A stretch of 64,000 nt of DNA from an uncultured Saprospiraceae bacterium. GTDB taxonomy: Bacteria; Bacteroidota; Bacteroidia; Chitinophagales; Saprospiraceae. How positions within the stretch are numbered: position 1 is the first letter of the stretch; each line of letters begins with the position of its first letter. Both the position numbers and the translations under genes were made by a program. The notes beneath the pieces were generated by a model. It saw only the letters and a list, made by a program, of their open reading frames with translations. It was not told the DNA's origin and made no database searches. The stretch spans positions 1 through 64,000 of the forward strand of contig CAKZSH010000060.1 in NCBI GenBank assembly GCA_937918905.1, given 5' to 3'. This document shows, piece by piece, positions 1-64,000 of this stretch.

Positions 1-38
1 CACTTGCAATAAGTCTTGCGGTTTTTTATTTTAGCCCT

Positions 39-473
39 ATGAATCAAAACTTCCAATCCATCACCCTCAATAATTTCGAACACATCATCGATACTCGTAT
101 TCTCGAACGAGGTTTTGAGTATTATAAAAACGATGCCATCCTTTCCGTCGAACAAATAGATTTGGGAATATGGGAAGCCATTATTTTAGGCAATGAAGAA
201 TATGAGGTCGCCATCCATTTTCAGGACAATATTATAATTAATAGTAACTGCACTTGCCCTTACGATCTCAGTCCTTATTGCAAACACAAAGTTGCTGTTC
301 TAAATTTTATAAAATACTCCAACCAAGCTAAAAATCCTCCATCAGACAAAATGCAACGGGTTCGAAATGCCGTTGATCGTTTTACACCAGAAGAATTAAA
401 AGATAATCTTTTGGAAATTTTAAAATACAACAAAACTGTACGAGAAGATTTTTTAGAAGATTATGATCCTTAA
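39..473 (+). CDS. SWIM zinc-finger domain protein (small)
   Basis: ORF 144 aa; CTCPYDLSPYCKHKVAVL matches the CxCx(n)CxH SWIM pattern. Confidence 0.75.
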   Translation: MNQNFQSITLNNFEHIIDTRILERGFEYYKNDAILSVEQIDLGIWEAIILGNEEYEVAIHFQDNIIINSNCTCPYDLSPYCKHKVAVLNFIKYSNQAKNPPSDKMQRVRNAVDRFTPEELKDNLLEILKYNKTVREDFLEDYDP

Positions 474-553
474 TAATTTGTCTTTTTAGAAAAAAATCTA
501 TCTTCGCTTTAGATAAACAGCTCTTTGTCTGTAATATTAAGAAACCTTTTTTT

Positions 554-804
554 AACTGATGTTACGCACAAAATATATTGATTAATGAACGCAGGCAGGT
601 TCGAAAAATAGAAGCAGAGTACACAAAGTCTTTCATCAAGAATACTTTAAATCTCAGCATCTTTGCTTATTTTTATTTTAATAAAAAATCCTCTGCGTAC
701 TCAACAAGTTATTCGACAAGCTCTGTGTCTCAGCGACTCAGCGTTCAATAATTAATATGTTTTCGAAACTAGATCAATATATTTTTGCGTAATATCAGTT
801 TTTA
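554..804. repeat. Long imperfect inverted repeat
   Basis: CTGATGTTACGCACAAAATATATTGAT near 555-582 pairs with ATCAATATATTTTTGCGTAATATCAG near 772-798; interior CTCTGTGT CTCAGCGA CTCAGCGT is 8-nt periodic. Confidence 0.7.
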
Positions 805-853
805 AAACTTTTCAACGTAGAAAAGTAAAACCTAATTTAACTAATATTCCATC

Positions 854-2713
854 TTGAAAAAGAATCTTCTTTATCTTTTTCTCTTTGTCTTTTTTGTGCC
901 TTCATTTGCTCAAAAAAACACCGTTTCTAGTTTAAAGAAACAATTATCTACAGTCTCTTCCGATACTGTAAGAATTGATATTTCTATTCAACTTTCTGAG
1001 TCTTTCGCTTCCATTAATGCTGATTCTTGTGTCTTTTATTATGAAAAAGCATTTCAACTGGCTGACCAAATAGACGATATTAAAAGACTTCAAAAAGCTC
1101 AAACTTCTATAATTAAATTTTTTAGGCATAAAGGAGAATACACAAAAGCAAAAATCTATATTGATAAAGGATTAGAAGTTGCCTACAACCGAAATAATGA
1201 TTTTTTAATTTGTAATTCTTTGATAAGTCTTGCTAATTGGAATAGGGATTTATCTAATCTAAAACAAACTTCAGAATATTTGACAGAAGCATTAAAATAT
1301 TCTAAAAAAACAAACGACCTCTATTTAAAAGGGCTAATTATAAATAGTTTTGCACTTCTTTATGGCGAACTAAATGAAAAAGAAAAAGAAAAAGATTTTA
1401 CAATTCAATATTATGAAATTTCAAAAAAAACAAAGAACACTTATGCTCAAGCAATTGCGCTTAACAATCTAGGATATTTTTATATGCAAAGGAAGAATTA
1501 TTCAAAAGTACTACAATATGTAGAACAAGGTATTCTCCTTGCAGCCACAATAGATGAAAATTCTATGCTCTATGATTTTTTAAATTTAATGAAAGGAAAA
1601 GCATTAATTAGATTAGGACAAAAGGAATTAGGTTTTTCTATTTTGGAATCCACGCTAGAAAAAGCTATTGAGAATAAGCATGTGCGTTCAATTGTTATTA
1701 TAAATAAATACAAAGCTGAATTTCTATTTGAATTAAAAAAATATGAAGATGCAATCGATGCAGCAAAAATTGGTGTGAATACCAGTAAAGAAACTTCCTA
1801 CATCAAGGAACTCCCCGAACTTTGTACAATCTTAGCCAAAAGTTATAAAGCCAAAAAAGATTTTCAATCTTCTTTAGTATGGATGGAAGAACAAAAAAAA
1901 GTGGAACAAGAAATTAGAGAACGTAAAAAAGATAAAGAAATACTTCAGCTTGAAGTAAACCTTGAATTGCAAAAAAAAGAAACCGAAAATCAAATTTTGT
2001 TGCAAAAAAATAAAAATCAGAGAATATTCATTGCCTTAATATTTACATTAGGATTAATCTGCGTTCTTTTGATTGGGTATTTTTTTTGGAAAAAAAATCA
2101 AAAAAGGTTAGAGTATTTTCAACAAAGAATCGCTGCAGATTTACATGATGAGGTGGGAAGTAATCTTAACAACATCACTAGAATTGCAAAAGGACTTAAA
2201 TCAAAAAATATCAATCCTAATATTAGTCAAGGAATTGATCAATTAGTCAAAAAAAGCAACACCACTATTCTAAATGTTGTAGATGTAATTTGGGCATTAG
2301 ATGAAGAAGAATCTAAACTCGAGGATTTAATAGAAAAAATGGAAGCCTATCTTGATGGAATAAAAATGACTAGTAAAAACATTGATGTTCAATTTATCAA
2401 AAAAAATATTTCAGGAAAAACACCTCTCCTCATCAATACCAAACATCACTTATTAATGGCATTTAAAGAAGCTATTAATAATATCCAAAAGCATACCCAT
2501 CCCACTTTAATAACAGTTGAATTAGACAATACCAATCAAAAATTAAAAATGAATATCACTAATCATTTTTCCTCAAAAAAAGATGCGTCTAATTCTACAG
2601 GAAAAGGAATTATAAATATAAGACGAAGGATTCATGAACTAGGAGGAACTGTGGAAATAAAAGATGTTCAAGATCATTTTTTCGTAAATATTGAATTGGA
2701 AAAAATCTCCTAA
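854..2713 (+). CDS. TPR-containing sensor histidine kinase (HisKA_3/NarX-LytS-like), TTG start
   Basis: 619 aa; signal peptide, TPRs, TM helix, H-box RIAADLHDEVGSNLNNI, N-box EAINNIQKH. Confidence 0.85.
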   Translation: MKKNLLYLFLFVFFVPSFAQKNTVSSLKKQLSTVSSDTVRIDISIQLSESFASINADSCVFYYEKAFQLADQIDDIKRLQKAQTSIIKFFRHKGEYTKAKIYIDKGLEVAYNRNNDFLICNSLISLANWNRDLSNLKQTSEYLTEALKYSKKTNDLYLKGLIINSFALLYGELNEKEKEKDFTIQYYEISKKTKNTYAQAIALNNLGYFYMQRKNYSKVLQYVEQGILLAATIDENSMLYDFLNLMKGKALIRLGQKELGFSILESTLEKAIENKHVRSIVIINKYKAEFLFELKKYEDAIDAAKIGVNTSKETSYIKELPELCTILAKSYKAKKDFQSSLVWMEEQKKVEQEIRERKKDKEILQLEVNLELQKKETENQILLQKNKNQRIFIALIFTLGLICVLLIGYFFWKKNQKRLEYFQQRIAADLHDEVGSNLNNITRIAKGLKSKNINPNISQGIDQLVKKSNTTILNVVDVIWALDEEESKLEDLIEKMEAYLDGIKMTSKNIDVQFIKKNISGKTPLLINTKHHLLMAFKEAINNIQKHTHPTLITVELDNTNQKLKMNITNHFSSKKDASNSTGKGIINIRRRIHELGGTVEIKDVQDHFFVNIELEKIS

Positions 2714-2722
2714 AATAAAACA

Positions 2723-4582
2723 ATGAAGATTTTCCTTAAATATTATATAGTTTTGTTTTTCATCTCAGTATCCTATAACCTCTTAGGAAATTCCAATCAT
2801 GAAATTTCACCTCTTCTAAAAAAATTAGAAAAGAGTTCCTACTCCGAAAAACTCAACATCTATAATCAATTAATTGAAGCTTATAGTTCCATACATTTAG
2901 ATTCCTCTTTATATTACTATCAAGAAGCAGCCTCTATTACCAAAGAAAAAGAAGATTACAAAAACTATTGGTTAGCAACCAATACCCTCCTTCCTATTTT
3001 AAGTGCTAAGAGTGAGTACAATATCTCAAAGCAATATCTTGATGAGTCTTTAGAAATAATGCAACAGCATGGAGATGAAGAATTAATTGCAAATGTATTC
3101 CTAGGATTTGGAACATTCCATTGGAATTTATCCAATTTAAAAGAAGCACAAATTGTCCTCAATAAGGCATTATTCCATACTAATCAAGCTAAAAACTTAA
3201 AACTAAAAGCTAATATTTTAAAAATTTTTGGAGGAATATTTATTGACATGGAATCTTACGATAAAAGCCTTAAATATCTCGAAGAATCTTATCAAATTTT
3301 TAAAGAAATAAACGATACACTTGGACAAGCCAATTTGCTAAACAATTTAGGATATGTTTATATCCTAAATCAAAATTATGACTTGGCACTTCAATCATTA
3401 AATAAAGGTCTTGCTCTTTCTCAAAATGCCCCCACTCAAAATATTTATGAATTAACACTCGCCAATAAAGGTGATGCTCTCATTGGTATTAATGAAATAG
3501 ATTTAGGTTTTGAGAAAATAGCAAAAGCCATCCAATTGGCTAAAGCCAGTAATAATATTTATAACCTAATCATTTGCTATGAAATACAATCAAGAAGACT
3601 TTTAGAGTTTAAAAAATATGATGAAGTCATAGACATTTCTAAAAAAGGAATTGAACTGTGTAAAGGGACAGGTACAAAAAGGAATATAAATCGTTTTTAT
3701 AAAAAAATTGCAGAAGCTTATCTAGCAAAGAATAATTATAAACAATCTCTAATTTGGACAGAAAAAGCAAATGAATCAAAAAAAGAACTTTTGGAGTTTC
3801 AAAAAAACAAAGAAGTAATTCGATTACAAATCCAACATCAAATCCAGCAAAAAGAAAAGGAAAACGAATTACTTGCTCTAGAATATAAAAATCGAACTTT
3901 TTTGATTGCTTTAATTATTGCCACTTTTTTGGTAGTCTCATCTTTATCTTTCTATTTTTTTAGAAAAAAACAAGAAGCCTTAATTGAATCCTTCAAACAA
4001 AAAATAGCAGCCGATTTACATGATAGTGTGGGTGGTAACCTAAGCAGCATTGCAAGAATTGCAAAAGGACTTAAGTCTCCAAATAACCTTTCAGAAATTA
4101 ATCAAGGAATAGATCAATTGGTTCTCAAAAGTAATACTGCGATTAAAAATGTTGTGGATGTAATTTGGGCATTAGATCCTGAGGAAAATAAATTAGGATG
4201 CTTAATTGATAAAATAGAAGATTCACTTCAAGGTGTAAAAAAATCTCATAATTCAGTCGAAATCATCTTTAATAAAGAAAATATAAATGAAGAAAAAAAG
4301 CTTTCAGTAGATTTACGTCATCATTTATTAATGATTTTTAAAGAAGCTATAAATAATATTCAATCTCATACGAACCCCACTTTAATTAAAATAACCTTAA
4401 AAAACTCTTCCCAACAATTCCACCTACAGATTAAAAGCTATTTTGAAGTAGAAAAAAATATTTCAATTTCTGAAAATCGTGGAATTCAAAAAATAAAAAA
4501 AAGAGTTGATGAAATGAAAGGGACAATGAATATTATAGAAACTAAAAATAATTTTTCTTTAAATATTGATTTAAAAAATTAA
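2723..4582 (+). CDS. TPR-containing sensor histidine kinase, paralogue of the preceding gene
   Basis: 619 aa; same architecture; KIAADLHDSVGGNLSSI and EAINNIQSH. Confidence 0.85.
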   Translation: MKIFLKYYIVLFFISVSYNLLGNSNHEISPLLKKLEKSSYSEKLNIYNQLIEAYSSIHLDSSLYYYQEAASITKEKEDYKNYWLATNTLLPILSAKSEYNISKQYLDESLEIMQQHGDEELIANVFLGFGTFHWNLSNLKEAQIVLNKALFHTNQAKNLKLKANILKIFGGIFIDMESYDKSLKYLEESYQIFKEINDTLGQANLLNNLGYVYILNQNYDLALQSLNKGLALSQNAPTQNIYELTLANKGDALIGINEIDLGFEKIAKAIQLAKASNNIYNLIICYEIQSRRLLEFKKYDEVIDISKKGIELCKGTGTKRNINRFYKKIAEAYLAKNNYKQSLIWTEKANESKKELLEFQKNKEVIRLQIQHQIQQKEKENELLALEYKNRTFLIALIIATFLVVSSLSFYFFRKKQEALIESFKQKIAADLHDSVGGNLSSIARIAKGLKSPNNLSEINQGIDQLVLKSNTAIKNVVDVIWALDPEENKLGCLIDKIEDSLQGVKKSHNSVEIIFNKENINEEKKLSVDLRHHLLMIFKEAINNIQSHTNPTLIKITLKNSSQQFHLQIKSYFEVEKNISISENRGIQKIKKRVDEMKGTMNIIETKNNFSLNIDLKN

Positions 4583-4594
4583 CAAAAACAGAAA

Positions 4595-5236
4595 ATGCTA
4601 AAAATTGCAATCATAGAAGACGATAAGGAATATCGGGATGCTTTTAAAGCTTTTTTCACTCAAAAATCTGAAACCATTGAATGTGTTTTTGCAGTAAATG
4701 GTATAGAAACTTTTTTAAAGTATTATCATGAAGAATTGGAATTAGACATTATTTTAGTAGATATACAATTACAGGGCATAAATGGAATCAAAGGCGTCAA
4801 CTACTTACGTAAATTAGATGAAGACATGGAACTCATTATGTTGACTTCGTTCGATGATTCAAAATTAATCTTTCAAGCAATTACTTCTGGAGCAACAGGT
4901 TACCTTCTCAAAAATTTAACCTTCGAAGAGATAGAATCAGAGTTACTCAATACCATTAAAAATGGAGCGGCCATGTCTCCTCAAATCGCTCGTAGAATAA
5001 TTAGACATTTCCAACCACAAAAAAAAATTCTCTCTCTCTTAGAAGAAGAAAAACTGACCGAAAAAGAAAATCAAATCGTACAATTAGTAATAGATGGAAA
5101 AACGTATGAAGAGATTGCTCCTTTGATAGGTCTAACTATCAATGGACTTAAATACCACGTAAAAAACATTTATAAAAAACTACATGTCAAATCTAAAAGT
5201 GGATTAATAAAAAAATTTCTGGGACGAAATAATTGA
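4595..5236 (+). CDS. Response regulator, LuxR/NarL type
   Basis: REC domain (IIEDD, DIILVDIQL) plus C-terminal LuxR HTH (LTEKENQIVQLVIDGKTYEEIAPLIGLTINGLKYHVKNIYKKL). Confidence 0.92.
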   Translation: MLKIAIIEDDKEYRDAFKAFFTQKSETIECVFAVNGIETFLKYYHEELELDIILVDIQLQGINGIKGVNYLRKLDEDMELIMLTSFDDSKLIFQAITSGATGYLLKNLTFEEIESELLNTIKNGAAMSPQIARRIIRHFQPQKKILSLLEEEKLTEKENQIVQLVIDGKTYEEIAPLIGLTINGLKYHVKNIYKKLHVKSKSGLIKKFLGRNN

Positions 5237-5439
5237 GCTAAATTTCCTCTTTTTTTTACAAAGAATATTACAAAAACAATACACTACCTATCAAGGTGGT
5301 TTTCATATAATAATGTTTTACCCTATTTGAGAGGTCAATACAATATTATACTTTTGTTTAAGACAAAACCCCTTTTACAGTAAACCAAATAATTCAATTC
5401 AATTGTGATAATTAACACATGCCTACATACTTTAATAAA

Positions 5440-5471
5440 GGAATCCCATATCACTATGGGATTTTTTTTTA
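5440..5471 (+). terminator. Rho-independent terminator of HK-HK-RR operon
   Basis: GGAATCCCATA tcac TATGGGATTTTTTTTT. Confidence 0.75.
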
Positions 5472-6557
5472 TACAAATGTTACCCCTTCCACTCTTGCTA
5501 AATTAGAAGAAAGACAAATCCAATCATCGCCATAATTCTCTGAAAAAAATAAATTACCTGTAGTGGTTCCGAATACCAATTCATTTTTATAAATCGCTAA
5601 ACTATGTCTAAATACGATATCAAAGCAAAAATCTTGAGGCAACCCATTCTTTAATGATTCCCAATTTACTCCACCATCTTCTGTTCGACATACTGTTAAT
5701 GATAAGTCATGGGCTATTCTAACCTCATCACTTACCGCAGGTATCACCCAAGCCCTTTGAGGATTATCATGATCTATTGCCAAGGCAAATCCATAATCTG
5801 CAATTCCATTATTATCCGTTACATCTAACCAATTCATTCCTCCATTAACTGACCGAAATATACCACAATGATTTTGTTGCCAAAGCACATCTGGATGAGA
5901 TGCACAAGCAAGTAATAGATGCGGATCATGTCCCACTTCAACATTTGGATTAGGTAAATAAGTTGCCCTCAATCCATTATTTCGAGGTATCCAAGTTGTA
6001 CCACCATCTTTTGTTTCAAAAACTCCAGCACAACTTACTGCAATATATACATGCTGACTATCTCGAGGATCAACAACGAGAGAATGGATAAATGGAAAAT
6101 CTCGCCCTGCTCCAAACCATTGGTTTTTATCTTTCCGACTAGGATGATTCCAAAGGCCTTCTACCAGTTTTAAATTTTTCCCGTTGTCATCAGAATAGAA
6201 TAAACCACCAGGTTCTGTTCCTATCCACAATCCATTGGGGTTATCTTTTCCTGCATGGGAAATGCACCATATTTTTTTTAGAGTAGCTTTTTGTCCTTCA
6301 AAAACTTCCGTTCCTTTTGGATAAATGGGTGGTGCGACCATTTCCCAAGTTTTACCTTCGTCATTTGAAAAATGTAATTTTTGGCCCCAATGTCGGTGTG
6401 CAATACCTGCCCACCAAGTTCCTGTAATTTCATTGTTATAAATTGTACTTACAGGCAAACCTAAAAAGTGAACCTTTTCAATTTTCCATTGATTTATTTT
6501 TTTTTCAAAAACTACTAAACCTTTGTTTGTGCCAACAAGTATTTTTTTATGTTTCAT
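5469..6557 (-). CDS. BNR/Asp-box beta-propeller (sialidase/photosystem stability factor-like) protein
   Basis: Repeated S-x-D-x-G-x-x-W-like motifs (SNDEGKTWE, TKDGGTTWI, TEDGGVNWE). Confidence 0.75.
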   Translation of the reverse strand: MKHKKILVGTNKGLVVFEKKINQWKIEKVHFLGLPVSTIYNNEITGTWWAGIAHRHWGQKLHFSNDEGKTWEMVAPPIYPKGTEVFEGQKATLKKIWCISHAGKDNPNGLWIGTEPGGLFYSDDNGKNLKLVEGLWNHPSRKDKNQWFGAGRDFPFIHSLVVDPRDSQHVYIAVSCAGVFETKDGGTTWIPRNNGLRATYLPNPNVEVGHDPHLLLACASHPDVLWQQNHCGIFRSVNGGMNWLDVTDNNGIADYGFALAIDHDNPQRAWVIPAVSDEVRIAHDLSLTVCRTEDGGVNWESLKNGLPQDFCFDIVFRHSLAIYKNELVFGTTTGNLFFSENYGDDWICLSSNLARVEGVTFV

Positions 6558-6611
6558 AGATTCTCTTCAAATCACAAATTGTAATGAGTCTTTTGTATTT
6601 TATTAATTTTT

Positions 6612-6774
6612 TTAAGTTCTTGTCCATAATTAGTTATAAGTTATTTCGAGATTATTTTTTTATCCTTTGAGGCAAAAAACGTAGGCGATGCCTAGCATCG
6701 GCCAGGCTTTTTAACGAAGAAGGGTAAAAAAAGAAGCCGAAATAACTTATGAATAATTATGAACAAGAACTTAA
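6612..6774. repeat. Palindromic repeat family 1, copy A
   Basis: 37-nt outer arms (3 mismatches) TTAAGTTCTTGTCCATAAT...TTATTTCG / CGAAATAACTTATGAATAATTATGAACAAGAACTTAA; inner hairpin GGCGATGC-CTAGCATCGGC. Confidence 0.85.
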
Positions 6775-6843
6775 CCCAAAAAATAACTTACTTTGAATTT
6801 CTAAAAATCACTAAACCTCCAAAGATAGTTACAATACAATAAT

Positions 6844-7871
6844 ATGAAAGATTTATTAAAAAAAATTCAAGAGTGGACTTCAACTGGTAAAAAATTCGCA
6901 ATCGCGACAGTTACCAAAACTTGGGGTTCTTCCCCTCGCCCCGTAGGTTCTGCAATGATAATTTCAGAAGATATGGAAATGGCAGGTTCTGTAAGTGGTG
7001 GTTGTGTTGAAGGTGCAGTCATCAAATCAGCAGTTCCACTTTTGGAAAAAGGAGAAAGCAAACAATTAGCTTTTGGAATTACTGATGAAGAAGCCTGGGG
7101 CGTAGGTCTCAGCTGTGGTGGAAAAATTCAAGTTTTCGCAGAACAGTTTTTAGCTTTTAATGAAAATGAAAAAGCGATTTGGAAACAACTAGAATCCTGT
7201 TTAGAAAATAATAAAGGTTGTGTTTTATTGACTCGCTTAAAGGATGGAAAAGGACATCATATTTTGGTTTTACCAAATGGCGAAACCATCGGAGATAACG
7301 CAACCGATGAATTAAAAAATCACGGACTTCGAGTTTACAATGAAAGAAAAAATCAAATTGTAGAATTAGATGAGGTATCTTATTTCGCACAAGTCTTTCC
7401 TCGAAAAAGTCAAATGCTCATCATTGGTGCAGCACATATCACCGTCGATTTAGTGCAACTCGCTCAGATGTATAATTTTGAAACCATCGTAGTTGACCCA
7501 CGTGGTATTTTTTCTAAAAAAACACAATTCACAACTCCACCTGATTTTATTTTTGAAAAATATCCATCTGAAATTCTAGGTGATTATCAATTGGATGCCT
7601 ACACTTATGCTGTCGTCCTTTCACACGATCCTAAAATTGATGACAATGCATTGGAAATTTTATTGCGCTCCGAGGTAGCTTATATTGGAGCATTGGGAAG
7701 TAAACGTACTCACGCAAAACGTGTCAATCGTTTGTTAGAAAAAGGATTTTCAGAAACTGAAATTGAAAAAATTTATTCTCCAATTGGAACAGATATTAAA
7801 GCAAAAACACCTAGGGAAATTGCATTAAGCATTATGGGAGAAATTATCAAAGTAAAAAACACTTCTGGTTA

Positions 7872-7872
<1 letters not shown>
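6844..7872 (+). CDS. XdhC/CoxI family protein
   Basis: GSSPRPVGSAMIISEDMEMAGSVSGGCVEGAV and Rossmann IIGAAHIT; GALGSKRTHAKR. Confidence 0.9.
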
Positions 7873-9948
<2,076 letters not shown>

Positions 9949-10005
9949 TTAATAATTGATTTTTTGTAAAGATAAAATTTATGAGTAGTAAAATATTTTT
10001 CATTC

Positions 10006-10803
10006 CTAAAAAATAATTTCATCACCTAATTTAATAATAGGTGATTTGCCTTCCTGCATTTTACAATTCATTCGCATTCCGAATTTTATCTCACGATTCA
10101 TTTTTCGATAAGTACTTAATGTTTCTAAAGGTTCTTTCGAAGTTTCCCCTGTCAAATGATTAACATTTATTAATTTACAGCGTCCACATATTTCTACCGT
10201 TTCAAATGTAGTTCCACCAATTTTAACAGATTCCCATTTATCTTCTTCAAAAGCAGTTTTACCATCTCCAATAATATTTGCACGAAAACGATTCATTGGA
10301 ATCGGAGCATCTAATCTACCGTTTAATTCTTTTAGCGAAGCCGTATTGGTAATCAATACAGGTGATTTATCAGCAAGGCTTGCTATTCTTTTTTCAATCC
10401 CTTCTTCGGTTTCCTTGATTCGTATATTTTTTTTGGGAAAAAAAACCAAATGACATTTGAAGCCAAAAATTTCAGAAAACCATTCCCCTATCGTATCAAC
10501 TTTTTGAACTTCACAAGAGGTACTCCAAACTTTTGTTCGCAAGGTAACACCATAACTTTTAAGAATTGGAATACTTGCAACTGAATCTATTTTTTTATGA
10601 GAAAAAATTAAATCTCCGTCTTTGATTTGCGTATCAATCAATGCCATTTGAGGATGATTTCGTTGAGTCATAAAAACTCCATTTTCATCTAATAACATCC
10701 AATTTCTATCGTACATTAATCCTTTGGAAGTTACCATCGATTCTTGAAGTGAAATTCCTCCTAATGATTTGACAGGATAAATATTTAACTCGATTATTCT
10801 CAT
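10006..10803 (-). CDS. MOSC domain-containing protein
   Basis: MOSC_N YPVKSLGGISL...GLMYDRNWMLLDENG; MNRFRANI; CGRCKLINVNHLTGE. Confidence 0.9.
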   Translation of the reverse strand: MRIIELNIYPVKSLGGISLQESMVTSKGLMYDRNWMLLDENGVFMTQRNHPQMALIDTQIKDGDLIFSHKKIDSVASIPILKSYGVTLRTKVWSTSCEVQKVDTIGEWFSEIFGFKCHLVFFPKKNIRIKETEEGIEKRIASLADKSPVLITNTASLKELNGRLDAPIPMNRFRANIIGDGKTAFEEDKWESVKIGGTTFETVEICGRCKLINVNHLTGETSKEPLETLSTYRKMNREIKFGMRMNCKMQEGKSPIIKLGDEIIF

Positions 10804-10897
10804 TTATATTTTTTTACAAAAGAAATAAAACTTCCATCAAGTTCCAAATGGGTCTTAAATAATTCGGATTACATTTGTATAAAAAATAGAAAGAACA

Positions 10898-11503
10898 ATG
10901 TCTTTATTTCAAATATTCGATTGGTTAGGAACAATAGCATTTGCACTATCTGGTGCAATGGCAGCCATCAATAAGCGTCTTGATCTTTTCGGTATTTTTA
11001 TCATTGCATTTGTTACATCTGTTGGCGGAGGTACCCTTCGAGATACGTTGATTGGGCGAACACCTGTTGGTTGGATGATTGATTTGACTTACCTCTATAT
11101 CATTATAGCCTCTACAATTATTGGAATTATTTTTAGAAAAAAAATCGAATATTGGAGTAAAACTTTATTTTTATTTGACACTATTGGCTTAGGTATTTTT
11201 ACTATTACAGGAGCAGAGATTGGATTGCAATTTGGATTACACCCATTAATTTGTATCATTCTAGCGACAATGAGTGGAAGCTTCGGTGGATTGATTCGAG
11301 ATATTTTAGTTAATGAAATTCCAGTAATATTAAGAAAAGAAATTTATGCTTCAGCTTGTATTGTTGGTGCAATAGGGTTTTTATTCTTAGAAAAATTGAA
11401 TGTAAATCAAGATGTACAATATATCTTGACAAGTAGTTTGGTCATAATCATTCGTTTGCTTGCTGTAAAGTATAGATGGGAAATGCGGGGGATTTATAAA
11501 TAA
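10898..11503 (+). CDS. Trimeric intracellular cation channel family (YicG/UPF0126-like) membrane protein
   Basis: Two repeats: GTIAFALSGAMAAINKRLDLFGIFIIAFVTSVGGGTLRD and GLGIFTITGAEIG...GSFGGLIRDIL. Confidence 0.9.
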   Translation: MSLFQIFDWLGTIAFALSGAMAAINKRLDLFGIFIIAFVTSVGGGTLRDTLIGRTPVGWMIDLTYLYIIIASTIIGIIFRKKIEYWSKTLFLFDTIGLGIFTITGAEIGLQFGLHPLICIILATMSGSFGGLIRDILVNEIPVILRKEIYASACIVGAIGFLFLEKLNVNQDVQYILTSSLVIIIRLLAVKYRWEMRGIYK

Positions 11504-11606
11504 TTTTGAAATAAATTTTCGGATGTTTTGGAGAGGCCCATCGAGAATGATGCAAAATGCGGTGATGTTGTTAAAACAAAATTGACATTGAAATATTAGG
11601 TCGATA

Positions 11607-11659
11607 ATACATTGAGATGAGAACGCATCTGCGTCATCAGCGTTCCCATCTCAATATAT
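11607..11659. repeat. Inverted repeat
   Basis: ATACATTGAGATGAGAACGC / GCGTTCCCATCTCAATATAT, 18 of 20 pairs. Confidence 0.75.
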
Positions 11660-11731
11660 CATCAAAATCAAATCATAAAAAAGTCATAAAATTCGTTACC
11701 ATTAAGCACCTCCACTTTTATTTCCGTATTT

Positions 11732-12277
11732 TTGCAAAAACATTCATCAATAATGAAATTACTCAAACTCATCGCATTATCGTTTGTTTTCCTAATTGGA
11801 AGCAGTTTTTCCAGTAATAATATAGTACATGATATTCACGTAACGAAATGTAATATTGATTTTTCCGAAGGAGAAAACAGTTTACAAATCACGATGCATA
11901 TTTATTTGGATGATTTGGAATTAGCCATCGAAAAAGGAGGCGTGGAGGAAAAGCTGTTCCTTTGCACAGAGAAAGAACATAAAGACGGGAACAAATTCGT
12001 AAAAGAATATTTTGAAAAAATGTTCAAAATCGAAGTGAATGGAGAAGCGGTAACCTATAATTATTTAGGAAAAGAATCGGCAAAAGATATTATGGCAGGT
12101 TGGTTTTATATGGAAGTGGAAGGTGTAACTGAATTGAAGGATTTAAAAATCAACTATGGAATTTTGACTGATGTGCATAGCGATCAACAAAATGTAATCC
12201 GAATCAAAGGACCAAACAAAGCTGAAGGTTACTTTTTGTTGGATGGTAAAAAAACAGAAGCATCAACTAGTTTCTAA
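11732..12277 (+). CDS. DUF6702-like secreted protein; likely true start near 11751
   Basis: ORF with signal peptide MKLLKLIALSFVFLIGSSFS and HDIHVTKCNIDF...SLQITMHIYLDDLE. Confidence 0.65.
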   Translation: MQKHSSIMKLLKLIALSFVFLIGSSFSSNNIVHDIHVTKCNIDFSEGENSLQITMHIYLDDLELAIEKGGVEEKLFLCTEKEHKDGNKFVKEYFEKMFKIEVNGEAVTYNYLGKESAKDIMAGWFYMEVEGVTELKDLKINYGILTDVHSDQQNVIRIKGPNKAEGYFLLDGKKTEASTSF

Positions 12278-12340
12278 GATTTAATTTTGAATGGTTCGAA
12301 ATTCTTAAGTTCTGTGTAGCAAAAGTCATTGTAGTAAAAT

Positions 12341-12425
12341 GTAACCGCCAAATTCATTTGGCTGGTTGTGCAAAAAACTAAGAGTCAATTATTTTTACAA
12401 CCAGCCAAATAAATTTGGCGGTTAC
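12341..12425. repeat. Long hairpin upstream of yidD
   Basis: GTAACCGCCAAATTCATTTGGCTGGTTGT (12341-12369) / ACAACCAGCCAAATAAATTTGGCGGTTAC (12397-12425), 28/29 pairs. Confidence 0.85.
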
Positions 12426-12443
12426 AATGTTATACAAAATCTA

Positions 12444-12695
12444 ATGAACAGTATTTTTAAAAAAATATTTATCCTACCTATTCGATTTTATCAATTGACT
12501 ATTTCACCAATGTTGGGTTCTAATTGTAGGTACTCTCCTACTTGCTCACAATACATGGTTTTAGCTATCGAAGAATGGGGAGTGTTTAAAGGAATTTGGC
12601 TTGGCGCAAAACGAATAGGCAGATGTCATCCTTGGGCAAAAAAACATGGCCATGATCCTGTCCCTAAAAAAAGTATTCGAAAAAGGAAAAAATAG
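12444..12695 (+). CDS. yidD: Membrane protein insertion efficiency factor YidD
   Basis: [50 protein letters not shown]; start moved from ORF 12366 because its 5' part lies in a hairpin. Confidence 0.93.
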
Positions 12696-12701
12696 TTTTG
12701 T

Positions 12702-12791
12702 GGCTAGTGATTAGTAACTAGTGATTGGTTCGATCAAACAAGAACCATCCATTACAAATCACGAATCACGATTTACCAATCACAAATCACT
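12702..12791. repeat. Imperfect inverted repeat with 7-nt periodic arms
   Basis: AGTGATT AGTAACT AGTGATT GGTTC ... CATTACA AATCACG AATCACG ATTTACC AATCACA AATCACT. Confidence 0.7.
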
Positions 12792-12801
12792 TACAAAAGA
12801 A

Positions 12802-13773
12802 ATGTTAAGAAGACCTAGAAGAAACAGACGTTCCTCTGCAATCCGAGGAATGATTAGAGAAACCCGATTGACTCCTGACCACTTAGTTTACCCACTCTTT
12901 ATTTTTGATGGAAAAAATATCAAGGACGAAATTTCATCGCTCCCTGGCAACTATCGAATGTCGCTGGATAATGTTCTTTTGGAAATAGAAGAATGTGTGA
13001 GTTTAGGATTACGAAGTTTTATGATTTTCCCAGCAGTCGCTGAAAAACTAAAAAACAAAACGGCAACCTACAGTTATAATTCAAAAAATTTCTACCTCAA
13101 AGCGGCGACAAAAATTAAAAAGAATTTTCCAGAAATCACATTGATAAGTGATGTAGCGATGGATCCATACAGTTCAGATGGACATGATGGTTTGGTTAAA
13201 AATGGAAAAATTCTTAACGATCCTACGTTACCAATTTTAGGAAAAATGGCAGTCGCTCAAGCCAAGGCTGGTTTTGATATCATCGGCCCATCGGATATGA
13301 TGGATGGGCGAGTTCAATATATTCGAGAGGCATTGGATAAAGCTGGATTTTCAGAAACAGGTATCATGTCTTATACTGCAAAATATGCAAGTGCTTTTTA
13401 TGGCCCATTCCGTGATGCATTGGATTCTGCGCCAAAGGCTGGTGATAAAAAAACATATCAAATGGATCCTGCCAATCAACGTGAAGCCATGATCGAAGCA
13501 GAACTCGATACGCAAGAAGGCGCAGACTTTTTGATGGTTAAACCTGCATTGAATTACTTGGATGTAATTAGTTTGTTAAAAAATAATTTTGATTTGCCGA
13601 TTGCCGCTTATCATGTGAGTGGCGAATGTGCGATGTTAATTGCCGCTTGTCAAAATGGTTGGTTGGAATATGAAAAAGCAATGCCTGAAACTTTGACAAG
13701 TATTCATCGAGCGGGGGCTGATGTGATTATGACTTATTTTGCGAAGGACTTTGCGAGGTGGTATGCTAGGTAA
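12802..13773 (+). CDS. hemB: Delta-aminolevulinic acid dehydratase (porphobilinogen synthase)
   Basis: RRPRRNRRSSAIRGMIRET; SDVAMDPYSSDGHDG; MSYTAKYASAFYGPFRDA; MVKPALNYLDVI; start revised from 12721 to exclude repeat-derived SITNHESRFTNHKS. Confidence 0.95.
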   Translation: MLRRPRRNRRSSAIRGMIRETRLTPDHLVYPLFIFDGKNIKDEISSLPGNYRMSLDNVLLEIEECVSLGLRSFMIFPAVAEKLKNKTATYSYNSKNFYLKAATKIKKNFPEITLISDVAMDPYSSDGHDGLVKNGKILNDPTLPILGKMAVAQAKAGFDIIGPSDMMDGRVQYIREALDKAGFSETGIMSYTAKYASAFYGPFRDALDSAPKAGDKKTYQMDPANQREAMIEAELDTQEGADFLMVKPALNYLDVISLLKNNFDLPIAAYHVSGECAMLIAACQNGWLEYEKAMPETLTSIHRAGADVIMTYFAKDFARWYAR

Positions 13774-13787
13774 ATTTTTTAGTTTTT

Positions 13788-13834
13788 CAGCCGCAGATTT
13801 ACGCTGATTTTTTATGATTTCGAAAAACTCGTTA
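13788..13834 (+). repeat. Single arm of the GCCGCAGA palindrome (cf. 31150-31273)
   Basis: CAGCCGCAGATTTACGCTGATTTTTTATGATTTCGAAAAACTCGTTA. Confidence 0.6.
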
Positions 13835-13856
13835 ACATTGTTTTGTAATTTTATTG

Positions 13857-14711
13857 TTATGAATAATCTAAATCCCATTCCGTACCCAATGCAATAATTT
13901 CTTGCGTTGGAAACGGAACGACTTCTACGAGTTTCACTTTTAGTAAAGAATTAAAAACTACTAATTTTTCTCCAAGGTATTCCAAGTTAGAAAACACATG
14001 AGTATCTGGATTATATTTTGCTTCCTTATTTTGTTCCATAAAAGATTTTAAAATACCTGGAGTATCGGATAACTCCTCAAAGCTCCCTTGAAATAATTCT
14101 AGATCACCCGCTCTATTAAAAAGTGAATCTTCCAACTGTCCTGCCAACATCTTAAAAGCCGCCTCTTTAGAATTAAAAAAAATTGGAATGTTTTTATAGA
14201 TTCTTTTCGTCTTAGTTTCATTCCATTTAGAAGCCTCCCTATCCATCCACTCCCCTGCCCGTTCCGACCGTGCACCTAATTTAAATCCCCAAAAAACGGG
14301 TTCATCTTTATTGCCTTCTATCAGTTCAAATTGTTCGATGCCAGTCAGCTTTCGAAGTTCCCAAGATTGCTCTACTGATAATGAATCGGGCAATTGATAA
14401 TCGAAAGCAATATTAAGATATGGTGGATTGGTAGGAGGTTGGATAAAACCTTGATTCAATTCTTGAGTCAAAAAATCGTTTATCTTTTGCAATTCCTCTT
14501 TATCCGATACATAAGATAATGGACTAAACTCAAATATTTTCATCCCTCGAAAAGCATCGCGAGTATGCTCTTTTAATGATTGCATAGCTGCTTCTAAATC
14601 ATCAAACGAAGATTGTACACAACCAAAGCCATCTTCTACACTATAGCATTCATCATTATAACAGAAACCTCTTTCGCGAACAAAATATATTTTGGAATTA
14701 GGAGAATTCAT
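13857..14711 (-). CDS. Hypothetical protein, paralogue of next gene
   Basis: 284-aa ORF; EQSWELRKLTGIEQFELIEGNKDEPVFWGFKLG shared with neighbour. Confidence 0.75.
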   Translation of the reverse strand: MNSPNSKIYFVRERGFCYNDECYSVEDGFGCVQSSFDDLEAAMQSLKEHTRDAFRGMKIFEFSPLSYVSDKEELQKINDFLTQELNQGFIQPPTNPPYLNIAFDYQLPDSLSVEQSWELRKLTGIEQFELIEGNKDEPVFWGFKLGARSERAGEWMDREASKWNETKTKRIYKNIPIFFNSKEAAFKMLAGQLEDSLFNRAGDLELFQGSFEELSDTPGILKSFMEQNKEAKYNPDTHVFSNLEYLGEKLVVFNSLLKVKLVEVVPFPTQEIIALGTEWDLDYS

Positions 14712-14735
14712 ATTTTGTATTTTTATTGTTATAAA

Positions 14736-15551
14736 TTATTGAAAAGGAATCCACTCTCCTCCCAATTCAATCAACCCTTCAATCGGAATCGGAGCTACTT
14801 CAATAAACTTCTCTTTTAATAAACTATTTATGGTAAGTAGTTTTTCATTATCATACAATCGGGAGAGAATGAGTCGATTGGCATTTTCATAATATTCAAT
14901 ACGCGCATCTTGCTCTACGATTGATTTTAAAATCTGAGGTGTATCCGAAAGTTCTTCAAAAGTACCAATGATTCCTATTGGACAAAAATAGGGCAAAATA
15001 GTCATCGATCTCAAATACTCTAAGGCTTCATCTCTTGTTGTCAAAAAAGTCGGAATCTTTCCATGCTCTTTAGGTTGATTATTTTCATCTACTTTAAATG
15101 CATCACGCGTCAGCCATTTGCCTTCATCCTTCATTCCTACGCCTAATCGAAATCCCCAAAATGGAGGCTCTTCATCTGTATGTTCAATAATTTCAAAATG
15201 ATGAATCCTTGAAATCTCTCGAATCTTCCATGCTTGTTCTTCAGTTAAATCTTTAGGAAATCGGAAACTTTTTATTAGTTCCGTATCTCCTTTTTCATCT
15301 GCTGGCCACAACAAGCCAAAACCAAATTCTTTATGGGCAAAACTATTTAAACCAGATATCTCCTCAAATGTATATCCAGAATAATTAAATGGATTTACTC
15401 CAATCCATTTTTTTAGAGTCAGTCTTCTAATTTCTTTTTCGGCATCTTCAAAATTATCAAATGTATTTTCCAAACCTCCAAATCCTTCTACTTTAGAATT
15501 TCCTTCATCATCATAAACAAAGCCAACTTGTCGAATATAATATTTTTTCAT
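14736..15551 (-). CDS. Hypothetical protein, tandem paralogue
   Basis: 271-aa ORF; EQAWKIREISRIHHFEIIEHTDEEPPFWGFRLG. Confidence 0.75.
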   Translation of the reverse strand: MKKYYIRQVGFVYDDEGNSKVEGFGGLENTFDNFEDAEKEIRRLTLKKWIGVNPFNYSGYTFEEISGLNSFAHKEFGFGLLWPADEKGDTELIKSFRFPKDLTEEQAWKIREISRIHHFEIIEHTDEEPPFWGFRLGVGMKDEGKWLTRDAFKVDENNQPKEHGKIPTFLTTRDEALEYLRSMTILPYFCPIGIIGTFEELSDTPQILKSIVEQDARIEYYENANRLILSRLYDNEKLLTINSLLKEKFIEVAPIPIEGLIELGGEWIPFQ

Positions 15552-15566
15552 TTTGAAAATATATTG

Positions 15567-16193
15567 TTATAAAACTACTTTAGATTGAAACACATTTTGA
15601 CTCTTCTTGGCACTCGGTGGAAAGTCTGCACCATTATCCATCCAAAATTTAAACTCCATTGCTTCAAAAAAATCAGCAGGACTCAATTCAAAATTTTGGA
15701 ATCGAAAAGGTGTAGGATATATTTTTGGTAAAATACTTTGTAAAAACCAACTGTTGTGTGTAATCAAAAGTGAATACATTTTCCCAGTCTGTGCCAAAGG
15801 CGACAGTAAGAGTTCTGCAACTTCTTTTTGTCCTGCATATTGTTGATGAAGTGCTTCTACTTTTTTAGGAAAATCTTTAGGTAATTCCTTCTCATCAAAT
15901 GCTCCTACAAAATCCATCAAAGTTGGAATAAATTTATTTCGAAAATCAGGAAGGATATGATCTCTTTCGCAAAGGTCTTTGACGTTAACTTCTTTTCCAT
16001 CACTATTAACTATGGTATGTCCAAAAATTGGAATGATGACTCGCTTGATGCCCCACATGGTATGCAAAATGCGATGGCGATTATCGCTACACAATTCTTT
16101 AGTGCAATCCATAAAATGATGGATGGGGTAATAATCTTCTATTTGACCTCCCCAACGATGAACTGAAATTTCAGCATGTTTTACTGCATTCAT
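15567..16193 (-). CDS. DUF6915-like protein
   Basis: HRWGGQIEDYYPIHHFMDCTKELCSDNRHRILHTMWG...FGHTIVNSDGKEVNVKDLCERDHI. Confidence 0.65.
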   Translation of the reverse strand: MNAVKHAEISVHRWGGQIEDYYPIHHFMDCTKELCSDNRHRILHTMWGIKRVIIPIFGHTIVNSDGKEVNVKDLCERDHILPDFRNKFIPTLMDFVGAFDEKELPKDFPKKVEALHQQYAGQKEVAELLLSPLAQTGKMYSLLITHNSWFLQSILPKIYPTPFRFQNFELSPADFFEAMEFKFWMDNGADFPPSAKKSQNVFQSKVVL

Positions 16194-16641
16194 AACTTTT
16201 AGGATTATAGATGTATGATTAAGGATTCAAGATTTCGAATAAATTGAATTCACAAATAAAGAACATTATCAAAAAAAACAAACAATTTGATTGCATTAAA
16301 TTAGCCCAAATGTTAAAAAAAGGCTTGTTATTTAACACTTGAACCTTATATCAGAATATGCTCTATTTATAGTAAAAGTAAATACTTCGTCGAACTTTCC
16401 TCTTGTCTCGACGACTAAAATGGATTTCACCTACCAAAAATCTTAATATGATAATATCAATTACGACATAACTTTTAAAAACCAAATTACCCTAAATACC
16501 AAATGAATATCTTTTTTCCCCTCAGGTTACTTCGAGTCTTGAAGGGAAAAAGGAAAAAAAACTCAGCTATAAAATACAACAAAACCAACAACAAAAAATA
16601 TAAAGCTTTGAAGATTTGGCTTAACACAAAAAAGTATAACA

Positions 16642-16998
16642 ATGAAACTACAAACTAATTTATTCAAAAGGTATTTTCACAGTAGCAATGAAAAACTAAT
16701 TGCTATTATCGAAAATGCACACCTTTACCGTTCTGAAACGGTAGCAGTTGCAAAGGAGTTACTGGAAGGCCGCGACTTAGAATTTGAGTTTGTCAAGAAC
16801 TGCGCTCGTAGCCTGATGCACGAAAAATTGGAATTGTACTTTGGAAACTTTGACATCTATAATGATGAAATGGAAATTCCTTTAAGTGAGTTTCTTTCTA
16901 AAGAAGAAATTCTCGAAATTTTTGAAGCTGAGTATCACAATTTCTTGAGTATTCGAGATTCTTTTAGAAATGATATGCGACAATATCAAGCTGCTTAA
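16642..16998 (+). CDS. Hypothetical protein
   Basis: 118-aa ORF followed by a terminator hairpin. Confidence 0.6.
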   Translation: MKLQTNLFKRYFHSSNEKLIAIIENAHLYRSETVAVAKELLEGRDLEFEFVKNCARSLMHEKLELYFGNFDIYNDEMEIPLSEFLSKEEILEIFEAEYHNFLSIRDSFRNDMRQYQAA

Positions 16999-17026
16999 AA
17001 AGAGATCGTTCCCAAAACCAAGTATT

Positions 17027-17062
17027 GGCCTTCTGCGCACTCGTGGCGTGGAAGGCCTTTTT
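17027..17062 (+). terminator. Rho-independent terminator
   Basis: GGCCTTC tgcgcactcgtggcgtg GAAGGCCTTTTT. Confidence 0.65.
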
Positions 17063-17250
17063 AAATTAAAAATGAATAATATTCAAAGTATGGTGAATAC
17101 GTCGTTCGAGATTATTAATTTTTCATTGTTAATTATACTTTTTGAACTTTTTCCAAAAAAAAATCGTACTACGTAAAAACATTGCGCACCTACAACTTCC
17201 AACAAACTATCATTTGAAACCAGAGCAATCTGTGACTCGTTTCTAAAATT

Positions 17251-17292
17251 AAAAAAGGTTGTTATCACATCAAGCGATAACAACCTTTTTTT
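17251..17292. terminator. Bidirectional terminator
   Basis: AAAAAAGGTTGTTATC acatcaagc GATAACAACCTTTTTTT. Confidence 0.85.
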
Positions 17293-17311
17293 ATAACAAA
17301 ACAATTACATT

Positions 17312-19348
17312 TTATCTATTTCTTCTATCAATAATCTCAGGAGCATTGTTTCCATATCGAACATTTACAGGAGCGTCGATACTGGTAACTTTTACTTCCG
17401 TTCTTCGATTATATTGATGTTCTTCTTCTGAACATTTTACACCATCTACACATTGATTACGTGGAGTTGCTTCCCCATATCCTACCGCTCGAACTCTACT
17501 TGAAGCAATACCTCTCGCCGTCAAATATTGCTTTGCAGATTCTGCACGCGATTGAGATAATCGTAGATTATAATCATTTCCTCCACGAGAATCTGTATGT
17601 GAAGAAAGTTCAATAACCATACTTGGATAGTTCTGCATCATCACTAGAAGCTCATCCAATTCTCTCGCTGCACCTGTTCGGATAGATGATTTATTAAAGT
17701 CATAATAAATGTTTTCCAAAACAATTACAGTTCCCGCAGCAATCGATGGTCCTCTTGAAACAGGAGTTAAGAAAACTTCTTTTCTTAATCCATTAGGACT
17801 TAATTCACTTGCAGGTATTTTTACGAATTCACTTCCAAAATTTGCTTTCACCCCTTTTATCATATAATCACAATCAGGCTTTGCGCAATATTCAAACTCA
17901 GCTTTATCATTCGAGAAAATTTCAATTTCCTCACCTGTACATCCATTCCAAATTTTTACAATCGTATTTGGAAGTAAATTGTTATTTGCTTTGTTTTTTA
18001 AGACACCTGATACTGTTGAGCATCTTGGTTTGTCCAACGGAATTCTAATGTTAGAAAGCGTTGCATTTCCTACGGTAGAGTAAGTTGTTTCCTTTCCTGC
18101 GTAACCATCTTTAGTTACAACAATCAAGTATTTTTTCTCTCCCATAAAATCATAAGTCGCTTCTCCTTTTGAGTCAGAGTAACGATCAGGCTCACCAAGA
18201 GATGCAGCATCTTTTTTAACCAATTTGAAAACCATCTCACTTGAACCGTCTTCGATTGGCATCAATACCGCTTGATACAAATCATTATTTCCTCCCAAGA
18301 AGCCATTGCTACTTTGTTCGAAAATTCGAATAGATGCCCCTTCGATTAAACTATTGTCTTTCAAATCATACACCGTAATCAATGAAGTCAACAAGTCAGG
18401 AGTTGTCGCTCCTAAAATTCCATCGGGAGCAGTAAAATGATAGATGTCATCTTTACCCGCACCACCTGCACGATTGGAAGCAAAGTATCCACTTTTTCCA
18501 TCAGGACTTAAAATCAATCCTAAGTCATCTGTAGAAGAATTAAATGGTAATCCAAGATTCATCACTTCCTTAGAAGTGCCTTCAAGATTTGCCATAAATA
18601 AATCTAAACCACCTTTTCCCCCATGTCCATTAGATGAGAAAAATAAATTTCCACTACTATGAATAAAAGGAAAAACATCATGACCAGCAGTATTAATTTC
18701 AGGGCCTAAGTTGACAGGTGCGCCCCAAGTGTCTCCACTTTTAGTTGAAACGTAAAGATCCATTCCTCCTTGTCCACCAGGGCGATCAGAAGAAAAGTAA
18801 AGTTTAGTTTCATCTGCAGAAAGTGTTGGGTGAGCAGTTGAAAATTCATCATTATTGAATGGAAGTTCTGTAATATTTTCCCAGTCATACGAACCTTTTA
18901 CGGCTTCATATATTTTTAACCGAGTGACTCCTTTTGAGTCAGACTTACGCATTCCTTTTTTAATATTATTTCTTGTGAAAAATATCTTTTCACCTGAACG
19001 GCTAAATGTTACAGGGCCTTCATGAAGGAAAGAATTGACCTGTAATGAAAATGGACGCGACTTTAATGGCTCTCCATTTCCATCCGTATCAGAATAAAAT
19101 AATTCGAAAAAAGTTTCGTCAATTTTTTTGTCTCTTTTGCCTGCTTTGAATTTTGAAGAAGCAAAGACAATCCCGTTTTGGTAGTATGCGGGAGAAAACT
19201 CAAGGTTAGTCGTGTTGATGTTAGAAGTATTTCGCAACTGAACTGCCTCTGGATTTCTCTTCATCTCATTATCCGAGGGTTGTGCAAATACCAATTGTGC
19301 AAATAGCCCAAAAAGACTTAGCACGATAAGTTTTTGAAAATTAAACAT
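17312..19348 (-). CDS. PD40 beta-propeller + OmpA C-terminal protein (T9SS-associated, PorE-like)
   Basis: PD40 repeats (SADETKLYFSSDRPGGQGGMDLY); OmpA YDFNKSSIRTGAARELDELL...SHTDSRGGNDYNLRLSQSRAESAKQYL. Confidence 0.85.
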   Translation of the reverse strand: MFNFQKLIVLSLFGLFAQLVFAQPSDNEMKRNPEAVQLRNTSNINTTNLEFSPAYYQNGIVFASSKFKAGKRDKKIDETFFELFYSDTDGNGEPLKSRPFSLQVNSFLHEGPVTFSRSGEKIFFTRNNIKKGMRKSDSKGVTRLKIYEAVKGSYDWENITELPFNNDEFSTAHPTLSADETKLYFSSDRPGGQGGMDLYVSTKSGDTWGAPVNLGPEINTAGHDVFPFIHSSGNLFFSSNGHGGKGGLDLFMANLEGTSKEVMNLGLPFNSSTDDLGLILSPDGKSGYFASNRAGGAGKDDIYHFTAPDGILGATTPDLLTSLITVYDLKDNSLIEGASIRIFEQSSNGFLGGNNDLYQAVLMPIEDGSSEMVFKLVKKDAASLGEPDRYSDSKGEATYDFMGEKKYLIVVTKDGYAGKETTYSTVGNATLSNIRIPLDKPRCSTVSGVLKNKANNNLLPNTIVKIWNGCTGEEIEIFSNDKAEFEYCAKPDCDYMIKGVKANFGSEFVKIPASELSPNGLRKEVFLTPVSRGPSIAAGTVIVLENIYYDFNKSSIRTGAARELDELLVMMQNYPSMVIELSSHTDSRGGNDYNLRLSQSRAESAKQYLTARGIASSRVRAVGYGEATPRNQCVDGVKCSEEEHQYNRRTEVKVTSIDAPVNVRYGNNAPEIIDRRNR

Positions 19349-19372
19349 GGCACATAATTTAAGCGGTGAATA

Positions 19373-19412
19373 ATTAACGATTAACTGATAACGGTTAACT
19401 ATGAATAGTTAA
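19373..19412. repeat. 7-nt periodic repeat with terminal hairpin
   Basis: TTAACGA TTAACTG ATAACGG TTAACTA TGAATAG TTAACTG; GTTAACTAtgaaTAGTTAAC. Confidence 0.7.
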
Positions 19413-19494
19413 CTGCAAAAGTCAAATCGGAAATCATATATAACAATTCTCTATTTATTAATACGTAGCAATGAGCTACTAGGGTCACTTTTTA

Positions 19495-19596
19495 GTTAAT
19501 TTTGAAGGATTAATTTTGAATTTTGAATGAATCGAATGATATCGACTCAATAAATTGAGGTTATTCAAAATTCAAAATTGAGATATTCAAAATTGA
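19495..19596. repeat. Inverted repeat with TTTTGAA heptad arms
   Basis: TTAATTTTGAATTTTGAATGAATCG ... TTATTCAAAATTCAAAATTG. Confidence 0.75.
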
Positions 19597-19657
19597 ATGT
19601 AGTGTGTAGGTTGGTTACTTTTTTGTGTAGGATTCTAGTTTTTCATAACATGCTTGG

Positions 19658-19725
19658 TAATTAATTTTGAATGATGAATTTTGTCCCGAAACTTAGGGAC
19701 AAAATTCACCATTTAAAATTAATTA
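19658..19725. repeat. Inverted repeat abutting porP/sprF stop codon
   Basis: 30-nt arms, 28 paired: TAATTAATTTTGAATGATGAATTTTGTCCC / GGGACAAAATTCACCATTTAAAATTAATTA. Confidence 0.85.
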
Positions 19726-20676
19726 GAAGAAACGTGGATTTACGATATCTTCTCCTTGTGATTTTCCGATACAATATCTTACAACACCTTCGATACTTCC
19801 GTTGCTATAATCTTTGATTTCGGAAAGGGTAACATCATAAGATAATCCGAATAAAATATGATCGGTGATTTGAGCACCTACCATTAAATCGAATGACTCT
19901 CCTGCTCCCGTTTGAGTAGAACCTCCTAATCGGTAAGTCAATCCTGCAACGTATTTTTTATTAAAAATAAAACTTGCATTCACGTCTGCATCGAAAGGAG
20001 AATTAGCAGCATACTTCATCAAAAGTTGAGGTTTGAATGCTACATTGTCATTGATGTCAAATCTATATCCAGCCATGATAAAACCATGTATTTTCTCTTC
20101 TGATAAAATTGTTCCAACTTCGTTGAAATCAATGTTATTTGTAAAAAATCTTGGAATAGATGCTCCAATATAAAACTTTTCATTGTTGAAATAAACTCCT
20201 GCTCCAAAATTTGGAACATATTTACTTCTTGTTCCTACTGGGATAGATCCATCCGCCGTTAAAGGCACAGTAGAAATCAAATCAGGATCAGTATAATCAT
20301 TATTCAAATATCTGATAGAAGCTTGTACTCCTAAACCTAAAGTACCATTTGCCATTCTGATTCGGTACGAGTAAACTCCATCCAAAGTTAATCGCTCAGA
20401 AATACCAATAGTGTTTCTAGTAATATTTGCTCCGATACCTACTCGTTGATTCCGAACTGGCATATCAAAACTTAATACCTGAGTGTTAGGTGCTCCATCC
20501 AGTCCCATCCATTGGCTACGAATAATACCAGTCAAACATGCTGTCTCATGACTTCCTGCATAACCTGGATTATATGCCAATTTATTGTACATAAACTGGG
20601 TGTATTGTTGCTCCTGCTGCGCAAAAGTGGTCATTGCAAAAAGAGCGCAGATGAACGTAAATAAAATTTTTCTCAT
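19723..20676 (-). CDS. Type IX secretion system PorP/SprF family membrane protein
   Basis: QQEQQYTQFMYNKLAYNPGYAGSHETACLTGIIRSQWMGLDGAPNTQ is the typical PorP/SprF N-terminus. Confidence 0.93.
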   Translation of the reverse strand: MRKILFTFICALFAMTTFAQQEQQYTQFMYNKLAYNPGYAGSHETACLTGIIRSQWMGLDGAPNTQVLSFDMPVRNQRVGIGANITRNTIGISERLTLDGVYSYRIRMANGTLGLGVQASIRYLNNDYTDPDLISTVPLTADGSIPVGTRSKYVPNFGAGVYFNNEKFYIGASIPRFFTNNIDFNEVGTILSEEKIHGFIMAGYRFDINDNVAFKPQLLMKYAANSPFDADVNASFIFNKKYVAGLTYRLGGSTQTGAGESFDLMVGAQITDHILFGLSYDVTLSEIKDYSNGSIEGVVRYCIGKSQGEDIVNPRFF

Positions 20677-20762
20677 TACTTTTTATTTAAGCTTTTTGTA
20701 AATGTGTTTTGAATTTTTTAAAAACAAAATCCTTAACACGTATTTTATTTCTTATAAATGAA

Positions 20763-20866
20763 TCTTTGACAAAACCTGTGTTTTAAGTCAGGTAAAAATT
20801 GAAAACAACACTTCCTTCGGTCGCTTTTGTTTTCGATTTTTATCTGACCATAGGATTTGTCAAAGA
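20763..20866. repeat. Palindromic repeat family 2, copy A
   Basis: TCTTTGACAAAACCTG...CAACACTTCCTTCGGTCGCTTTTG...TAGGATTTGTCAAAGA. Confidence 0.85.
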
Positions 20867-20932
20867 ATTAAAAAAATTGCTCAAACGCATCCTCCTCTTT
20901 AAACCTAAAGAAAAGGATGCGTTGCGCTTTTT

Positions 20933-23900
20933 TTATCTTTCTAATACTAGGAATCCAGACATTGGTTCTGATCCATCACCTAAGTCTACTACGTAGAAGT
21001 AGGTTCCTGTTGGTAGATCTTCTCCTTTGTAAGTTCCTCTCCAATCATTCAAGTATGGTCCTTCTCTGTATACCTCATCTCCCCATTGGTTGAAGATCGA
21101 AACTTCATTATTAGGATAAGTTGAAGTACTCAAACATGGAACAACAAATTCATCATTGATGCCATCATTATTTGGAGAGAAGATCGAAGGTATCGCACAA
21201 GTTGCGTCCGATCCTACATCCAAAGTAACTGTCGCAGTTGAACATTCATCAGGACAAAGTTCACTACAGATTTCGTAACTGAATTGGTCAGTTCCAACAT
21301 ATCCAAAACTAGATGTGTAAGAGAAAACACCGTTGTTTTCTGTAATTGTACCATTTGTCGGACTTGTAAATGAAATACTATATCCAGCAGGTACGGCATC
21401 ATTTGAGAATACATTGACGTCAGATGATCCATTGTAAGAAACACTAACTGCATCATCATTAGCAACTACAGGAGCTTCGTAGAAAATCGTTACATCATCA
21501 GATGAGAACGCTCCACAAACTGTATTACTCAATGTCCAAGTAAATGTATTTGCACCAGGTGTTAAATCTGTTACAAAAGTATTCGGTTGGTTAGGTGCTA
21601 AGATTGTTGCACCAGAAGTAGTCGTCCAAGTTCCTATCATTCCAGCAGGAGCAGAAGTCGCATTTAATGGCGTTTCTTCATCTCCGCATAGGTCTTCATC
21701 ATTTCCTGCAAAAGCAGATGTACCACCTGTACTTCCATTATTCAATAGAACAATGTCAGAAGAGAAATCACCACATCCAGCATTACTTAATGTCCAAATG
21801 AATTGGTAATTATTTCCTGGCATCAATCCAGTTACCGCAGAATTAGGATCAGTAGGATCAACAATCGTTACACCAAGCAATGCTTGAGAAGAAGGTTGAG
21901 TCCATGTTCCAGCAATGCCACCTGTTACAGGTATCGCATTCAATGTTGCATTTGCAGCACCACATAATTCAATATCAATTCCTGCATCAGCTGTAGCTAC
22001 TGCATTGTCTACTACTACTGTTACTTGATCTGTTGCATAGTTCAAACAAGAACCATTGGAAAGCACCCAATCAAAAGTATAACTCTGCCCAGTAGCCAAT
22101 CCTGCAATTGAAGTAATTGCTTGATTTGGATTAGCAATCACAACAGTTGCACCTGCTGTCTGTATCCATTGTCCAGTTCCTACTGTAGGAGCTTGAGCAT
22201 TTAACACAACTGAACCATTATCACATACAAAGATGTCATTTCCAGCAAATGCTCCATTGTTTGGAACAAAATCAAATGTTACTGTTGTCGGTACCGAAGC
22301 AGCCGAAGGACAACCATTTACATTTGAAATTACATAGAAATCATTTGCACCTGCGCCAAATCCACTTAGGTCAGTAATCGTTGAAGTCAACGAAGTCGTA
22401 GGCCCTGCTACAATCGTATTTGTCGAAGCATCAAACCATGTATAAGTTGCTCCCGGTATTGCAGATCCACTTGAAACTGTTAGGTCTAAAGTTGCTGAAG
22501 CATCATCTAAACAAACTGGGCCACCATTTAAAGCAATAGTTGCAACTGGTGCATCATTCACTTCAACAAGAAGTGGAGCAGATGAAACTGAAGGACAACC
22601 ATTTACTACAATCGAAACAAAGTAAGTTCCTTCGTAAGTAGCATCCACAGGGAATACTACAGGATTCTGATTAGTCGAGTTAAAGTTATTTGGTCCAGTC
22701 CAGAAGTAAGTTGCACCTGGTACAAATGGCGTCATCAATTCTAAAGTAGTCCCTTCACATATTGGACCATTATAAGATATAGCTGGAGCAGCTGGTATTG
22801 CATTTACATTTACTGCAAAGTTACCTGACACGGTAGAGGTACATCCATCTACTGTTACTGATACAGAATAATTTCCGTTATCACTCATCGCCGTAACTGG
22901 GATCGTAAATGATGCATTAGTAGTTGTTACTGTACCTTGACCTGGAGTATTCCAAGTGTAGGTAATATTCGATCCGTTGTACGGATTATTTACTAATTGT
23001 AATTGTAATAAATCTCCTTCACAAAGTTGATTATTCAACGATGTGATAACAGGTGTAACAGGTTGATCGTCAACTGAAACTACCATAGTATAAGGATTAG
23101 AAGAACAACCTCCATCTCCAATGATAACTAAAGTATATGATCCATTATCAGCAGAAGTTACATTTGGTAAAGTTACATTAGTAGAAGCTGAAGTAAATCC
23201 ATTTGGTCCAGTCCATTGATACACATAATTTGCGTTAGCTGGACTAACTGATGGAGTTAAAATCATATCATCTACTCCTGTTGCACAACCAATTGCAGAA
23301 GTTGCTATATCCGAAATAACAGGTATATCACTTACATCAACTGTCATTGCTCCTGAAGGATTAGATTGACATCCATCCACTTCAACAATTACATAGTAAC
23401 TATAACTTCCACTTGCTGGATTCGCTACTGTAAAAGTAGGTACTTGAGTCGTATTCACTAATGTTCCCGTTGGAGAAACACCTTCATACCAGAAGTAGTT
23501 AACAACTGTACCTGAATAAGATTGTGTTGATAACATTATATCTTCATTCGAACAGATATCTGAATCTGCTACCATTGCATTCGGAGTGTTAGGTGCAGAG
23601 TTAATTGAAATCGTAACTGCACCTGTTGCAGTACATCCTGTCAATCCAGTAATCGTAACTACATAACTTCCTGAGTAGGTTGCATTCGCATTTGGTATGA
23701 TTGGATTTTGGTCAAATGAAGTAAATCCATTTGGTCCTGACCATACATATGAGTATGTTCCTGTTGGAGCATTTGAGAATAAATTCAAATTATCATCACC
23801 ACATAATCCGATAGAGAATGTTGGTGCCAATTGCATAGATTGAACTGTAACTGGTGCAACACAAGAAGAAATATTTCCTGAATTATCAGTTACTTGTAAC

Positions 23901-26900
23901 ACTACATTTGAAGTTGTTCCTAAATCTCCACAATCAAAAGTATTTGGAGAAACTGTCATAGATGCAATTCCACAATTATCAAAACTTCCACCATCTACTT
24001 GAGTTGGATCAAGTGTATAAGTACTTCCGTCAGGATTTACAAAAATTGTTACCCCTTGACATACTGCCGAAGGTGCTGTATTATCTTCAACTGTAACATC
24101 AAATGTACAAGTCGTAACATTACCATTGATATCTTCAACCATATAAGTCACCGTCGTTACTCCTACGTTGAAGTTTCGTGTTACTGGTGCAATTGGTACT
24201 GGGAAAATACTGTTTGGAATAACAGTAGCACCTGATGCAAAATAAGTTGGTGTTACTGCTGTGTAGTCCAACACAACCGTAATATTACTTGAACCATCAG
24301 GAGTTCCGTCAGGAGTTCCATTTGCAAAAACCGTACATGCAGGACTAATTCCATCTCCTGTGATTCCAGGAGGAGGTGTACTAAATGTATTATTTGAAAC
24401 TGTGCTAATATCCACTTGTCCATCTGCAGCCCAAGCATTGAAAGTAGCTACAGGAACTGTGATAGTTGTTACACTTACTGAAAGTGTAGGACAAGTTCCA
24501 GGAGTCAATGTTACATTAGGTTGACCTACTTGAGTAGTTCCTAATAAAGTTCCATTCTCTCCATATATTTCAAAATACTCATCAGGGTCTTCCACATCTC
24601 CCTCTACTCTTACGGTGAAAGTAACATTACCATTTACGGCATTGGCACCTGTACCAAAGAATGAGAATGATTTATCATCTGCTACATAATCCAAGTAGTT
24701 TGGATTGTATGAGAAAGTGATTAATGAATTCACTCCTTGAGGTTGTACTTGTGAGTACATGTTTTGGAAACCACAATTGTCAAAAATATTTGTAGGTGGC
24801 ATCAAATCAACTGATGCTCCCGCAAAACAATTTGCATTAGCTGGTAACGATACTGTCACATCACTTGGACAAGCCATCGTAGGCAATTCATTATCAATAA
24901 CTGTAACATTATAAGTACATGAAGATTCATTTCCAGCACAGTCAGTTGCAAAATAAGTAACCGAAGTACTTCCTACATCAAATGTATTTGGAACTATTGT
25001 ACCAGGAGTAACCTGTACTCTCGAACCTCCATTAATACTATATTCATAAGTTAATCCATTTGGAGTAACTGTATTGTAATTTAAAGTTCCTGTTGCCGTA
25101 GAACCTCCACCTGTTGGAGGACCTTGAGGACAAATATCATTGATTGCAAAAATTGGATCAACTGTAACATTTGGTACTAAAGTGAATGTTACAAAACCAT
25201 CCGCTGCATATGAATTGATTTGAGCAGCAGTTAAACTTAAGGTAACTGTTGAATTTCCACATTGCATTGCTGAATTAGCAGTCTGTCCCCAGTTTGTTCC
25301 ATCTTCTCCTAGTACTGTAAAGAACTCAGTTGGTTCTTCTCCATCATAATTATCTAACGCAATGGTTAAAGTAACTGGATCAGTTGCCACCGCAGGATTA
25401 GTCGGTAAAGGTCCAAAGTTTAAAGTAATTGGATTTACAATTGTTTGGTCATCTCCAGGGTTTGGAGAAACAAAAGGCTCAACTACTGTTACATTTACAG
25501 TTGAAGTACTGCTTGCACACTCATCCGTAATTAATGGAGGATATAAAGCAGAAGCCACTCCACAAATCCCAGGGTCATTATTTAAAGTCACATCAATTGG
25601 GCAACTCACAAATACAGGTGGTGTATTATCCGTTACTGTAAATGTTACCGTTTGTTCTATTGCATTTCCACACTCATCTGCTGCTACAAACGATACTACA
25701 TCAGAACGATATACTCCCATTGTCCCTGAAGGGCAAACCGCTGCTGCAAGTCCTGCTGGAGCTGTTGTAAAAGTATTCGCATCATTGATATTATATGTAC
25801 CTGGCTCTAAAGCATACCATGTAACTGTTCCACAAAGGTCAGTTGCAGTACCTCCAGCATTGTTTGCAATCCATGCAGCAAACATTGCATCTGCATTCGC
25901 ATCATCAGTACATGAAATCGTTGAACTTTCAGGTAATGTTGCAAAAGTTGGAGGAGTAACATCTTGTACAAAAATGGTTTGTATATCAGAAGCTACATTT
26001 CCACAAGCATCAGTTACCGTCCATGTTCTTTCTAATGTATAATTTTGAGGACAAGATCCAGTTGTTACTACTGCATCTGTAAAGTTAACATCAGGTCCAC
26101 CATCACAATTATCGCTAAGCCCTGTTATATTTCCAGTAATCGTTAAGTCATTTACATTTTGACAATCAACAGTTAAGTTAGCAGGTCTTGTAAATGATGG
26201 AGGCATATTATCTCCAACTGTAATTATTTGAGTGTGTACTGTTGTATTTCCACACATATCAATTGCAGTCCATGTCCTTGTTAAAGTATAATTATAAAAA
26301 TTACACATATCAGGATCACTTCCTTGAGTCGAAGCTACAGCATAGTCAAATGCTTGAATACCACAATTATCCGCTCCTACAATATCAACACCAGGTACTG
26401 GTGGTGCTGGAATAGCATTACATTCTACAGTCATATCTGCTGGTAATGTTCCAGTTATAGTAGGGAATGTAGTATCCTCAACTGTAATCACTTGAGAATC
26501 TGAAGCTGAGTTTCCACAATCATCAGTCACCGTCCATGTTCTTGTAATCACATAGGTATGTACACATGATCCTTGAACCGTATCAGCCGTAAGTACAATG
26601 TTAGGATTAGCATCACACATATCCATTACTGTAGGAGTTCCAGGAACTGGAACATTATCACATTGAACAGTTACATCTCCAGGAGCAGTTACTGTCGGAG
26701 CAGTATTATCTTCTACTGTAATTACTTGAACTCCACTTGAAGCATTATTACAATCATCTGTTGCAGTCCACGTACGAGTTACTACATAACTATTTGCACA
26801 AGTTGCTACAGTATCAGCTACTAAAACAACTGTTGGATTTAATGCACATTCATCTGTTGCAGTAATTACAGCAGGAGCAGGTGCTTGACAATCCACCGTT

Positions 26901-29900
26901 ACATCTCCTGGAATTGCAGAAAGAACTGGTGCTGTATTATCTTCTATAGTAAAGTTCGAAGTTGTTGTAGATGTATTGTTACATTCATCAGTTACTCTAA
27001 AAGTAACTTGAACTGACCAATTACAATCATTAGCTGTAACCTGTGGATAATTTCCATAATCTCCAAAGGTAACTGTAGCCGCAGCAGGGAATAGATCATT
27101 TGTTACATAATCAAAATCTACCCAAGTATGATTAGAACAACCATCAGAAGCGACGGCATTTCCAAAATTATCAATCCAGGCTTCTAATTTCAATTGGTCA
27201 TCTCCTCCCCCACATGTTTCAGTAACACTATTTGAGGTTGGGAAAATTTCAGGAGAAATAATATCGATAACTGTTAAGTTAGCACTAGCTGAAGCTGTAA
27301 ATCCACAATCATCAGTTACTGTAAATATTACATTATAAACTCCTGTACCAGTACAATTAGGTGTATAACTCTGAACATAAGTCCAATTACTTGAACCACT
27401 TGAATTATCAATAGTTGAACAACCATCAAATGCAGTTGCTCCACCATGAGCGTTTAACCATGTATTTAAGAAAACATTATCAAACGTATCACATTGAACA
27501 GTTATGCTCATTGGATTATTTGTAATGACAGGTGCTTGTGTATCTATCACCGTCAAGGTAGTAGAAGTGGTCGCTGAATTTCCACACTCATCAGTTGCAG
27601 TAAAGTTTACTGTTGTTGTTCCTGATCCTGCACAACCTGCCGTATGAGTCGTATAATCATTTGACCAAGTCACACTTCCACAAAGTTCACTTACTATTGC
27701 ATTTCCATTATTTGCTAACCAATTATTAATACTTGCAGTCGTACTTCCATTACATTCAACACTTAAAGGTTGCGCTCCAGTAGGAAATGTAGGATCCGTA
27801 GTATCTTGAATGGTAACAGTTGCTGTTCGAGTTGAAGATAAACCACAATCATCAAAAGCAGTAAAGGTAACTGTCGCAGTTCCTGTCGCTCCACATAAAT
27901 CACTTACTCCAGAATAGTTATTTGTAAAAGTTACAACTGTACCACCACAATTATCTGTAGCAGCACCGCCATTTCCAACACTTGTTAACCAAGCATTGAT
28001 TTGCCCACCTGGATCCGTTGTTCCATCACACTCTACAACTAATGGTGCTGGGTTTACTGTCCAATTAGGAGGAGTCGTATCTTCTACAGTTAAAGTTGCT
28101 GTTCGCGTTGCTACATTTCCACAACCATCACTAGCTGTAAACATTACATTTACAGAACCTGATGCTCCACAACCATTTGAGATACTTGTATAATTATTTG
28201 AATAAGTTACCAATGCTGGATTACAAGCATCAGTAGCCGATCCACCTCCGTTATTTGATAACCATGTTGCAATTTGTCCACCTGGATCCATTGTCCCATC
28301 ACACTCAATAGTTAATGGTACTGGGTTAACATTCCATATTGGAAGTTGTGTATCTGCAATTGTAAAAGTAGCAGTCGTTGGTGTTGGGTTTTCATTTCCA
28401 CATGCATCTCGTACATAGAAATCAACCGTTACACTTCCATTATTTCCACAAGTAAAATTAATGGAAGGATTAGCAGGAACAGTTCTCCATGCCATTGCTC
28501 CACTTGCACATACATCATTAGCTGCTGCATTTCCATTTGCATTTAACCATGTGGTAAACTGAGCATTATTTCCTGCACCATCACATTCTACTGTTGCATT
28601 AGTAGCAGGAGTAGATATTGTCGGGAAAGAATTATCAATAATAGAAAAGTCCGCATCTGTAGTTGAAAAATTTCCACAATTATCTGTATACATAAATTCA
28701 ACAGTAATAGTAGCTACAAAACCAGCATTACAACCTGAGTTTATTGCATTTTGCAGAGCTACAAATGGATCATCTGTATTTTGATCAGATGGAACAGCGA
28801 TAGATTTTACTATTAAACTATTAGGAGAACAAGCATCCATTGCAACGGAATTTCCATCAGCCGCTAACCATGCGGTTAAATCTGCTGTATTTCCAGTACC
28901 ATCACAAGTCACTTGAATATCTTGAGCACCTGTAGTAATATTAGGTGGATTAGAATCTAGTACGTTAAAATTAATAGTTACAGTTGATGAATTACATCCA
29001 TCAGAAGCAGTATAAATTACTGCAGCAGTTCCAGTTCCTGCACATGTTCCTCCACTTAAGCCTATATAATTATGTGACCAAACCACAGGGCTACAATTAT
29101 CTGTAACTGTAAAGCTGTCCGCATAAGTCAAAATAATTGTCTCTGGGTCAGCAGGAAATCCTGTACATTGAATAGTTACACTTGTAGTTGCGGGAGGAGT
29201 AATAACTGGTGCGTTATTATCTTGTACATCTATAGTTTGAGTATAATTATATACCAATCCACAATCATCTTCTAAAGTCCAAGTTCGAGTAATTAATAAA
29301 GTAGTTGGGCAAGCACCTCCCGTAGAAGTGGATTCCAATCCGTTATTAATAATCATAACATTTGCTGGAAGTGTACAATCATCTAAAATATCAGCAGCAG
29401 TCAATGTAGGAGCTGCTGGAATTGCACCACATGAAACAGTTACATCTGCAATTGTTGCCAAAAATGCTGGCGAAATAGACGGTCCAGCATTAGGCTGAAC
29501 GGTAATATTTTGTGTTGCTGTGGAAATATTATTTCCATCAGAAGCAGTAAAAGTTCTCACAATAGTTCCACCAATACAATAATCTATAGTTGCTGGATTA
29601 TCTATTACTGTTGCTGGAAAAACTCCTCCACAATTATCCGTAGCATTTATTGTCGGAGCTGCAGGAATCCCACAACTTACTGTTACATCAGCAGGTACTG
29701 AGCCTGCGGCAATAACAGGTGGTGAATTATCTACAAATTCAATGGTAAATCCAAAAAATCCACTATTGCCACAATCATCCATTGCTTGGTATAATACCAT
29801 CACGGAATCTCCTGCAGTAAATGGTGCTGTAGGAGGAATAGTAGTCGTAGGGTAAGAATTTCCACTATTGTCTGTTATGGAAAAAACTCCCGAAGTTACT

Positions 29901-30112
29901 GTACAAGTCATTCCTTGAACATTGGAAGTGATCGTTACAGAAGTAGGGTGTCCCCAATTCGCAACTCCTTCACAATTACTATCTACAAAAATAGTATCGG
30001 GACCTGTATAGGTGAAAATAAACTCATTTTGCGACCACCCTACTTGGGCAAATAGCAAAAGGGTGAAAAACGCTGTCAGCGCATGTTTTAAAGTGAGTAC
30101 TCTGTTCTTCAT
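20933..30112 (-). CDS. Giant multidomain surface adhesin with T9SS type B (gliding-motility-associated) C-terminal sorting domain
   Basis: ~3060 aa; many HYR/Ig-like repeats (DxTxPxxT...CDxxGN); C-terminus IFSPNNDGINDEFVVP...VSIFNQWGDEVYREGPYLNDWRGTYKGEDLPTGTYFYVVDL. Start moved to MKNRVLTLKHALTAFFTLLLFAQVGWSQ signal peptide. Confidence 0.93.
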   Translation of the reverse strand: MKNRVLTLKHALTAFFTLLLFAQVGWSQNEFIFTYTGPDTIFVDSNCEGVANWGHPTSVTITSNVQGMTCTVTSGVFSITDNSGNSYPTTTIPPTAPFTAGDSVMVLYQAMDDCGNSGFFGFTIEFVDNSPPVIAAGSVPADVTVSCGIPAAPTINATDNCGGVFPATVIDNPATIDYCIGGTIVRTFTASDGNNISTATQNITVQPNAGPSISPAFLATIADVTVSCGAIPAAPTLTAADILDDCTLPANVMIINNGLESTSTGGACPTTLLITRTWTLEDDCGLVYNYTQTIDVQDNNAPVITPPATTSVTIQCTGFPADPETIILTYADSFTVTDNCSPVVWSHNYIGLSGGTCAGTGTAAVIYTASDGCNSSTVTINFNVLDSNPPNITTGAQDIQVTCDGTGNTADLTAWLAADGNSVAMDACSPNSLIVKSIAVPSDQNTDDPFVALQNAINSGCNAGFVATITVEFMYTDNCGNFSTTDADFSIIDNSFPTISTPATNATVECDGAGNNAQFTTWLNANGNAAANDVCASGAMAWRTVPANPSINFTCGNNGSVTVDFYVRDACGNENPTPTTATFTIADTQLPIWNVNPVPLTIECDGTMDPGGQIATWLSNNGGGSATDACNPALVTYSNNYTSISNGCGASGSVNVMFTASDGCGNVATRTATLTVEDTTPPNWTVNPAPLVVECDGTTDPGGQINAWLTSVGNGGAATDNCGGTVVTFTNNYSGVSDLCGATGTATVTFTAFDDCGLSSTRTATVTIQDTTDPTFPTGAQPLSVECNGSTTASINNWLANNGNAIVSELCGSVTWSNDYTTHTAGCAGSGTTTVNFTATDECGNSATTSTTLTVIDTQAPVITNNPMSITVQCDTFDNVFLNTWLNAHGGATAFDGCSTIDNSSGSSNWTYVQSYTPNCTGTGVYNVIFTVTDDCGFTASASANLTVIDIISPEIFPTSNSVTETCGGGDDQLKLEAWIDNFGNAVASDGCSNHTWVDFDYVTNDLFPAAATVTFGDYGNYPQVTANDCNWSVQVTFRVTDECNNTSTTTSNFTIEDNTAPVLSAIPGDVTVDCQAPAPAVITATDECALNPTVVLVADTVATCANSYVVTRTWTATDDCNNASSGVQVITVEDNTAPTVTAPGDVTVQCDNVPVPGTPTVMDMCDANPNIVLTADTVQGSCVHTYVITRTWTVTDDCGNSASDSQVITVEDTTFPTITGTLPADMTVECNAIPAPPVPGVDIVGADNCGIQAFDYAVASTQGSDPDMCNFYNYTLTRTWTAIDMCGNTTVHTQIITVGDNMPPSFTRPANLTVDCQNVNDLTITGNITGLSDNCDGGPDVNFTDAVVTTGSCPQNYTLERTWTVTDACGNVASDIQTIFVQDVTPPTFATLPESSTISCTDDANADAMFAAWIANNAGGTATDLCGTVTWYALEPGTYNINDANTFTTAPAGLAAAVCPSGTMGVYRSDVVSFVAADECGNAIEQTVTFTVTDNTPPVFVSCPIDVTLNNDPGICGVASALYPPLITDECASSTSTVNVTVVEPFVSPNPGDDQTIVNPITLNFGPLPTNPAVATDPVTLTIALDNYDGEEPTEFFTVLGEDGTNWGQTANSAMQCGNSTVTLSLTAAQINSYAADGFVTFTLVPNVTVDPIFAINDICPQGPPTGGGSTATGTLNYNTVTPNGLTYEYSINGGSRVQVTPGTIVPNTFDVGSTSVTYFATDCAGNESSCTYNVTVIDNELPTMACPSDVTVSLPANANCFAGASVDLMPPTNIFDNCGFQNMYSQVQPQGVNSLITFSYNPNYLDYVADDKSFSFFGTGANAVNGNVTFTVRVEGDVEDPDEYFEIYGENGTLLGTTQVGQPNVTLTPGTCPTLSVSVTTITVPVATFNAWAADGQVDISTVSNNTFSTPPPGITGDGISPACTVFANGTPDGTPDGSSNITVVLDYTAVTPTYFASGATVIPNSIFPVPIAPVTRNFNVGVTTVTYMVEDINGNVTTCTFDVTVEDNTAPSAVCQGVTIFVNPDGSTYTLDPTQVDGGSFDNCGIASMTVSPNTFDCGDLGTTSNVVLQVTDNSGNISSCVAPVTVQSMQLAPTFSIGLCGDDNLNLFSNAPTGTYSYVWSGPNGFTSFDQNPIIPNANATYSGSYVVTITGLTGCTATGAVTISINSAPNTPNAMVADSDICSNEDIMLSTQSYSGTVVNYFWYEGVSPTGTLVNTTQVPTFTVANPASGSYSYYVIVEVDGCQSNPSGAMTVDVSDIPVISDIATSAIGCATGVDDMILTPSVSPANANYVYQWTGPNGFTSASTNVTLPNVTSADNGSYTLVIIGDGGCSSNPYTMVVSVDDQPVTPVITSLNNQLCEGDLLQLQLVNNPYNGSNITYTWNTPGQGTVTTTNASFTIPVTAMSDNGNYSVSVTVDGCTSTVSGNFAVNVNAIPAAPAISYNGPICEGTTLELMTPFVPGATYFWTGPNNFNSTNQNPVVFPVDATYEGTYFVSIVVNGCPSVSSAPLLVEVNDAPVATIALNGGPVCLDDASATLDLTVSSGSAIPGATYTWFDASTNTIVAGPTTSLTSTITDLSGFGAGANDFYVISNVNGCPSAASVPTTVTFDFVPNNGAFAGNDIFVCDNGSVVLNAQAPTVGTGQWIQTAGATVVIANPNQAITSIAGLATGQSYTFDWVLSNGSCLNYATDQVTVVVDNAVATADAGIDIELCGAANATLNAIPVTGGIAGTWTQPSSQALLGVTIVDPTDPNSAVTGLMPGNNYQFIWTLSNAGCGDFSSDIVLLNNGSTGGTSAFAGNDEDLCGDEETPLNATSAPAGMIGTWTTTSGATILAPNQPNTFVTDLTPGANTFTWTLSNTVCGAFSSDDVTIFYEAPVVANDDAVSVSYNGSSDVNVFSNDAVPAGYSISFTSPTNGTITENNGVFSYTSSFGYVGTDQFSYEICSELCPDECSTATVTLDVGSDATCAIPSIFSPNNDGINDEFVVPCLSTSTYPNNEVSIFNQWGDEVYREGPYLNDWRGTYKGEDLPTGTYFYVVDLGDGSEPMSGFLVLER

Positions 30113-30289
30113 ATTTTTAACTTTATTAAAAATTAAGATAAAAACTAATATGTTTTGTTGATTGCAAACATATGTACGCATCCCACTAGGGGAAGTGTTA
30201 CAAATACTTGCATCAAAAAATGAAATAGTTTGACGCTAAATAATTGACATAATTACCTTTTTACCAAAATCAATTCATTTGGTAGTATG

Positions 30290-30552
30290 ATAAATCCATA
30301 AATAATTTTCGTGTGATAAATGTGTTAGAACAGTTATACCAGGGGAAACCAGATAAACCTCAAAAGAAGTGAATTTAGAGGTTTTTTCGATGAAATCTGG
30401 AGAAGAGTCCTCGCAGATGCGATGTCTTGAACATAGTTAAATAACCGGTTTAGCCTTTTAATCAAAGCTAACCAAACAATGTGAAAAACGTTTCTCTTTA
30501 AATAATCCTTTGGAAATAAGTAGCAAATACTACTTATTAGGGGGGATTTTTT
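30290..30552 (+). ncRNA. Candidate structured RNA with terminal Rho-independent terminator
   Basis: Nested stems CCAGAT(30349-30354)/ATCTGG(30395-30400) and AACCTC(30356-30361)/GAGGTT(30378-30383); TCGC-agat-GCGA; GGTTTAGC/GCTAACC; terminator at 30504-30552. 5' end arbitrary. Confidence 0.4.
30504..30552 (+). terminator. Strong intrinsic terminator
   Basis: AATCC..AATAAGTAG caaata CTACTTATT..GGATTTTTT. Confidence 0.75.
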
Positions 30553-30780
30553 AAGAGCGGCACCTGGGATTTCTCAAGTTCCTGGGATTCATAATTTTTT
30601 AAAAAAACGGATCACACAAAAACACTTGATTAGTCTATCATTTAAAATTAAGTGCTAATACAAGCATTTCTCGCGGTTTTATATTTCTGCAAATATATGA
30701 AAAAGTGACAAGGTAACTTTTCACATAGTCATATTTTTTCATTTTTATTTGCATTACCTATCAATCCTATACATATTACA

Positions 30781-30815
30781 AAAAAAGTGCCTATATTTTC
30801 AATATAGACACTTTA
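30781..30815. terminator. Hairpin downstream of small minus-strand ORF
   Basis: AAAGTGcCTATATT ttc AATATAGaCACTTT. Confidence 0.6.
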
Positions 30816-30850
30816 ATAAATAAAATAATATATTATTTGTTAAAAAAAAA

Positions 30851-31057
30851 TTATTCTTCTTCCTGACTATCAGAATTTTGTGCTGAGTCTCCACGATCAA
30901 CCAACTTTTTATCTTCCACATTTTCATCTAAAAAGTCATTTAATTTATCTACTCCTATATTTGAAGTAATTTCTCCAAATTCGTTGATTTTGATGTCAAA
31001 ACCCTTTAATTCGTCATGTACCTCAGGATTTCCTTTTTGTGGCTTCTTTTTAGGCAT
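30851..31057 (-). CDS. Small acidic hypothetical protein
   Basis: 68-aa ORF followed by hairpin. Confidence 0.5.
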   Translation of the reverse strand: MPKKKPQKGNPEVHDELKGFDIKINEFGEITSNIGVDKLNDFLDENVEDKKLVDRGDSAQNSDSQEEE

Positions 31058-31149
31058 AATCTGTTTTTTTTATGGGTGAAAATATGTGTGACGTTTATAT
31101 GGTTTTAAAAACTAACTAAAAACCTGTAAAGTTCCATTTTACTTGGATT

Positions 31150-31273
31150 TGAGTATTGAAATTTTTTTAGCCGCAGACTTACGCTGATTTTTTTATGACT
31201 GTCGAAAAGCGCGTTATAGAAAAATCATAAAAAAGTCAGCTTAAGTCTGCGGCTAAAAAAATCTCAATACTCA
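31150..31273. repeat. Palindrome containing GCCGCAGACTTACGCTGA
   Basis: TGAGTATTGA..TTTTTTTAGCCGCAGACTTACGCTGATTTTTTTATGA / TCATAAAAAAGTCAGCTTAAGTCTGCGGCTAAAAAAATCTCAATACTCA. Confidence 0.85.
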
Positions 31274-31288
31274 TCATTTCAAATCTAA

Positions 31289-33046
31289 TCAGACTTTCTC
31301 TTTTACTTCATCAAAATATTGGTAAGCAGTATCCATTCGTTGCCCAACTTCATCTTGCCCCAACAAAGCCATGATGTCAAATACTGATGGCCCTTGAGTC
31401 GTTCCTGAAACTGCCAACCTTAAGATCGGAAATACGTCTCCAAATCCTAATTCATTATCTTCCATAAATTGTTTTATAGCAGTTTCGATTGTTCCTGCGT
31501 CAAAAGAAGGAATTCCTTTAATCAAATTTGCTAAAGCATCCATTTTATCCTTTCGCTCTGGATTCCATCTTTTTTGAATGGTCTTATCATCGTATGATTT
31601 AACTGGCTCAAAAAAGTAGTATCCATCTTCTAAAATTTCTGGCATAAAATGAACTCGCTCTTTCATCATGCCTGCTACGCCTTGCAAAAAATCGTCATGT
31701 GCTCCCATTCCTTTTTCACTTAGCAGTACATCCAATTCATTTGCAATTGTACTGTTATCTTTTTTCATCAGGTATTGCTGATTGTACCATCGCGCTTTAA
31801 CATAGTCAAATGCTGCACCCGACTTTCCTACTCTTTCCAAAGAAAATGCATCAATCATTTCATCCATCGAAAATATTTCTTGTTCCGTTCCTGGATTCCA
31901 ACCTAGAAAAACCAAAAAATTATTTACCGCATCAGGATCAAATCCCATTTCCTTAAATCCTACAAAAGAATCGTCCTCCGACTTTCCTTCCCATGAAAGA
32001 GGGAATACTGGAAAACCTAACCGATCACCATCTCGCTTACTTAATTTTCCATACATCGCATCTTTCAAAAATCCTTTGACTGCTTGCTTTTTTTCATCAT
32101 CCTTTTTCCCAATCTTCAATTGACTCTGAATATCTTTTGGATTATTAAAAACCATTTGTGCGATCTTTTTCACCTCATCCATTTTAAAATCAGAATCATG
32201 GGAACGTAAAAATTCTCCAGAGAATTTTTCTGCAAATTCCTCTTTCGTTTTTTTATTAATATAAGAACTTGGTGATGGTTTCATTATCAACGGTAAATGC
32301 GCAAATCGTGGCATCGTATCCTCCCATCCAAATGCTCGATACATCAACACATGTAACCCTGTACTCGGCAACCATTCTACTCCTCGAACGACATGTGTAA
32401 TTTCCATCAAATGGTCATCCACAACATTCGCCATATGATAAGTAGGCAATCCATCACTCTTCATTAATACTTTATCATCCAAATCATCCGTAGAAAAAGT
32501 AACTTCTTCTCGAATCAAATCATTGATCGTAACGGTCTGACTCTCAGGCATTTTAAATCGAATCGTATAAGGTGCTCCATTTTCTAACAATACTTTTACT
32601 TCGTTCTCAGGAAGACTTAAACTATTCTTCATTTGCATTCGAGTCGAAGCATCGTATTGAAAAGTATGCTTTCCTTCAGCTTTCACTTTTTCTCGCATGG
32701 CATCCAAATCCTCTGCTGTATCAAATGCATAATATGCATGACCACCATCCAATAATACCTTGATATATTTTTGATAAATTTCTCTTCTTTCTGACTGTCG
32801 GTAGGGACCATAATCTCCTCCAATACCTGGACCTTCATCAGGTTCTAGTCCACACCATTTCAAAGCATCGATAATATATTCTTCCGCACCTTCTACATAT
32901 CTTTTTTGATCGGTATCCTCAATACGAAGGATAAAAGTTCCTCCATGTTTTTTAGCCAACAGATAATCATAAAGTGCCGTACGTATCCCGCCGATATGTA
33001 AAGCTCCTGTTGGACTCGGTGCAAATCGTAACCTCATTTTTGACAT
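31289..33046 (-). CDS. gltX: Glutamate--tRNA ligase with insertion before KLSKR loop
   Basis: RFAPSPTGALHIGGIRTALYDYLLAKKHGGTFILRIEDTD; GKLSKRDGDRLGFPVFPLSW. Confidence 0.95.
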   Translation of the reverse strand: MSKMRLRFAPSPTGALHIGGIRTALYDYLLAKKHGGTFILRIEDTDQKRYVEGAEEYIIDALKWCGLEPDEGPGIGGDYGPYRQSERREIYQKYIKVLLDGGHAYYAFDTAEDLDAMREKVKAEGKHTFQYDASTRMQMKNSLSLPENEVKVLLENGAPYTIRFKMPESQTVTINDLIREEVTFSTDDLDDKVLMKSDGLPTYHMANVVDDHLMEITHVVRGVEWLPSTGLHVLMYRAFGWEDTMPRFAHLPLIMKPSPSSYINKKTKEEFAEKFSGEFLRSHDSDFKMDEVKKIAQMVFNNPKDIQSQLKIGKKDDEKKQAVKGFLKDAMYGKLSKRDGDRLGFPVFPLSWEGKSEDDSFVGFKEMGFDPDAVNNFLVFLGWNPGTEQEIFSMDEMIDAFSLERVGKSGAAFDYVKARWYNQQYLMKKDNSTIANELDVLLSEKGMGAHDDFLQGVAGMMKERVHFMPEILEDGYYFFEPVKSYDDKTIQKRWNPERKDKMDALANLIKGIPSFDAGTIETAIKQFMEDNELGFGDVFPILRLAVSGTTQGPSVFDIMALLGQDEVGQRMDTAYQYFDEVKEKV

Positions 33047-33089
33047 TGAAAAATTTATTTATGGTTTTAAAAATCTAATTTAATTGGAC

Positions 33090-33123
33090 AAGTCACAAGG
33101 TGACTTGAAGTCACCTTGTGACT
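33090..33123. repeat. Compact palindrome
   Basis: AAGTCACAAGGTGACTTGAAGTCACCTTGTGACT. Confidence 0.8.
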
Positions 33124-33263
33124 CAAAACTTCAAGCAGCGAATTTTCGTTTTACAGCGTTATAACCTCACTAACCTTTTATTATTTGAACTTTCCCCTGC
33201 TAGAAATTTGACGCAAAGATAATGAAATTGTCTCCGTAAGGGTTCACCATTTTTGTTTTTTAT

Positions 33264-33428
33264 CTTAAGTTCTTAGACAAAATTATCTCATATTTATTTC
33301 GGCTTCTTTTTTTATCACTCTTTGTTAAAAAGCCTCGCCGATGCTATGCATCGCCTACGTTTTTTGCCTTGAGTGATAAAAAAACAAACTCGAAATAAAT
33401 TATGAATAATTATGTCAAAGAACTTATT
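33264..33428. repeat. Palindromic repeat family 1, copy B (inverted relative to copy A)
   Basis: Reverse complement shares GGCAAAAAACGTAGGCGATGCxTAGCATCGGCxAGGCTTTTTAAC and TAAAAAAAGAAGCCGAAATAA with 6612-6774. Confidence 0.88.
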
Positions 33429-33604
33429 AAAAATAATAACAAAATAAGCCAACCTTTCGTAACATCTTTTTCTAGCCAATCCCCAAGCATTTGTAAATCA
33501 AAATCAAAAATTCAATCAAAATCAAACATTGAAAACATGCTATCGCAGTTTTGATTTTCATTGATTAACAGTAATTCAACACCTAAATTACACCCAATAG
33601 AATT

Positions 33605-34231
33605 ATGTACCTAGTAAAAACACCTCGACTCATTCAGAACCTTTTCCCAAATTTCACTTGGCGAATCCCTACTACCGATAAGGTAATTTATCTCACTTTT
33701 GATGACGGCCCTATTCCAGAAGTTACTCCTTGGGTTATTGACCAATTAAAAAATTATAATGCAAAAGCTACCTTCTTTTGTGTAGGTGAAAATGTAAAAA
33801 AACATGCTACCGTTTTTGACCAAGTTATTTCTGAAGGTCACTCCGTAGGTAATCATACTTTTAACCACCTTAACGGTTGGGGAACAGAAAACATTCCCTA
33901 CTTTCATAATATTCGTAATTGTGCGCATTTAGTAAAGTCATCTTTATTTCGACCACCTTATGGAAGAATGCTTCCAAGGCAAGCGCAATTTTTACAACGG
34001 CATTATGAAATCATTATGTGGGATGTTCTAAGTGGAGATTTTGATCCTAATATTTCTAAAGAAAAGTGTTTGGAGAATGTTTTGAAAAATACAAAGGCAG
34101 GTTCTATCATTGTATTTCACGATAGCTTAAAAGCAAAGGATAAATTAGAATATGTGCTTCCAAAAGTATTGGAACATTTTTCTCAAAAAGGATTTCGCTT
34201 CGAAACTTTAAAGGAAAAAAATTATAACTAG
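33605..34231 (+). CDS. Polysaccharide deacetylase family protein
   Basis: IYLTFDDGPIPEVTPWVIDQLKNYNAKATFFCVGENV; HSVGNHTFNH; FRPPYGR. Confidence 0.93.
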   Translation: MYLVKTPRLIQNLFPNFTWRIPTTDKVIYLTFDDGPIPEVTPWVIDQLKNYNAKATFFCVGENVKKHATVFDQVISEGHSVGNHTFNHLNGWGTENIPYFHNIRNCAHLVKSSLFRPPYGRMLPRQAQFLQRHYEIIMWDVLSGDFDPNISKEKCLENVLKNTKAGSIIVFHDSLKAKDKLEYVLPKVLEHFSQKGFRFETLKEKNYN

Positions 34232-34248
34232 TGCTGTGTCAATTAAGT

Positions 34249-34341
34249 GATTAGTGATTGGTAACTCGTGATTCGTTCCTACATACTTTTAAGAGAAATA
34301 TGGATTCAACATTTTTCGATACGAATAACCAATAACTAATC
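34249..34341. repeat. Imperfect inverted repeat with 7-nt periodic arms
   Basis: AGTGATT AGTGATT GGTAACT CGTGATT CGTTCC ... ACGAATAACCAATAACTAATC. Confidence 0.65.
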
Positions 34342-34366
34342 TGACCAAGTAAAATGTTTAATTCAA

Positions 34367-34414
34367 ACACAAAAGCCTTTGTAACTTGATTGTTACAAAG
34401 GCTTTCGTGTTTTC
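34367..34414. terminator. Bidirectional terminator hairpin
   Basis: ACACaAAAGCCTTTGTAAC ttgatt GTTACAAAGGCTTTcGTGT. Confidence 0.75.
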
Positions 34415-34426
34415 TTTAAAGAAAAA

Positions 34427-36208
34427 TCATCCTTTCAAATAATTCACAAAGTGCGTCCCAACAATTGTTTGCAACACACACATTGCTAAAGGCTTCGCCT
34501 CTTTATATTTGAATCCTTTATTCATAAAATAATCTTCCAATCGAACTTGAGATTGAAAGTAAGCTACCTTCAATGCCGTCACCCTTTGATCGTGAACAGG
34601 GTCAGAGTTTCCCCACTCATCTAATGCCATCCAAACTGATTTGTGCCAAGTCAAAATATCTTTAGCTTCATCAGCATTCATTTTTAGCGGAGCGACAAAA
34701 AGCTTTGCTCGCTTACTGGCATACAATGCTTGTTGGTCAGATTTAGAGCCATATGCAGGATCAAGATCTTCGGCGATGGTCTTTAATAATTTCGTTTCTT
34801 CCCAACTCATAAAATCTCCACCGCAATTTTGCAATCCAATATTTCCACTATTTGATGCAAATGCATTTGCTGCTTCTGAAGCATGTTGAGAAAAAATCCA
34901 ACAAGGTACTTCCGCGTCTGGTGCAGCAGCATGGATGTATCCTATGTGCTTCAATAATTGTCCTAAATCTTTATAAGCATAGGTAGAATTATAATCGAAT
35001 GGTGGCGCATTTTTTAATTTCTTTCCTTTGAATGCTTGTTGAATAGCAGCATTCATCAATCGGTTCACTTCATCTTGCGCACCTTCATTTTCAAATAAAA
35101 CATATGCTCGATAAGCTTTTGCCAAAGGTGACCGTTCTGCTTTCAAAAGCATTGCAGCAGCATTTGAATTATCAAAAAGGTTATTGATTATTTTTTGTAA
35201 ACGACTTGCTCCAGCATCTGCGTTGGCATTTTCTTCCATCATTTTTGATAGCATCAAATACTTTTTGACTTGATGATTTTGAGTCTTGATGGTTTTGTAA
35301 CCTTTCGCAGTTCCTTTGCCATAGTAACCATCCAATCCACTATTGTACACGCCTTCAGCTTTGAGTACTTTTTGTAATTCAAGCGCAGAAGTTCGTTTTA
35401 CTTTTACTCGAATATTTGGCATCTCCACTTTCTTCTTCTTTGTCGGAGGTGTAATAATTCGAGTTGAATTTCCCTCGTACGATTGAGGAATATCTTTTGG
35501 AATATTACTTCCTCCACCTTTCGAAACGTTTTTAGATTTTTTAAATAAAACATCGTAAGATTCAGGAAGTACGTCTTCTTCTTTTTCTGCCCCTTTGGAA
35601 GTTTCAATGACAGCAACGATAGGATCAGCAGTTGCGCCACCTGTTTGAAAATCATTGACCTCTATCAACTGAACAGTATTTACAGTTTTAGCAGCAGCAT
35701 CAATAAAGCCCATTCGTTTGAGTTGAGCCACTCTTCTTTCTGCTGTTGCTAGATCATCATATTGACCATTTAAAATTCTGAGTTCATTATTATTTTGAAA
35801 GAGATAAAGATGACCTGCTTGAAGGTATCTTCCCCAATCTAATTTTTGACCTGCATTTTGAATGCCTATCTGAACGGTATAAACATCATCGCCTTCATCC
35901 AAAGGTTTGCGCATGACGTAAGCATCAGGATAACCATTTGATTTAACTATTTGTAAAACTTGTTTAGCAGTATTGCGACTATCATAGCCGCCTAAAAAAA
36001 CTTGCATCAAACCATCTCTTAGTTGATAACCATAGACATAACCAACCAATCGAATATCATCAAAGTCAGATAATTCTGCTTTGTCGAATGCTCCAAGATG
36101 GATCGTGTAGGTATAATTAGGATTTTGGTCGGAAGGAATATTTGCTTGTGAAGATTGAATGAATAACAAACAAATTGCAAAAGTTAGAAGGTTCTGGAAA
36201 TACTTCAT
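34427..36208 (-). CDS. Secreted protein with SPOR-like repeats and peptidoglycan-binding-like segment
   Basis: YTIHLGAFDKAELSDFDDI...VFLGGYDSRNTAKQVLQIVKSNGYPDAYVM; LQKVLKAEGVYNSGLDGYYGKGTAKGY. Confidence 0.65.
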   Translation of the reverse strand: MKYFQNLLTFAICLLFIQSSQANIPSDQNPNYTYTIHLGAFDKAELSDFDDIRLVGYVYGYQLRDGLMQVFLGGYDSRNTAKQVLQIVKSNGYPDAYVMRKPLDEGDDVYTVQIGIQNAGQKLDWGRYLQAGHLYLFQNNNELRILNGQYDDLATAERRVAQLKRMGFIDAAAKTVNTVQLIEVNDFQTGGATADPIVAVIETSKGAEKEEDVLPESYDVLFKKSKNVSKGGGSNIPKDIPQSYEGNSTRIITPPTKKKKVEMPNIRVKVKRTSALELQKVLKAEGVYNSGLDGYYGKGTAKGYKTIKTQNHQVKKYLMLSKMMEENANADAGASRLQKIINNLFDNSNAAAMLLKAERSPLAKAYRAYVLFENEGAQDEVNRLMNAAIQQAFKGKKLKNAPPFDYNSTYAYKDLGQLLKHIGYIHAAAPDAEVPCWIFSQHASEAANAFASNSGNIGLQNCGGDFMSWEETKLLKTIAEDLDPAYGSKSDQQALYASKRAKLFVAPLKMNADEAKDILTWHKSVWMALDEWGNSDPVHDQRVTALKVAYFQSQVRLEDYFMNKGFKYKEAKPLAMCVLQTIVGTHFVNYLKG

Positions 36209-36493
36209 AGTCTCTGTTTTTTTTAATCTTTTAGTATCAGAAAGTAAATTTTAAGAGCGGCAATCATTTTCAATTGACCATTTCTTAAAAACTTACAAAC
36301 GTAAAGATACGGATTGATAATGTTTGATTCCAGTATTTTTAATCTAATTAGTAATTAAACGTGAACCTGTTTTTTATAAAAAAGCCTTTATTGATAAGGG
36401 TTTCTGCTATTTTTAGACATTGAAGTTCTTTAAAAAAAAAATTCTCAATCAATATGACCTTCGAAAAATTCAATATTCATCATAAATCTATTC

Positions 36494-36514
36494 TACTCTA
36501 CCCGATGGTTTTTA
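36494..36514 (+). repeat. Solo terminal repeat of the 41357-41587 element
   Basis: TACTCTACCCGATGGTTTTTA. Confidence 0.65.
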
Positions 36515-36515
36515 T

Positions 36516-36560
36516 AAGTCAGGGCTTGACTTTGCAAGTCAAACCCTGAGCTACTCGTGC
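36516..36560. repeat. AAGTCAGGGCTTGACTT palindrome
   Basis: AAGTCAGGGCTTGACTTTGCAAGTCAAACCCTGAGCTACTCGTGC; related to 61651-61691. Confidence 0.7.
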
Positions 36561-36650
36561 CCTAATCAAGTGATTTTAACAACACTTATTTTTTAACAAA
36601 AACTTAAAATCCTATAATTTATTTTGACAAATTGATTGGAGTTATGAAAC

Positions 36651-38084
36651 CTACTTTTTAAAATCAAGATCGGCATCAAGCGTTTCTTCATCGGCTAATG
36701 TTGAACGACCACTTGTTGATACCATATCTTCTTGACTTGAAAAAGTATTCAGTTCAGTATATGCTTTTCGTAAAAAGAAAAAATTGATAATGGCGGTACC
36801 GACATCTGCAATTGGGAAAGCAAACCAGACTCCGTTCAAACCAAAGTATCGAGGCAATATCAAAATCAATGGAATTAAAAATATTCCTTGTTTTAATAAA
36901 CTTAAAAATAACGCAGGCAAAGCTTTTCCTATCGCTTGATAATAAGCTGAACCTATCAATTGAATGACCAGCAAAGGAGTTGCTAGAAACACCGCCATCA
37001 ATGCGGGAGAAGTTTGGTCAATTAAAATTTGGTCATTGGTAAAAACTGCACTCAACTGTTTTGCGCCTAACATGATACTTACAAAAATCAGAAACGATAA
37101 ACCTGTCCCCCATCCAATAGCTTTAAAAATAACTTCTTTAACTCGTTTATTTTTTTGAGCCCCAAAGTTAAAACCTGCAATCGGAATAAAACCTTGTACG
37201 ATACCGAGTACTGGAAAATTGGCAAAAAACATGACTCGATTAATTATCCCATAAACAGAAACACTCATTTCTCCTCCGTAACTAAATAAAGTATTGTTCA
37301 ATACAATTGCCAAAATACTTATCGTTCCTTGTCTTGCTAAAGTCACACCTCCTATAGAAAAAATTTCTTTAACAATATCTGCACGTAACGCTAAGTTTTT
37401 CCATAAAATTTCCATTTCCGATTCTCCTTTTATAAAAAACCAAAGCGTGTAAACGGCACTTCCGACATAGCCTAGCATGGTTGCCCAAGCTGCTCCTGCC
37501 ATTCCCATATCAAACCATACGATCAAAATGGGATCTAAAACCAAATTCAATATCGCAGGAACAATCAAAGTGTACATCGCCATCTTAGGTTGTCCCAATG
37601 CTCGAATCACATTATTCGACATCATCGCCCATGCTAAAAATGGAACCCCCAATAAAACAATATTAAAATAAATTTTGGCGTAAGGTAAAATTTCTCCTTT
37701 CCCTCCGAAAGCTCGAAGGATTTCATCTTGATAAAAATATCCAGCTGTAACAACAGTTATCGCAATAAATAAGGTAAGACTTACTTGATTTCCAAATGCT
37801 TGTAATGCTCGTTTTTTATCGCCTGCTCCCAATGCTCTTGAAATAATTGAAGCACCTCCTATTCCTATTGACATGCCTACCGACGCAATAAAAAATGTAA
37901 TTGGCAACACTACTGTTATCGCTCCTATCGCCAATGAACCAATCCACCGTCCAACAAAAATGGTATCAATTATTCCATACACGGACATGATGAGAATCCC
38001 AATCGAAGCAGGTATTGCTTGTTGGCGCAACAGCTTCCCGATAGGAAGTGTTCCTAATTCTGCTGATTGTCCTTTTTTACTCAT
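36651..38084 (-). CDS. MATE family efflux transporter
   Basis: 477 aa polytopic; QAIPASIGILIMSVYGIIDTIFVGRWIG; SMGIGIGGASIISRALGAGDKKRA-like N-terminal MATE pattern. Confidence 0.92.
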   Translation of the reverse strand: MSKKGQSAELGTLPIGKLLRQQAIPASIGILIMSVYGIIDTIFVGRWIGSLAIGAITVVLPITFFIASVGMSIGIGGASIISRALGAGDKKRALQAFGNQVSLTLFIAITVVTAGYFYQDEILRAFGGKGEILPYAKIYFNIVLLGVPFLAWAMMSNNVIRALGQPKMAMYTLIVPAILNLVLDPILIVWFDMGMAGAAWATMLGYVGSAVYTLWFFIKGESEMEILWKNLALRADIVKEIFSIGGVTLARQGTISILAIVLNNTLFSYGGEMSVSVYGIINRVMFFANFPVLGIVQGFIPIAGFNFGAQKNKRVKEVIFKAIGWGTGLSFLIFVSIMLGAKQLSAVFTNDQILIDQTSPALMAVFLATPLLVIQLIGSAYYQAIGKALPALFLSLLKQGIFLIPLILILPRYFGLNGVWFAFPIADVGTAIINFFFLRKAYTELNTFSSQEDMVSTSGRSTLADEETLDADLDFKK

Positions 38085-38096
38085 CGTTTGAAGATA

Positions 38097-38201
38097 ATGT
38101 GTTTAGGTGTATGTGTGTATAAGTGTATATGTTGACGAATACTTTTGATTCTAAATATTTTCGAAACATATACACTTATACACACATACACCTAAACACA
38201 T
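38097..38201. repeat. Palindrome with perfect 37-nt octamer-periodic arms
   Basis: ATGTGTTTAGGTGTATGTGTGTATAAGTGTATATGTT (38097-38133) and exact reverse complement (38165-38201). Confidence 0.95.
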
Positions 38202-38215
38202 CCTCTTTTTCTTTT

Positions 38216-39001
38216 TCAAAAGTGTTTTAAAAATATAACTTCCTTCTCCGTCAAAAATCGAAACCTTCCTCTAGGCAAATCTTTTTTGGTAAGTCCTGCG
38301 AAAAATACTCGATCTATTTTTTTTACCTCAATACCATTCTGTTCAAAAGTATTTTTCACATCTTGATCGCTTCCGCCTTTTACTTCTACCCCAACCTCTT
38401 CTTGGCTTTTATCTTTTACGTGGCTAATGGATGAGATGTTTATCGAGTTGGATTTTATTCCAGATTGGATTTTTTGTAGGTCTTCGTTAGAAATGGATTG
38501 ACTGAGTATTAAATGATAAATAAATTTAAGTTGTTGTGTAGGTTGGTTTATTTTTTTAATTAATAATTCATCATCAGAAAATAATTGAAGTCCAGCTGAC
38601 TCTTTGGCTAAAATATTTAGAGGGACAATTGGCGTTTTAATTTTTTCTCCAAATACATTTTTAAAAGTCTTTTCTCCTTCTATTGCTTCAAAAGAAGGAA
38701 TGTACCCTTTTGGTTTATTTAATAAAATGTAAATGTGTTGTTGAGGTAGTTTTAAAACTTTTCCATCATATTTTACCACATCTTCTTTTTTGACTCGATA
38801 AGCGGACTCTGTCACTATCTCATCATTGACAGTCACCAATCCTTTTTGAATCAATACCTCACATGCACGACGGTTGTCAATACCGCAATGAGCCATAAAT
38901 TTGTTCAGTCTTAAATTTTCTTGATTTTGGGTTTTGGGAAAGCTAGGTGGGTTTGGTTTTTTCTTTTTGGAAAAGAATTTCTTCCTAGATGGTTTCTTCA
39001 T
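38216..39001 (-). CDS. S4-domain pseudouridine synthase homologue (RluB/RsuA type), apparently lacking catalytic Asp
   Basis: RLNKFMAHCGIDNRRACEVLIQKGLVTVNDEIV S4 domain; YILLNKPKGYIPS; PLNILAKESAGLQLFSDD at the GRLDxxTxGLLLxTND position. Confidence 0.85.
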   Translation of the reverse strand: MKKPSRKKFFSKKKKPNPPSFPKTQNQENLRLNKFMAHCGIDNRRACEVLIQKGLVTVNDEIVTESAYRVKKEDVVKYDGKVLKLPQQHIYILLNKPKGYIPSFEAIEGEKTFKNVFGEKIKTPIVPLNILAKESAGLQLFSDDELLIKKINQPTQQLKFIYHLILSQSISNEDLQKIQSGIKSNSINISSISHVKDKSQEEVGVEVKGGSDQDVKNTFEQNGIEVKKIDRVFFAGLTKKDLPRGRFRFLTEKEVIFLKHF

Positions 39002-39022
39002 ATTCTGATTTTTGCCACTAAT

Positions 39023-39190
39023 TTTTAATGAATAATTAAGAATGGTTTTTTGATTCAAAATTGTGGATTAAGGATTCAAGATGATCGAAAAACGTGAATC
39101 TAATTTGAAACTAAAACACGTTTTTCAACAATCTTGAATCCATAATCCATCATCTTGAATCAAAAAATCATTCTTAATTATTCATTAAAA
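39023..39190. repeat. Long inverted repeat overlapping dnaB 3' end
   Basis: TTTTAATGAATAATTAAGAATG (39023-39044) perfect with 39169-39190; inner GGATTAAGGATTCAAGAT / ATCTTGAATCCATAATCC. Confidence 0.92.
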
Positions 39191-40693
39191 CGGTATGTCG
39201 TCATCATTCATTCGTGATGACCTTGTAATAATATTGTCTTGAGGCAATTTTGGAATATCACTAAAATCAGGATCATCCATATTGGAGAACTTAGCGAACT
39301 TATCTGTAAATCTCAACTTCACCGTATCCAATGCTCCATTTCTATGTTTTGCAATAATGATCTCGCCAGTACCTTTTAATGAGTTACCCTCCTCATCTTC
39401 CAAAATACCATAGTACTCAGGTCGATAAATAAAGGAAACAATATCCGCATCCTGCTCAATCGCTCCAGATTCCCGAAGGTCAGAAAGTTGAGGTCGCTTC
39501 GTTCCACCCCGAGTCTCCACCGAACGACTCAACTGCGACAAGGCAATCACCGGCACACTCAACTCTTTCGCCAAACTCTTCAAACCCCTCGAAATCATAC
39601 TGATCTCTTGCTCCCGATTTCCTTTATTATCACCACCACCACTCATCAATTGCAAGTAATCAATTACCACTAATTGAATATCGTGCTGCATTTTTAATCG
39701 ACGACATTTTGCACGTAATTCGAAAATATTGATACCAGCAGTATCATCAATAAAAATTGGAACCTCACTCATTTTTTCAATCACACCATTCAATTGAGTC
39801 CATTCATAATCTTCGAGTTGACCACTTCTCATTTTACTACCAGAGATTTCAGCTTCCATAGAAATCAGACGTTGTACCAATTGTACATTCGACATCTCCA
39901 GCGAAAATAACGCTACTCCTTTTCCAAAATCCATTGCAGCATTTCGAGCCAAAGCAAGTGTAAAAGATGTCTTTCCCATACCAGGTCTTGCTGCCACAAT
40001 AATCAAATCCGAAGCCTGCCATCCAGAAGTTAACCGATCCAAATCAGTAAATCCCGTAGGAACTCCTGTAAGTCCTTCCTCTTTTTGAGAAACCTCCTCA
40101 ATCATCTTCAAGGCTTTGGAAGCCAATGTTCCCATTGACTCATAACCACTATTCATATGATTTTGAGTAATGTTAAATAATCCTTGTTCAGCATCATCTA
40201 ACAATTGAATTACATCTGTGGTATCTTCATAAGCATCTCGAATAATATTCGTCGATACTTTAATTAATTCTCTTTGAATGTGTTTTTGGGAAATGATACG
40301 AGCATGGTACTCGATATTGGCAGCCGATGCTACACGGTTGGTTAACTCTACCAAATAATATGGCCCACCGATTTTTTCCAACTCTCCAGCTTTTCGCAAC
40401 TCCTCCGTTACTGTCAATAAATCTACTGGATGAGATTTTTCAAACAAACTCAACATCGCTTTGTAAATCGCTTGATGAGCATCTGTATAAAAACTTTCCT
40501 TACTTAAAATATCAATGATGACAGGTAATGCATCTTTGTCGAGCATGATCGCCCCAAGAACAGCTTCCTCAAGTGACCGAGCCTGTGGCTGGACTTTTCC
40601 AAAAACGAATGATGAAAGTTCATCCCCTTTTTCTCCTTTTTTTCCCCGTAAAGGAATCAAATCTTTTTTAGATGATTTGTTGGTATTAGACAT
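39185..40693 (-). CDS. dnaB: Replicative DNA helicase
   Basis: PQARSLEEAVLGAIMLD; GVPTGFTDLDRLTSGWQASDLIIVAARPGMGKTSFTLALARNAA; LSQLSRSVETRGGTKRPQLSDLRESGAIEQDADIV. Confidence 0.97.
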   Translation of the reverse strand: MSNTNKSSKKDLIPLRGKKGEKGDELSSFVFGKVQPQARSLEEAVLGAIMLDKDALPVIIDILSKESFYTDAHQAIYKAMLSLFEKSHPVDLLTVTEELRKAGELEKIGGPYYLVELTNRVASAANIEYHARIISQKHIQRELIKVSTNIIRDAYEDTTDVIQLLDDAEQGLFNITQNHMNSGYESMGTLASKALKMIEEVSQKEEGLTGVPTGFTDLDRLTSGWQASDLIIVAARPGMGKTSFTLALARNAAMDFGKGVALFSLEMSNVQLVQRLISMEAEISGSKMRSGQLEDYEWTQLNGVIEKMSEVPIFIDDTAGINIFELRAKCRRLKMQHDIQLVVIDYLQLMSGGGDNKGNREQEISMISRGLKSLAKELSVPVIALSQLSRSVETRGGTKRPQLSDLRESGAIEQDADIVSFIYRPEYYGILEDEEGNSLKGTGEIIIAKHRNGALDTVKLRFTDKFAKFSNMDDPDFSDIPKLPQDNIITRSSRMNDDDIPF

Positions 40694-40729
40694 GGAGTGT
40701 TTCTTTTCTTGGTTATGTAAATTGATTCA

Positions 40730-40772
40730 TTAGACAAATCCTGTTTTTTTAAGTCAGTTAAAATTTGTCTAA
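40730..40772. repeat. Short derivative of repeat family 2
   Basis: TTAGACAAATCCTGTTTTTTTAAGTCAGTTAAAATTTGTCTAA retains outer arms and AAGTCAGTTAAAA, lacks ACTTCCTTCGGTCG core. Confidence 0.7.
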
Positions 40773-40861
40773 GAACATGTAATTTTTTGTTTTCTCATTC
40801 TCAGCGGATAGCAAAACTAACAGTTAAATTTCAGATTTAGTAATTCCAACAATTTATTGAA

Positions 40862-40890
40862 TGTGGATAACTGCTTTGAAATGTGGATAA
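40862..40890 (-). promoter_or_regulatory. Two perfect DnaA boxes upstream of dnaB
   Basis: TGTGGATAA at 40862-40870 and 40882-40890 (TTATCCACA on minus strand); near-match TTTTCCACA at 41153. Confidence 0.6.
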
Positions 40891-41356
40891 AAAAATGATT
40901 TAATTACCCCTCTCAAAAACTCCTTTTCTATCGAAGAATTTTACAGTCTTTTTTCATCAAAAAAATTACATTGCAAAAAAATACATATGTAATTCGTTTA
41001 AAAATGAATATCAACGCTTTTTTTCAAAAAAAGAAAATGGGGAAAAGTTTTTTAAAAAAATTGAAACCCTTTTCTTTTACAAGAGGGACTTGTTGAATAA
41101 TTGCATAATTATAAACAAAAAGTTTTAAAAATGCAATTTTATGGTTAATAAGTTTTCCACAAAGAAAGTGGTTATACCACAAAAAAAAACCACACTTCGA
41201 TGGTTTGAAGTGTGATCTATAGTTTATGTAGATTGTCTTAAAAAGTTTTTAAGTGATTTGGTAATCAGTTCCAAAAGTAATACAATTATTTTTAATGTAG
41301 CAACACCTGATCGTTTTTTTAAAATAAAAAATTAGTCGATTGATTATAAAAATCTG

Positions 41357-41587
41357 TACTCTACCCGATGATTTTTAGGATGTGATTTTTCGCCACGAAT
41401 TAGCGCGAATTTTCACTAAAAATGCTTCGCATTTTTTAGAATTCGTGAGAATAAAAGAAATTAATTGCCACTAATTAGTCATAAATGACCTTTTTTAATT
41501 TTCACAAATTTCACGCATTAATATTTTGCGAAAATTTGTGATAATTCACGGCTAAAAGTCTCCTTTTTTAAATCATCGGGTAGAGTA
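41357..41587. mobile_element. MITE-like element, 231 bp, 18-bp TIR, 9-bp target duplication
   Basis: TIR TACTCTACCCGATGATTT / AAATCATCGGGTAGAGTA; flanking direct repeats AAAAATCTG at 41348-41356 and 41588-41596; no ORF. Confidence 0.88.
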
Positions 41588-41708
41588 AAAAATCTGAATC
41601 CATTTAATTCGCATTCCGTAATTATTCAGCACGACCTTGTAACCGCATTCCTTAAAATAAAAACTCCGAATTCTTATTTTCAACATAAAAATTCAGAGTT
41701 CTTATTTT

Positions 41709-41768
41709 TAGGGAGTAGGAATTAAATAATCTCTTCATACGGGTAGGTTATTTAATTCCTACTCCCTA
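41709..41768. repeat. Palindrome sharing GGGAGTAGGAATTAAATAA with 7872-7921
   Basis: Perfect 21-nt arms TAGGGAGTAGGAATTAAATAA / TTATTTAATTCCTACTCCCTA. Confidence 0.88.
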
Positions 41769-41790
41769 AACTTTTGAAAAAGTACTTATC

Positions 41791-42459
41791 CTACATTTCA
41801 GATAATTTATCTTTTACAGCTTCAAGCACTTCTTTTTGTTTTTCTAACAAACTGGTTTGCTCTTTTTGCTTACGCTCATTATCTTCAATATTCTCCTCCG
41901 CCTTAACGATGGCTTTTTTAGCTTTCTCGATGTCTTTGTGATAACCATCATTTTTCTTTTTCAGTTTTTTCATTTCTGATTGTAAGTTCTTCATTTTCTT
42001 TTCTTCATCCTCAATTTCCATAACGACTAATTCCTTAGCCACTTCATGAGCATAGTCTTGCAGAAATTTTTCAGCTGCTGAGTAATCCCCTGGAAAATCC
42101 TCGGAAGAAACAAAAACGCCACCTGCTCCAAACCAAACAGTTAATCGAGAACCATTGGCTGTTTTATCCACTCGTGAATAAACTTCGATAGGTTCTGAAT
42201 CATTGATACCATTAATAGTAGCACCACTTGCCAACAATTCTTTTGATTTTCTTACTTTTTTTGCTTTGGCTCCATATGATTTGATAAAATCTTTCCAAAC
42301 TTTTGCTGCTACTTTTTTATCAGCCTTGTCTAAATCTACTTTCAATGCATTGAAAGCTCCATCTTTCATAGTTTCAGAACCTTCAGAAATAGAAGCGGAT
42401 TGAGCAAAGCTCCCAATAGCAAATATTGTCAAAATAATAAATAAAGATAATCTACGCAT
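41791..42459 (-). CDS. Secreted coiled-coil hypothetical protein
   Basis: Signal peptide MRRLSLFIILTIFAIGSFAQ; C-terminal Lys/Glu-rich coiled coil. Confidence 0.7.
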   Translation of the reverse strand: MRRLSLFIILTIFAIGSFAQSASISEGSETMKDGAFNALKVDLDKADKKVAAKVWKDFIKSYGAKAKKVRKSKELLASGATINGINDSEPIEVYSRVDKTANGSRLTVWFGAGGVFVSSEDFPGDYSAAEKFLQDYAHEVAKELVVMEIEDEEKKMKNLQSEMKKLKKKNDGYHKDIEKAKKAIVKAEENIEDNERKQKEQTSLLEKQKEVLEAVKDKLSEM

Positions 42460-42817
42460 GAGTCGATATTTTTTATTAAAAAAATGAGTTATTCTGGATT
42501 TCTAACGATAGGAAGTAATAGTTCAGCTTTCAATTAAAACAAATCGCAATATATAGCAATATATACTTAACTATTATTCAACAGCTTGTATAAAAAACGA
42601 TTAAAAATTTAGTTAAATTTACAAAAATACAATTTGAATTCTCTCGTTTAAATGTTTTATTTATAGACCCTGAACTAGGATTATCGTCACATGTGAAAAA
42701 ACTTGCACAATTTTTGGTATATACTTTATTTGATAAAACAACCAAAGGGGTTTTACGTACAACCTTTTGGCTTTTTTGAATAAATACTATGACCTAACAA
42801 CTTTAAAATAATCCTCC

Positions 42818-45058
42818 ATGAATTGGTTAAGAATTACATTATTGTTTCAAATAATTCTGATTAGTACCGCTTTATTTTCGCAAAACAAACAAATAGAAAA
42901 AGCGAATAAGCGTTACCAAATCAAAAAATATGCGGAAGCCATTCCGCTATATGAAGAAGGTCTTGCCAAAAATCCTAACCTTAGTGCTAAAACTAAACTT
43001 GCCTTTTGTTACCGAGTCAATAATAATATTGATAAAGCTGCTGAATTATATAGTCAAATTGTTTTGGAAAAAAGAGCCAAAGCGATCACCAAATATTATT
43101 ATGGAGAATCACTTATGAGCCAAGGCAAATATGAGGATGCAAAATCATGGTTAAAAAAATATACGGATGTAAAACCTGGTGATCCAAAAGGTTGGAATCT
43201 TTTAGAATCTATAGATAAAATTCAGAATATTCAACCTTATTATCAGGTTTCCAATATTGAAGCCTTTGCCAATAATTCCGATGCTGATGATTCTGCTCCA
43301 GTTTTTTATAAAGGAGGAATCATCTTTTCTTCAGATCGAAAAACTGGCCTCAAAGTGATGAAAAAGAAATCTGGTTTTACTGGAAGAGATTTTTTGAGTA
43401 TATATCAAAGCAAAAGAAAAGATGATGGCAGCTACGGTTCTCCTAAACCTCTTTCAAAAAGAGTAAATAATTTAAATAAAAATACAGGTACTATTGCCAT
43501 TTCTCCTGATAGTACTTTCGCAATATTTTCAAGAAATAGTGATCTTTCCAATCGGAGAAATTTTTATAATTTGATGCTTTATCGAGCGGAAATTAATTCG
43601 AATGGAAAATTTAAAAATGTTAGCAAACTATATTTTTGCAATAATAATGTGAATTATATGCACCCTGCTTTTTCACCTGATGGACAAACTTTATTTTTTA
43701 CATCAGATAAAAAAGGGGAAGGTGGAACTGATATTTACTATTGTACTTTTGATGGAGAAAAGTGGAGTCGTCCTAGAAATTTAGGAACGCCTATCAATAC
43801 AGAAGCAAACGAAGGATTTCCATTTATGGGATCTGATGGAAAATTATACTTCTGTTCGAAAGGTCATCTTTCCTATGGAGGATTTGATATTTTCTTTAGT
43901 GAAAAAGATAAAAAAGGAAATTGGACAACTCCTATCAATGTGGGAAAACCTATCAACAGTCCTTCGGATGATATTTCGATTTTTTTAGATGAAGAAAATA
44001 AAAAAGGAATGTTTGCTTCATCAAGAGTAGGTGGAGATGATGATATTTATTTCTTTGATATTGATGGATTGTATCATCATGGTACTTCGACGGAATGGAA
44101 TGAACAACCCGTTATGGCAACTTCTCCTGAAGAAGAAACTATAACTGATGAAGGAATTGAAAATGTCAATCCAGTAGAAGAAGTTGTGCAAGATGTGACC
44201 ATTGAAACTGTTACACAAACAACATCACCTACAGAAACGATTCAAGAAAGTACGACTACTGACATTTCCAAAAATATTGAACCGATTACTGAATCGGCAC
44301 CTGAAATTACAATCATAGAAACTACACCTACTGAAATTACAACGCCTCCTCTTGATCCTAATCTTGAAGAGATTATTCAATCATCAGAAATATCTGATTC
44401 CTCTTTAATGTCAGCAGAGGTGAAAATTAAAGAGACAATAGAAAATACAGATACAATTAATTCTTCTTTAAATAAACCCGAACTTCTTTATGACCCTTCT
44501 GAATTTGATCTACATGGAGAAGATACAGAAGCCCCAAATGAACCTTTGGAAGAATGGAAAAAATTTGAAGAAGGACTTGCAAGTGTAGATACACCTATGA
44601 CTGACCATATCGCTCCTAATAATGAAGAAAAAGTAAAAAGATATGCTAACGAAGGGTTAACAGAATTACAAGATCATTTAGATATTAATGATACTCCTGA
44701 AGAAGGTATTTTTGTTTTGGAAAATATAAAATTCGATAAAGAGCAATATGTTGTAACCGAAACAAATGCTTCGTACCTAGATGAATTAGTCGAATTAATG
44801 ATTAAAAATCCTGAGTTGAAAATTGAAGTTAATGCTCATACAGAAAGTATTGGAGACGATCGAGACAATATGGTTTTCTCTATCAAACGTGCTACGGCTG
44901 TAGCGGGATATTTAATTAGAAAAGGAATAGCAACTGATCGGTTGAAAGTGATGGGTTATGGAGAAACTCAATTGCTTAATCATTGTAGCAATGGTATTCC
45001 ATGTACTGATTCGGAGCATATCATTAATCAAAGAATTGAAATAAAGGTGTTGAGATAG
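42818..45058 (+). CDS. TPR + PD40 propeller + OmpA C-terminal protein
   Basis: KKYAEAIPLYEEGLAKNP TPRs; FSPDGQTLFFTSDKKGEGGTDIYYC; OmpA-like NAHTESIGDDRDNMVFSIKRATAVAGYLIRKGI. Confidence 0.88.
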   Translation: MNWLRITLLFQIILISTALFSQNKQIEKANKRYQIKKYAEAIPLYEEGLAKNPNLSAKTKLAFCYRVNNNIDKAAELYSQIVLEKRAKAITKYYYGESLMSQGKYEDAKSWLKKYTDVKPGDPKGWNLLESIDKIQNIQPYYQVSNIEAFANNSDADDSAPVFYKGGIIFSSDRKTGLKVMKKKSGFTGRDFLSIYQSKRKDDGSYGSPKPLSKRVNNLNKNTGTIAISPDSTFAIFSRNSDLSNRRNFYNLMLYRAEINSNGKFKNVSKLYFCNNNVNYMHPAFSPDGQTLFFTSDKKGEGGTDIYYCTFDGEKWSRPRNLGTPINTEANEGFPFMGSDGKLYFCSKGHLSYGGFDIFFSEKDKKGNWTTPINVGKPINSPSDDISIFLDEENKKGMFASSRVGGDDDIYFFDIDGLYHHGTSTEWNEQPVMATSPEEETITDEGIENVNPVEEVVQDVTIETVTQTTSPTETIQESTTTDISKNIEPITESAPEITIIETTPTEITTPPLDPNLEEIIQSSEISDSSLMSAEVKIKETIENTDTINSSLNKPELLYDPSEFDLHGEDTEAPNEPLEEWKKFEEGLASVDTPMTDHIAPNNEEKVKRYANEGLTELQDHLDINDTPEEGIFVLENIKFDKEQYVVTETNASYLDELVELMIKNPELKIEVNAHTESIGDDRDNMVFSIKRATAVAGYLIRKGIATDRLKVMGYGETQLLNHCSNGIPCTDSEHIINQRIEIKVLR

Positions 45059-45073
45059 TTTAAGAATACATCT

Positions 45074-45118
45074 AAAAAAATAAGGCATGTAACAGAAGTT
45101 ACTTGCCTTATTTTTTTT
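45074..45118. terminator. Bidirectional terminator
   Basis: AAAAAATAAGGCAtGTAAC agaa GTTACtTGCCTTATTTTTTTT. Confidence 0.85.
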
Positions 45119-45137
45119 GGGAAGTAATTGTTCACAT

Positions 45138-46706
45138 TTACTTATAAGTGACTAAATTATTCCCTTCCAATTCTAACTCCTTCAAGACTTGTTGTCCTAA
45201 AGAACTTCCTAAATTAGCAGCCTTCGTGCACCAAATTTTAGCTTTTTCAAAATCCATTTCGGTACCAAGACCGTGAAAATACATGTAACCGATATTTGCC
45301 ATTGCATTACGATTACCACTTTCAGCTGATTCTAAAAACCAAGTCATAGCTTGAGCATAATCTATATTGACATGTTTTCCTTCAAGATACATGATCCCTA
45401 AGTTATTTTGTCCATAACTATTATTATTGTTTGCTGATTTCTCATACCAATCAAAAGCTTTTTCAAAATCTTTCTCTCCGATTAGACCTTTATCATAAAT
45501 ATATCCAAGACTATTCTGTGCTCCAGCATGATTCTTTTCTGCTGCTTTAGAAAGCCAATCATAAGCTTTTTTATAATTGCCTCTAGATGATCTAGATGAT
45601 TTTCTTAATAAATAAATGCCAACTTCGTACTGAGCATATTCATATCCTTCTTTTGCAGATTCAAAAAAATAATTATGGGCTTTACCTATATCTTTTTTCA
45701 CTCCTTTTCCTCTTGAGTAAATAATACCTAACATATAGTCGGATGAGTAGTGCTTGTAGGATGCTTTTTTAAACCATTCTCTTGCCTTTTCAAAATCTTG
45801 AGATACGCCGTAACCAAAATAATAAGCATAGCCCAAATTATATTGAGCATTTTTATTACCTCGCGCAGCAGCAGCACGATACCATTTAATTCCTTCTTCC
45901 TCATTCTTTTTAATCCCCAGTCCTTTGAAATAAATATTCCCTAAATTATTTTGAGCCACAGCGGAAAATAGTTCAGAATCTCGATTTTTATAATAAATAG
46001 AAAGAGCTTTTTTATATTTTTTTGAATCATATAAACCATTAGTATATTCAATTTTGTCATAAAATTTTTCTTTTCTAATTCTTTCTATTTCCGCAGCCCT
46101 TTCTTCTGCTAAACGTGCTTTTCTTTTTTCTGCAGCACGTTTCATTTCAGCAATCCTTGCATCATATAAAGCGTAAACTATATCATCCATTAAAGATGAC
46201 ATTTCAAAAGGTGTAATATCAGATTCATCTACAGATATTTTCCAATACCCTTCATCTGTTTTATCGTAGATTTTCACATAATCATCATCCCATTCAAATT
46301 TACAATTCCTTTTAAGGTAGCTGTATGGAAGATTAGTTAATTTCTTTTCCTTCCGAACAATTATCTGTTGGTCAGTAAAAATTATTCCTTCCGAATAAGA
46401 TTTGCTGAAACTAACAAAAGGTATATTATCATAAGCTGCAACAATATATTCAGCTCTTGATACTCGATACCAAGTTCTTAATTGTTCTTCTAAGCCATCT
46501 TCAGTTGATAGATGTTCTTGTTGCTTTATTTTTTTTGCTCGTTTTCCTATTTTAAGTTTGAAGGAAGTAATAACATTTGCAACAATTATTTCATTTGAAT
46601 TTTGAAAGCGATAAGCTTTAGAATTACTTTTTGAAAATAGGCAACATGAATACGATAAGAATAGAATAAGGATTAATAAAACCTTATGTTTAGAGGGGTA
46701 AATCAA
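45138..46706 (-). CDS. Sel1-like repeat protein
   Basis: Multiple Sel1 repeats: AQYNLGYAYYFGYGVSQDFEKAREWFKKAS, AQNSLGYIYDKGLIGEKDFEKAFDWYEKSA. Confidence 0.9.
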   Translation of the reverse strand: MIYPSKHKVLLILILFLSYSCCLFSKSNSKAYRFQNSNEIIVANVITSFKLKIGKRAKKIKQQEHLSTEDGLEEQLRTWYRVSRAEYIVAAYDNIPFVSFSKSYSEGIIFTDQQIIVRKEKKLTNLPYSYLKRNCKFEWDDDYVKIYDKTDEGYWKISVDESDITPFEMSSLMDDIVYALYDARIAEMKRAAEKRKARLAEERAAEIERIRKEKFYDKIEYTNGLYDSKKYKKALSIYYKNRDSELFSAVAQNNLGNIYFKGLGIKKNEEEGIKWYRAAAARGNKNAQYNLGYAYYFGYGVSQDFEKAREWFKKASYKHYSSDYMLGIIYSRGKGVKKDIGKAHNYFFESAKEGYEYAQYEVGIYLLRKSSRSSRGNYKKAYDWLSKAAEKNHAGAQNSLGYIYDKGLIGEKDFEKAFDWYEKSANNNNSYGQNNLGIMYLEGKHVNIDYAQAMTWFLESAESGNRNAMANIGYMYFHGLGTEMDFEKAKIWCTKAANLGSSLGQQVLKELELEGNNLVTYK

Positions 46707-46998
46707 AACATTAAATTTTTTAATTAGATAATAGGCAACAATAGCTAATATTTAATTTAGCAGAAAAACAGATACAAGGTAAGATTCTTAGAAGGTATGG
46801 TATGATAGTTTTCTCATTAGACATTGCATATCCTATACTAGATACAGTATATGTTTTAAAGGAGAATACTCCTTAAAAAATAAAATTTGTATTTGTTTTC
46901 TCACTAATGTTTAAATATATGTATGTTTTATTTTAAAGCATTTTGTAGAGGAAAAATCATAAGTTTTCTCTACAAAATACTTTAAATATAACGTTTGT

Positions 46999-47583
46999 TT
47001 AGTCTTTTCCTGAGCCATAACGTTTCGCTGCATTATTATAAGGTCGAATTACAGCAGCACTCCATGGAAAACCTGTTTGTTTTTTACTTTCTTTAAATGC
47101 ATCTTGTCCTTCTTCGGCATCCTCATAATTATCAGAATATATGCTTGCATAGCCTTCATCTCCCATAGTTCTAACATTCCATTTTTTCTCTATTGCTTGA
47201 GAAAGATCATTTTTGAAAATATTAATTAAGGCTGCTCCAACTTTTTGAACATAACCACATATTTTTTGATTTTTAATTGAAGCTAAACAAGCATATTTTG
47301 CAATAGAAGGTAACGATTCTAATAAAGCTATGGATAAAACTTGAAACGTGCTTTCACCATCCTTCGTTTTAATCTCATAAATACTACTTGCTTGTCCTAC
47401 TTTAACGAGTTCATATGAAATAACATCTTCTGCTTTTATATGACTAGGAAGAAGTTGGACATATGACATGGATAACACTCTAGGTGTATCTGTTGTATTT
47501 TCAGATAAAATGGGTGAATTAATAAAAGAAAGAAAAGTAAAAGAGAAAAATAGAGTTAAGATGATAACTGGATAGGTTTTCAT
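46999..47583 (-). CDS. Secreted hypothetical protein
   Basis: 194-aa ORF with signal peptide. Confidence 0.6.
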   Translation of the reverse strand: MKTYPVIILTLFFSFTFLSFINSPILSENTTDTPRVLSMSYVQLLPSHIKAEDVISYELVKVGQASSIYEIKTKDGESTFQVLSIALLESLPSIAKYACLASIKNQKICGYVQKVGAALINIFKNDLSQAIEKKWNVRTMGDEGYASIYSDNYEDAEEGQDAFKESKKQTGFPWSAAVIRPYNNAAKRYGSGKD

Positions 47584-47730
47584 GATTTTTTGATTTAGTC
47601 GATTTGTTTAATGTGTGCAACATCCAAAATACAACTTAAAGTTGCGAGGATATTGGATTAAATATAGAATATTTTCTATAAAACATCAATAGAGGATTCA
47701 AAAAAATCGAAATTCACAGTTCACCGTTAA

Positions 47731-48720
47731 TCAATATCCCCAAACCAAGTAAATCGCTCCCCAAGTAAACCCTCCTCCAAAAGCAGTCAAAACCAACTTA
47801 TCTCCTTTTTTCAATTGGCTTTCATAATCCCACAAACAAAGCGGCAAAGTACCTGCTGTGGTATTTCCGTATTTATGAATATTGAGCATTACCTTTTCCA
47901 TTGGAAAATCCAACTGGTTGGCAACAGAAGTGATAATTCGAATATTGGCTTGATGAGGTACTACCCAATCAATATCATCATTGGTTAAATTATTTCTTTG
48001 TAACAAATCTTTTACGGCCGATGACATACCTCTTACCGCAGCTTTAAAAACTGGACGGCCTTCCTGAAAAACATATTGTTCTCCTAATGCTAAAGTCTCG
48101 GCAGTATGTGGTTTGAGAGAACCACCTGCTTTCATATGTAAATATTCTCTTCCCGAACCATCTGCCCGTAAAATAGAATCTTGTACCCCTGTTTTTTCTT
48201 CAGTAGGTTCTAGCATGACCGCTCCTCCCCCATCACCAAAAATGATACAAGTTGAACGATCTTTATAATTAATAATAGAAGACATATAATCTAATCCTAC
48301 TATTACTACTTTTTTATGAGAACCTGATTCAACAAATTTAGCTCCAGTCGACAAGGCGTACAAAAATCCAGAACAGGCTGCACTAATATCATATCCAAAT
48401 GCATTCTTTGCCCCCACCTTATCTAAAATGGTATTGGCAGTATCTGGAAAAATCCTATCGCCAGTTATTGTTGCGCAAATCAAAAAATCAATTTCCTCTG
48501 GTTTAGTATTTGTTTTTTCCAACAATCCTTTTACCATTTCTACTCCCATATCGGAAGCAGCCCAGCCTTCTTTTTTGAGAATACGACGTTCTTTGATTCC
48601 AGTTCGGCTCTGAATCCATTCATCATTAGTATCAACCATGGTTTCAAGTTCCTGATTAGTTAAAATATAATCTGGAACGTAGCCGTGTACTCCTGTGATA
48701 GTTGCGAGTTTTCTTGACAT
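47731..48720 (-). CDS. fabH: Beta-ketoacyl-ACP synthase III
   Basis: TNQELETMVDTNDEWIQSRTGIKERRI; AFGYDISAACSGFLYAL; VPHQANIRI; GNTTAGTLPL. Confidence 0.96.
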   Translation of the reverse strand: MSRKLATITGVHGYVPDYILTNQELETMVDTNDEWIQSRTGIKERRILKKEGWAASDMGVEMVKGLLEKTNTKPEEIDFLICATITGDRIFPDTANTILDKVGAKNAFGYDISAACSGFLYALSTGAKFVESGSHKKVVIVGLDYMSSIINYKDRSTCIIFGDGGGAVMLEPTEEKTGVQDSILRADGSGREYLHMKAGGSLKPHTAETLALGEQYVFQEGRPVFKAAVRGMSSAVKDLLQRNNLTNDDIDWVVPHQANIRIITSVANQLDFPMEKVMLNIHKYGNTTAGTLPLCLWDYESQLKKGDKLVLTAFGGGFTWGAIYLVWGY

Positions 48721-48895
48721 AGTTATAATTGTATAAGCTATATTTTGCGAATTAATTGATAAAACAGCTTTTCAATTATTTCACAATCTTGATTAATAAA
48801 AAAACAATGCAAGGTAGTGAAAAACGTGGAAGTGCAAAAGTATCCACCCCATATGTTTAGTTGTCATAACAACTTTAGAAATCGTAAATAAAAAT

Positions 48896-48990
48896 AACTG
48901 TGAACGGATAACAGTTGAACTGTGAACATCGAATAATTTAGAAATCACTCTTTTTCGATGTTCACAGTTCAACGTTATCCGTTCACAGTT
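48896..48990. repeat. Long palindrome with heptad-periodic arms
   Basis: AACTGTGAACGGATAACAGTTGAACTGTGAACATCGAA / TTCGATG TTCACAG TTCAACG TTATCCG TTCACAG TT, one indel. Confidence 0.9.
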
Positions 48991-49338
48991 AAAAAACTAA
49001 ATATTATAAAAAATAATAAATGGTATCGTATTTGCATATGTGTATATGTATTCAAATTTAAAGTACTATGAGAAAGTCAGGCAAAGAATGAATATCCCCC
49101 CGTTCATTCCGCCGAAAACATTTTTTTTTGATACCTACAACATTCCCAAACTCCCCCACATAATTACAATTTTTTTTTGAAAAACATCTTGTTTTCAAGG
49201 TGCACCTTTAATGGGTTATAGTTTTTTGTCAAAATGATAAAATGCTGATAATCAATTAATTATATACATTACCTATGGGTGATGTGGTAAAGATATGTGT
49301 ATCTCGAACAGCACTTTTTATAATCAAAAACAACCATT

Positions 49339-50553
49339 ATGAGATCAATTATTTATTTATTGCTCGCAAGTTTACTTTTTATGTCAGCAAAAAATCCAAC
49401 TTCGGAAGGAATTGAATTTTTTCAAGGTTCTTTTACTTCTGCTAAGTTAAAAGCATCTCAAGAGGGGAGATTATTTTTCCTTGATTTTACTGCAAGTTGG
49501 TGTACACCTTGTCGCTGGATGGAAGAAACAACATTTACTGACCCAACTTTAGCATCTTATGTAAAAGAGAATTATGTCGCACTTCAAGTAGACATTGATG
49601 ACTTTGACGGGTTTGCATTAAAGCAAGAATATAACATTCAAATATTACCATCTTTATTAGTTTTTAACTCGTCTGGAGAATTATTAGGACAATATGAGGA
49701 GTCGCTTTCACCATCTAGAATGTTGGAGATTTTAAAGCAATACGATCAACCTCATAATAGGATTGCTTCGAGACCTGTACTTCAACCAACGTATAGCTCA
49801 AACGAATCATCTTATCAACAGTCACATAATTCTGCTAATAATTACCAAGAACAAACAGAGCAGATTAACGAACCAACTGATTATAATTATACGACAAATC
49901 AAACTGCTGCAACTCCAAGTACAACATTGGAATTACCGGCAACATTTATTGTTCAGAAAGAAGAAACTGCAACAACTCCAGTTGATTATACATCTAATCG
50001 ACCAGCAGCAGTTGGAAGTATTTCAAGAAATCGTTTGATCAAAAAAGAAGAAATCGAAGACACTAATTATCAAGCATTTGGAGGAGTGGTAGAAATGCCT
50101 ACTCAAAATGTACATAAAGAAGAAATACCAAAACCCGACTTACATACTAATTTGCCTGCTACATTCACACCTTCCAACACAACTGTTGAAAGTAATTATG
50201 CAGCGGCAACAAATGAAACAAATGAAAAACCTTTATCTCACTTACCACTAGTTGACCCTTACAACGACAATGGGCAAGGCTTATATCGCTTGCAAGTCGC
50301 TCGTCAACGTTCGCAAGGTTATAGTGTACAAGTGGGAGCTTACGCAGAGTATGGCAATGTTTTAAAACAAGCTGCAATGATGCAACAGCATTTTACAGAG
50401 CCTGTCATTGTTCATATTTCACAAAATAGAAATCGTTCATTGTACAAATTAATGCTCGGAGAGTTTGATACTCGTACTGCTGCTATTAATTTTATGAGAA
50501 CGGTTCAAGCAAAGGGAGTGGATTGTATGGTAAAAGATCTATCCACCCACTAA
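49339..50553 (+). CDS. Thioredoxin-fold protein fused to C-terminal SPOR domain
   Basis: FLDFTASWCTPCRWMEETTF; Q/T/N-rich linker; GYSVQVGAYAEYGNVLKQAAMMQQHF...LYKLMLGEFDTRTAAINFMRTVQAKGVDCMV. Confidence 0.88.
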   Translation: MRSIIYLLLASLLFMSAKNPTSEGIEFFQGSFTSAKLKASQEGRLFFLDFTASWCTPCRWMEETTFTDPTLASYVKENYVALQVDIDDFDGFALKQEYNIQILPSLLVFNSSGELLGQYEESLSPSRMLEILKQYDQPHNRIASRPVLQPTYSSNESSYQQSHNSANNYQEQTEQINEPTDYNYTTNQTAATPSTTLELPATFIVQKEETATTPVDYTSNRPAAVGSISRNRLIKKEEIEDTNYQAFGGVVEMPTQNVHKEEIPKPDLHTNLPATFTPSNTTVESNYAAATNETNEKPLSHLPLVDPYNDNGQGLYRLQVARQRSQGYSVQVGAYAEYGNVLKQAAMMQQHFTEPVIVHISQNRNRSLYKLMLGEFDTRTAAINFMRTVQAKGVDCMVKDLSTH

Positions 50554-50578
50554 AACTAATTTGCTTAGGAAACGAACT

Positions 50579-50611
50579 GGGGAGGAAGCTTTTGCTTTCT
50601 TCCCTTTTTTT
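50579..50611 (+). terminator. Rho-independent terminator
   Basis: GGGAGGAAGC tttt GCTTTCTTCCCTTTTTTT. Confidence 0.8.
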
Positions 50612-50773
50612 ATGTGTATATGTGTTAATGTTTACAGGTGTATATGTTTCGAATAATGGGAAGAAGGGAATACGGATTTAAGGGATGGACATTTGTCGAA
50701 TAACGGTGATTTTCAAATTCAAATTTATTCGAAAAAACTTCTCAATTCGTAAATCCGTCTTCCCTCTTCCCAT
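50611..50773. repeat. Composite repeat: octamer-periodic solo arm then palindrome abutting downstream stop codon
   Basis: GTGTATAT GTGTTAAT GTTTACAG GTGTATAT GTTTCG; then ATGGGAAGAAGGGAATACGGATTTA / TAAATCCGTCTTCCCTCTTCCCAT. Confidence 0.78.
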
Positions 50774-51960
50774 CATTTCCTCATCCGAAACCATCCCAAG
50801 TCAGGATTCAAAAACTTATTATCTTTTTTGATTTTAAATAAAGATTTTTGAAAACGTTGGAAAGATTTTTCCAAGCGAAATGGTTGAAATTCTTTTGCTT
50901 TTTGAAAATCTCGATAAAGTTGTTGGTCTTTAAATGCGCCCCTTTCTTTTGCCTTTTTTAAAAATTCGTACATCTTTGACGCATTCTTTTGTTCTGCAAA
51001 AACTAAAGCTATCCGATAATCTAATAGTCCTTTATATAAAATTCCTGAGGAAGGGCGAACGATTTGAGCCTGATGATATTGATAAATAGCCAAATCATAT
51101 TGTTGAGTTGCTTTGTACAAATTTCCCATTTCTTCATGTGCAAAAGTTAATTGAGGATTCATTGCCAATGCTTGTCGAAAAGCATCGAATGCTTTTTGAT
51201 TTTTTGATTGATTAGCATAAACAACTCCAAGGTAAAAAACAATCATAGCATCATGAGGATTCAATTGATGCGCCTTCTCAAAATCTAACAATGCTTTTTC
51301 ATTTTCTTTTGTGAAAATATGCATCGCACCTCTATTTCGATAAGCCAATGCCAAAGACGGATCTTTTTGAATGGCTTTTGTAAACCAAGCTTTCGCTTCT
51401 CTCAAATCCTTAGAAGTAGGTTGAGCAATGTCTTGTTTAAAATATCGTGCTGCACCTGCATTATTATGAGCCATCGCAAAAGTAGGATCAATTTGAGTAG
51501 CTTGATAAAAATCATTTAACGCATCATCGTACTCCCGCAACTGACATTTAACTAATCCTCGATCATTGTAAGACAATGCATGATTAGGATTGAGTTGAAT
51601 GGAAATGGTCAAATATTTTGATGCTTCAAGATGTTTTTTTTGCTGAAAAAATATTTTGCCTAATACATATGGCGCATCCTTATGAACAGCATCCAATTGA
51701 ATAACCTGCTGCAAATCTTGAATGGCTAACTGGAATTGATTGAGCAGAAGATACGTTTTTCCTCTTTGAAAATAAGCGGTAGGATATTCGGAAGGGTATT
51801 GTTGGATAAATTTTCCAAACGATAAAATAGCGTTAGAATAATCACCCTGATTTTTTAATTCCATACCTTTATTGTACAGCGAGTAATCAATAATTTGCCC
51901 TTTGACATGAAGTGAAAAAAGGGAAATTAGAATTAAGCTATGGAGGTGTTTTTTAAGCAT
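50773..51960 (-). CDS. Tetratricopeptide repeat protein
   Basis: Consecutive TPRs (AFDAFRQALAMNPQLTFAHEEMGNLYKATQQYDLAIYQYHQA). Confidence 0.88.
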   Translation of the reverse strand: MLKKHLHSLILISLFSLHVKGQIIDYSLYNKGMELKNQGDYSNAILSFGKFIQQYPSEYPTAYFQRGKTYLLLNQFQLAIQDLQQVIQLDAVHKDAPYVLGKIFFQQKKHLEASKYLTISIQLNPNHALSYNDRGLVKCQLREYDDALNDFYQATQIDPTFAMAHNNAGAARYFKQDIAQPTSKDLREAKAWFTKAIQKDPSLALAYRNRGAMHIFTKENEKALLDFEKAHQLNPHDAMIVFYLGVVYANQSKNQKAFDAFRQALAMNPQLTFAHEEMGNLYKATQQYDLAIYQYHQAQIVRPSSGILYKGLLDYRIALVFAEQKNASKMYEFLKKAKERGAFKDQQLYRDFQKAKEFQPFRLEKSFQRFQKSLFKIKKDNKFLNPDLGWFRMRK

Positions 51961-51967
51961 TTTTATC

Positions 51968-52034
51968 GTAATTAGTAACTCGTGATTGGTTATTCGTTTC
52001 GAATTACGAGTTACCAGTCACGAGCCACTAACCA
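51968..52034. repeat. Inverted repeat with heptad arms
   Basis: GTAATTA GTAACTC GTGATTG GTTATTC GTTTCG ... CGAATTA CGAGTTA CCAGTCA CGAGCCA CTAACCA C. Confidence 0.7.
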
Positions 52035-52045
52035 CTATTTACCAA

Positions 52046-52771
52046 CTAATCTATATATTCAATTTTATGTAAAAATCTAAATCCTACAGAGATCTCAAGC
52101 GTCAAGTTCCTAATTTTTTGTTCTCCAGAAGATCGAGTCACATTTGCACCATTTTGCAAAACAGTAACACTATAAGCAGGTTGACGATACTGATCTGAAA
52201 AATCAGGATGAAGAGATATTTCAATAATTCCACCCACATAATCCGACAAAGGAATTTCCATTCCTGCTCCTACCGTTGCACCATAATTCCACTTTCTTAC
52301 CGCTTCATCAAATGGGTAAATTGGCGCATTATTAAATTCGTTAATTTGCTTGTATTCATCCAAGTTAGTTCCTACCGTATAATCTCCTCGTACTCCAAAT
52401 ATGTAGTAAAGATTAGAATTTGCTTTTTCTAAAAAATTTCTTTTGAATCCTAAAATCAAAGAAACATTTTGATATTTAAATTTTTGAGAAGATATCGAGA
52501 TACTCCCTGATTGATTGGTAAAAAATGTATTTCGCCAAGCACTTCCTTTGACATGATACCCCAACTGTGCAAATAATGAAAACGAATTATCCTCAGGAAC
52601 AGATTCAATAGAAGCAGCTCCATGATATGAGAACAAAGGATCACGATCTGAACCTTCCCATTTTTGAGTACCTACGGTCAATCCTCCTTTTACGCTATAA
52701 GCTCGACTTTGGGCGATTGAAATCCCACTTAGTAAAAACATTGTTATAAAAAGCAATACTGTCTTTTTCAT
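52046..52771 (-). CDS. Outer-membrane beta-barrel protein
   Basis: Signal peptide, alternating beta-strand pattern, GFRF near C-terminus. Confidence 0.65.
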   Translation of the reverse strand: MKKTVLLFITMFLLSGISIAQSRAYSVKGGLTVGTQKWEGSDRDPLFSYHGAASIESVPEDNSFSLFAQLGYHVKGSAWRNTFFTNQSGSISISSQKFKYQNVSLILGFKRNFLEKANSNLYYIFGVRGDYTVGTNLDEYKQINEFNNAPIYPFDEAVRKWNYGATVGAGMEIPLSDYVGGIIEISLHPDFSDQYRQPAYSVTVLQNGANVTRSSGEQKIRNLTLEISVGFRFLHKIEYID

Positions 52772-52803
52772 ATTTATTTTAAGTTTATTTTTTTCTAAAG
52801 AAA

Positions 52804-54015
52804 TTACTTCACTCTTAATCGCTGACCTACGCTAATAGTATTTTCCGTAAGGTCATTTAATTTTTTTAAGGTCTCAACTGTAATATCATATCGTAAAGCA
52901 AGGCTGTACAATGTATCTCCTTTTACAACTAAGTGATATATTTCAACTTGATCTTCTTCAAATAAAAACTCATCTTCTTTTTCATTGGAATTATTGCCAT
53001 CAGCAATAACTTCATTTCCAGTTTCATCAAGAACCGCATCTCTAAGTTGAGGTTTTTTCCTAGATTTAATTTTCCATCCTCGTATTTTCACTTGCTCTCC
53101 AATAGCAGGTTGAGTACCTTCGTCCATTCTATTTTTTTTATACAATCGCCCCAGACGAACGCCATATATTTGAGAAATTTGATACATCGTCTCCCCTTCT
53201 TTTACTAGATGATATCTTTCTTTACCTCTCCAATTACGTCGCTTTTTTTGTAAGTAAATTTTCTCCCCTTGTGCTAATTTTCTAGTATCACTTCCTAGTC
53301 GTTCGTTATACTTTCTAAGACATTTTAATTTTACTCGATATTTTCTAGAAATATCCGTGGGCGTTTGATTCGAAGATGCTGAAACCATCCGTAAGTCATT
53401 GTTACGAATAATTACTCCAGAAGAAGCAACAGGTATAATTGGATCTTTGGTTTCATCTTGATTACCTTCAAGTACCAACTTATCAAACTTGTACAGCTCA
53501 TACGTTCGTATGACCCTAATTAATTTTGAAGCATATTTTAGGTCGGTAGCATAACCTGCTGTCTTTAATCCATGTGCCCACGATTCATAATCTCGTGGAT
53601 TCAAATCTGTAAATAAAAAACGATACCGTGGTTTTTGTAAAAATTCCGAATGTGCGTAATAGGATCGTTTGGCGCTATCGAATTTTCGAAAACAACATTT
53701 TTCAGATTTCCCAGTAACTTTATTAAAACAATCATCCTTGTGATAATAAACTTCTCCATCCCAATTTCCACACTTCATTCCAAAATGGTTTCTTGCTTTA
53801 CGAGCAAGATCACTCCGTCCAGAGGTACTTTCTAAAATCCCCTGTCCCAGCTTAATACTGGCAGGAATTCCTACTCGAATCATTTCCTCCATCGCTATAT
53901 CTTTGTAGGTATCAATGTATTTAAGGGTCACCCAATCCTGGTCTTCGGTTCGTGTTTGTCCGCAGGCGGTTTGACATAAAATGGTTATAAAAACTAGTAA
54001 AATACTCGTTCTCAT
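52804..54015 (-). CDS. Glucosaminidase (FlgJ-like) with C-terminal LysM domains
   Basis: GIPASIKLGQGILESTSGRSDLARKARNHFGMKCG; LysM YHLVKEGETMYQISQIYGV and YHLVVKGDTLYSLALRYDI. Confidence 0.93.
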   Translation of the reverse strand: MRTSILLVFITILCQTACGQTRTEDQDWVTLKYIDTYKDIAMEEMIRVGIPASIKLGQGILESTSGRSDLARKARNHFGMKCGNWDGEVYYHKDDCFNKVTGKSEKCCFRKFDSAKRSYYAHSEFLQKPRYRFLFTDLNPRDYESWAHGLKTAGYATDLKYASKLIRVIRTYELYKFDKLVLEGNQDETKDPIIPVASSGVIIRNNDLRMVSASSNQTPTDISRKYRVKLKCLRKYNERLGSDTRKLAQGEKIYLQKKRRNWRGKERYHLVKEGETMYQISQIYGVRLGRLYKKNRMDEGTQPAIGEQVKIRGWKIKSRKKPQLRDAVLDETGNEVIADGNNSNEKEDEFLFEEDQVEIYHLVVKGDTLYSLALRYDITVETLKKLNDLTENTISVGQRLRVK

Positions 54016-54042
54016 CGTGGCGCAATTTGCTTGACTTGTCTA

Positions 54043-54122
54043 ATTAATTTTGAATGATGAATTTTGAATAGATCTAATAAACTGGTCTCAATATTTTCGA
54101 TCCATTCAAAATTCAAAATTAT
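54043..54122. repeat. Inverted repeat with TTTTGAA heptad arms
   Basis: TAATTTTGAATGATGAATTTTGAATAGATC / GATCCATTCAAAATTCAAAATTATC; arms differ by one 7-nt unit. Confidence 0.78.
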
Positions 54123-54224
54123 CTTAGAACATCAATTAATTAAAAAAAAGGTTGCTTACTGTTGTGATAGGTTTAATTTTGTATTTTTATTAAAAAAAAT
54201 CGTAATACACAAATACTACCACTT

Positions 54225-55256
54225 ATGAAAAAAATCCTATTTATCGTTTTTTCAACTTTCGTAGGGTTCTCATTCTCTTGTAAAAATACAAACTCCGCTG
54301 AAAGCACCCAACAAACAGAATCGAATTCTACCAACGAAACTACTGAAGTTACTGAAATTCCGCAAAAAGAGAAAGAAACAACTCTTTATGCTTGGGTGGA
54401 CAAACTCCGAATACGGGAACAACCTACTACTAAAAGTGAAATTGTGGCCGAAGTCAAGGAAGGTACTTCTTTCGTTTATTTGAATGAAAAAACGGATTTT
54501 AAAGAAAGAATTAATTTAAGAGGCACACTCTATAATGAGCCTTGGCTCAAAATCAAAACTGAAAATGGAAAGGAAGGATGGGTTTTTGGTGGTGCAGTCA
54601 AATTTTATGAACCTGTGGTGGACGCTAATCCAAGTGCTTATGATCCATGTTTTGAGTTATGGAAAAATGGCAGAAACGAAAGAGCCTCTGCTTGTTTTGA
54701 AAAAACAAGAGCCAAACAACTTACTAAGGATAACAGAAAAGTAACTGCCTCTGACAAGGGACTCGAACTTATGCTATTAACTGGTAAAAAAACAGCATTA
54801 AATAATGTGACAACGGCCGATTCCACAGAGGAAAATTACATTTACAAATACTGGGACTACTTGCCTAAAATTGGATATTATTTAGTTGAGCAATCCTACG
54901 GCGACTATGGTAGTACCTACCAATTGATAAATGATAAATCAGGAAAAGCAACTACCATTTCAGGTTTTCCCAAACCTTCACCAGATCATAAAACCATTCT
55001 CGCTTTTAATGCTGAAACTGTAGATCATGTGGATGGTGAATCCAATAATACAATTGTAATTTATGGTTTTCCAGGTGGGCGTTTTAAAAAATTATTGGAG
55101 AAAGACTTAGGAGATATGGAACCACATACGCCTAAATGGATTGACAATGAAACGGTAGAAGTGAGTTTGGTTCCTGCGGCGCACCTGGTGGATGAAAGAC
55201 CTAGAAATATAAAGGTGATGATAAATGAAAATGGCGAGTGGGAAGTGAAAGAGTGA
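54225..55256 (+). CDS. SH3b domain lipoprotein
   Basis: Lipobox FSFSC; LRIREQPTTKSEIVAEVKEGTSFVYL...GWVFGGAVKFY. Confidence 0.75.
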   Translation: MKKILFIVFSTFVGFSFSCKNTNSAESTQQTESNSTNETTEVTEIPQKEKETTLYAWVDKLRIREQPTTKSEIVAEVKEGTSFVYLNEKTDFKERINLRGTLYNEPWLKIKTENGKEGWVFGGAVKFYEPVVDANPSAYDPCFELWKNGRNERASACFEKTRAKQLTKDNRKVTASDKGLELMLLTGKKTALNNVTTADSTEENYIYKYWDYLPKIGYYLVEQSYGDYGSTYQLINDKSGKATTISGFPKPSPDHKTILAFNAETVDHVDGESNNTIVIYGFPGGRFKKLLEKDLGDMEPHTPKWIDNETVEVSLVPAAHLVDERPRNIKVMINENGEWEVKE

Positions 55257-55512
55257 TATTTTAAATCAAAATGTCAATCAAAATCAAAAATAAATACGAT
55301 GAAAACATCATTCGGTCTTTAACTTTGATTCTTAACTTAACTACCACCTACTGAAAGATAGGTAGGTTAATTTGACAAACGACTAAAGTCGTTTATATAT
55401 TTTTTGAATATCGAACTGAGGGAATATCGAACGCTGCGCTAATAGAACAAGGATTTAAGATTTGAGAACTTCGTGGAGAGTGCTAGGAGATGAGCAAAAG
55501 TTCTTAAAGCCA

Positions 55513-56883
55513 TTAACTCCCCCTTCCAGCTTCGAAGCTGGAACTTCGGAGTACGTACATTTCCCAAATAATTTTCCCCCAAATCAAAATACAAGGCACC
55601 GCTTTTAACACATACGGTATCACGATATTTTCTCTTAAAAATCGGGGAAACAAATCCGTAGGAGAAAGTGAAGTAAAAACAAATGCTAAAACAACCAGCA
55701 CCGTATTCACAAGGTGACTTGAAGTCACCTTATGAATTGCATCAACTTTCTCCATTTCTATTTTACTCAAAAAATACCAAATCCCTACCCCACTCATCGC
55801 AATCACAAAAGTCGGCGACTCCGCTTTATGATTAAAAATTACAACCCAAATTAAGATAGATGCCAACAATCGCCATCTAAATTTATAGTTAGTATATTTT
55901 TTAATTTTAATCAAAGGCAAACAAAACAAAACGACTCCTAACAATACAATCACATTTTTAGAAACATCTAAACCAAACCAACTCTGCAACCATCCCATCA
56001 CAGAATATCCATACGAAGCCGCATGATCTTCTCCTAACATTCTCCACCAACTTTCATACAGCAATTGAAACTGATCCATCGAAATCACCAACAATGGCAA
56101 CACCGTCAAAACAATCACCCAAACTGTGGATGCTAAAATAAATTTTCCTTTTTTGGGATAAACTAAAAATAATGCAAAAGCAACTACTCCAAATATTTTG
56201 ATAAACACAGTCAACGCAATGCACAAGGTACCCAACCATATTTTATCTTTTTCTAACAATACAAATGCTAAAATTATCAACCCTGCCATCAAGGCATTGG
56301 ATTGTTCGTTTTGGAGGGAGGTGAGCATTTCTAATGCAATAAAAACTAGGCACAAGCCCATCACCCCAATGGAAAACGAGTTGTTTTTTTTGAATATCGA
56401 ACAAGGAACAAGGAACAAGGAATTTCGAAGTTTGTCGAATACTGTTGATTCATCGTTATTCGACAAACTTCGAAATTCCTTGTTCCTTGTTCCTTGTTCG
56501 ATATTCATCAGGGAGTTGCCGAATAACTTTGAATCTTTTAGCGGTATGTTTTTTATGGCAAAAAATAGAACTAACGCATTCAATAAATTCCAACATAACA
56601 ATCCAATTACATCTGGCAAAATCGCCAAGGGTGCCATCAATAACGAAAAGGTTGGAGAGTATTTATATAAGTCCCAATGCTCGGAAGGATATAAAATATA
56701 GAGGTCTTTATTTTCAATTAAATGGAAAAAAGATTGTTTAAAAATAATATAATTATTGTATGCGGTATATTGAAGGTTGTTAAAAGTAGTTGGATTTCCA
56801 AAGTAAGATTGGAGTGTTGCACCAAGTGCTAACAATATATACACACCCAAAAGAAATCGAGGATTTGTAAATATTTTCTTCAT
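55513..56883 (-). CDS. GT87/DUF2029-type polytopic glycosyltransferase carrying palindrome-derived insertions
   Basis: SEHWDLYKYSPTFSLLMAPLAILPDVIGLLCWNLLNALVLFFAIK; EMLTSLQNEQSNALMAGLIILAF. Confidence 0.82.
   Translation of the reverse strand: MKKIFTNPRFLLGVYILLALGATLQSYFGNPTTFNNLQYTAYNNYIIFKQSFFHLIENKDLYILYPSEHWDLYKYSPTFSLLMAPLAILPDVIGLLCWNLLNALVLFFAIKNIPLKDSKLFGNSLMNIEQGTRNKEFRSLSNNDESTVFDKLRNSLFLVPCSIFKKNNSFSIGVMGLCLVFIALEMLTSLQNEQSNALMAGLIILAFVLLEKDKIWLGTLCIALTVFIKIFGVVAFALFLVYPKKGKFILASTVWVIVLTVLPLLVISMDQFQLLYESWWRMLGEDHAASYGYSVMGWLQSWFGLDVSKNVIVLLGVVLFCLPLIKIKKYTNYKFRWRLLASILIWVVIFNHKAESPTFVIAMSGVGIWYFLSKIEMEKVDAIHKVTSSHLVNTVLVVLAFVFTSLSPTDLFPRFLRENIVIPYVLKAVPCILIWGKIIWEMYVLRSSSFEAGRGS
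55706..55736. repeat. Compact palindrome inside CDS
   Basis: TTCACAAGGTGACTTGAAGTCACCTTATGAA; shares CACAAGGTGACTTGAAGTCACCTT with 33090-33123. Confidence 0.8.
56391..56507. repeat. 117-bp palindrome with perfect 51-nt arms, in frame inside CDS 55513-56883
   Basis: TGAATATCGAACAAGGAACAAGGAACAAGGAATTTCGAAGTTTGTCGAATA (56391-56441), 15-nt spacer, exact reverse complement (56457-56507). Confidence 0.97.
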
Positions 56884-56934
56884 TAGGAATTACGTTTTCA
56901 AAGTTTTAGAAAACGTTTGGAATGGATTGGAAAA

Positions 56935-58170
56935 TTAAACATTGATGAATAAAAATGTTATAAAAATCAAAACTGTAGCTACAAATCCTACCATAAAAAT
57001 ATTATAAGAATTGGTGAGGTATCGATATTTTTTATCTAGTACTTTTCCTAAAAAATATAAATCTCGCGTCATATTTCCATACATTAATTCGCTATCTCGA
57101 AACATCGCATCCATCGCTTGTTCATATTCTTCCAGTTCTAAATTGACAAAATTTCCAAAGAAGACAATATTCTTTTTAATATCTTCTTTAGGAGTTTGAG
57201 CAGTATTGAGTTGAGTAACTTTTGGGCGTACTGCCAAAATCGCAAAAACCAAAGACGTCAAACCCGTCACTAAAAAAGTAACCACAGGCAATAAAATCTG
57301 AGGAGACAATGAAGCCAAATCTTGATAGGTCAAAACAGAAATCAATAATGAAATCAAAATAGCATTGACACTAATCATAATATTCGCTTTGTTATCTGCA
57401 ATCAGACTCAAGTGAATATGACTTCGATAAGTCGAACGGAAAAAAGTTTGAATTCCACTTCGAGGCGTTTTCTTTTCTATATTTTGATATTTACGCAATC
57501 GGTTCTCCTCATCATCTTCTGCATTTTGAAAAGCTTTGGCTCGTCCTTTTTCAGCTACTCTTTTTTGCGTCAAAATATTTTGCGCCAGCGTAGGTTCAAA
57601 ATTCACTTTAGCATAAGGCGTATAAAATTTTGCCTCCAACAAAGTATTCATTTGATTTTGTTCCCAATCACTCGTTTCAACTCTTTGCCCCGAAATCAAT
57701 TCTTCCTCTAATCGTTTCAATGGATTTTTTTCAAAAAAACCAGTCGTACATTCATATGCGGTAACTGCATCAGAAAGTATTTCTTCCACAAAATTCATAG
57801 GCGTACTCCCACTTTTCGAATTTAGAATGGCATTGAGTACTCGGTTAACTTTAGCTTCAGGATACCCCTTACCATTGAAAAAAGTACGGGCTTGAACAAC
57901 ACTTTTATTTACATAATTTTTGTAATCATCCACACAACCTACACTTTGAAACCATGCCGCTATTTTTACAATTTCTTTTGTTTCGGCATCAGCATCTGCT
58001 CCAATCGTTTCTACCAATTCCGCTAACTTGGCAGCACGTTGGTAATTATGATACAATAATTCATTCCCTGCTTTTTCATTAAAATATTGCAAAACATACT
58101 GTCGAGCAGCCTCGACAATATCTCTTGGAAATGAAGTGTTAGAATTTACTGTTCTTTTGATTTCTGACAA
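56935..58170 (-). CDS. HD-like domain + Pycsar effector (PycTM/DUF5706-like) transmembrane protein
   Basis: N-terminal HD-like helices; HLSLIADNKANIMISVNAILISLLISVL...LVFAILAVRPKVT; C-terminal TM. Confidence 0.78.
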   Translation of the reverse strand: MSEIKRTVNSNTSFPRDIVEAARQYVLQYFNEKAGNELLYHNYQRAAKLAELVETIGADADAETKEIVKIAAWFQSVGCVDDYKNYVNKSVVQARTFFNGKGYPEAKVNRVLNAILNSKSGSTPMNFVEEILSDAVTAYECTTGFFEKNPLKRLEEELISGQRVETSDWEQNQMNTLLEAKFYTPYAKVNFEPTLAQNILTQKRVAEKGRAKAFQNAEDDEENRLRKYQNIEKKTPRSGIQTFFRSTYRSHIHLSLIADNKANIMISVNAILISLLISVLTYQDLASLSPQILLPVVTFLVTGLTSLVFAILAVRPKVTQLNTAQTPKEDIKKNIVFFGNFVNLELEEYEQAMDAMFRDSELMYGNMTRDLYFLGKVLDKKYRYLTNSYNIFMVGFVATVLIFITFLFINV

Positions 58171-58218
58171 AATTAATAAGTATTGGTTGATGCAAAAGTA
58201 ATTAAAAATTGTGTATGA

Positions 58219-58316
58219 GTGTTAATGTGTATGGGTGTATATGTTGACGTAATAATTTTGAGCAATATAGGGTTCTAATTTATTGCGTCAACATATACAC
58301 CCATACACATTAACAC
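58219..58316. repeat. Palindrome with 37-nt octamer-periodic arms
   Basis: GTGTTAATGTGTATGGGTGTATATGTTGACGTAATAA / TTATTGCGTCAACATATACACCCATACACATTAACAC, 36/37. Confidence 0.93.
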
Positions 58317-58325
58317 CTAAGCACT

Positions 58326-59297
58326 TTAGTTCTCCTTCATCCTTTCCTCGACTATGAAATCTAATAATTCTTTAATCGTTATCCCTGAGGCGATTGCTTG
58401 TTGAGGAAAAATACTTTCATTTGAAAAACCTGGAATCGTATTCGCCTCTAAAAAATAAAAAGTATTTTTCATTCTGATATAATCAAATCGCACCATGCCT
58501 TTGCATCTAAGAATTTGATATAATTTTTTAGAAAGTGCTTGGCAAGTCTTTGTATCTTTTTTTGATAATTTAGCAGGAGTGACTTCCTCACTTGCATTTT
58601 CATATTTGGCTTGGAAGTCAAAAAATTCGTTTTGCGAAATAATTTCTGTGATCGGCAAGACTACAACTTCATCTCCTTTTCGAAATACACCATTTGAAAA
58701 TTCACGACCTTTTAAAAAAGCTTCGATGATAACTTCGTTATCAAATTGAAATGCCTTTTCCACAGCAGGTCGAATATCCTTAGCAGCATCCACTTTGGTT
58801 ACGCCGTAGCTACTTCCATTTTTATTGGGTTTTACAAAAAGCGGAAAACCTACTTTTGAAATTGCTTTTATATTTAATTTTTCTCCTTTGAGTACAAGTT
58901 TGGATTCCGCCATTGGGATGTCAAAATCTTTTAAAAAAATCTTACATGCTTGTTTGTCAAAAGTAAGGCTACTTACAAAATGATCACATCCTGTATAAGG
59001 TACGCCCATCACATCCAAAAAACCTTGGAGCCTTCCATCCTCTGCAGGACTTCCATGTAACATTAAAAATGCAAGATCGAATTTCACCTTTTTCTTATCC
59101 TTAGTAAAAGAGAAATCATTTTTATTCAACTTCTTTTTAGAAGATAGTTCGACGAAATTTTTACCATCATAATCAATGAGGTATTGATTATATTTTCTGC
59201 GATTAAGATGTTTATAAATTGTTTTCGCACTCTTGAGAGAGATGCCACGTTCTGCGACGACCCCTCCCGTAATAATAGCTATGTTTAATTTTTTCAT
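58326..59297 (-). CDS. ddl: D-alanine--D-alanine ligase
   Basis: LMLHGSPAEDGRLQGFLDVMGVPYTGCD; FVKPNKNGSSYGVTKV; FLEANTIPGFSNESIFPQQAIASG. Confidence 0.95.
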   Translation of the reverse strand: MKKLNIAIITGGVVAERGISLKSAKTIYKHLNRRKYNQYLIDYDGKNFVELSSKKKLNKNDFSFTKDKKKVKFDLAFLMLHGSPAEDGRLQGFLDVMGVPYTGCDHFVSSLTFDKQACKIFLKDFDIPMAESKLVLKGEKLNIKAISKVGFPLFVKPNKNGSSYGVTKVDAAKDIRPAVEKAFQFDNEVIIEAFLKGREFSNGVFRKGDEVVVLPITEIISQNEFFDFQAKYENASEEVTPAKLSKKDTKTCQALSKKLYQILRCKGMVRFDYIRMKNTFYFLEANTIPGFSNESIFPQQAIASGITIKELLDFIVEERMKEN

Positions 59298-59462
59298 TTC
59301 AAATCAATGAGAGTAAATGATCGATTTTTAATTGAAAAATGAAGGTAAGGAACGGTTTATAAATAACCTTATATTTTGAATAAAAAGATAAAAGAGGGAA
59401 GAAATAAGAATATAGATTTTGAGTCATCTTATTTCTTCTCTCTTAACTCTCCTGAATTCAAA

Positions 59463-60497
59463 CTATTCTTCAACAATGTCTTGATGTACTCGAATGGTTT
59501 TCAAATACTTAATAACTTTATCAATTTTTTCTTTAGTCAAAAAATGAATCAGGTTCGGGTCATTCCGTAATTGGATTTCATAAAGAATAAAATCATCCAC
59601 CATTCCATGTTGAAGAGAAGTGCCTAAAATATCAAGTAGAGGAAAATTTTCTTTTCCTGTTTTCATTCCATTATAAGTAATCAATGCATTGAGCAAACAT
59701 TCTTTTTGTTCAATTTGGTTTAAGCTAACATTTGCAAGATGACTCATTTGTTTTCGGTAATCTTCCTCATTTTGCCAAAGAGCCTTACAAGCTCCAAATG
59801 ATCTCCAAGGCGCATCCATTGCTTCTACCACAATTTTTTCATCGACCTTAATGATTCGATATTTTGGAAAAAAAGAATAATCTTGATAGTCCATTCTATG
59901 TTCTTGAAAAATACTTTTTAATTGTTGAATAATTCTAGGATGGTTGCGATTATACAAATGAGCAGTAATGATATGTTCTAATGCTTTTTCTTTTTCATTG
60001 ATATTTTGATAAGCAACAGCTAACTTAGCATGAGCCAAAAAATCTATTGGATTGGTTTCAATTACCTTTTTTTCCAAAAATATTAACTCCTCCATCTTTT
60101 CATTTTCCCAATAAAAATCGGTAACCTCATGAATCAATTCAGTTTGGTCAGGAGCTTCCCCAATCGCTTTTTTGTAATATTTTTTAGCTTTAGAAAAATT
60201 ATTTTTCCTTACAGCCTTTCGAGCTTTTTTACGATATTTTTTAGCCTTTCTAGGAAGAAAAAAGGAATTTTGTTGAATCTGAATTTCTTGATCGTTACTA
60301 ATCAAAATTTGTCCCGTCTCTATTAATGGAAAAGAAATAGGTTTTTTAGAAACCTCCACAGAATCGATTTGATATTCTATTGAAGATTTTTTCATATATT
60401 GTAGCACCTCTTGAGGAGTATGTAATTGTTGCGCAACCACTCCTGAAAAGCCAATAAATAATATCAATATTAAAATATACGGTTTAATTGAATTCAT
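59463..60497 (-). CDS. Secreted TPR-like hypothetical protein
   Basis: 344 aa, signal peptide, NFSKAKKYYKKAIGEAPDQTELIHEV. Confidence 0.7.
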   Translation of the reverse strand: MNSIKPYILILILFIGFSGVVAQQLHTPQEVLQYMKKSSIEYQIDSVEVSKKPISFPLIETGQILISNDQEIQIQQNSFFLPRKAKKYRKKARKAVRKNNFSKAKKYYKKAIGEAPDQTELIHEVTDFYWENEKMEELIFLEKKVIETNPIDFLAHAKLAVAYQNINEKEKALEHIITAHLYNRNHPRIIQQLKSIFQEHRMDYQDYSFFPKYRIIKVDEKIVVEAMDAPWRSFGACKALWQNEEDYRKQMSHLANVSLNQIEQKECLLNALITYNGMKTGKENFPLLDILGTSLQHGMVDDFILYEIQLRNDPNLIHFLTKEKIDKVIKYLKTIRVHQDIVEE

Positions 60498-60612
60498 GGA
60501 ATATTAACTTTTGAAAAAATGTGATTATTGATTTTTAAAAACTTCCACTCCGATTCACTTTCATTTATACACATAAATTATGCTACTAATATGTTTTAGT
60601 ATAAAAAAATGG

Positions 60613-60721
60613 GTTCTTTGACAAATTCCGTGTTTATGAGTCAGTTAAAAGTCGAAATCAACACTTCCTTCGGTCGTTTTTGCTTCCAACTTTTAACTGA
60701 CCACGGAATTTGTCAAAGAAC
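60613..60721. repeat. Palindromic repeat family 2, copy B
   Basis: GTTCTTTGACAAATTCCGTG (60613-60632) perfect with CACGGAATTTGTCAAAGAAC (60702-60721); core CAACACTTCCTTCGGTCG. Confidence 0.92.
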
Positions 60722-60856
60722 GAAAAAAACATAAACACCTGATTATCAATTGATTTAAATAATTTAATTTGCTCCTCATTGGGAGTTTATAATATAAACT
60801 TTTATTTACTCACATGTCTCGATTATTCGAGATTTACTAAAATTTTAATAAAAAAT

Positions 60857-61483
60857 ATGGCAAACTTAATTGATTTACTAGAAGGACAACTCTCGGAGGG
60901 ATTGGTAGAGCAACTTGCAGGACAACTGGGAGGTGCTGATAAAAACCAAACTGCTGATGCAGCTTCTGGAATTATTTCTATGATTACTTCTGCTTTGGCA
61001 AAAAATGCAGCTACTCCTGAAGGTGCTGGTGCTTTGGCAGGTGCTTTGGATAGAGATCATGATGGTAGTATCCTTGATGACTTGATGGGGTATGCGACTG
61101 GTAATATTCCTCAACAGCAACAACAAACTCAAAGTAGTATGTTAAATGGTACTGGAATTTTAAAACATATCTTAGGTGGAAAACAAGCTAATGCAATCGA
61201 AGTCATCAGTAAAATGAGTGGACTTGGTGGCGGACAAACGGGTAACTTGATGGCTATGCTGGCTCCTATTGTAATGGGTATGTTAGGTAAACAAAAGAGA
61301 GAACAAAACCTTGACCAAGGTGGTCTAGCTGATATCTTAAATCAATCGGTTCAATCTTCTACGCAAAAACGTAAAGAATTAGGTATGATTGGAAAATTCT
61401 TAGATCAAGATGGTGACGGTAGTATCATGGATGATTTGGCTAATATGGGTATGAAAGCCTTTGGTCGATTTTTGAGAAGATAA
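60857..61483 (+). CDS. DUF937 domain-containing protein
   Basis: MANLIDLLEGQLSEGLVEQLAGQLG...DRDHDGSILDDLMG...DQDGDGSIMDDL; start moved from 60779. Confidence 0.88.
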   Translation: MANLIDLLEGQLSEGLVEQLAGQLGGADKNQTADAASGIISMITSALAKNAATPEGAGALAGALDRDHDGSILDDLMGYATGNIPQQQQQTQSSMLNGTGILKHILGGKQANAIEVISKMSGLGGGQTGNLMAMLAPIVMGMLGKQKREQNLDQGGLADILNQSVQSSTQKRKELGMIGKFLDQDGDGSIMDDLANMGMKAFGRFLRR

Positions 61484-61511
61484 TTTTTGCTTCAAAAATT
61501 CGCAAACAATT

Positions 61512-61549
61512 TGAGCGTCTAACCATTCGGTTAGACGCTCATTTTTTTT
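61512..61549 (+). terminator. Rho-independent terminator
   Basis: TGAGCGTCTAACC attc GGTTAGACGCTCATTTTTTT. Confidence 0.88.
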
Positions 61550-61562
61550 ACACCATACCGAT

Positions 61563-61691
61563 ACGAGTCAAGGTCTGACTTAAAAAGTCAGGCTTTGACT
61601 TTTATTGACCTCCTTTTTCTATTGACTTTATTTTATATTGATGTTCTCATAAGTCAAGGCTTGACTTGGAAAGTCAAACCTTGACTCGTGC
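61563..61691. repeat. Composite palindrome: two hairpins in inverted orientation
   Basis: ACGAGTCAAGGTCTGACTTAAAAAGTCAGGCTTTGACTT ... AAGTCAAGGCTTGACTTGGAAAGTCAAACCTTGACTCGTGC. Confidence 0.82.
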
Positions 61692-61708
61692 TTGTGTATG
61701 CACTAATC

Positions 61709-63205
61709 TTATGTTTCCAACAAATTTGAAATTAAATTTAAAATAGGAATACAATAAGAAGTGAACAATAAAAACATAACCAAATAAAACCCCACTAACT
61801 TCCATTTGCTCCTACCGAAAAATTTAAAACCATATTCAAATCCTTTTAACAAAGGAATCAATATTGCTAAAATACATGGATGCAAATAAATGATTTTCAT
61901 AAAACTATAATCTCTACCCGTAGCCGTAAAAAGAATAATAAAAGCTACAAATCCAAAAATAAAAATATGGAATATCCAATCCTGATTATCATTGATAGAG
62001 TTCCATTTTTTTCTAAAAAATAACCCAATCCATTTTTTCAAATCTTTTAAATATCCAATTAAAAATAAAATCAAAGGAATCATTCCCAATACTAATGAAA
62101 CTCTTCCTATGTTCATCATGGTAGGGTTCGTGGATTGCCATTTCCCAGCAGGCCAATTATCAAAATATATAAAATTCGATCTTCCATACAGTTGTGACCA
62201 AAGAGAGGTTCGATGTAGAGGATACTCATCATTATATTCATTGGTAATCTTTGGATTTTGAAGCATATCAATTAACCTAAAAGTAAAATATCCTTCTGCA
62301 ACAGATCGTATTCCAGGGCGACGAAAAGTAGTTTTTTCAATTAAATATGGCGCATCCGTAACTGGAGTGTTATAAACAACTAGCTTCCCATATTTTTTGT
62401 AATTATCAAAATACTCTCCGAAGTACCCAACGAAAAATGTTGTTGTAATTATAAAAAACAATAAACTTACAAAATAGCTTTTCCAGCTCTTTTTTAAGTT
62501 TAATATTATTTTTATAAAAAAAATAATAACAACACCTATGATTAATATAAATGCATTTCCCTTTGTGAGACCTGCTAGAATGGAAATCATCAATAAAACT
62601 AAAAAGTATTTTAGGTCAAATTTATCGATCAACTTATAAAGTGCAAATAGAATTATAGTTCCAAACAAAATTAAAAATGCATCATTGGAAGCTTGAGCAT
62701 GGATAGCGATAAATCTTGGATTCAAAGCAATCATGGCAAATGACAATAACTTTATATGATCTTCAAAAGGTTGTCTTTTTATAAATATCCAACACATTAA
62801 AAGGGTAAAAATGCCTGCGATTGCATTAATAAGTTGTGCTAAAATAGTACGGAATGCCTTCGTTTCTAAATTGAAAAATTGTGATAACTTAGCTACTGAA
62901 TAATGATAAAACTTGGGATGATAACATTGCCAACATCGTTGTGGCTCGGGTATTTCTCCTTCATTAAAAATAAATTCTGCCACCTCAATATGATCGTCAT
63001 TTGCAGCACCATCATTTACCCGTGCAAGCGAAATCATCAAAGATGACGCAATTGCAAATAAAAAAAATAATGATATTGTAAATGATGATTTTTTTTCCAA
63101 AAACATATTTAAAGGTAAAGAAGACATTAGACTTAATACCGATTTTTTTTTGCAAAACCAGTATATTTGTCCAACCGCTTCAAATTGTTTTACAATTGAG
63201 AACAA
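61709..63205 (-). CDS. Polytopic GT-C family glycosyltransferase-like protein
   Basis: 498 aa with many TM helices; LNPRFIAIHAQASNDAFLILFGTIILFALY. Confidence 0.72.
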   Translation of the reverse strand: MFSIVKQFEAVGQIYWFCKKKSVLSLMSSLPLNMFLEKKSSFTISLFFLFAIASSLMISLARVNDGAANDDHIEVAEFIFNEGEIPEPQRCWQCYHPKFYHYSVAKLSQFFNLETKAFRTILAQLINAIAGIFTLLMCWIFIKRQPFEDHIKLLSFAMIALNPRFIAIHAQASNDAFLILFGTIILFALYKLIDKFDLKYFLVLLMISILAGLTKGNAFILIIGVVIIFFIKIILNLKKSWKSYFVSLLFFIITTTFFVGYFGEYFDNYKKYGKLVVYNTPVTDAPYLIEKTTFRRPGIRSVAEGYFTFRLIDMLQNPKITNEYNDEYPLHRTSLWSQLYGRSNFIYFDNWPAGKWQSTNPTMMNIGRVSLVLGMIPLILFLIGYLKDLKKWIGLFFRKKWNSINDNQDWIFHIFIFGFVAFIILFTATGRDYSFMKIIYLHPCILAILIPLLKGFEYGFKFFGRSKWKLVGFYLVMFLLFTSYCIPILNLISNLLET

Positions 63206-63217
63206 CTATAAAAAAAT

Positions 63218-64000
63218 ATGCAATCCAAATCTATTTTAACTTTCCTACTATTTATAGTTGTCTGTGCTGTTCCGCTATTCCTTAATCTTGATACGATGCC
63301 CATGAAATTATGGGATGAATCAAGGCTTGCCAATAATGCAATTGAAATGTTACAAAATGGAAATTGGCTCATCCCCCACTTTGAGGGACAACCCGATATG
63401 TGGAATACCAAACCTCCACTTTTGATTTGGGTACAGGTTGTTTTTATGAAAATATTCGGTTGCAATGAACTGGCACTTCGGCTACCTTCTGCACTTGCTG
63501 GACTAGGAACCATTTTATTGGTTTTCTTTTTTTGTAAAAAAACATTACAAAATCAAGTACTCGGTTACATGGCAGCTTTAGTTCTAGTGACCACTACTGG
63601 CTATGTTACAGATCATGTTACCCGCACAGGTGACTATGATGCTTTCCTTATTTTTTGGACAACACTTTCGAGTTTACTTTTTATTGCTTGGGCAAATTCG
63701 GAAGAAGAAAAAGAAAAAACTAAACTCCTTTATTTTATCGCAATCAGTTTTGCACTAGCGGTATTGACCAAAGGTATTGCAGGTCTGATGATTCTCCCCG
63801 GTATGTTTATTTACCTTTTGGTAGCAAAAAAAATCATTCCTTTGTTGAAAAACAAACATACTTATTTCGCATTGATTAGTTTTCTCTTTTTGGCAGCAGG
63901 TTATTATTTTTTAAGAGAACAATATAATGAAGGATACCTTCAAGCGGTTTGGGAAAATGAACTTGGAGGAAGATATCTCACTTCATTGGAAGGGAATGAA
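63218..64000 (+). CDS. Glycosyltransferase family 39 / ArnT-like membrane protein (truncated by window end)
   Basis: Open frame from ATG 63218: MQSKSILTFLLFIVVCAVPLFLNLDTMPMKLWDESRLANNAIEMLQNGNWLIPHFEGQPDMWNTKPPLLIW. Confidence 0.85.
   Translation, partial: MQSKSILTFLLFIVVCAVPLFLNLDTMPMKLWDESRLANNAIEMLQNGNWLIPHFEGQPDMWNTKPPLLIWVQVVFMKIFGCNELALRLPSALAGLGTILLVFFFCKKTLQNQVLGYMAALVLVTTTGYVTDHVTRTGDYDAFLIFWTTLSSLLFIAWANSEEEKEKTKLLYFIAISFALAVLTKGIAGLMILPGMFIYLLVAKKIIPLLKNKHTYFALISFLFLAAGYYFLREQYNEGYLQAVWENELGGRYLTSLEGNE

What the first reader, a model, noticed from the sequence alone, without database searches (positions are those of the whole stretch)
56391..56507. Protein-coding palindromic element inserted in frame in a membrane glycosyltransferase gene
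A 117-bp inverted repeat with perfect 51-nt arms lies inside CDS 55513-56883. Its length is a multiple of 3, and it inserts NIEQGTRNKEFRSLSN..FDKLRNSLFLVPCSIF between hydrophobic segments. The opposite strand encodes nearly the same peptide, which is why ORF 56198-56701 exists. The arms are 7-nt units (GAATATC GAACAAG GAACAAG GAACAAG GAATTTC GAAGTTT). This resembles Rickettsia palindromic elements, but in a Bacteroidota. Perfect arms imply recent insertion or ongoing arm homogenisation.
Basis: partly seen in the sequence, partly recalled or inferred. Interest (0 to 1): 0.85.

Follow-up and report, generated by a model that had tools for sequence, protein, structure and literature searches.

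The report
Frame-independent coding palindromes in Saprospiraceae
A roughly 120-base palindromic repeat built from 7-base units has multiplied in one Saprospiraceae (Bacteroidota) genome, and in a few genes, including this sugar-transferase gene and several signal-peptide genes, it is read through as extra protein, probably because its 7-base design gives similar peptides in every reading frame and its symmetry gives them in both orientations.

Summary
A 117-bp palindrome (51-nt perfect arms, 7-nt units) lies in frame in a GT87 gene; orthologues in four congeneric species lack the ~39 residues. It is one copy of a dispersed family: 40 scored copies here, and an end 13-mer occurs 112 times against 1-8 in congeners. 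Most copies are intergenic. Six of the 40 are open in frame with a gene: GT87, plus five at N-termini just before the hydrophobic core of a signal peptide (LptC-like, TolC-like, CsgG-like and other envelope proteins). Sister species carry different palindromes at the same spots, whereas LptC of 29 other genera has an ordinary leader without a hairpin. A likely reason for tolerance: 7 is prime to 3, so a heptamer tandem encodes the same peptide in all three frames ((GAACAAG)n = (EQGTRNK)n; (CTTGTTC)n = (FLVPCSL)n), and the dyad symmetry makes either orientation read polar/basic, then hydrophobic, like a leader. Best reading: a non-autonomous, RPE-like mobile palindrome after a recent burst; the enzyme that moves it is unknown. 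In-frame palindromes are known in Rickettsia, Wolbachia and Yersinia; this family, its frame-independence and the repeated colonisation of signal-peptide n-regions were not found in the papers searched. No protein-level evidence; draft assemblies.

The parts
56391..56507 (.). Heptad palindromic element (subfamily 1), in frame in the GT87 gene
   Evidence: absent from four orthologues
56391..56441 (+). Left arm: T GAATATC GAACAAG GAACAAG GAACAAG GAATTTC GAAGTTT GTCGAATA
56442..56456 (+). Loop between the perfect arms (arms partly pair again around TTGA/TCAA)
56457..56507 (+). Right arm, reverse complement of the left arm over 51 nt
55513..56883 (-). GT87 glycosyltransferase CDS, 456 aa, that carries the element
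   Evidence: Pfam PF09594, E 2.2e-17; alignment with orthologues
55706..55736 (.). Small palindrome TTCACAAGGTGACTTGAAGTCACCTTATGAA in the same gene, at a 14-residue segment that the orthologues lack
   Evidence: the 21-nt core was matched 6 times (both strands counted) in about 0.98 Mb of fetched DNA of this genome
55524..55543 (.). Perfect 20-nt palindrome TTCCAGCTTCGAAGCTGGAA in the last codons of the gene, where orthologues differ
55406..55473 (+). Decayed or half element of subfamily 2 just downstream of the gene (GAATATCGAACTGAGGGAATATCGAACGCTGCGCTAATAGAACAAGGATTTAAGATTTGAGAA...)
   Evidence: compare C46, C109, C205

Best explanation
This is one copy of a dispersed, non-autonomous palindromic element (about 100-145 bp; two arms of GAA-phased heptamers around a short variable loop) that recently multiplied in this Saprospiraceae genome. 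It lies mainly between genes. Copies made of heptamers without stop codons can also survive inside genes and be translated. Because a tandem of one heptamer encodes the same amino acids in all three frames, and because the palindrome reads alike from both strands, an insertion in either orientation tends to give a polar, basic stretch followed by a hydrophobic one. Such a segment can be put up with in a loop of a membrane protein (here GT87) and above all in the n-region of signal peptides, where five other in-frame copies sit. Shown here: the family, the insertion relative to orthologues, the open frames, the frame-independence of heptamer tandems. Inferred: that the element moves as a unit, that it is translated, and that the insertions are neutral or nearly so. 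Unknown: the enzyme that moves it.
For: GT87 orthologues of four congeners lack the segment and neighbours are conserved. 40 scored copies; end 13-mer 112 times here against 7, 1, 8 and 6 in congeners. Six of 40 copies open in frame with a gene, five of them directly before a signal-peptide core with no ATG in between; sister species hold other palindromes at the same n-regions; LptC leaders of 29 other genera have no hairpin. Heptamer tandems give one peptide in all frames. Coding copies are all of the stop-poor subfamily, 6 of 21 against 0 of 19, Fisher 0.02. n-regions are about 0.9% of codons, so 5 of 6 there is far from random placement (category chosen after the fact).
Against: No target-site duplication and no linked transposase was found, so movement is inferred from distribution only. 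No close strain pair shows a clean empty site; congeners are at 74-75% protein identity. N-terminal copies could in part be untranslated if initiation uses a TTG inside the element (C101 has no ATG). Real copies mix heptamers, and non-coding subfamily 1 copies are open in only about 23% of frames. No expression data.
Confidence: 0.72

Rival explanations
1. The palindromes are functional RNA hairpins (terminators, RNase III or stability elements) kept by selection mostly at gene ends; the GT87 and N-terminal copies are accidents of their spread.
For: Very stable hairpins; palindromes of this genome lie somewhat more often between convergent genes (31 of 98 placed ones against 70 of 378 gaps).
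Against: No U-tract follows the hairpin: the 8 flanking bases average 2.3 T and 3.2 A. Nothing reaches an Rfam threshold. Copy number differs more than tenfold between congeners.
Confidence: 0.1
2. The palindromes are made in place by slippage of heptamers and template switching (fold-back synthesis), which lengthens and perfects arms, without any mobile element.
For: Whole-heptamer differences between arms of a copy; modules present in one arm or in both; arms within a copy more alike than between copies, 0.735 against 0.544.
Against: The same ordered heptamers and loop recur at dozens of unrelated loci, and GT87 gained the whole design relative to four congeners. Such copying probably shapes arms after insertion but does not explain spread.
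Confidence: 0.1
3. They are REP/BIME-like elements moved by one of the genome's RAYT (Y1_Tnp) transposases.
For: Four Y1_Tnp matches in this genome; RAYT-moved palindromes also lack target-site duplications (general knowledge).
Against: None of the Y1_Tnp loci is flanked by this element; G002 has the family's remnants but no Y1_Tnp match; REPs are 20-40 bp (PMC3733652), these are about 120 bp.
Confidence: 0.12
4. The window copy is an assembly artefact.
For: Several contigs end inside an element (C15, C37, C109) or fold back on one near their start (C181, C233, C275).
Against: Both flanks here belong to one gene with conserved neighbours, the innermost arm bases and loop are not symmetric, and the frame is kept.
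Confidence: 0.04

Closest known systems
Rickettsia palindromic elements (RPE) and the Wolbachia protein-coding palindromes
   Same: Palindromic repeats of 105-146 bp, in intergenic regions and in frame inside protein genes (PMC2229807, PMC10969869).
   Different: Other phylum and other sequence; built from heptamers and so nearly frame-independent; the share of coding copies is small here (6 of 40) and most coding copies sit in signal-peptide n-regions.
Yersinia palindromic sequence YPAL/RU-2 and ERIC (RU-1) reading-frame fusions
   Same: Small mobile palindrome read in frame; [quoted passage not shown]
   Different: Single cases in Yersinia, about 168 bp, not heptameric; here several genes and the same n-regions in sister species with different palindromes.
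Correia/NEMIS elements of Neisseria
   Same: A stop-free subtype is found in reading frames while a subtype with stops is intergenic (PMC2229807), as for subfamilies 1 and 2 here.
   Different: Correia elements have 24-bp terminal repeats and target-site duplications (PMC2229807); none found here.
Heptanucleotide direct repeats (TAACTGA in Beggiatoaceae, Cyanobacteria and some Bacteroidetes; STRR of cyanobacteria, from memory)
   Same: 7-nt units, mostly intergenic, patchy distribution (PMC4679880).
   Different: Those are direct repeats of one heptamer; these are large palindromes of several heptamers.
PARCEL (palindromic amphipathic repeat coding elements)
   Same: Coding DNA with dyad symmetry, linked to membrane proteins and horizontal spread (PMC2996958).
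   Different: PARCELs are tandem 25-residue domains in repeat proteins, not single hairpin insertions in ordinary genes.
REP/BIME elements with RAYT
   Same: Dispersed extragenic palindromes, no target-site duplication.
   Different: REPs are 20-40 bp (PMC3733652); no RAYT is linked here.

Membership tests
RPE-type protein-coding palindromic element | Palindrome of roughly 105-150 bp repeated in the genome | tested here: met
   40 scored copies of about 100-145 bp
RPE-type protein-coding palindromic element | Inserted in frame in otherwise conserved genes, absent from orthologues | tested here: met
   GT87; leader genes
RPE-type protein-coding palindromic element | Sequence membership in a described Rickettsia RPE family | not tested
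   No RPE sequences were fetched; no relationship is claimed
RPE-type protein-coding palindromic element | Insert translated and compatible with a working protein | not testable with these tools
   Open frames only; AlphaFold model of GT87 failed, pLDDT 37
MITE of a DDE transposon | Target-site duplication | tested here: not met
   Mean best direct repeat 3.37 against 3.26 for shuffled flanks, 23 of 50 shuffles at least as high; element ends are uncertain by a few bases
MITE of a DDE transposon | Autonomous partner with the same ends | tested here: inconclusive
   The listed end 13-mers include no opposed pair 1-3 kb apart; draft genome
REP/BIME moved by RAYT | RAYT gene flanked by the element | tested here: not met
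   Four Y1_Tnp loci, none with the element nearby
Intrinsic terminator | Hairpin followed by a U-tract | tested here: not met
   Flanks average 2.3 T in 8; scan lists no terminator at the element
Known Rfam RNA family | Score above the gathering threshold | tested here: not met
   Only sub-threshold matches, mostly microRNA-precursor models

The most novel reading that the evidence does not exclude
Heptad palindromes are frame- and orientation-independent coding modules whose translation resembles a signal-peptide leader. In this genus, mobile palindromes of several unrelated families repeatedly and independently colonise, and are retained in, the n-regions of envelope-protein signal peptides, where they remodel the leader or tune early translation and export.
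Probability: 0.3. Interest if true: 0.85.

Novelty: new variant of a known kind. Interest (0 to 1): 0.66.

Why it matters
Protein-coding palindromes are best known from Rickettsiales. Here a Bacteroidota lineage reaches the same outcome and shows a simple reason why it can work: a unit length prime to 3 plus dyad symmetry makes an insert comparatively safe in any frame and orientation. Different palindromes at the same n-regions in sister species make the question 'does selfish DNA build or lengthen signal peptides?' directly testable.

Tried and rejected
AlphaFold on GT87 failed (pLDDT 37), so where the insert lies in the fold is unknown. RAYT linkage: none. Rfam: nothing above threshold. Target-site duplication: none. 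A first gene caller based on codon use missed membrane genes and was replaced by ORF length. In the 625-kb sample only the GT87 palindrome of 119 was clearly inside a gene, so coding insertion is not a general property of palindromes in this genome. Heptad copies in other Bacteroidota are mostly between genes or upstream of a plausible ATG, so N-terminal coding is not claimed there. Genes of G003 and G004 that start MNIEQ lack a palindrome in the listing and were taken as coincidence. About 30 further loci of this genome gave no new in-frame case. Literature searches for the motif and for this combination gave nothing. A first attempt at the LptC leader control failed on a too narrow motif and was redone with tblastn.

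Full report
WHAT WAS CHECKED. The palindrome at 56391-56507 is as described: 51-nt perfect arms, 117 bp, 7-nt units, in frame in a 456-aa minus-strand ORF. The ORF is a GT87 glycosyltransferase (PF09594, E 2.2e-17). Orthologues were found in four other species of the genus. In the alignment most of the segment NIEQGTRN...LVPCSIF falls in gaps of all four (the aligner scatters a few residues of the relatives through it), while the flanking membrane segments align well, and the neighbouring genes are the same. So this is an insertion and not a conserved domain. As RNA the hairpin has -86.7 kcal/mol, z -16.

A DISPERSED FAMILY. Forty scored copies of the palindrome lie in this genome, out of 205 candidates. 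A 13-base piece of the ends occurs 112 times here, against 7, 1, 8 and 6 times in four congeners, which points to a recent burst; the congeners' assemblies are 66 to 100% complete. The arms are made of GAA-phased heptamers: GAATATC, GAACAAG, GAATTTC or GAATGTC, GAAGTTT, then GTCGAATA, a short loop, and the mirror image. Modules differ between copies, and some (such as GCTACGCTAAG) are present in one arm or in both. Arms within a copy are more alike than arms of different copies (0.735 against 0.544), though the own partner is the single best match for only 16 of 68 arms, with 3 ties. A 24-base heptad stretch occurs in many Bacteroidota, among them Chitinophagaceae and other Saprospiraceae. One contig of that scan (JALZVK010000112.1, 7247 bases, Saprospiraceae bacterium isolate g2_MAG_00029) has the length and sequence of contig C112 of congener G001, which places the window's genus in the Saprospiraceae. 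No target-site duplication was found.

MOSTLY BETWEEN GENES, SOMETIMES IN FRAME. Most copies are intergenic. In six of the 40 the element is open in the frame of a gene: GT87 in mid-gene, and five at N-termini (C101, C27, C190, C249, C174), each just upstream of the hydrophobic core of a signal peptide with no ATG in between. Four of their products hit periplasmic-binding, OEP/TolC, CsgG and LptC families; the C174 lipoprotein has no Pfam hit. In C174 the ATG overlaps a TGA (TGATG) of what looks like the gene before it, and in C190 the ATG also overlaps the end of an upstream frame (sequence), which suits initiation ahead of the element. In C101 no ATG is available and only TTG starts could serve. 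A seventh copy, C316, lies at the end of an HTTM domain; the frame after it is shifted, so that gene looks broken. Among about 30 further loci of this genome none was in frame without an intervening ATG.

THE SAME SPOTS IN SISTER SPECIES. N-terminal regions of the orthologues were compared. For the C174 lipoprotein, G003 has a GC-rich palindrome and G001 an unrelated one (CCGCAGAGTTAATAAGGAGTT...) in the same n-region, in frame; G002 and G004 have none. For the LptC-like gene, G003 and G004 have palindromes of CAA-phased heptamers, G002 shows what looks like a decayed remnant, and G001 a short leader. For the gene after the C174 lipoprotein, G000 and G001 have heptad palindromes, G004 a decayed one, and G003 and G002 only what looks like remnants of the right end. 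Folding supports this: z from -4 to -10 for the intact hairpins and near 0 for empty or remnant leaders, with -1.1 for the decayed G004 copy. As a control, LptC orthologues from 29 other genera of the family show no hairpin, and most have leaders of 11 to 39 residues before the lipobox, against 63 here; in three of them (L420, L424, L426) the alignment starts past the lipobox, so the figure is not comparable, and one (L422) has no ATG in the open stretch.

WHY IT CAN BE TOLERATED. Seven is prime to three. A tandem of one heptamer repeats after 21 bases, and all three frames give the same cyclic peptide: (GAACAAG)n gives (EQGTRNK)n, (CTTGTTC)n gives (FLVPCSL)n, (GAATATC)n gives (EYRISNI)n. With dyad symmetry, reading from either strand gives a polar, basic stretch first and a more hydrophobic one second, which is the layout of a signal-peptide leader. 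Heptamers that contain stops in tandem (GAACAAT, GATTTAA, GATTTGA, GAATAAC) break this. All six coding copies belong to the subfamily poor in such units (6 of 21 against 0 of 19, Fisher 0.02). Real elements are mixtures of heptamers, so frame-independence is a tendency and not a rule: subfamily 1 copies outside genes are open in about 23% of frames; by that rate five untranslated copies would all be open in the right frame with a chance of about 6e-4.

NUMBERS AND THEIR LIMITS. In 625 kb of this genome sampled without regard to the element (apart from the window), strong inverted repeats occur at 19 per 100 kb, against 1.7 in G002 and 3.7 in G004 samples, and none in simulated sequence. Of 119 here only the GT87 copy is clearly inside a gene; four others touch doubtful ORFs or probable 5' ends. 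Heptad copies are in frame in 6 of 40 against 0 of 118 other palindromes (Fisher 2e-4). That comparison is not clean: the 40 were found by similarity to a coding copy, and all were inspected by hand. Signal-peptide n-regions make up about 0.9% of codons, so five of six in-frame copies there is far from random placement (P about 4e-10), but the category was noticed after the fact, and selection against other sites is the simplest cause.

READING. The best-supported account is a non-autonomous palindromic element that works like an RPE, spread by an unknown enzyme; most copies survive between genes, and some in genes, because their heptamer design makes them tolerable. RAYTs are a candidate by analogy only. 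Terminator function does not fit, since no U-tract follows. Template switching may shape arms and heptamer numbers but does not explain dispersal. Precedents exist for in-frame palindromes (RPE; PMC2229807, PMC10969869), for stop-free subtypes in genes and stop-containing ones between genes (Correia; [quoted passage not shown] PMC2759123). No description of this family, of frame-independent heptamer palindromes, or of repeated colonisation of the same n-regions was found in the open-licence papers searched; most subscription papers could not be searched.

Noticed in passing
window 38091-38207 and 58219-58316 (also 50611-50647): Other palindromes, built from 8-nt units (ATGTGTAT and alike), i.e. 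a second periodic palindrome type in the same window.
   Followed up: no
window 61563-61689; right flank of C203:19899-20018: Palindrome family GTCAAGGTCTGACTT / AAGTCAGGCTTTGACTT; the pieces recur 21-23 times in about 0.98 Mb of fetched DNA.
   Followed up: partly
window 31150-31273; right flank of C291:18832-18963: Inverted repeat with GCCGCAGACTTACGCTGATTTTTT arms; a similar piece lies beside another element copy.
   Followed up: no
L119 (G000 C316:6609-6724): A copy at the end of an HTTM-domain gene; reading continues in another frame after it, so the gene looks broken by the insertion.
   Followed up: partly
G000 contigs C15, C37, C109 (ends) and C181, C233, C275 (starts): Contigs that stop inside an element or fold back on themselves around one; the palindromes probably fragment or mislead the assembly.
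   Followed up: partly
L143, L153, L165, L183 (other Bacteroidota records): Long arrays of the same heptamers (for example repeated SLFLVRYSNLPFKIQD when translated) in genomes outside this family.
   Followed up: no
L089, L091, L092 (near Y1_Tnp genes): RAYT-like genes with their own, unrelated palindromes close by (CGCCCTTTCAGGG, GCGCCACCTTTTCAAGG, TAACACGTGGC).
   Followed up: no
L124 (G000 C27:7648-7780 and flanks): The element lies in the middle of an outer GC-rich quasi-palindrome (GGCAAGCGCACCA...TAGCGCGCCTGCC) in the TolC-like leader, possibly one palindrome nested in another.
   Followed up: no
loops of the 40 copies: The four bases between GAATA and TGA vary (ACGG, ATTG, ATTT, CTTG, CTGG ...) and usually differ between the two arms although the stem outside matches.
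   Followed up: no
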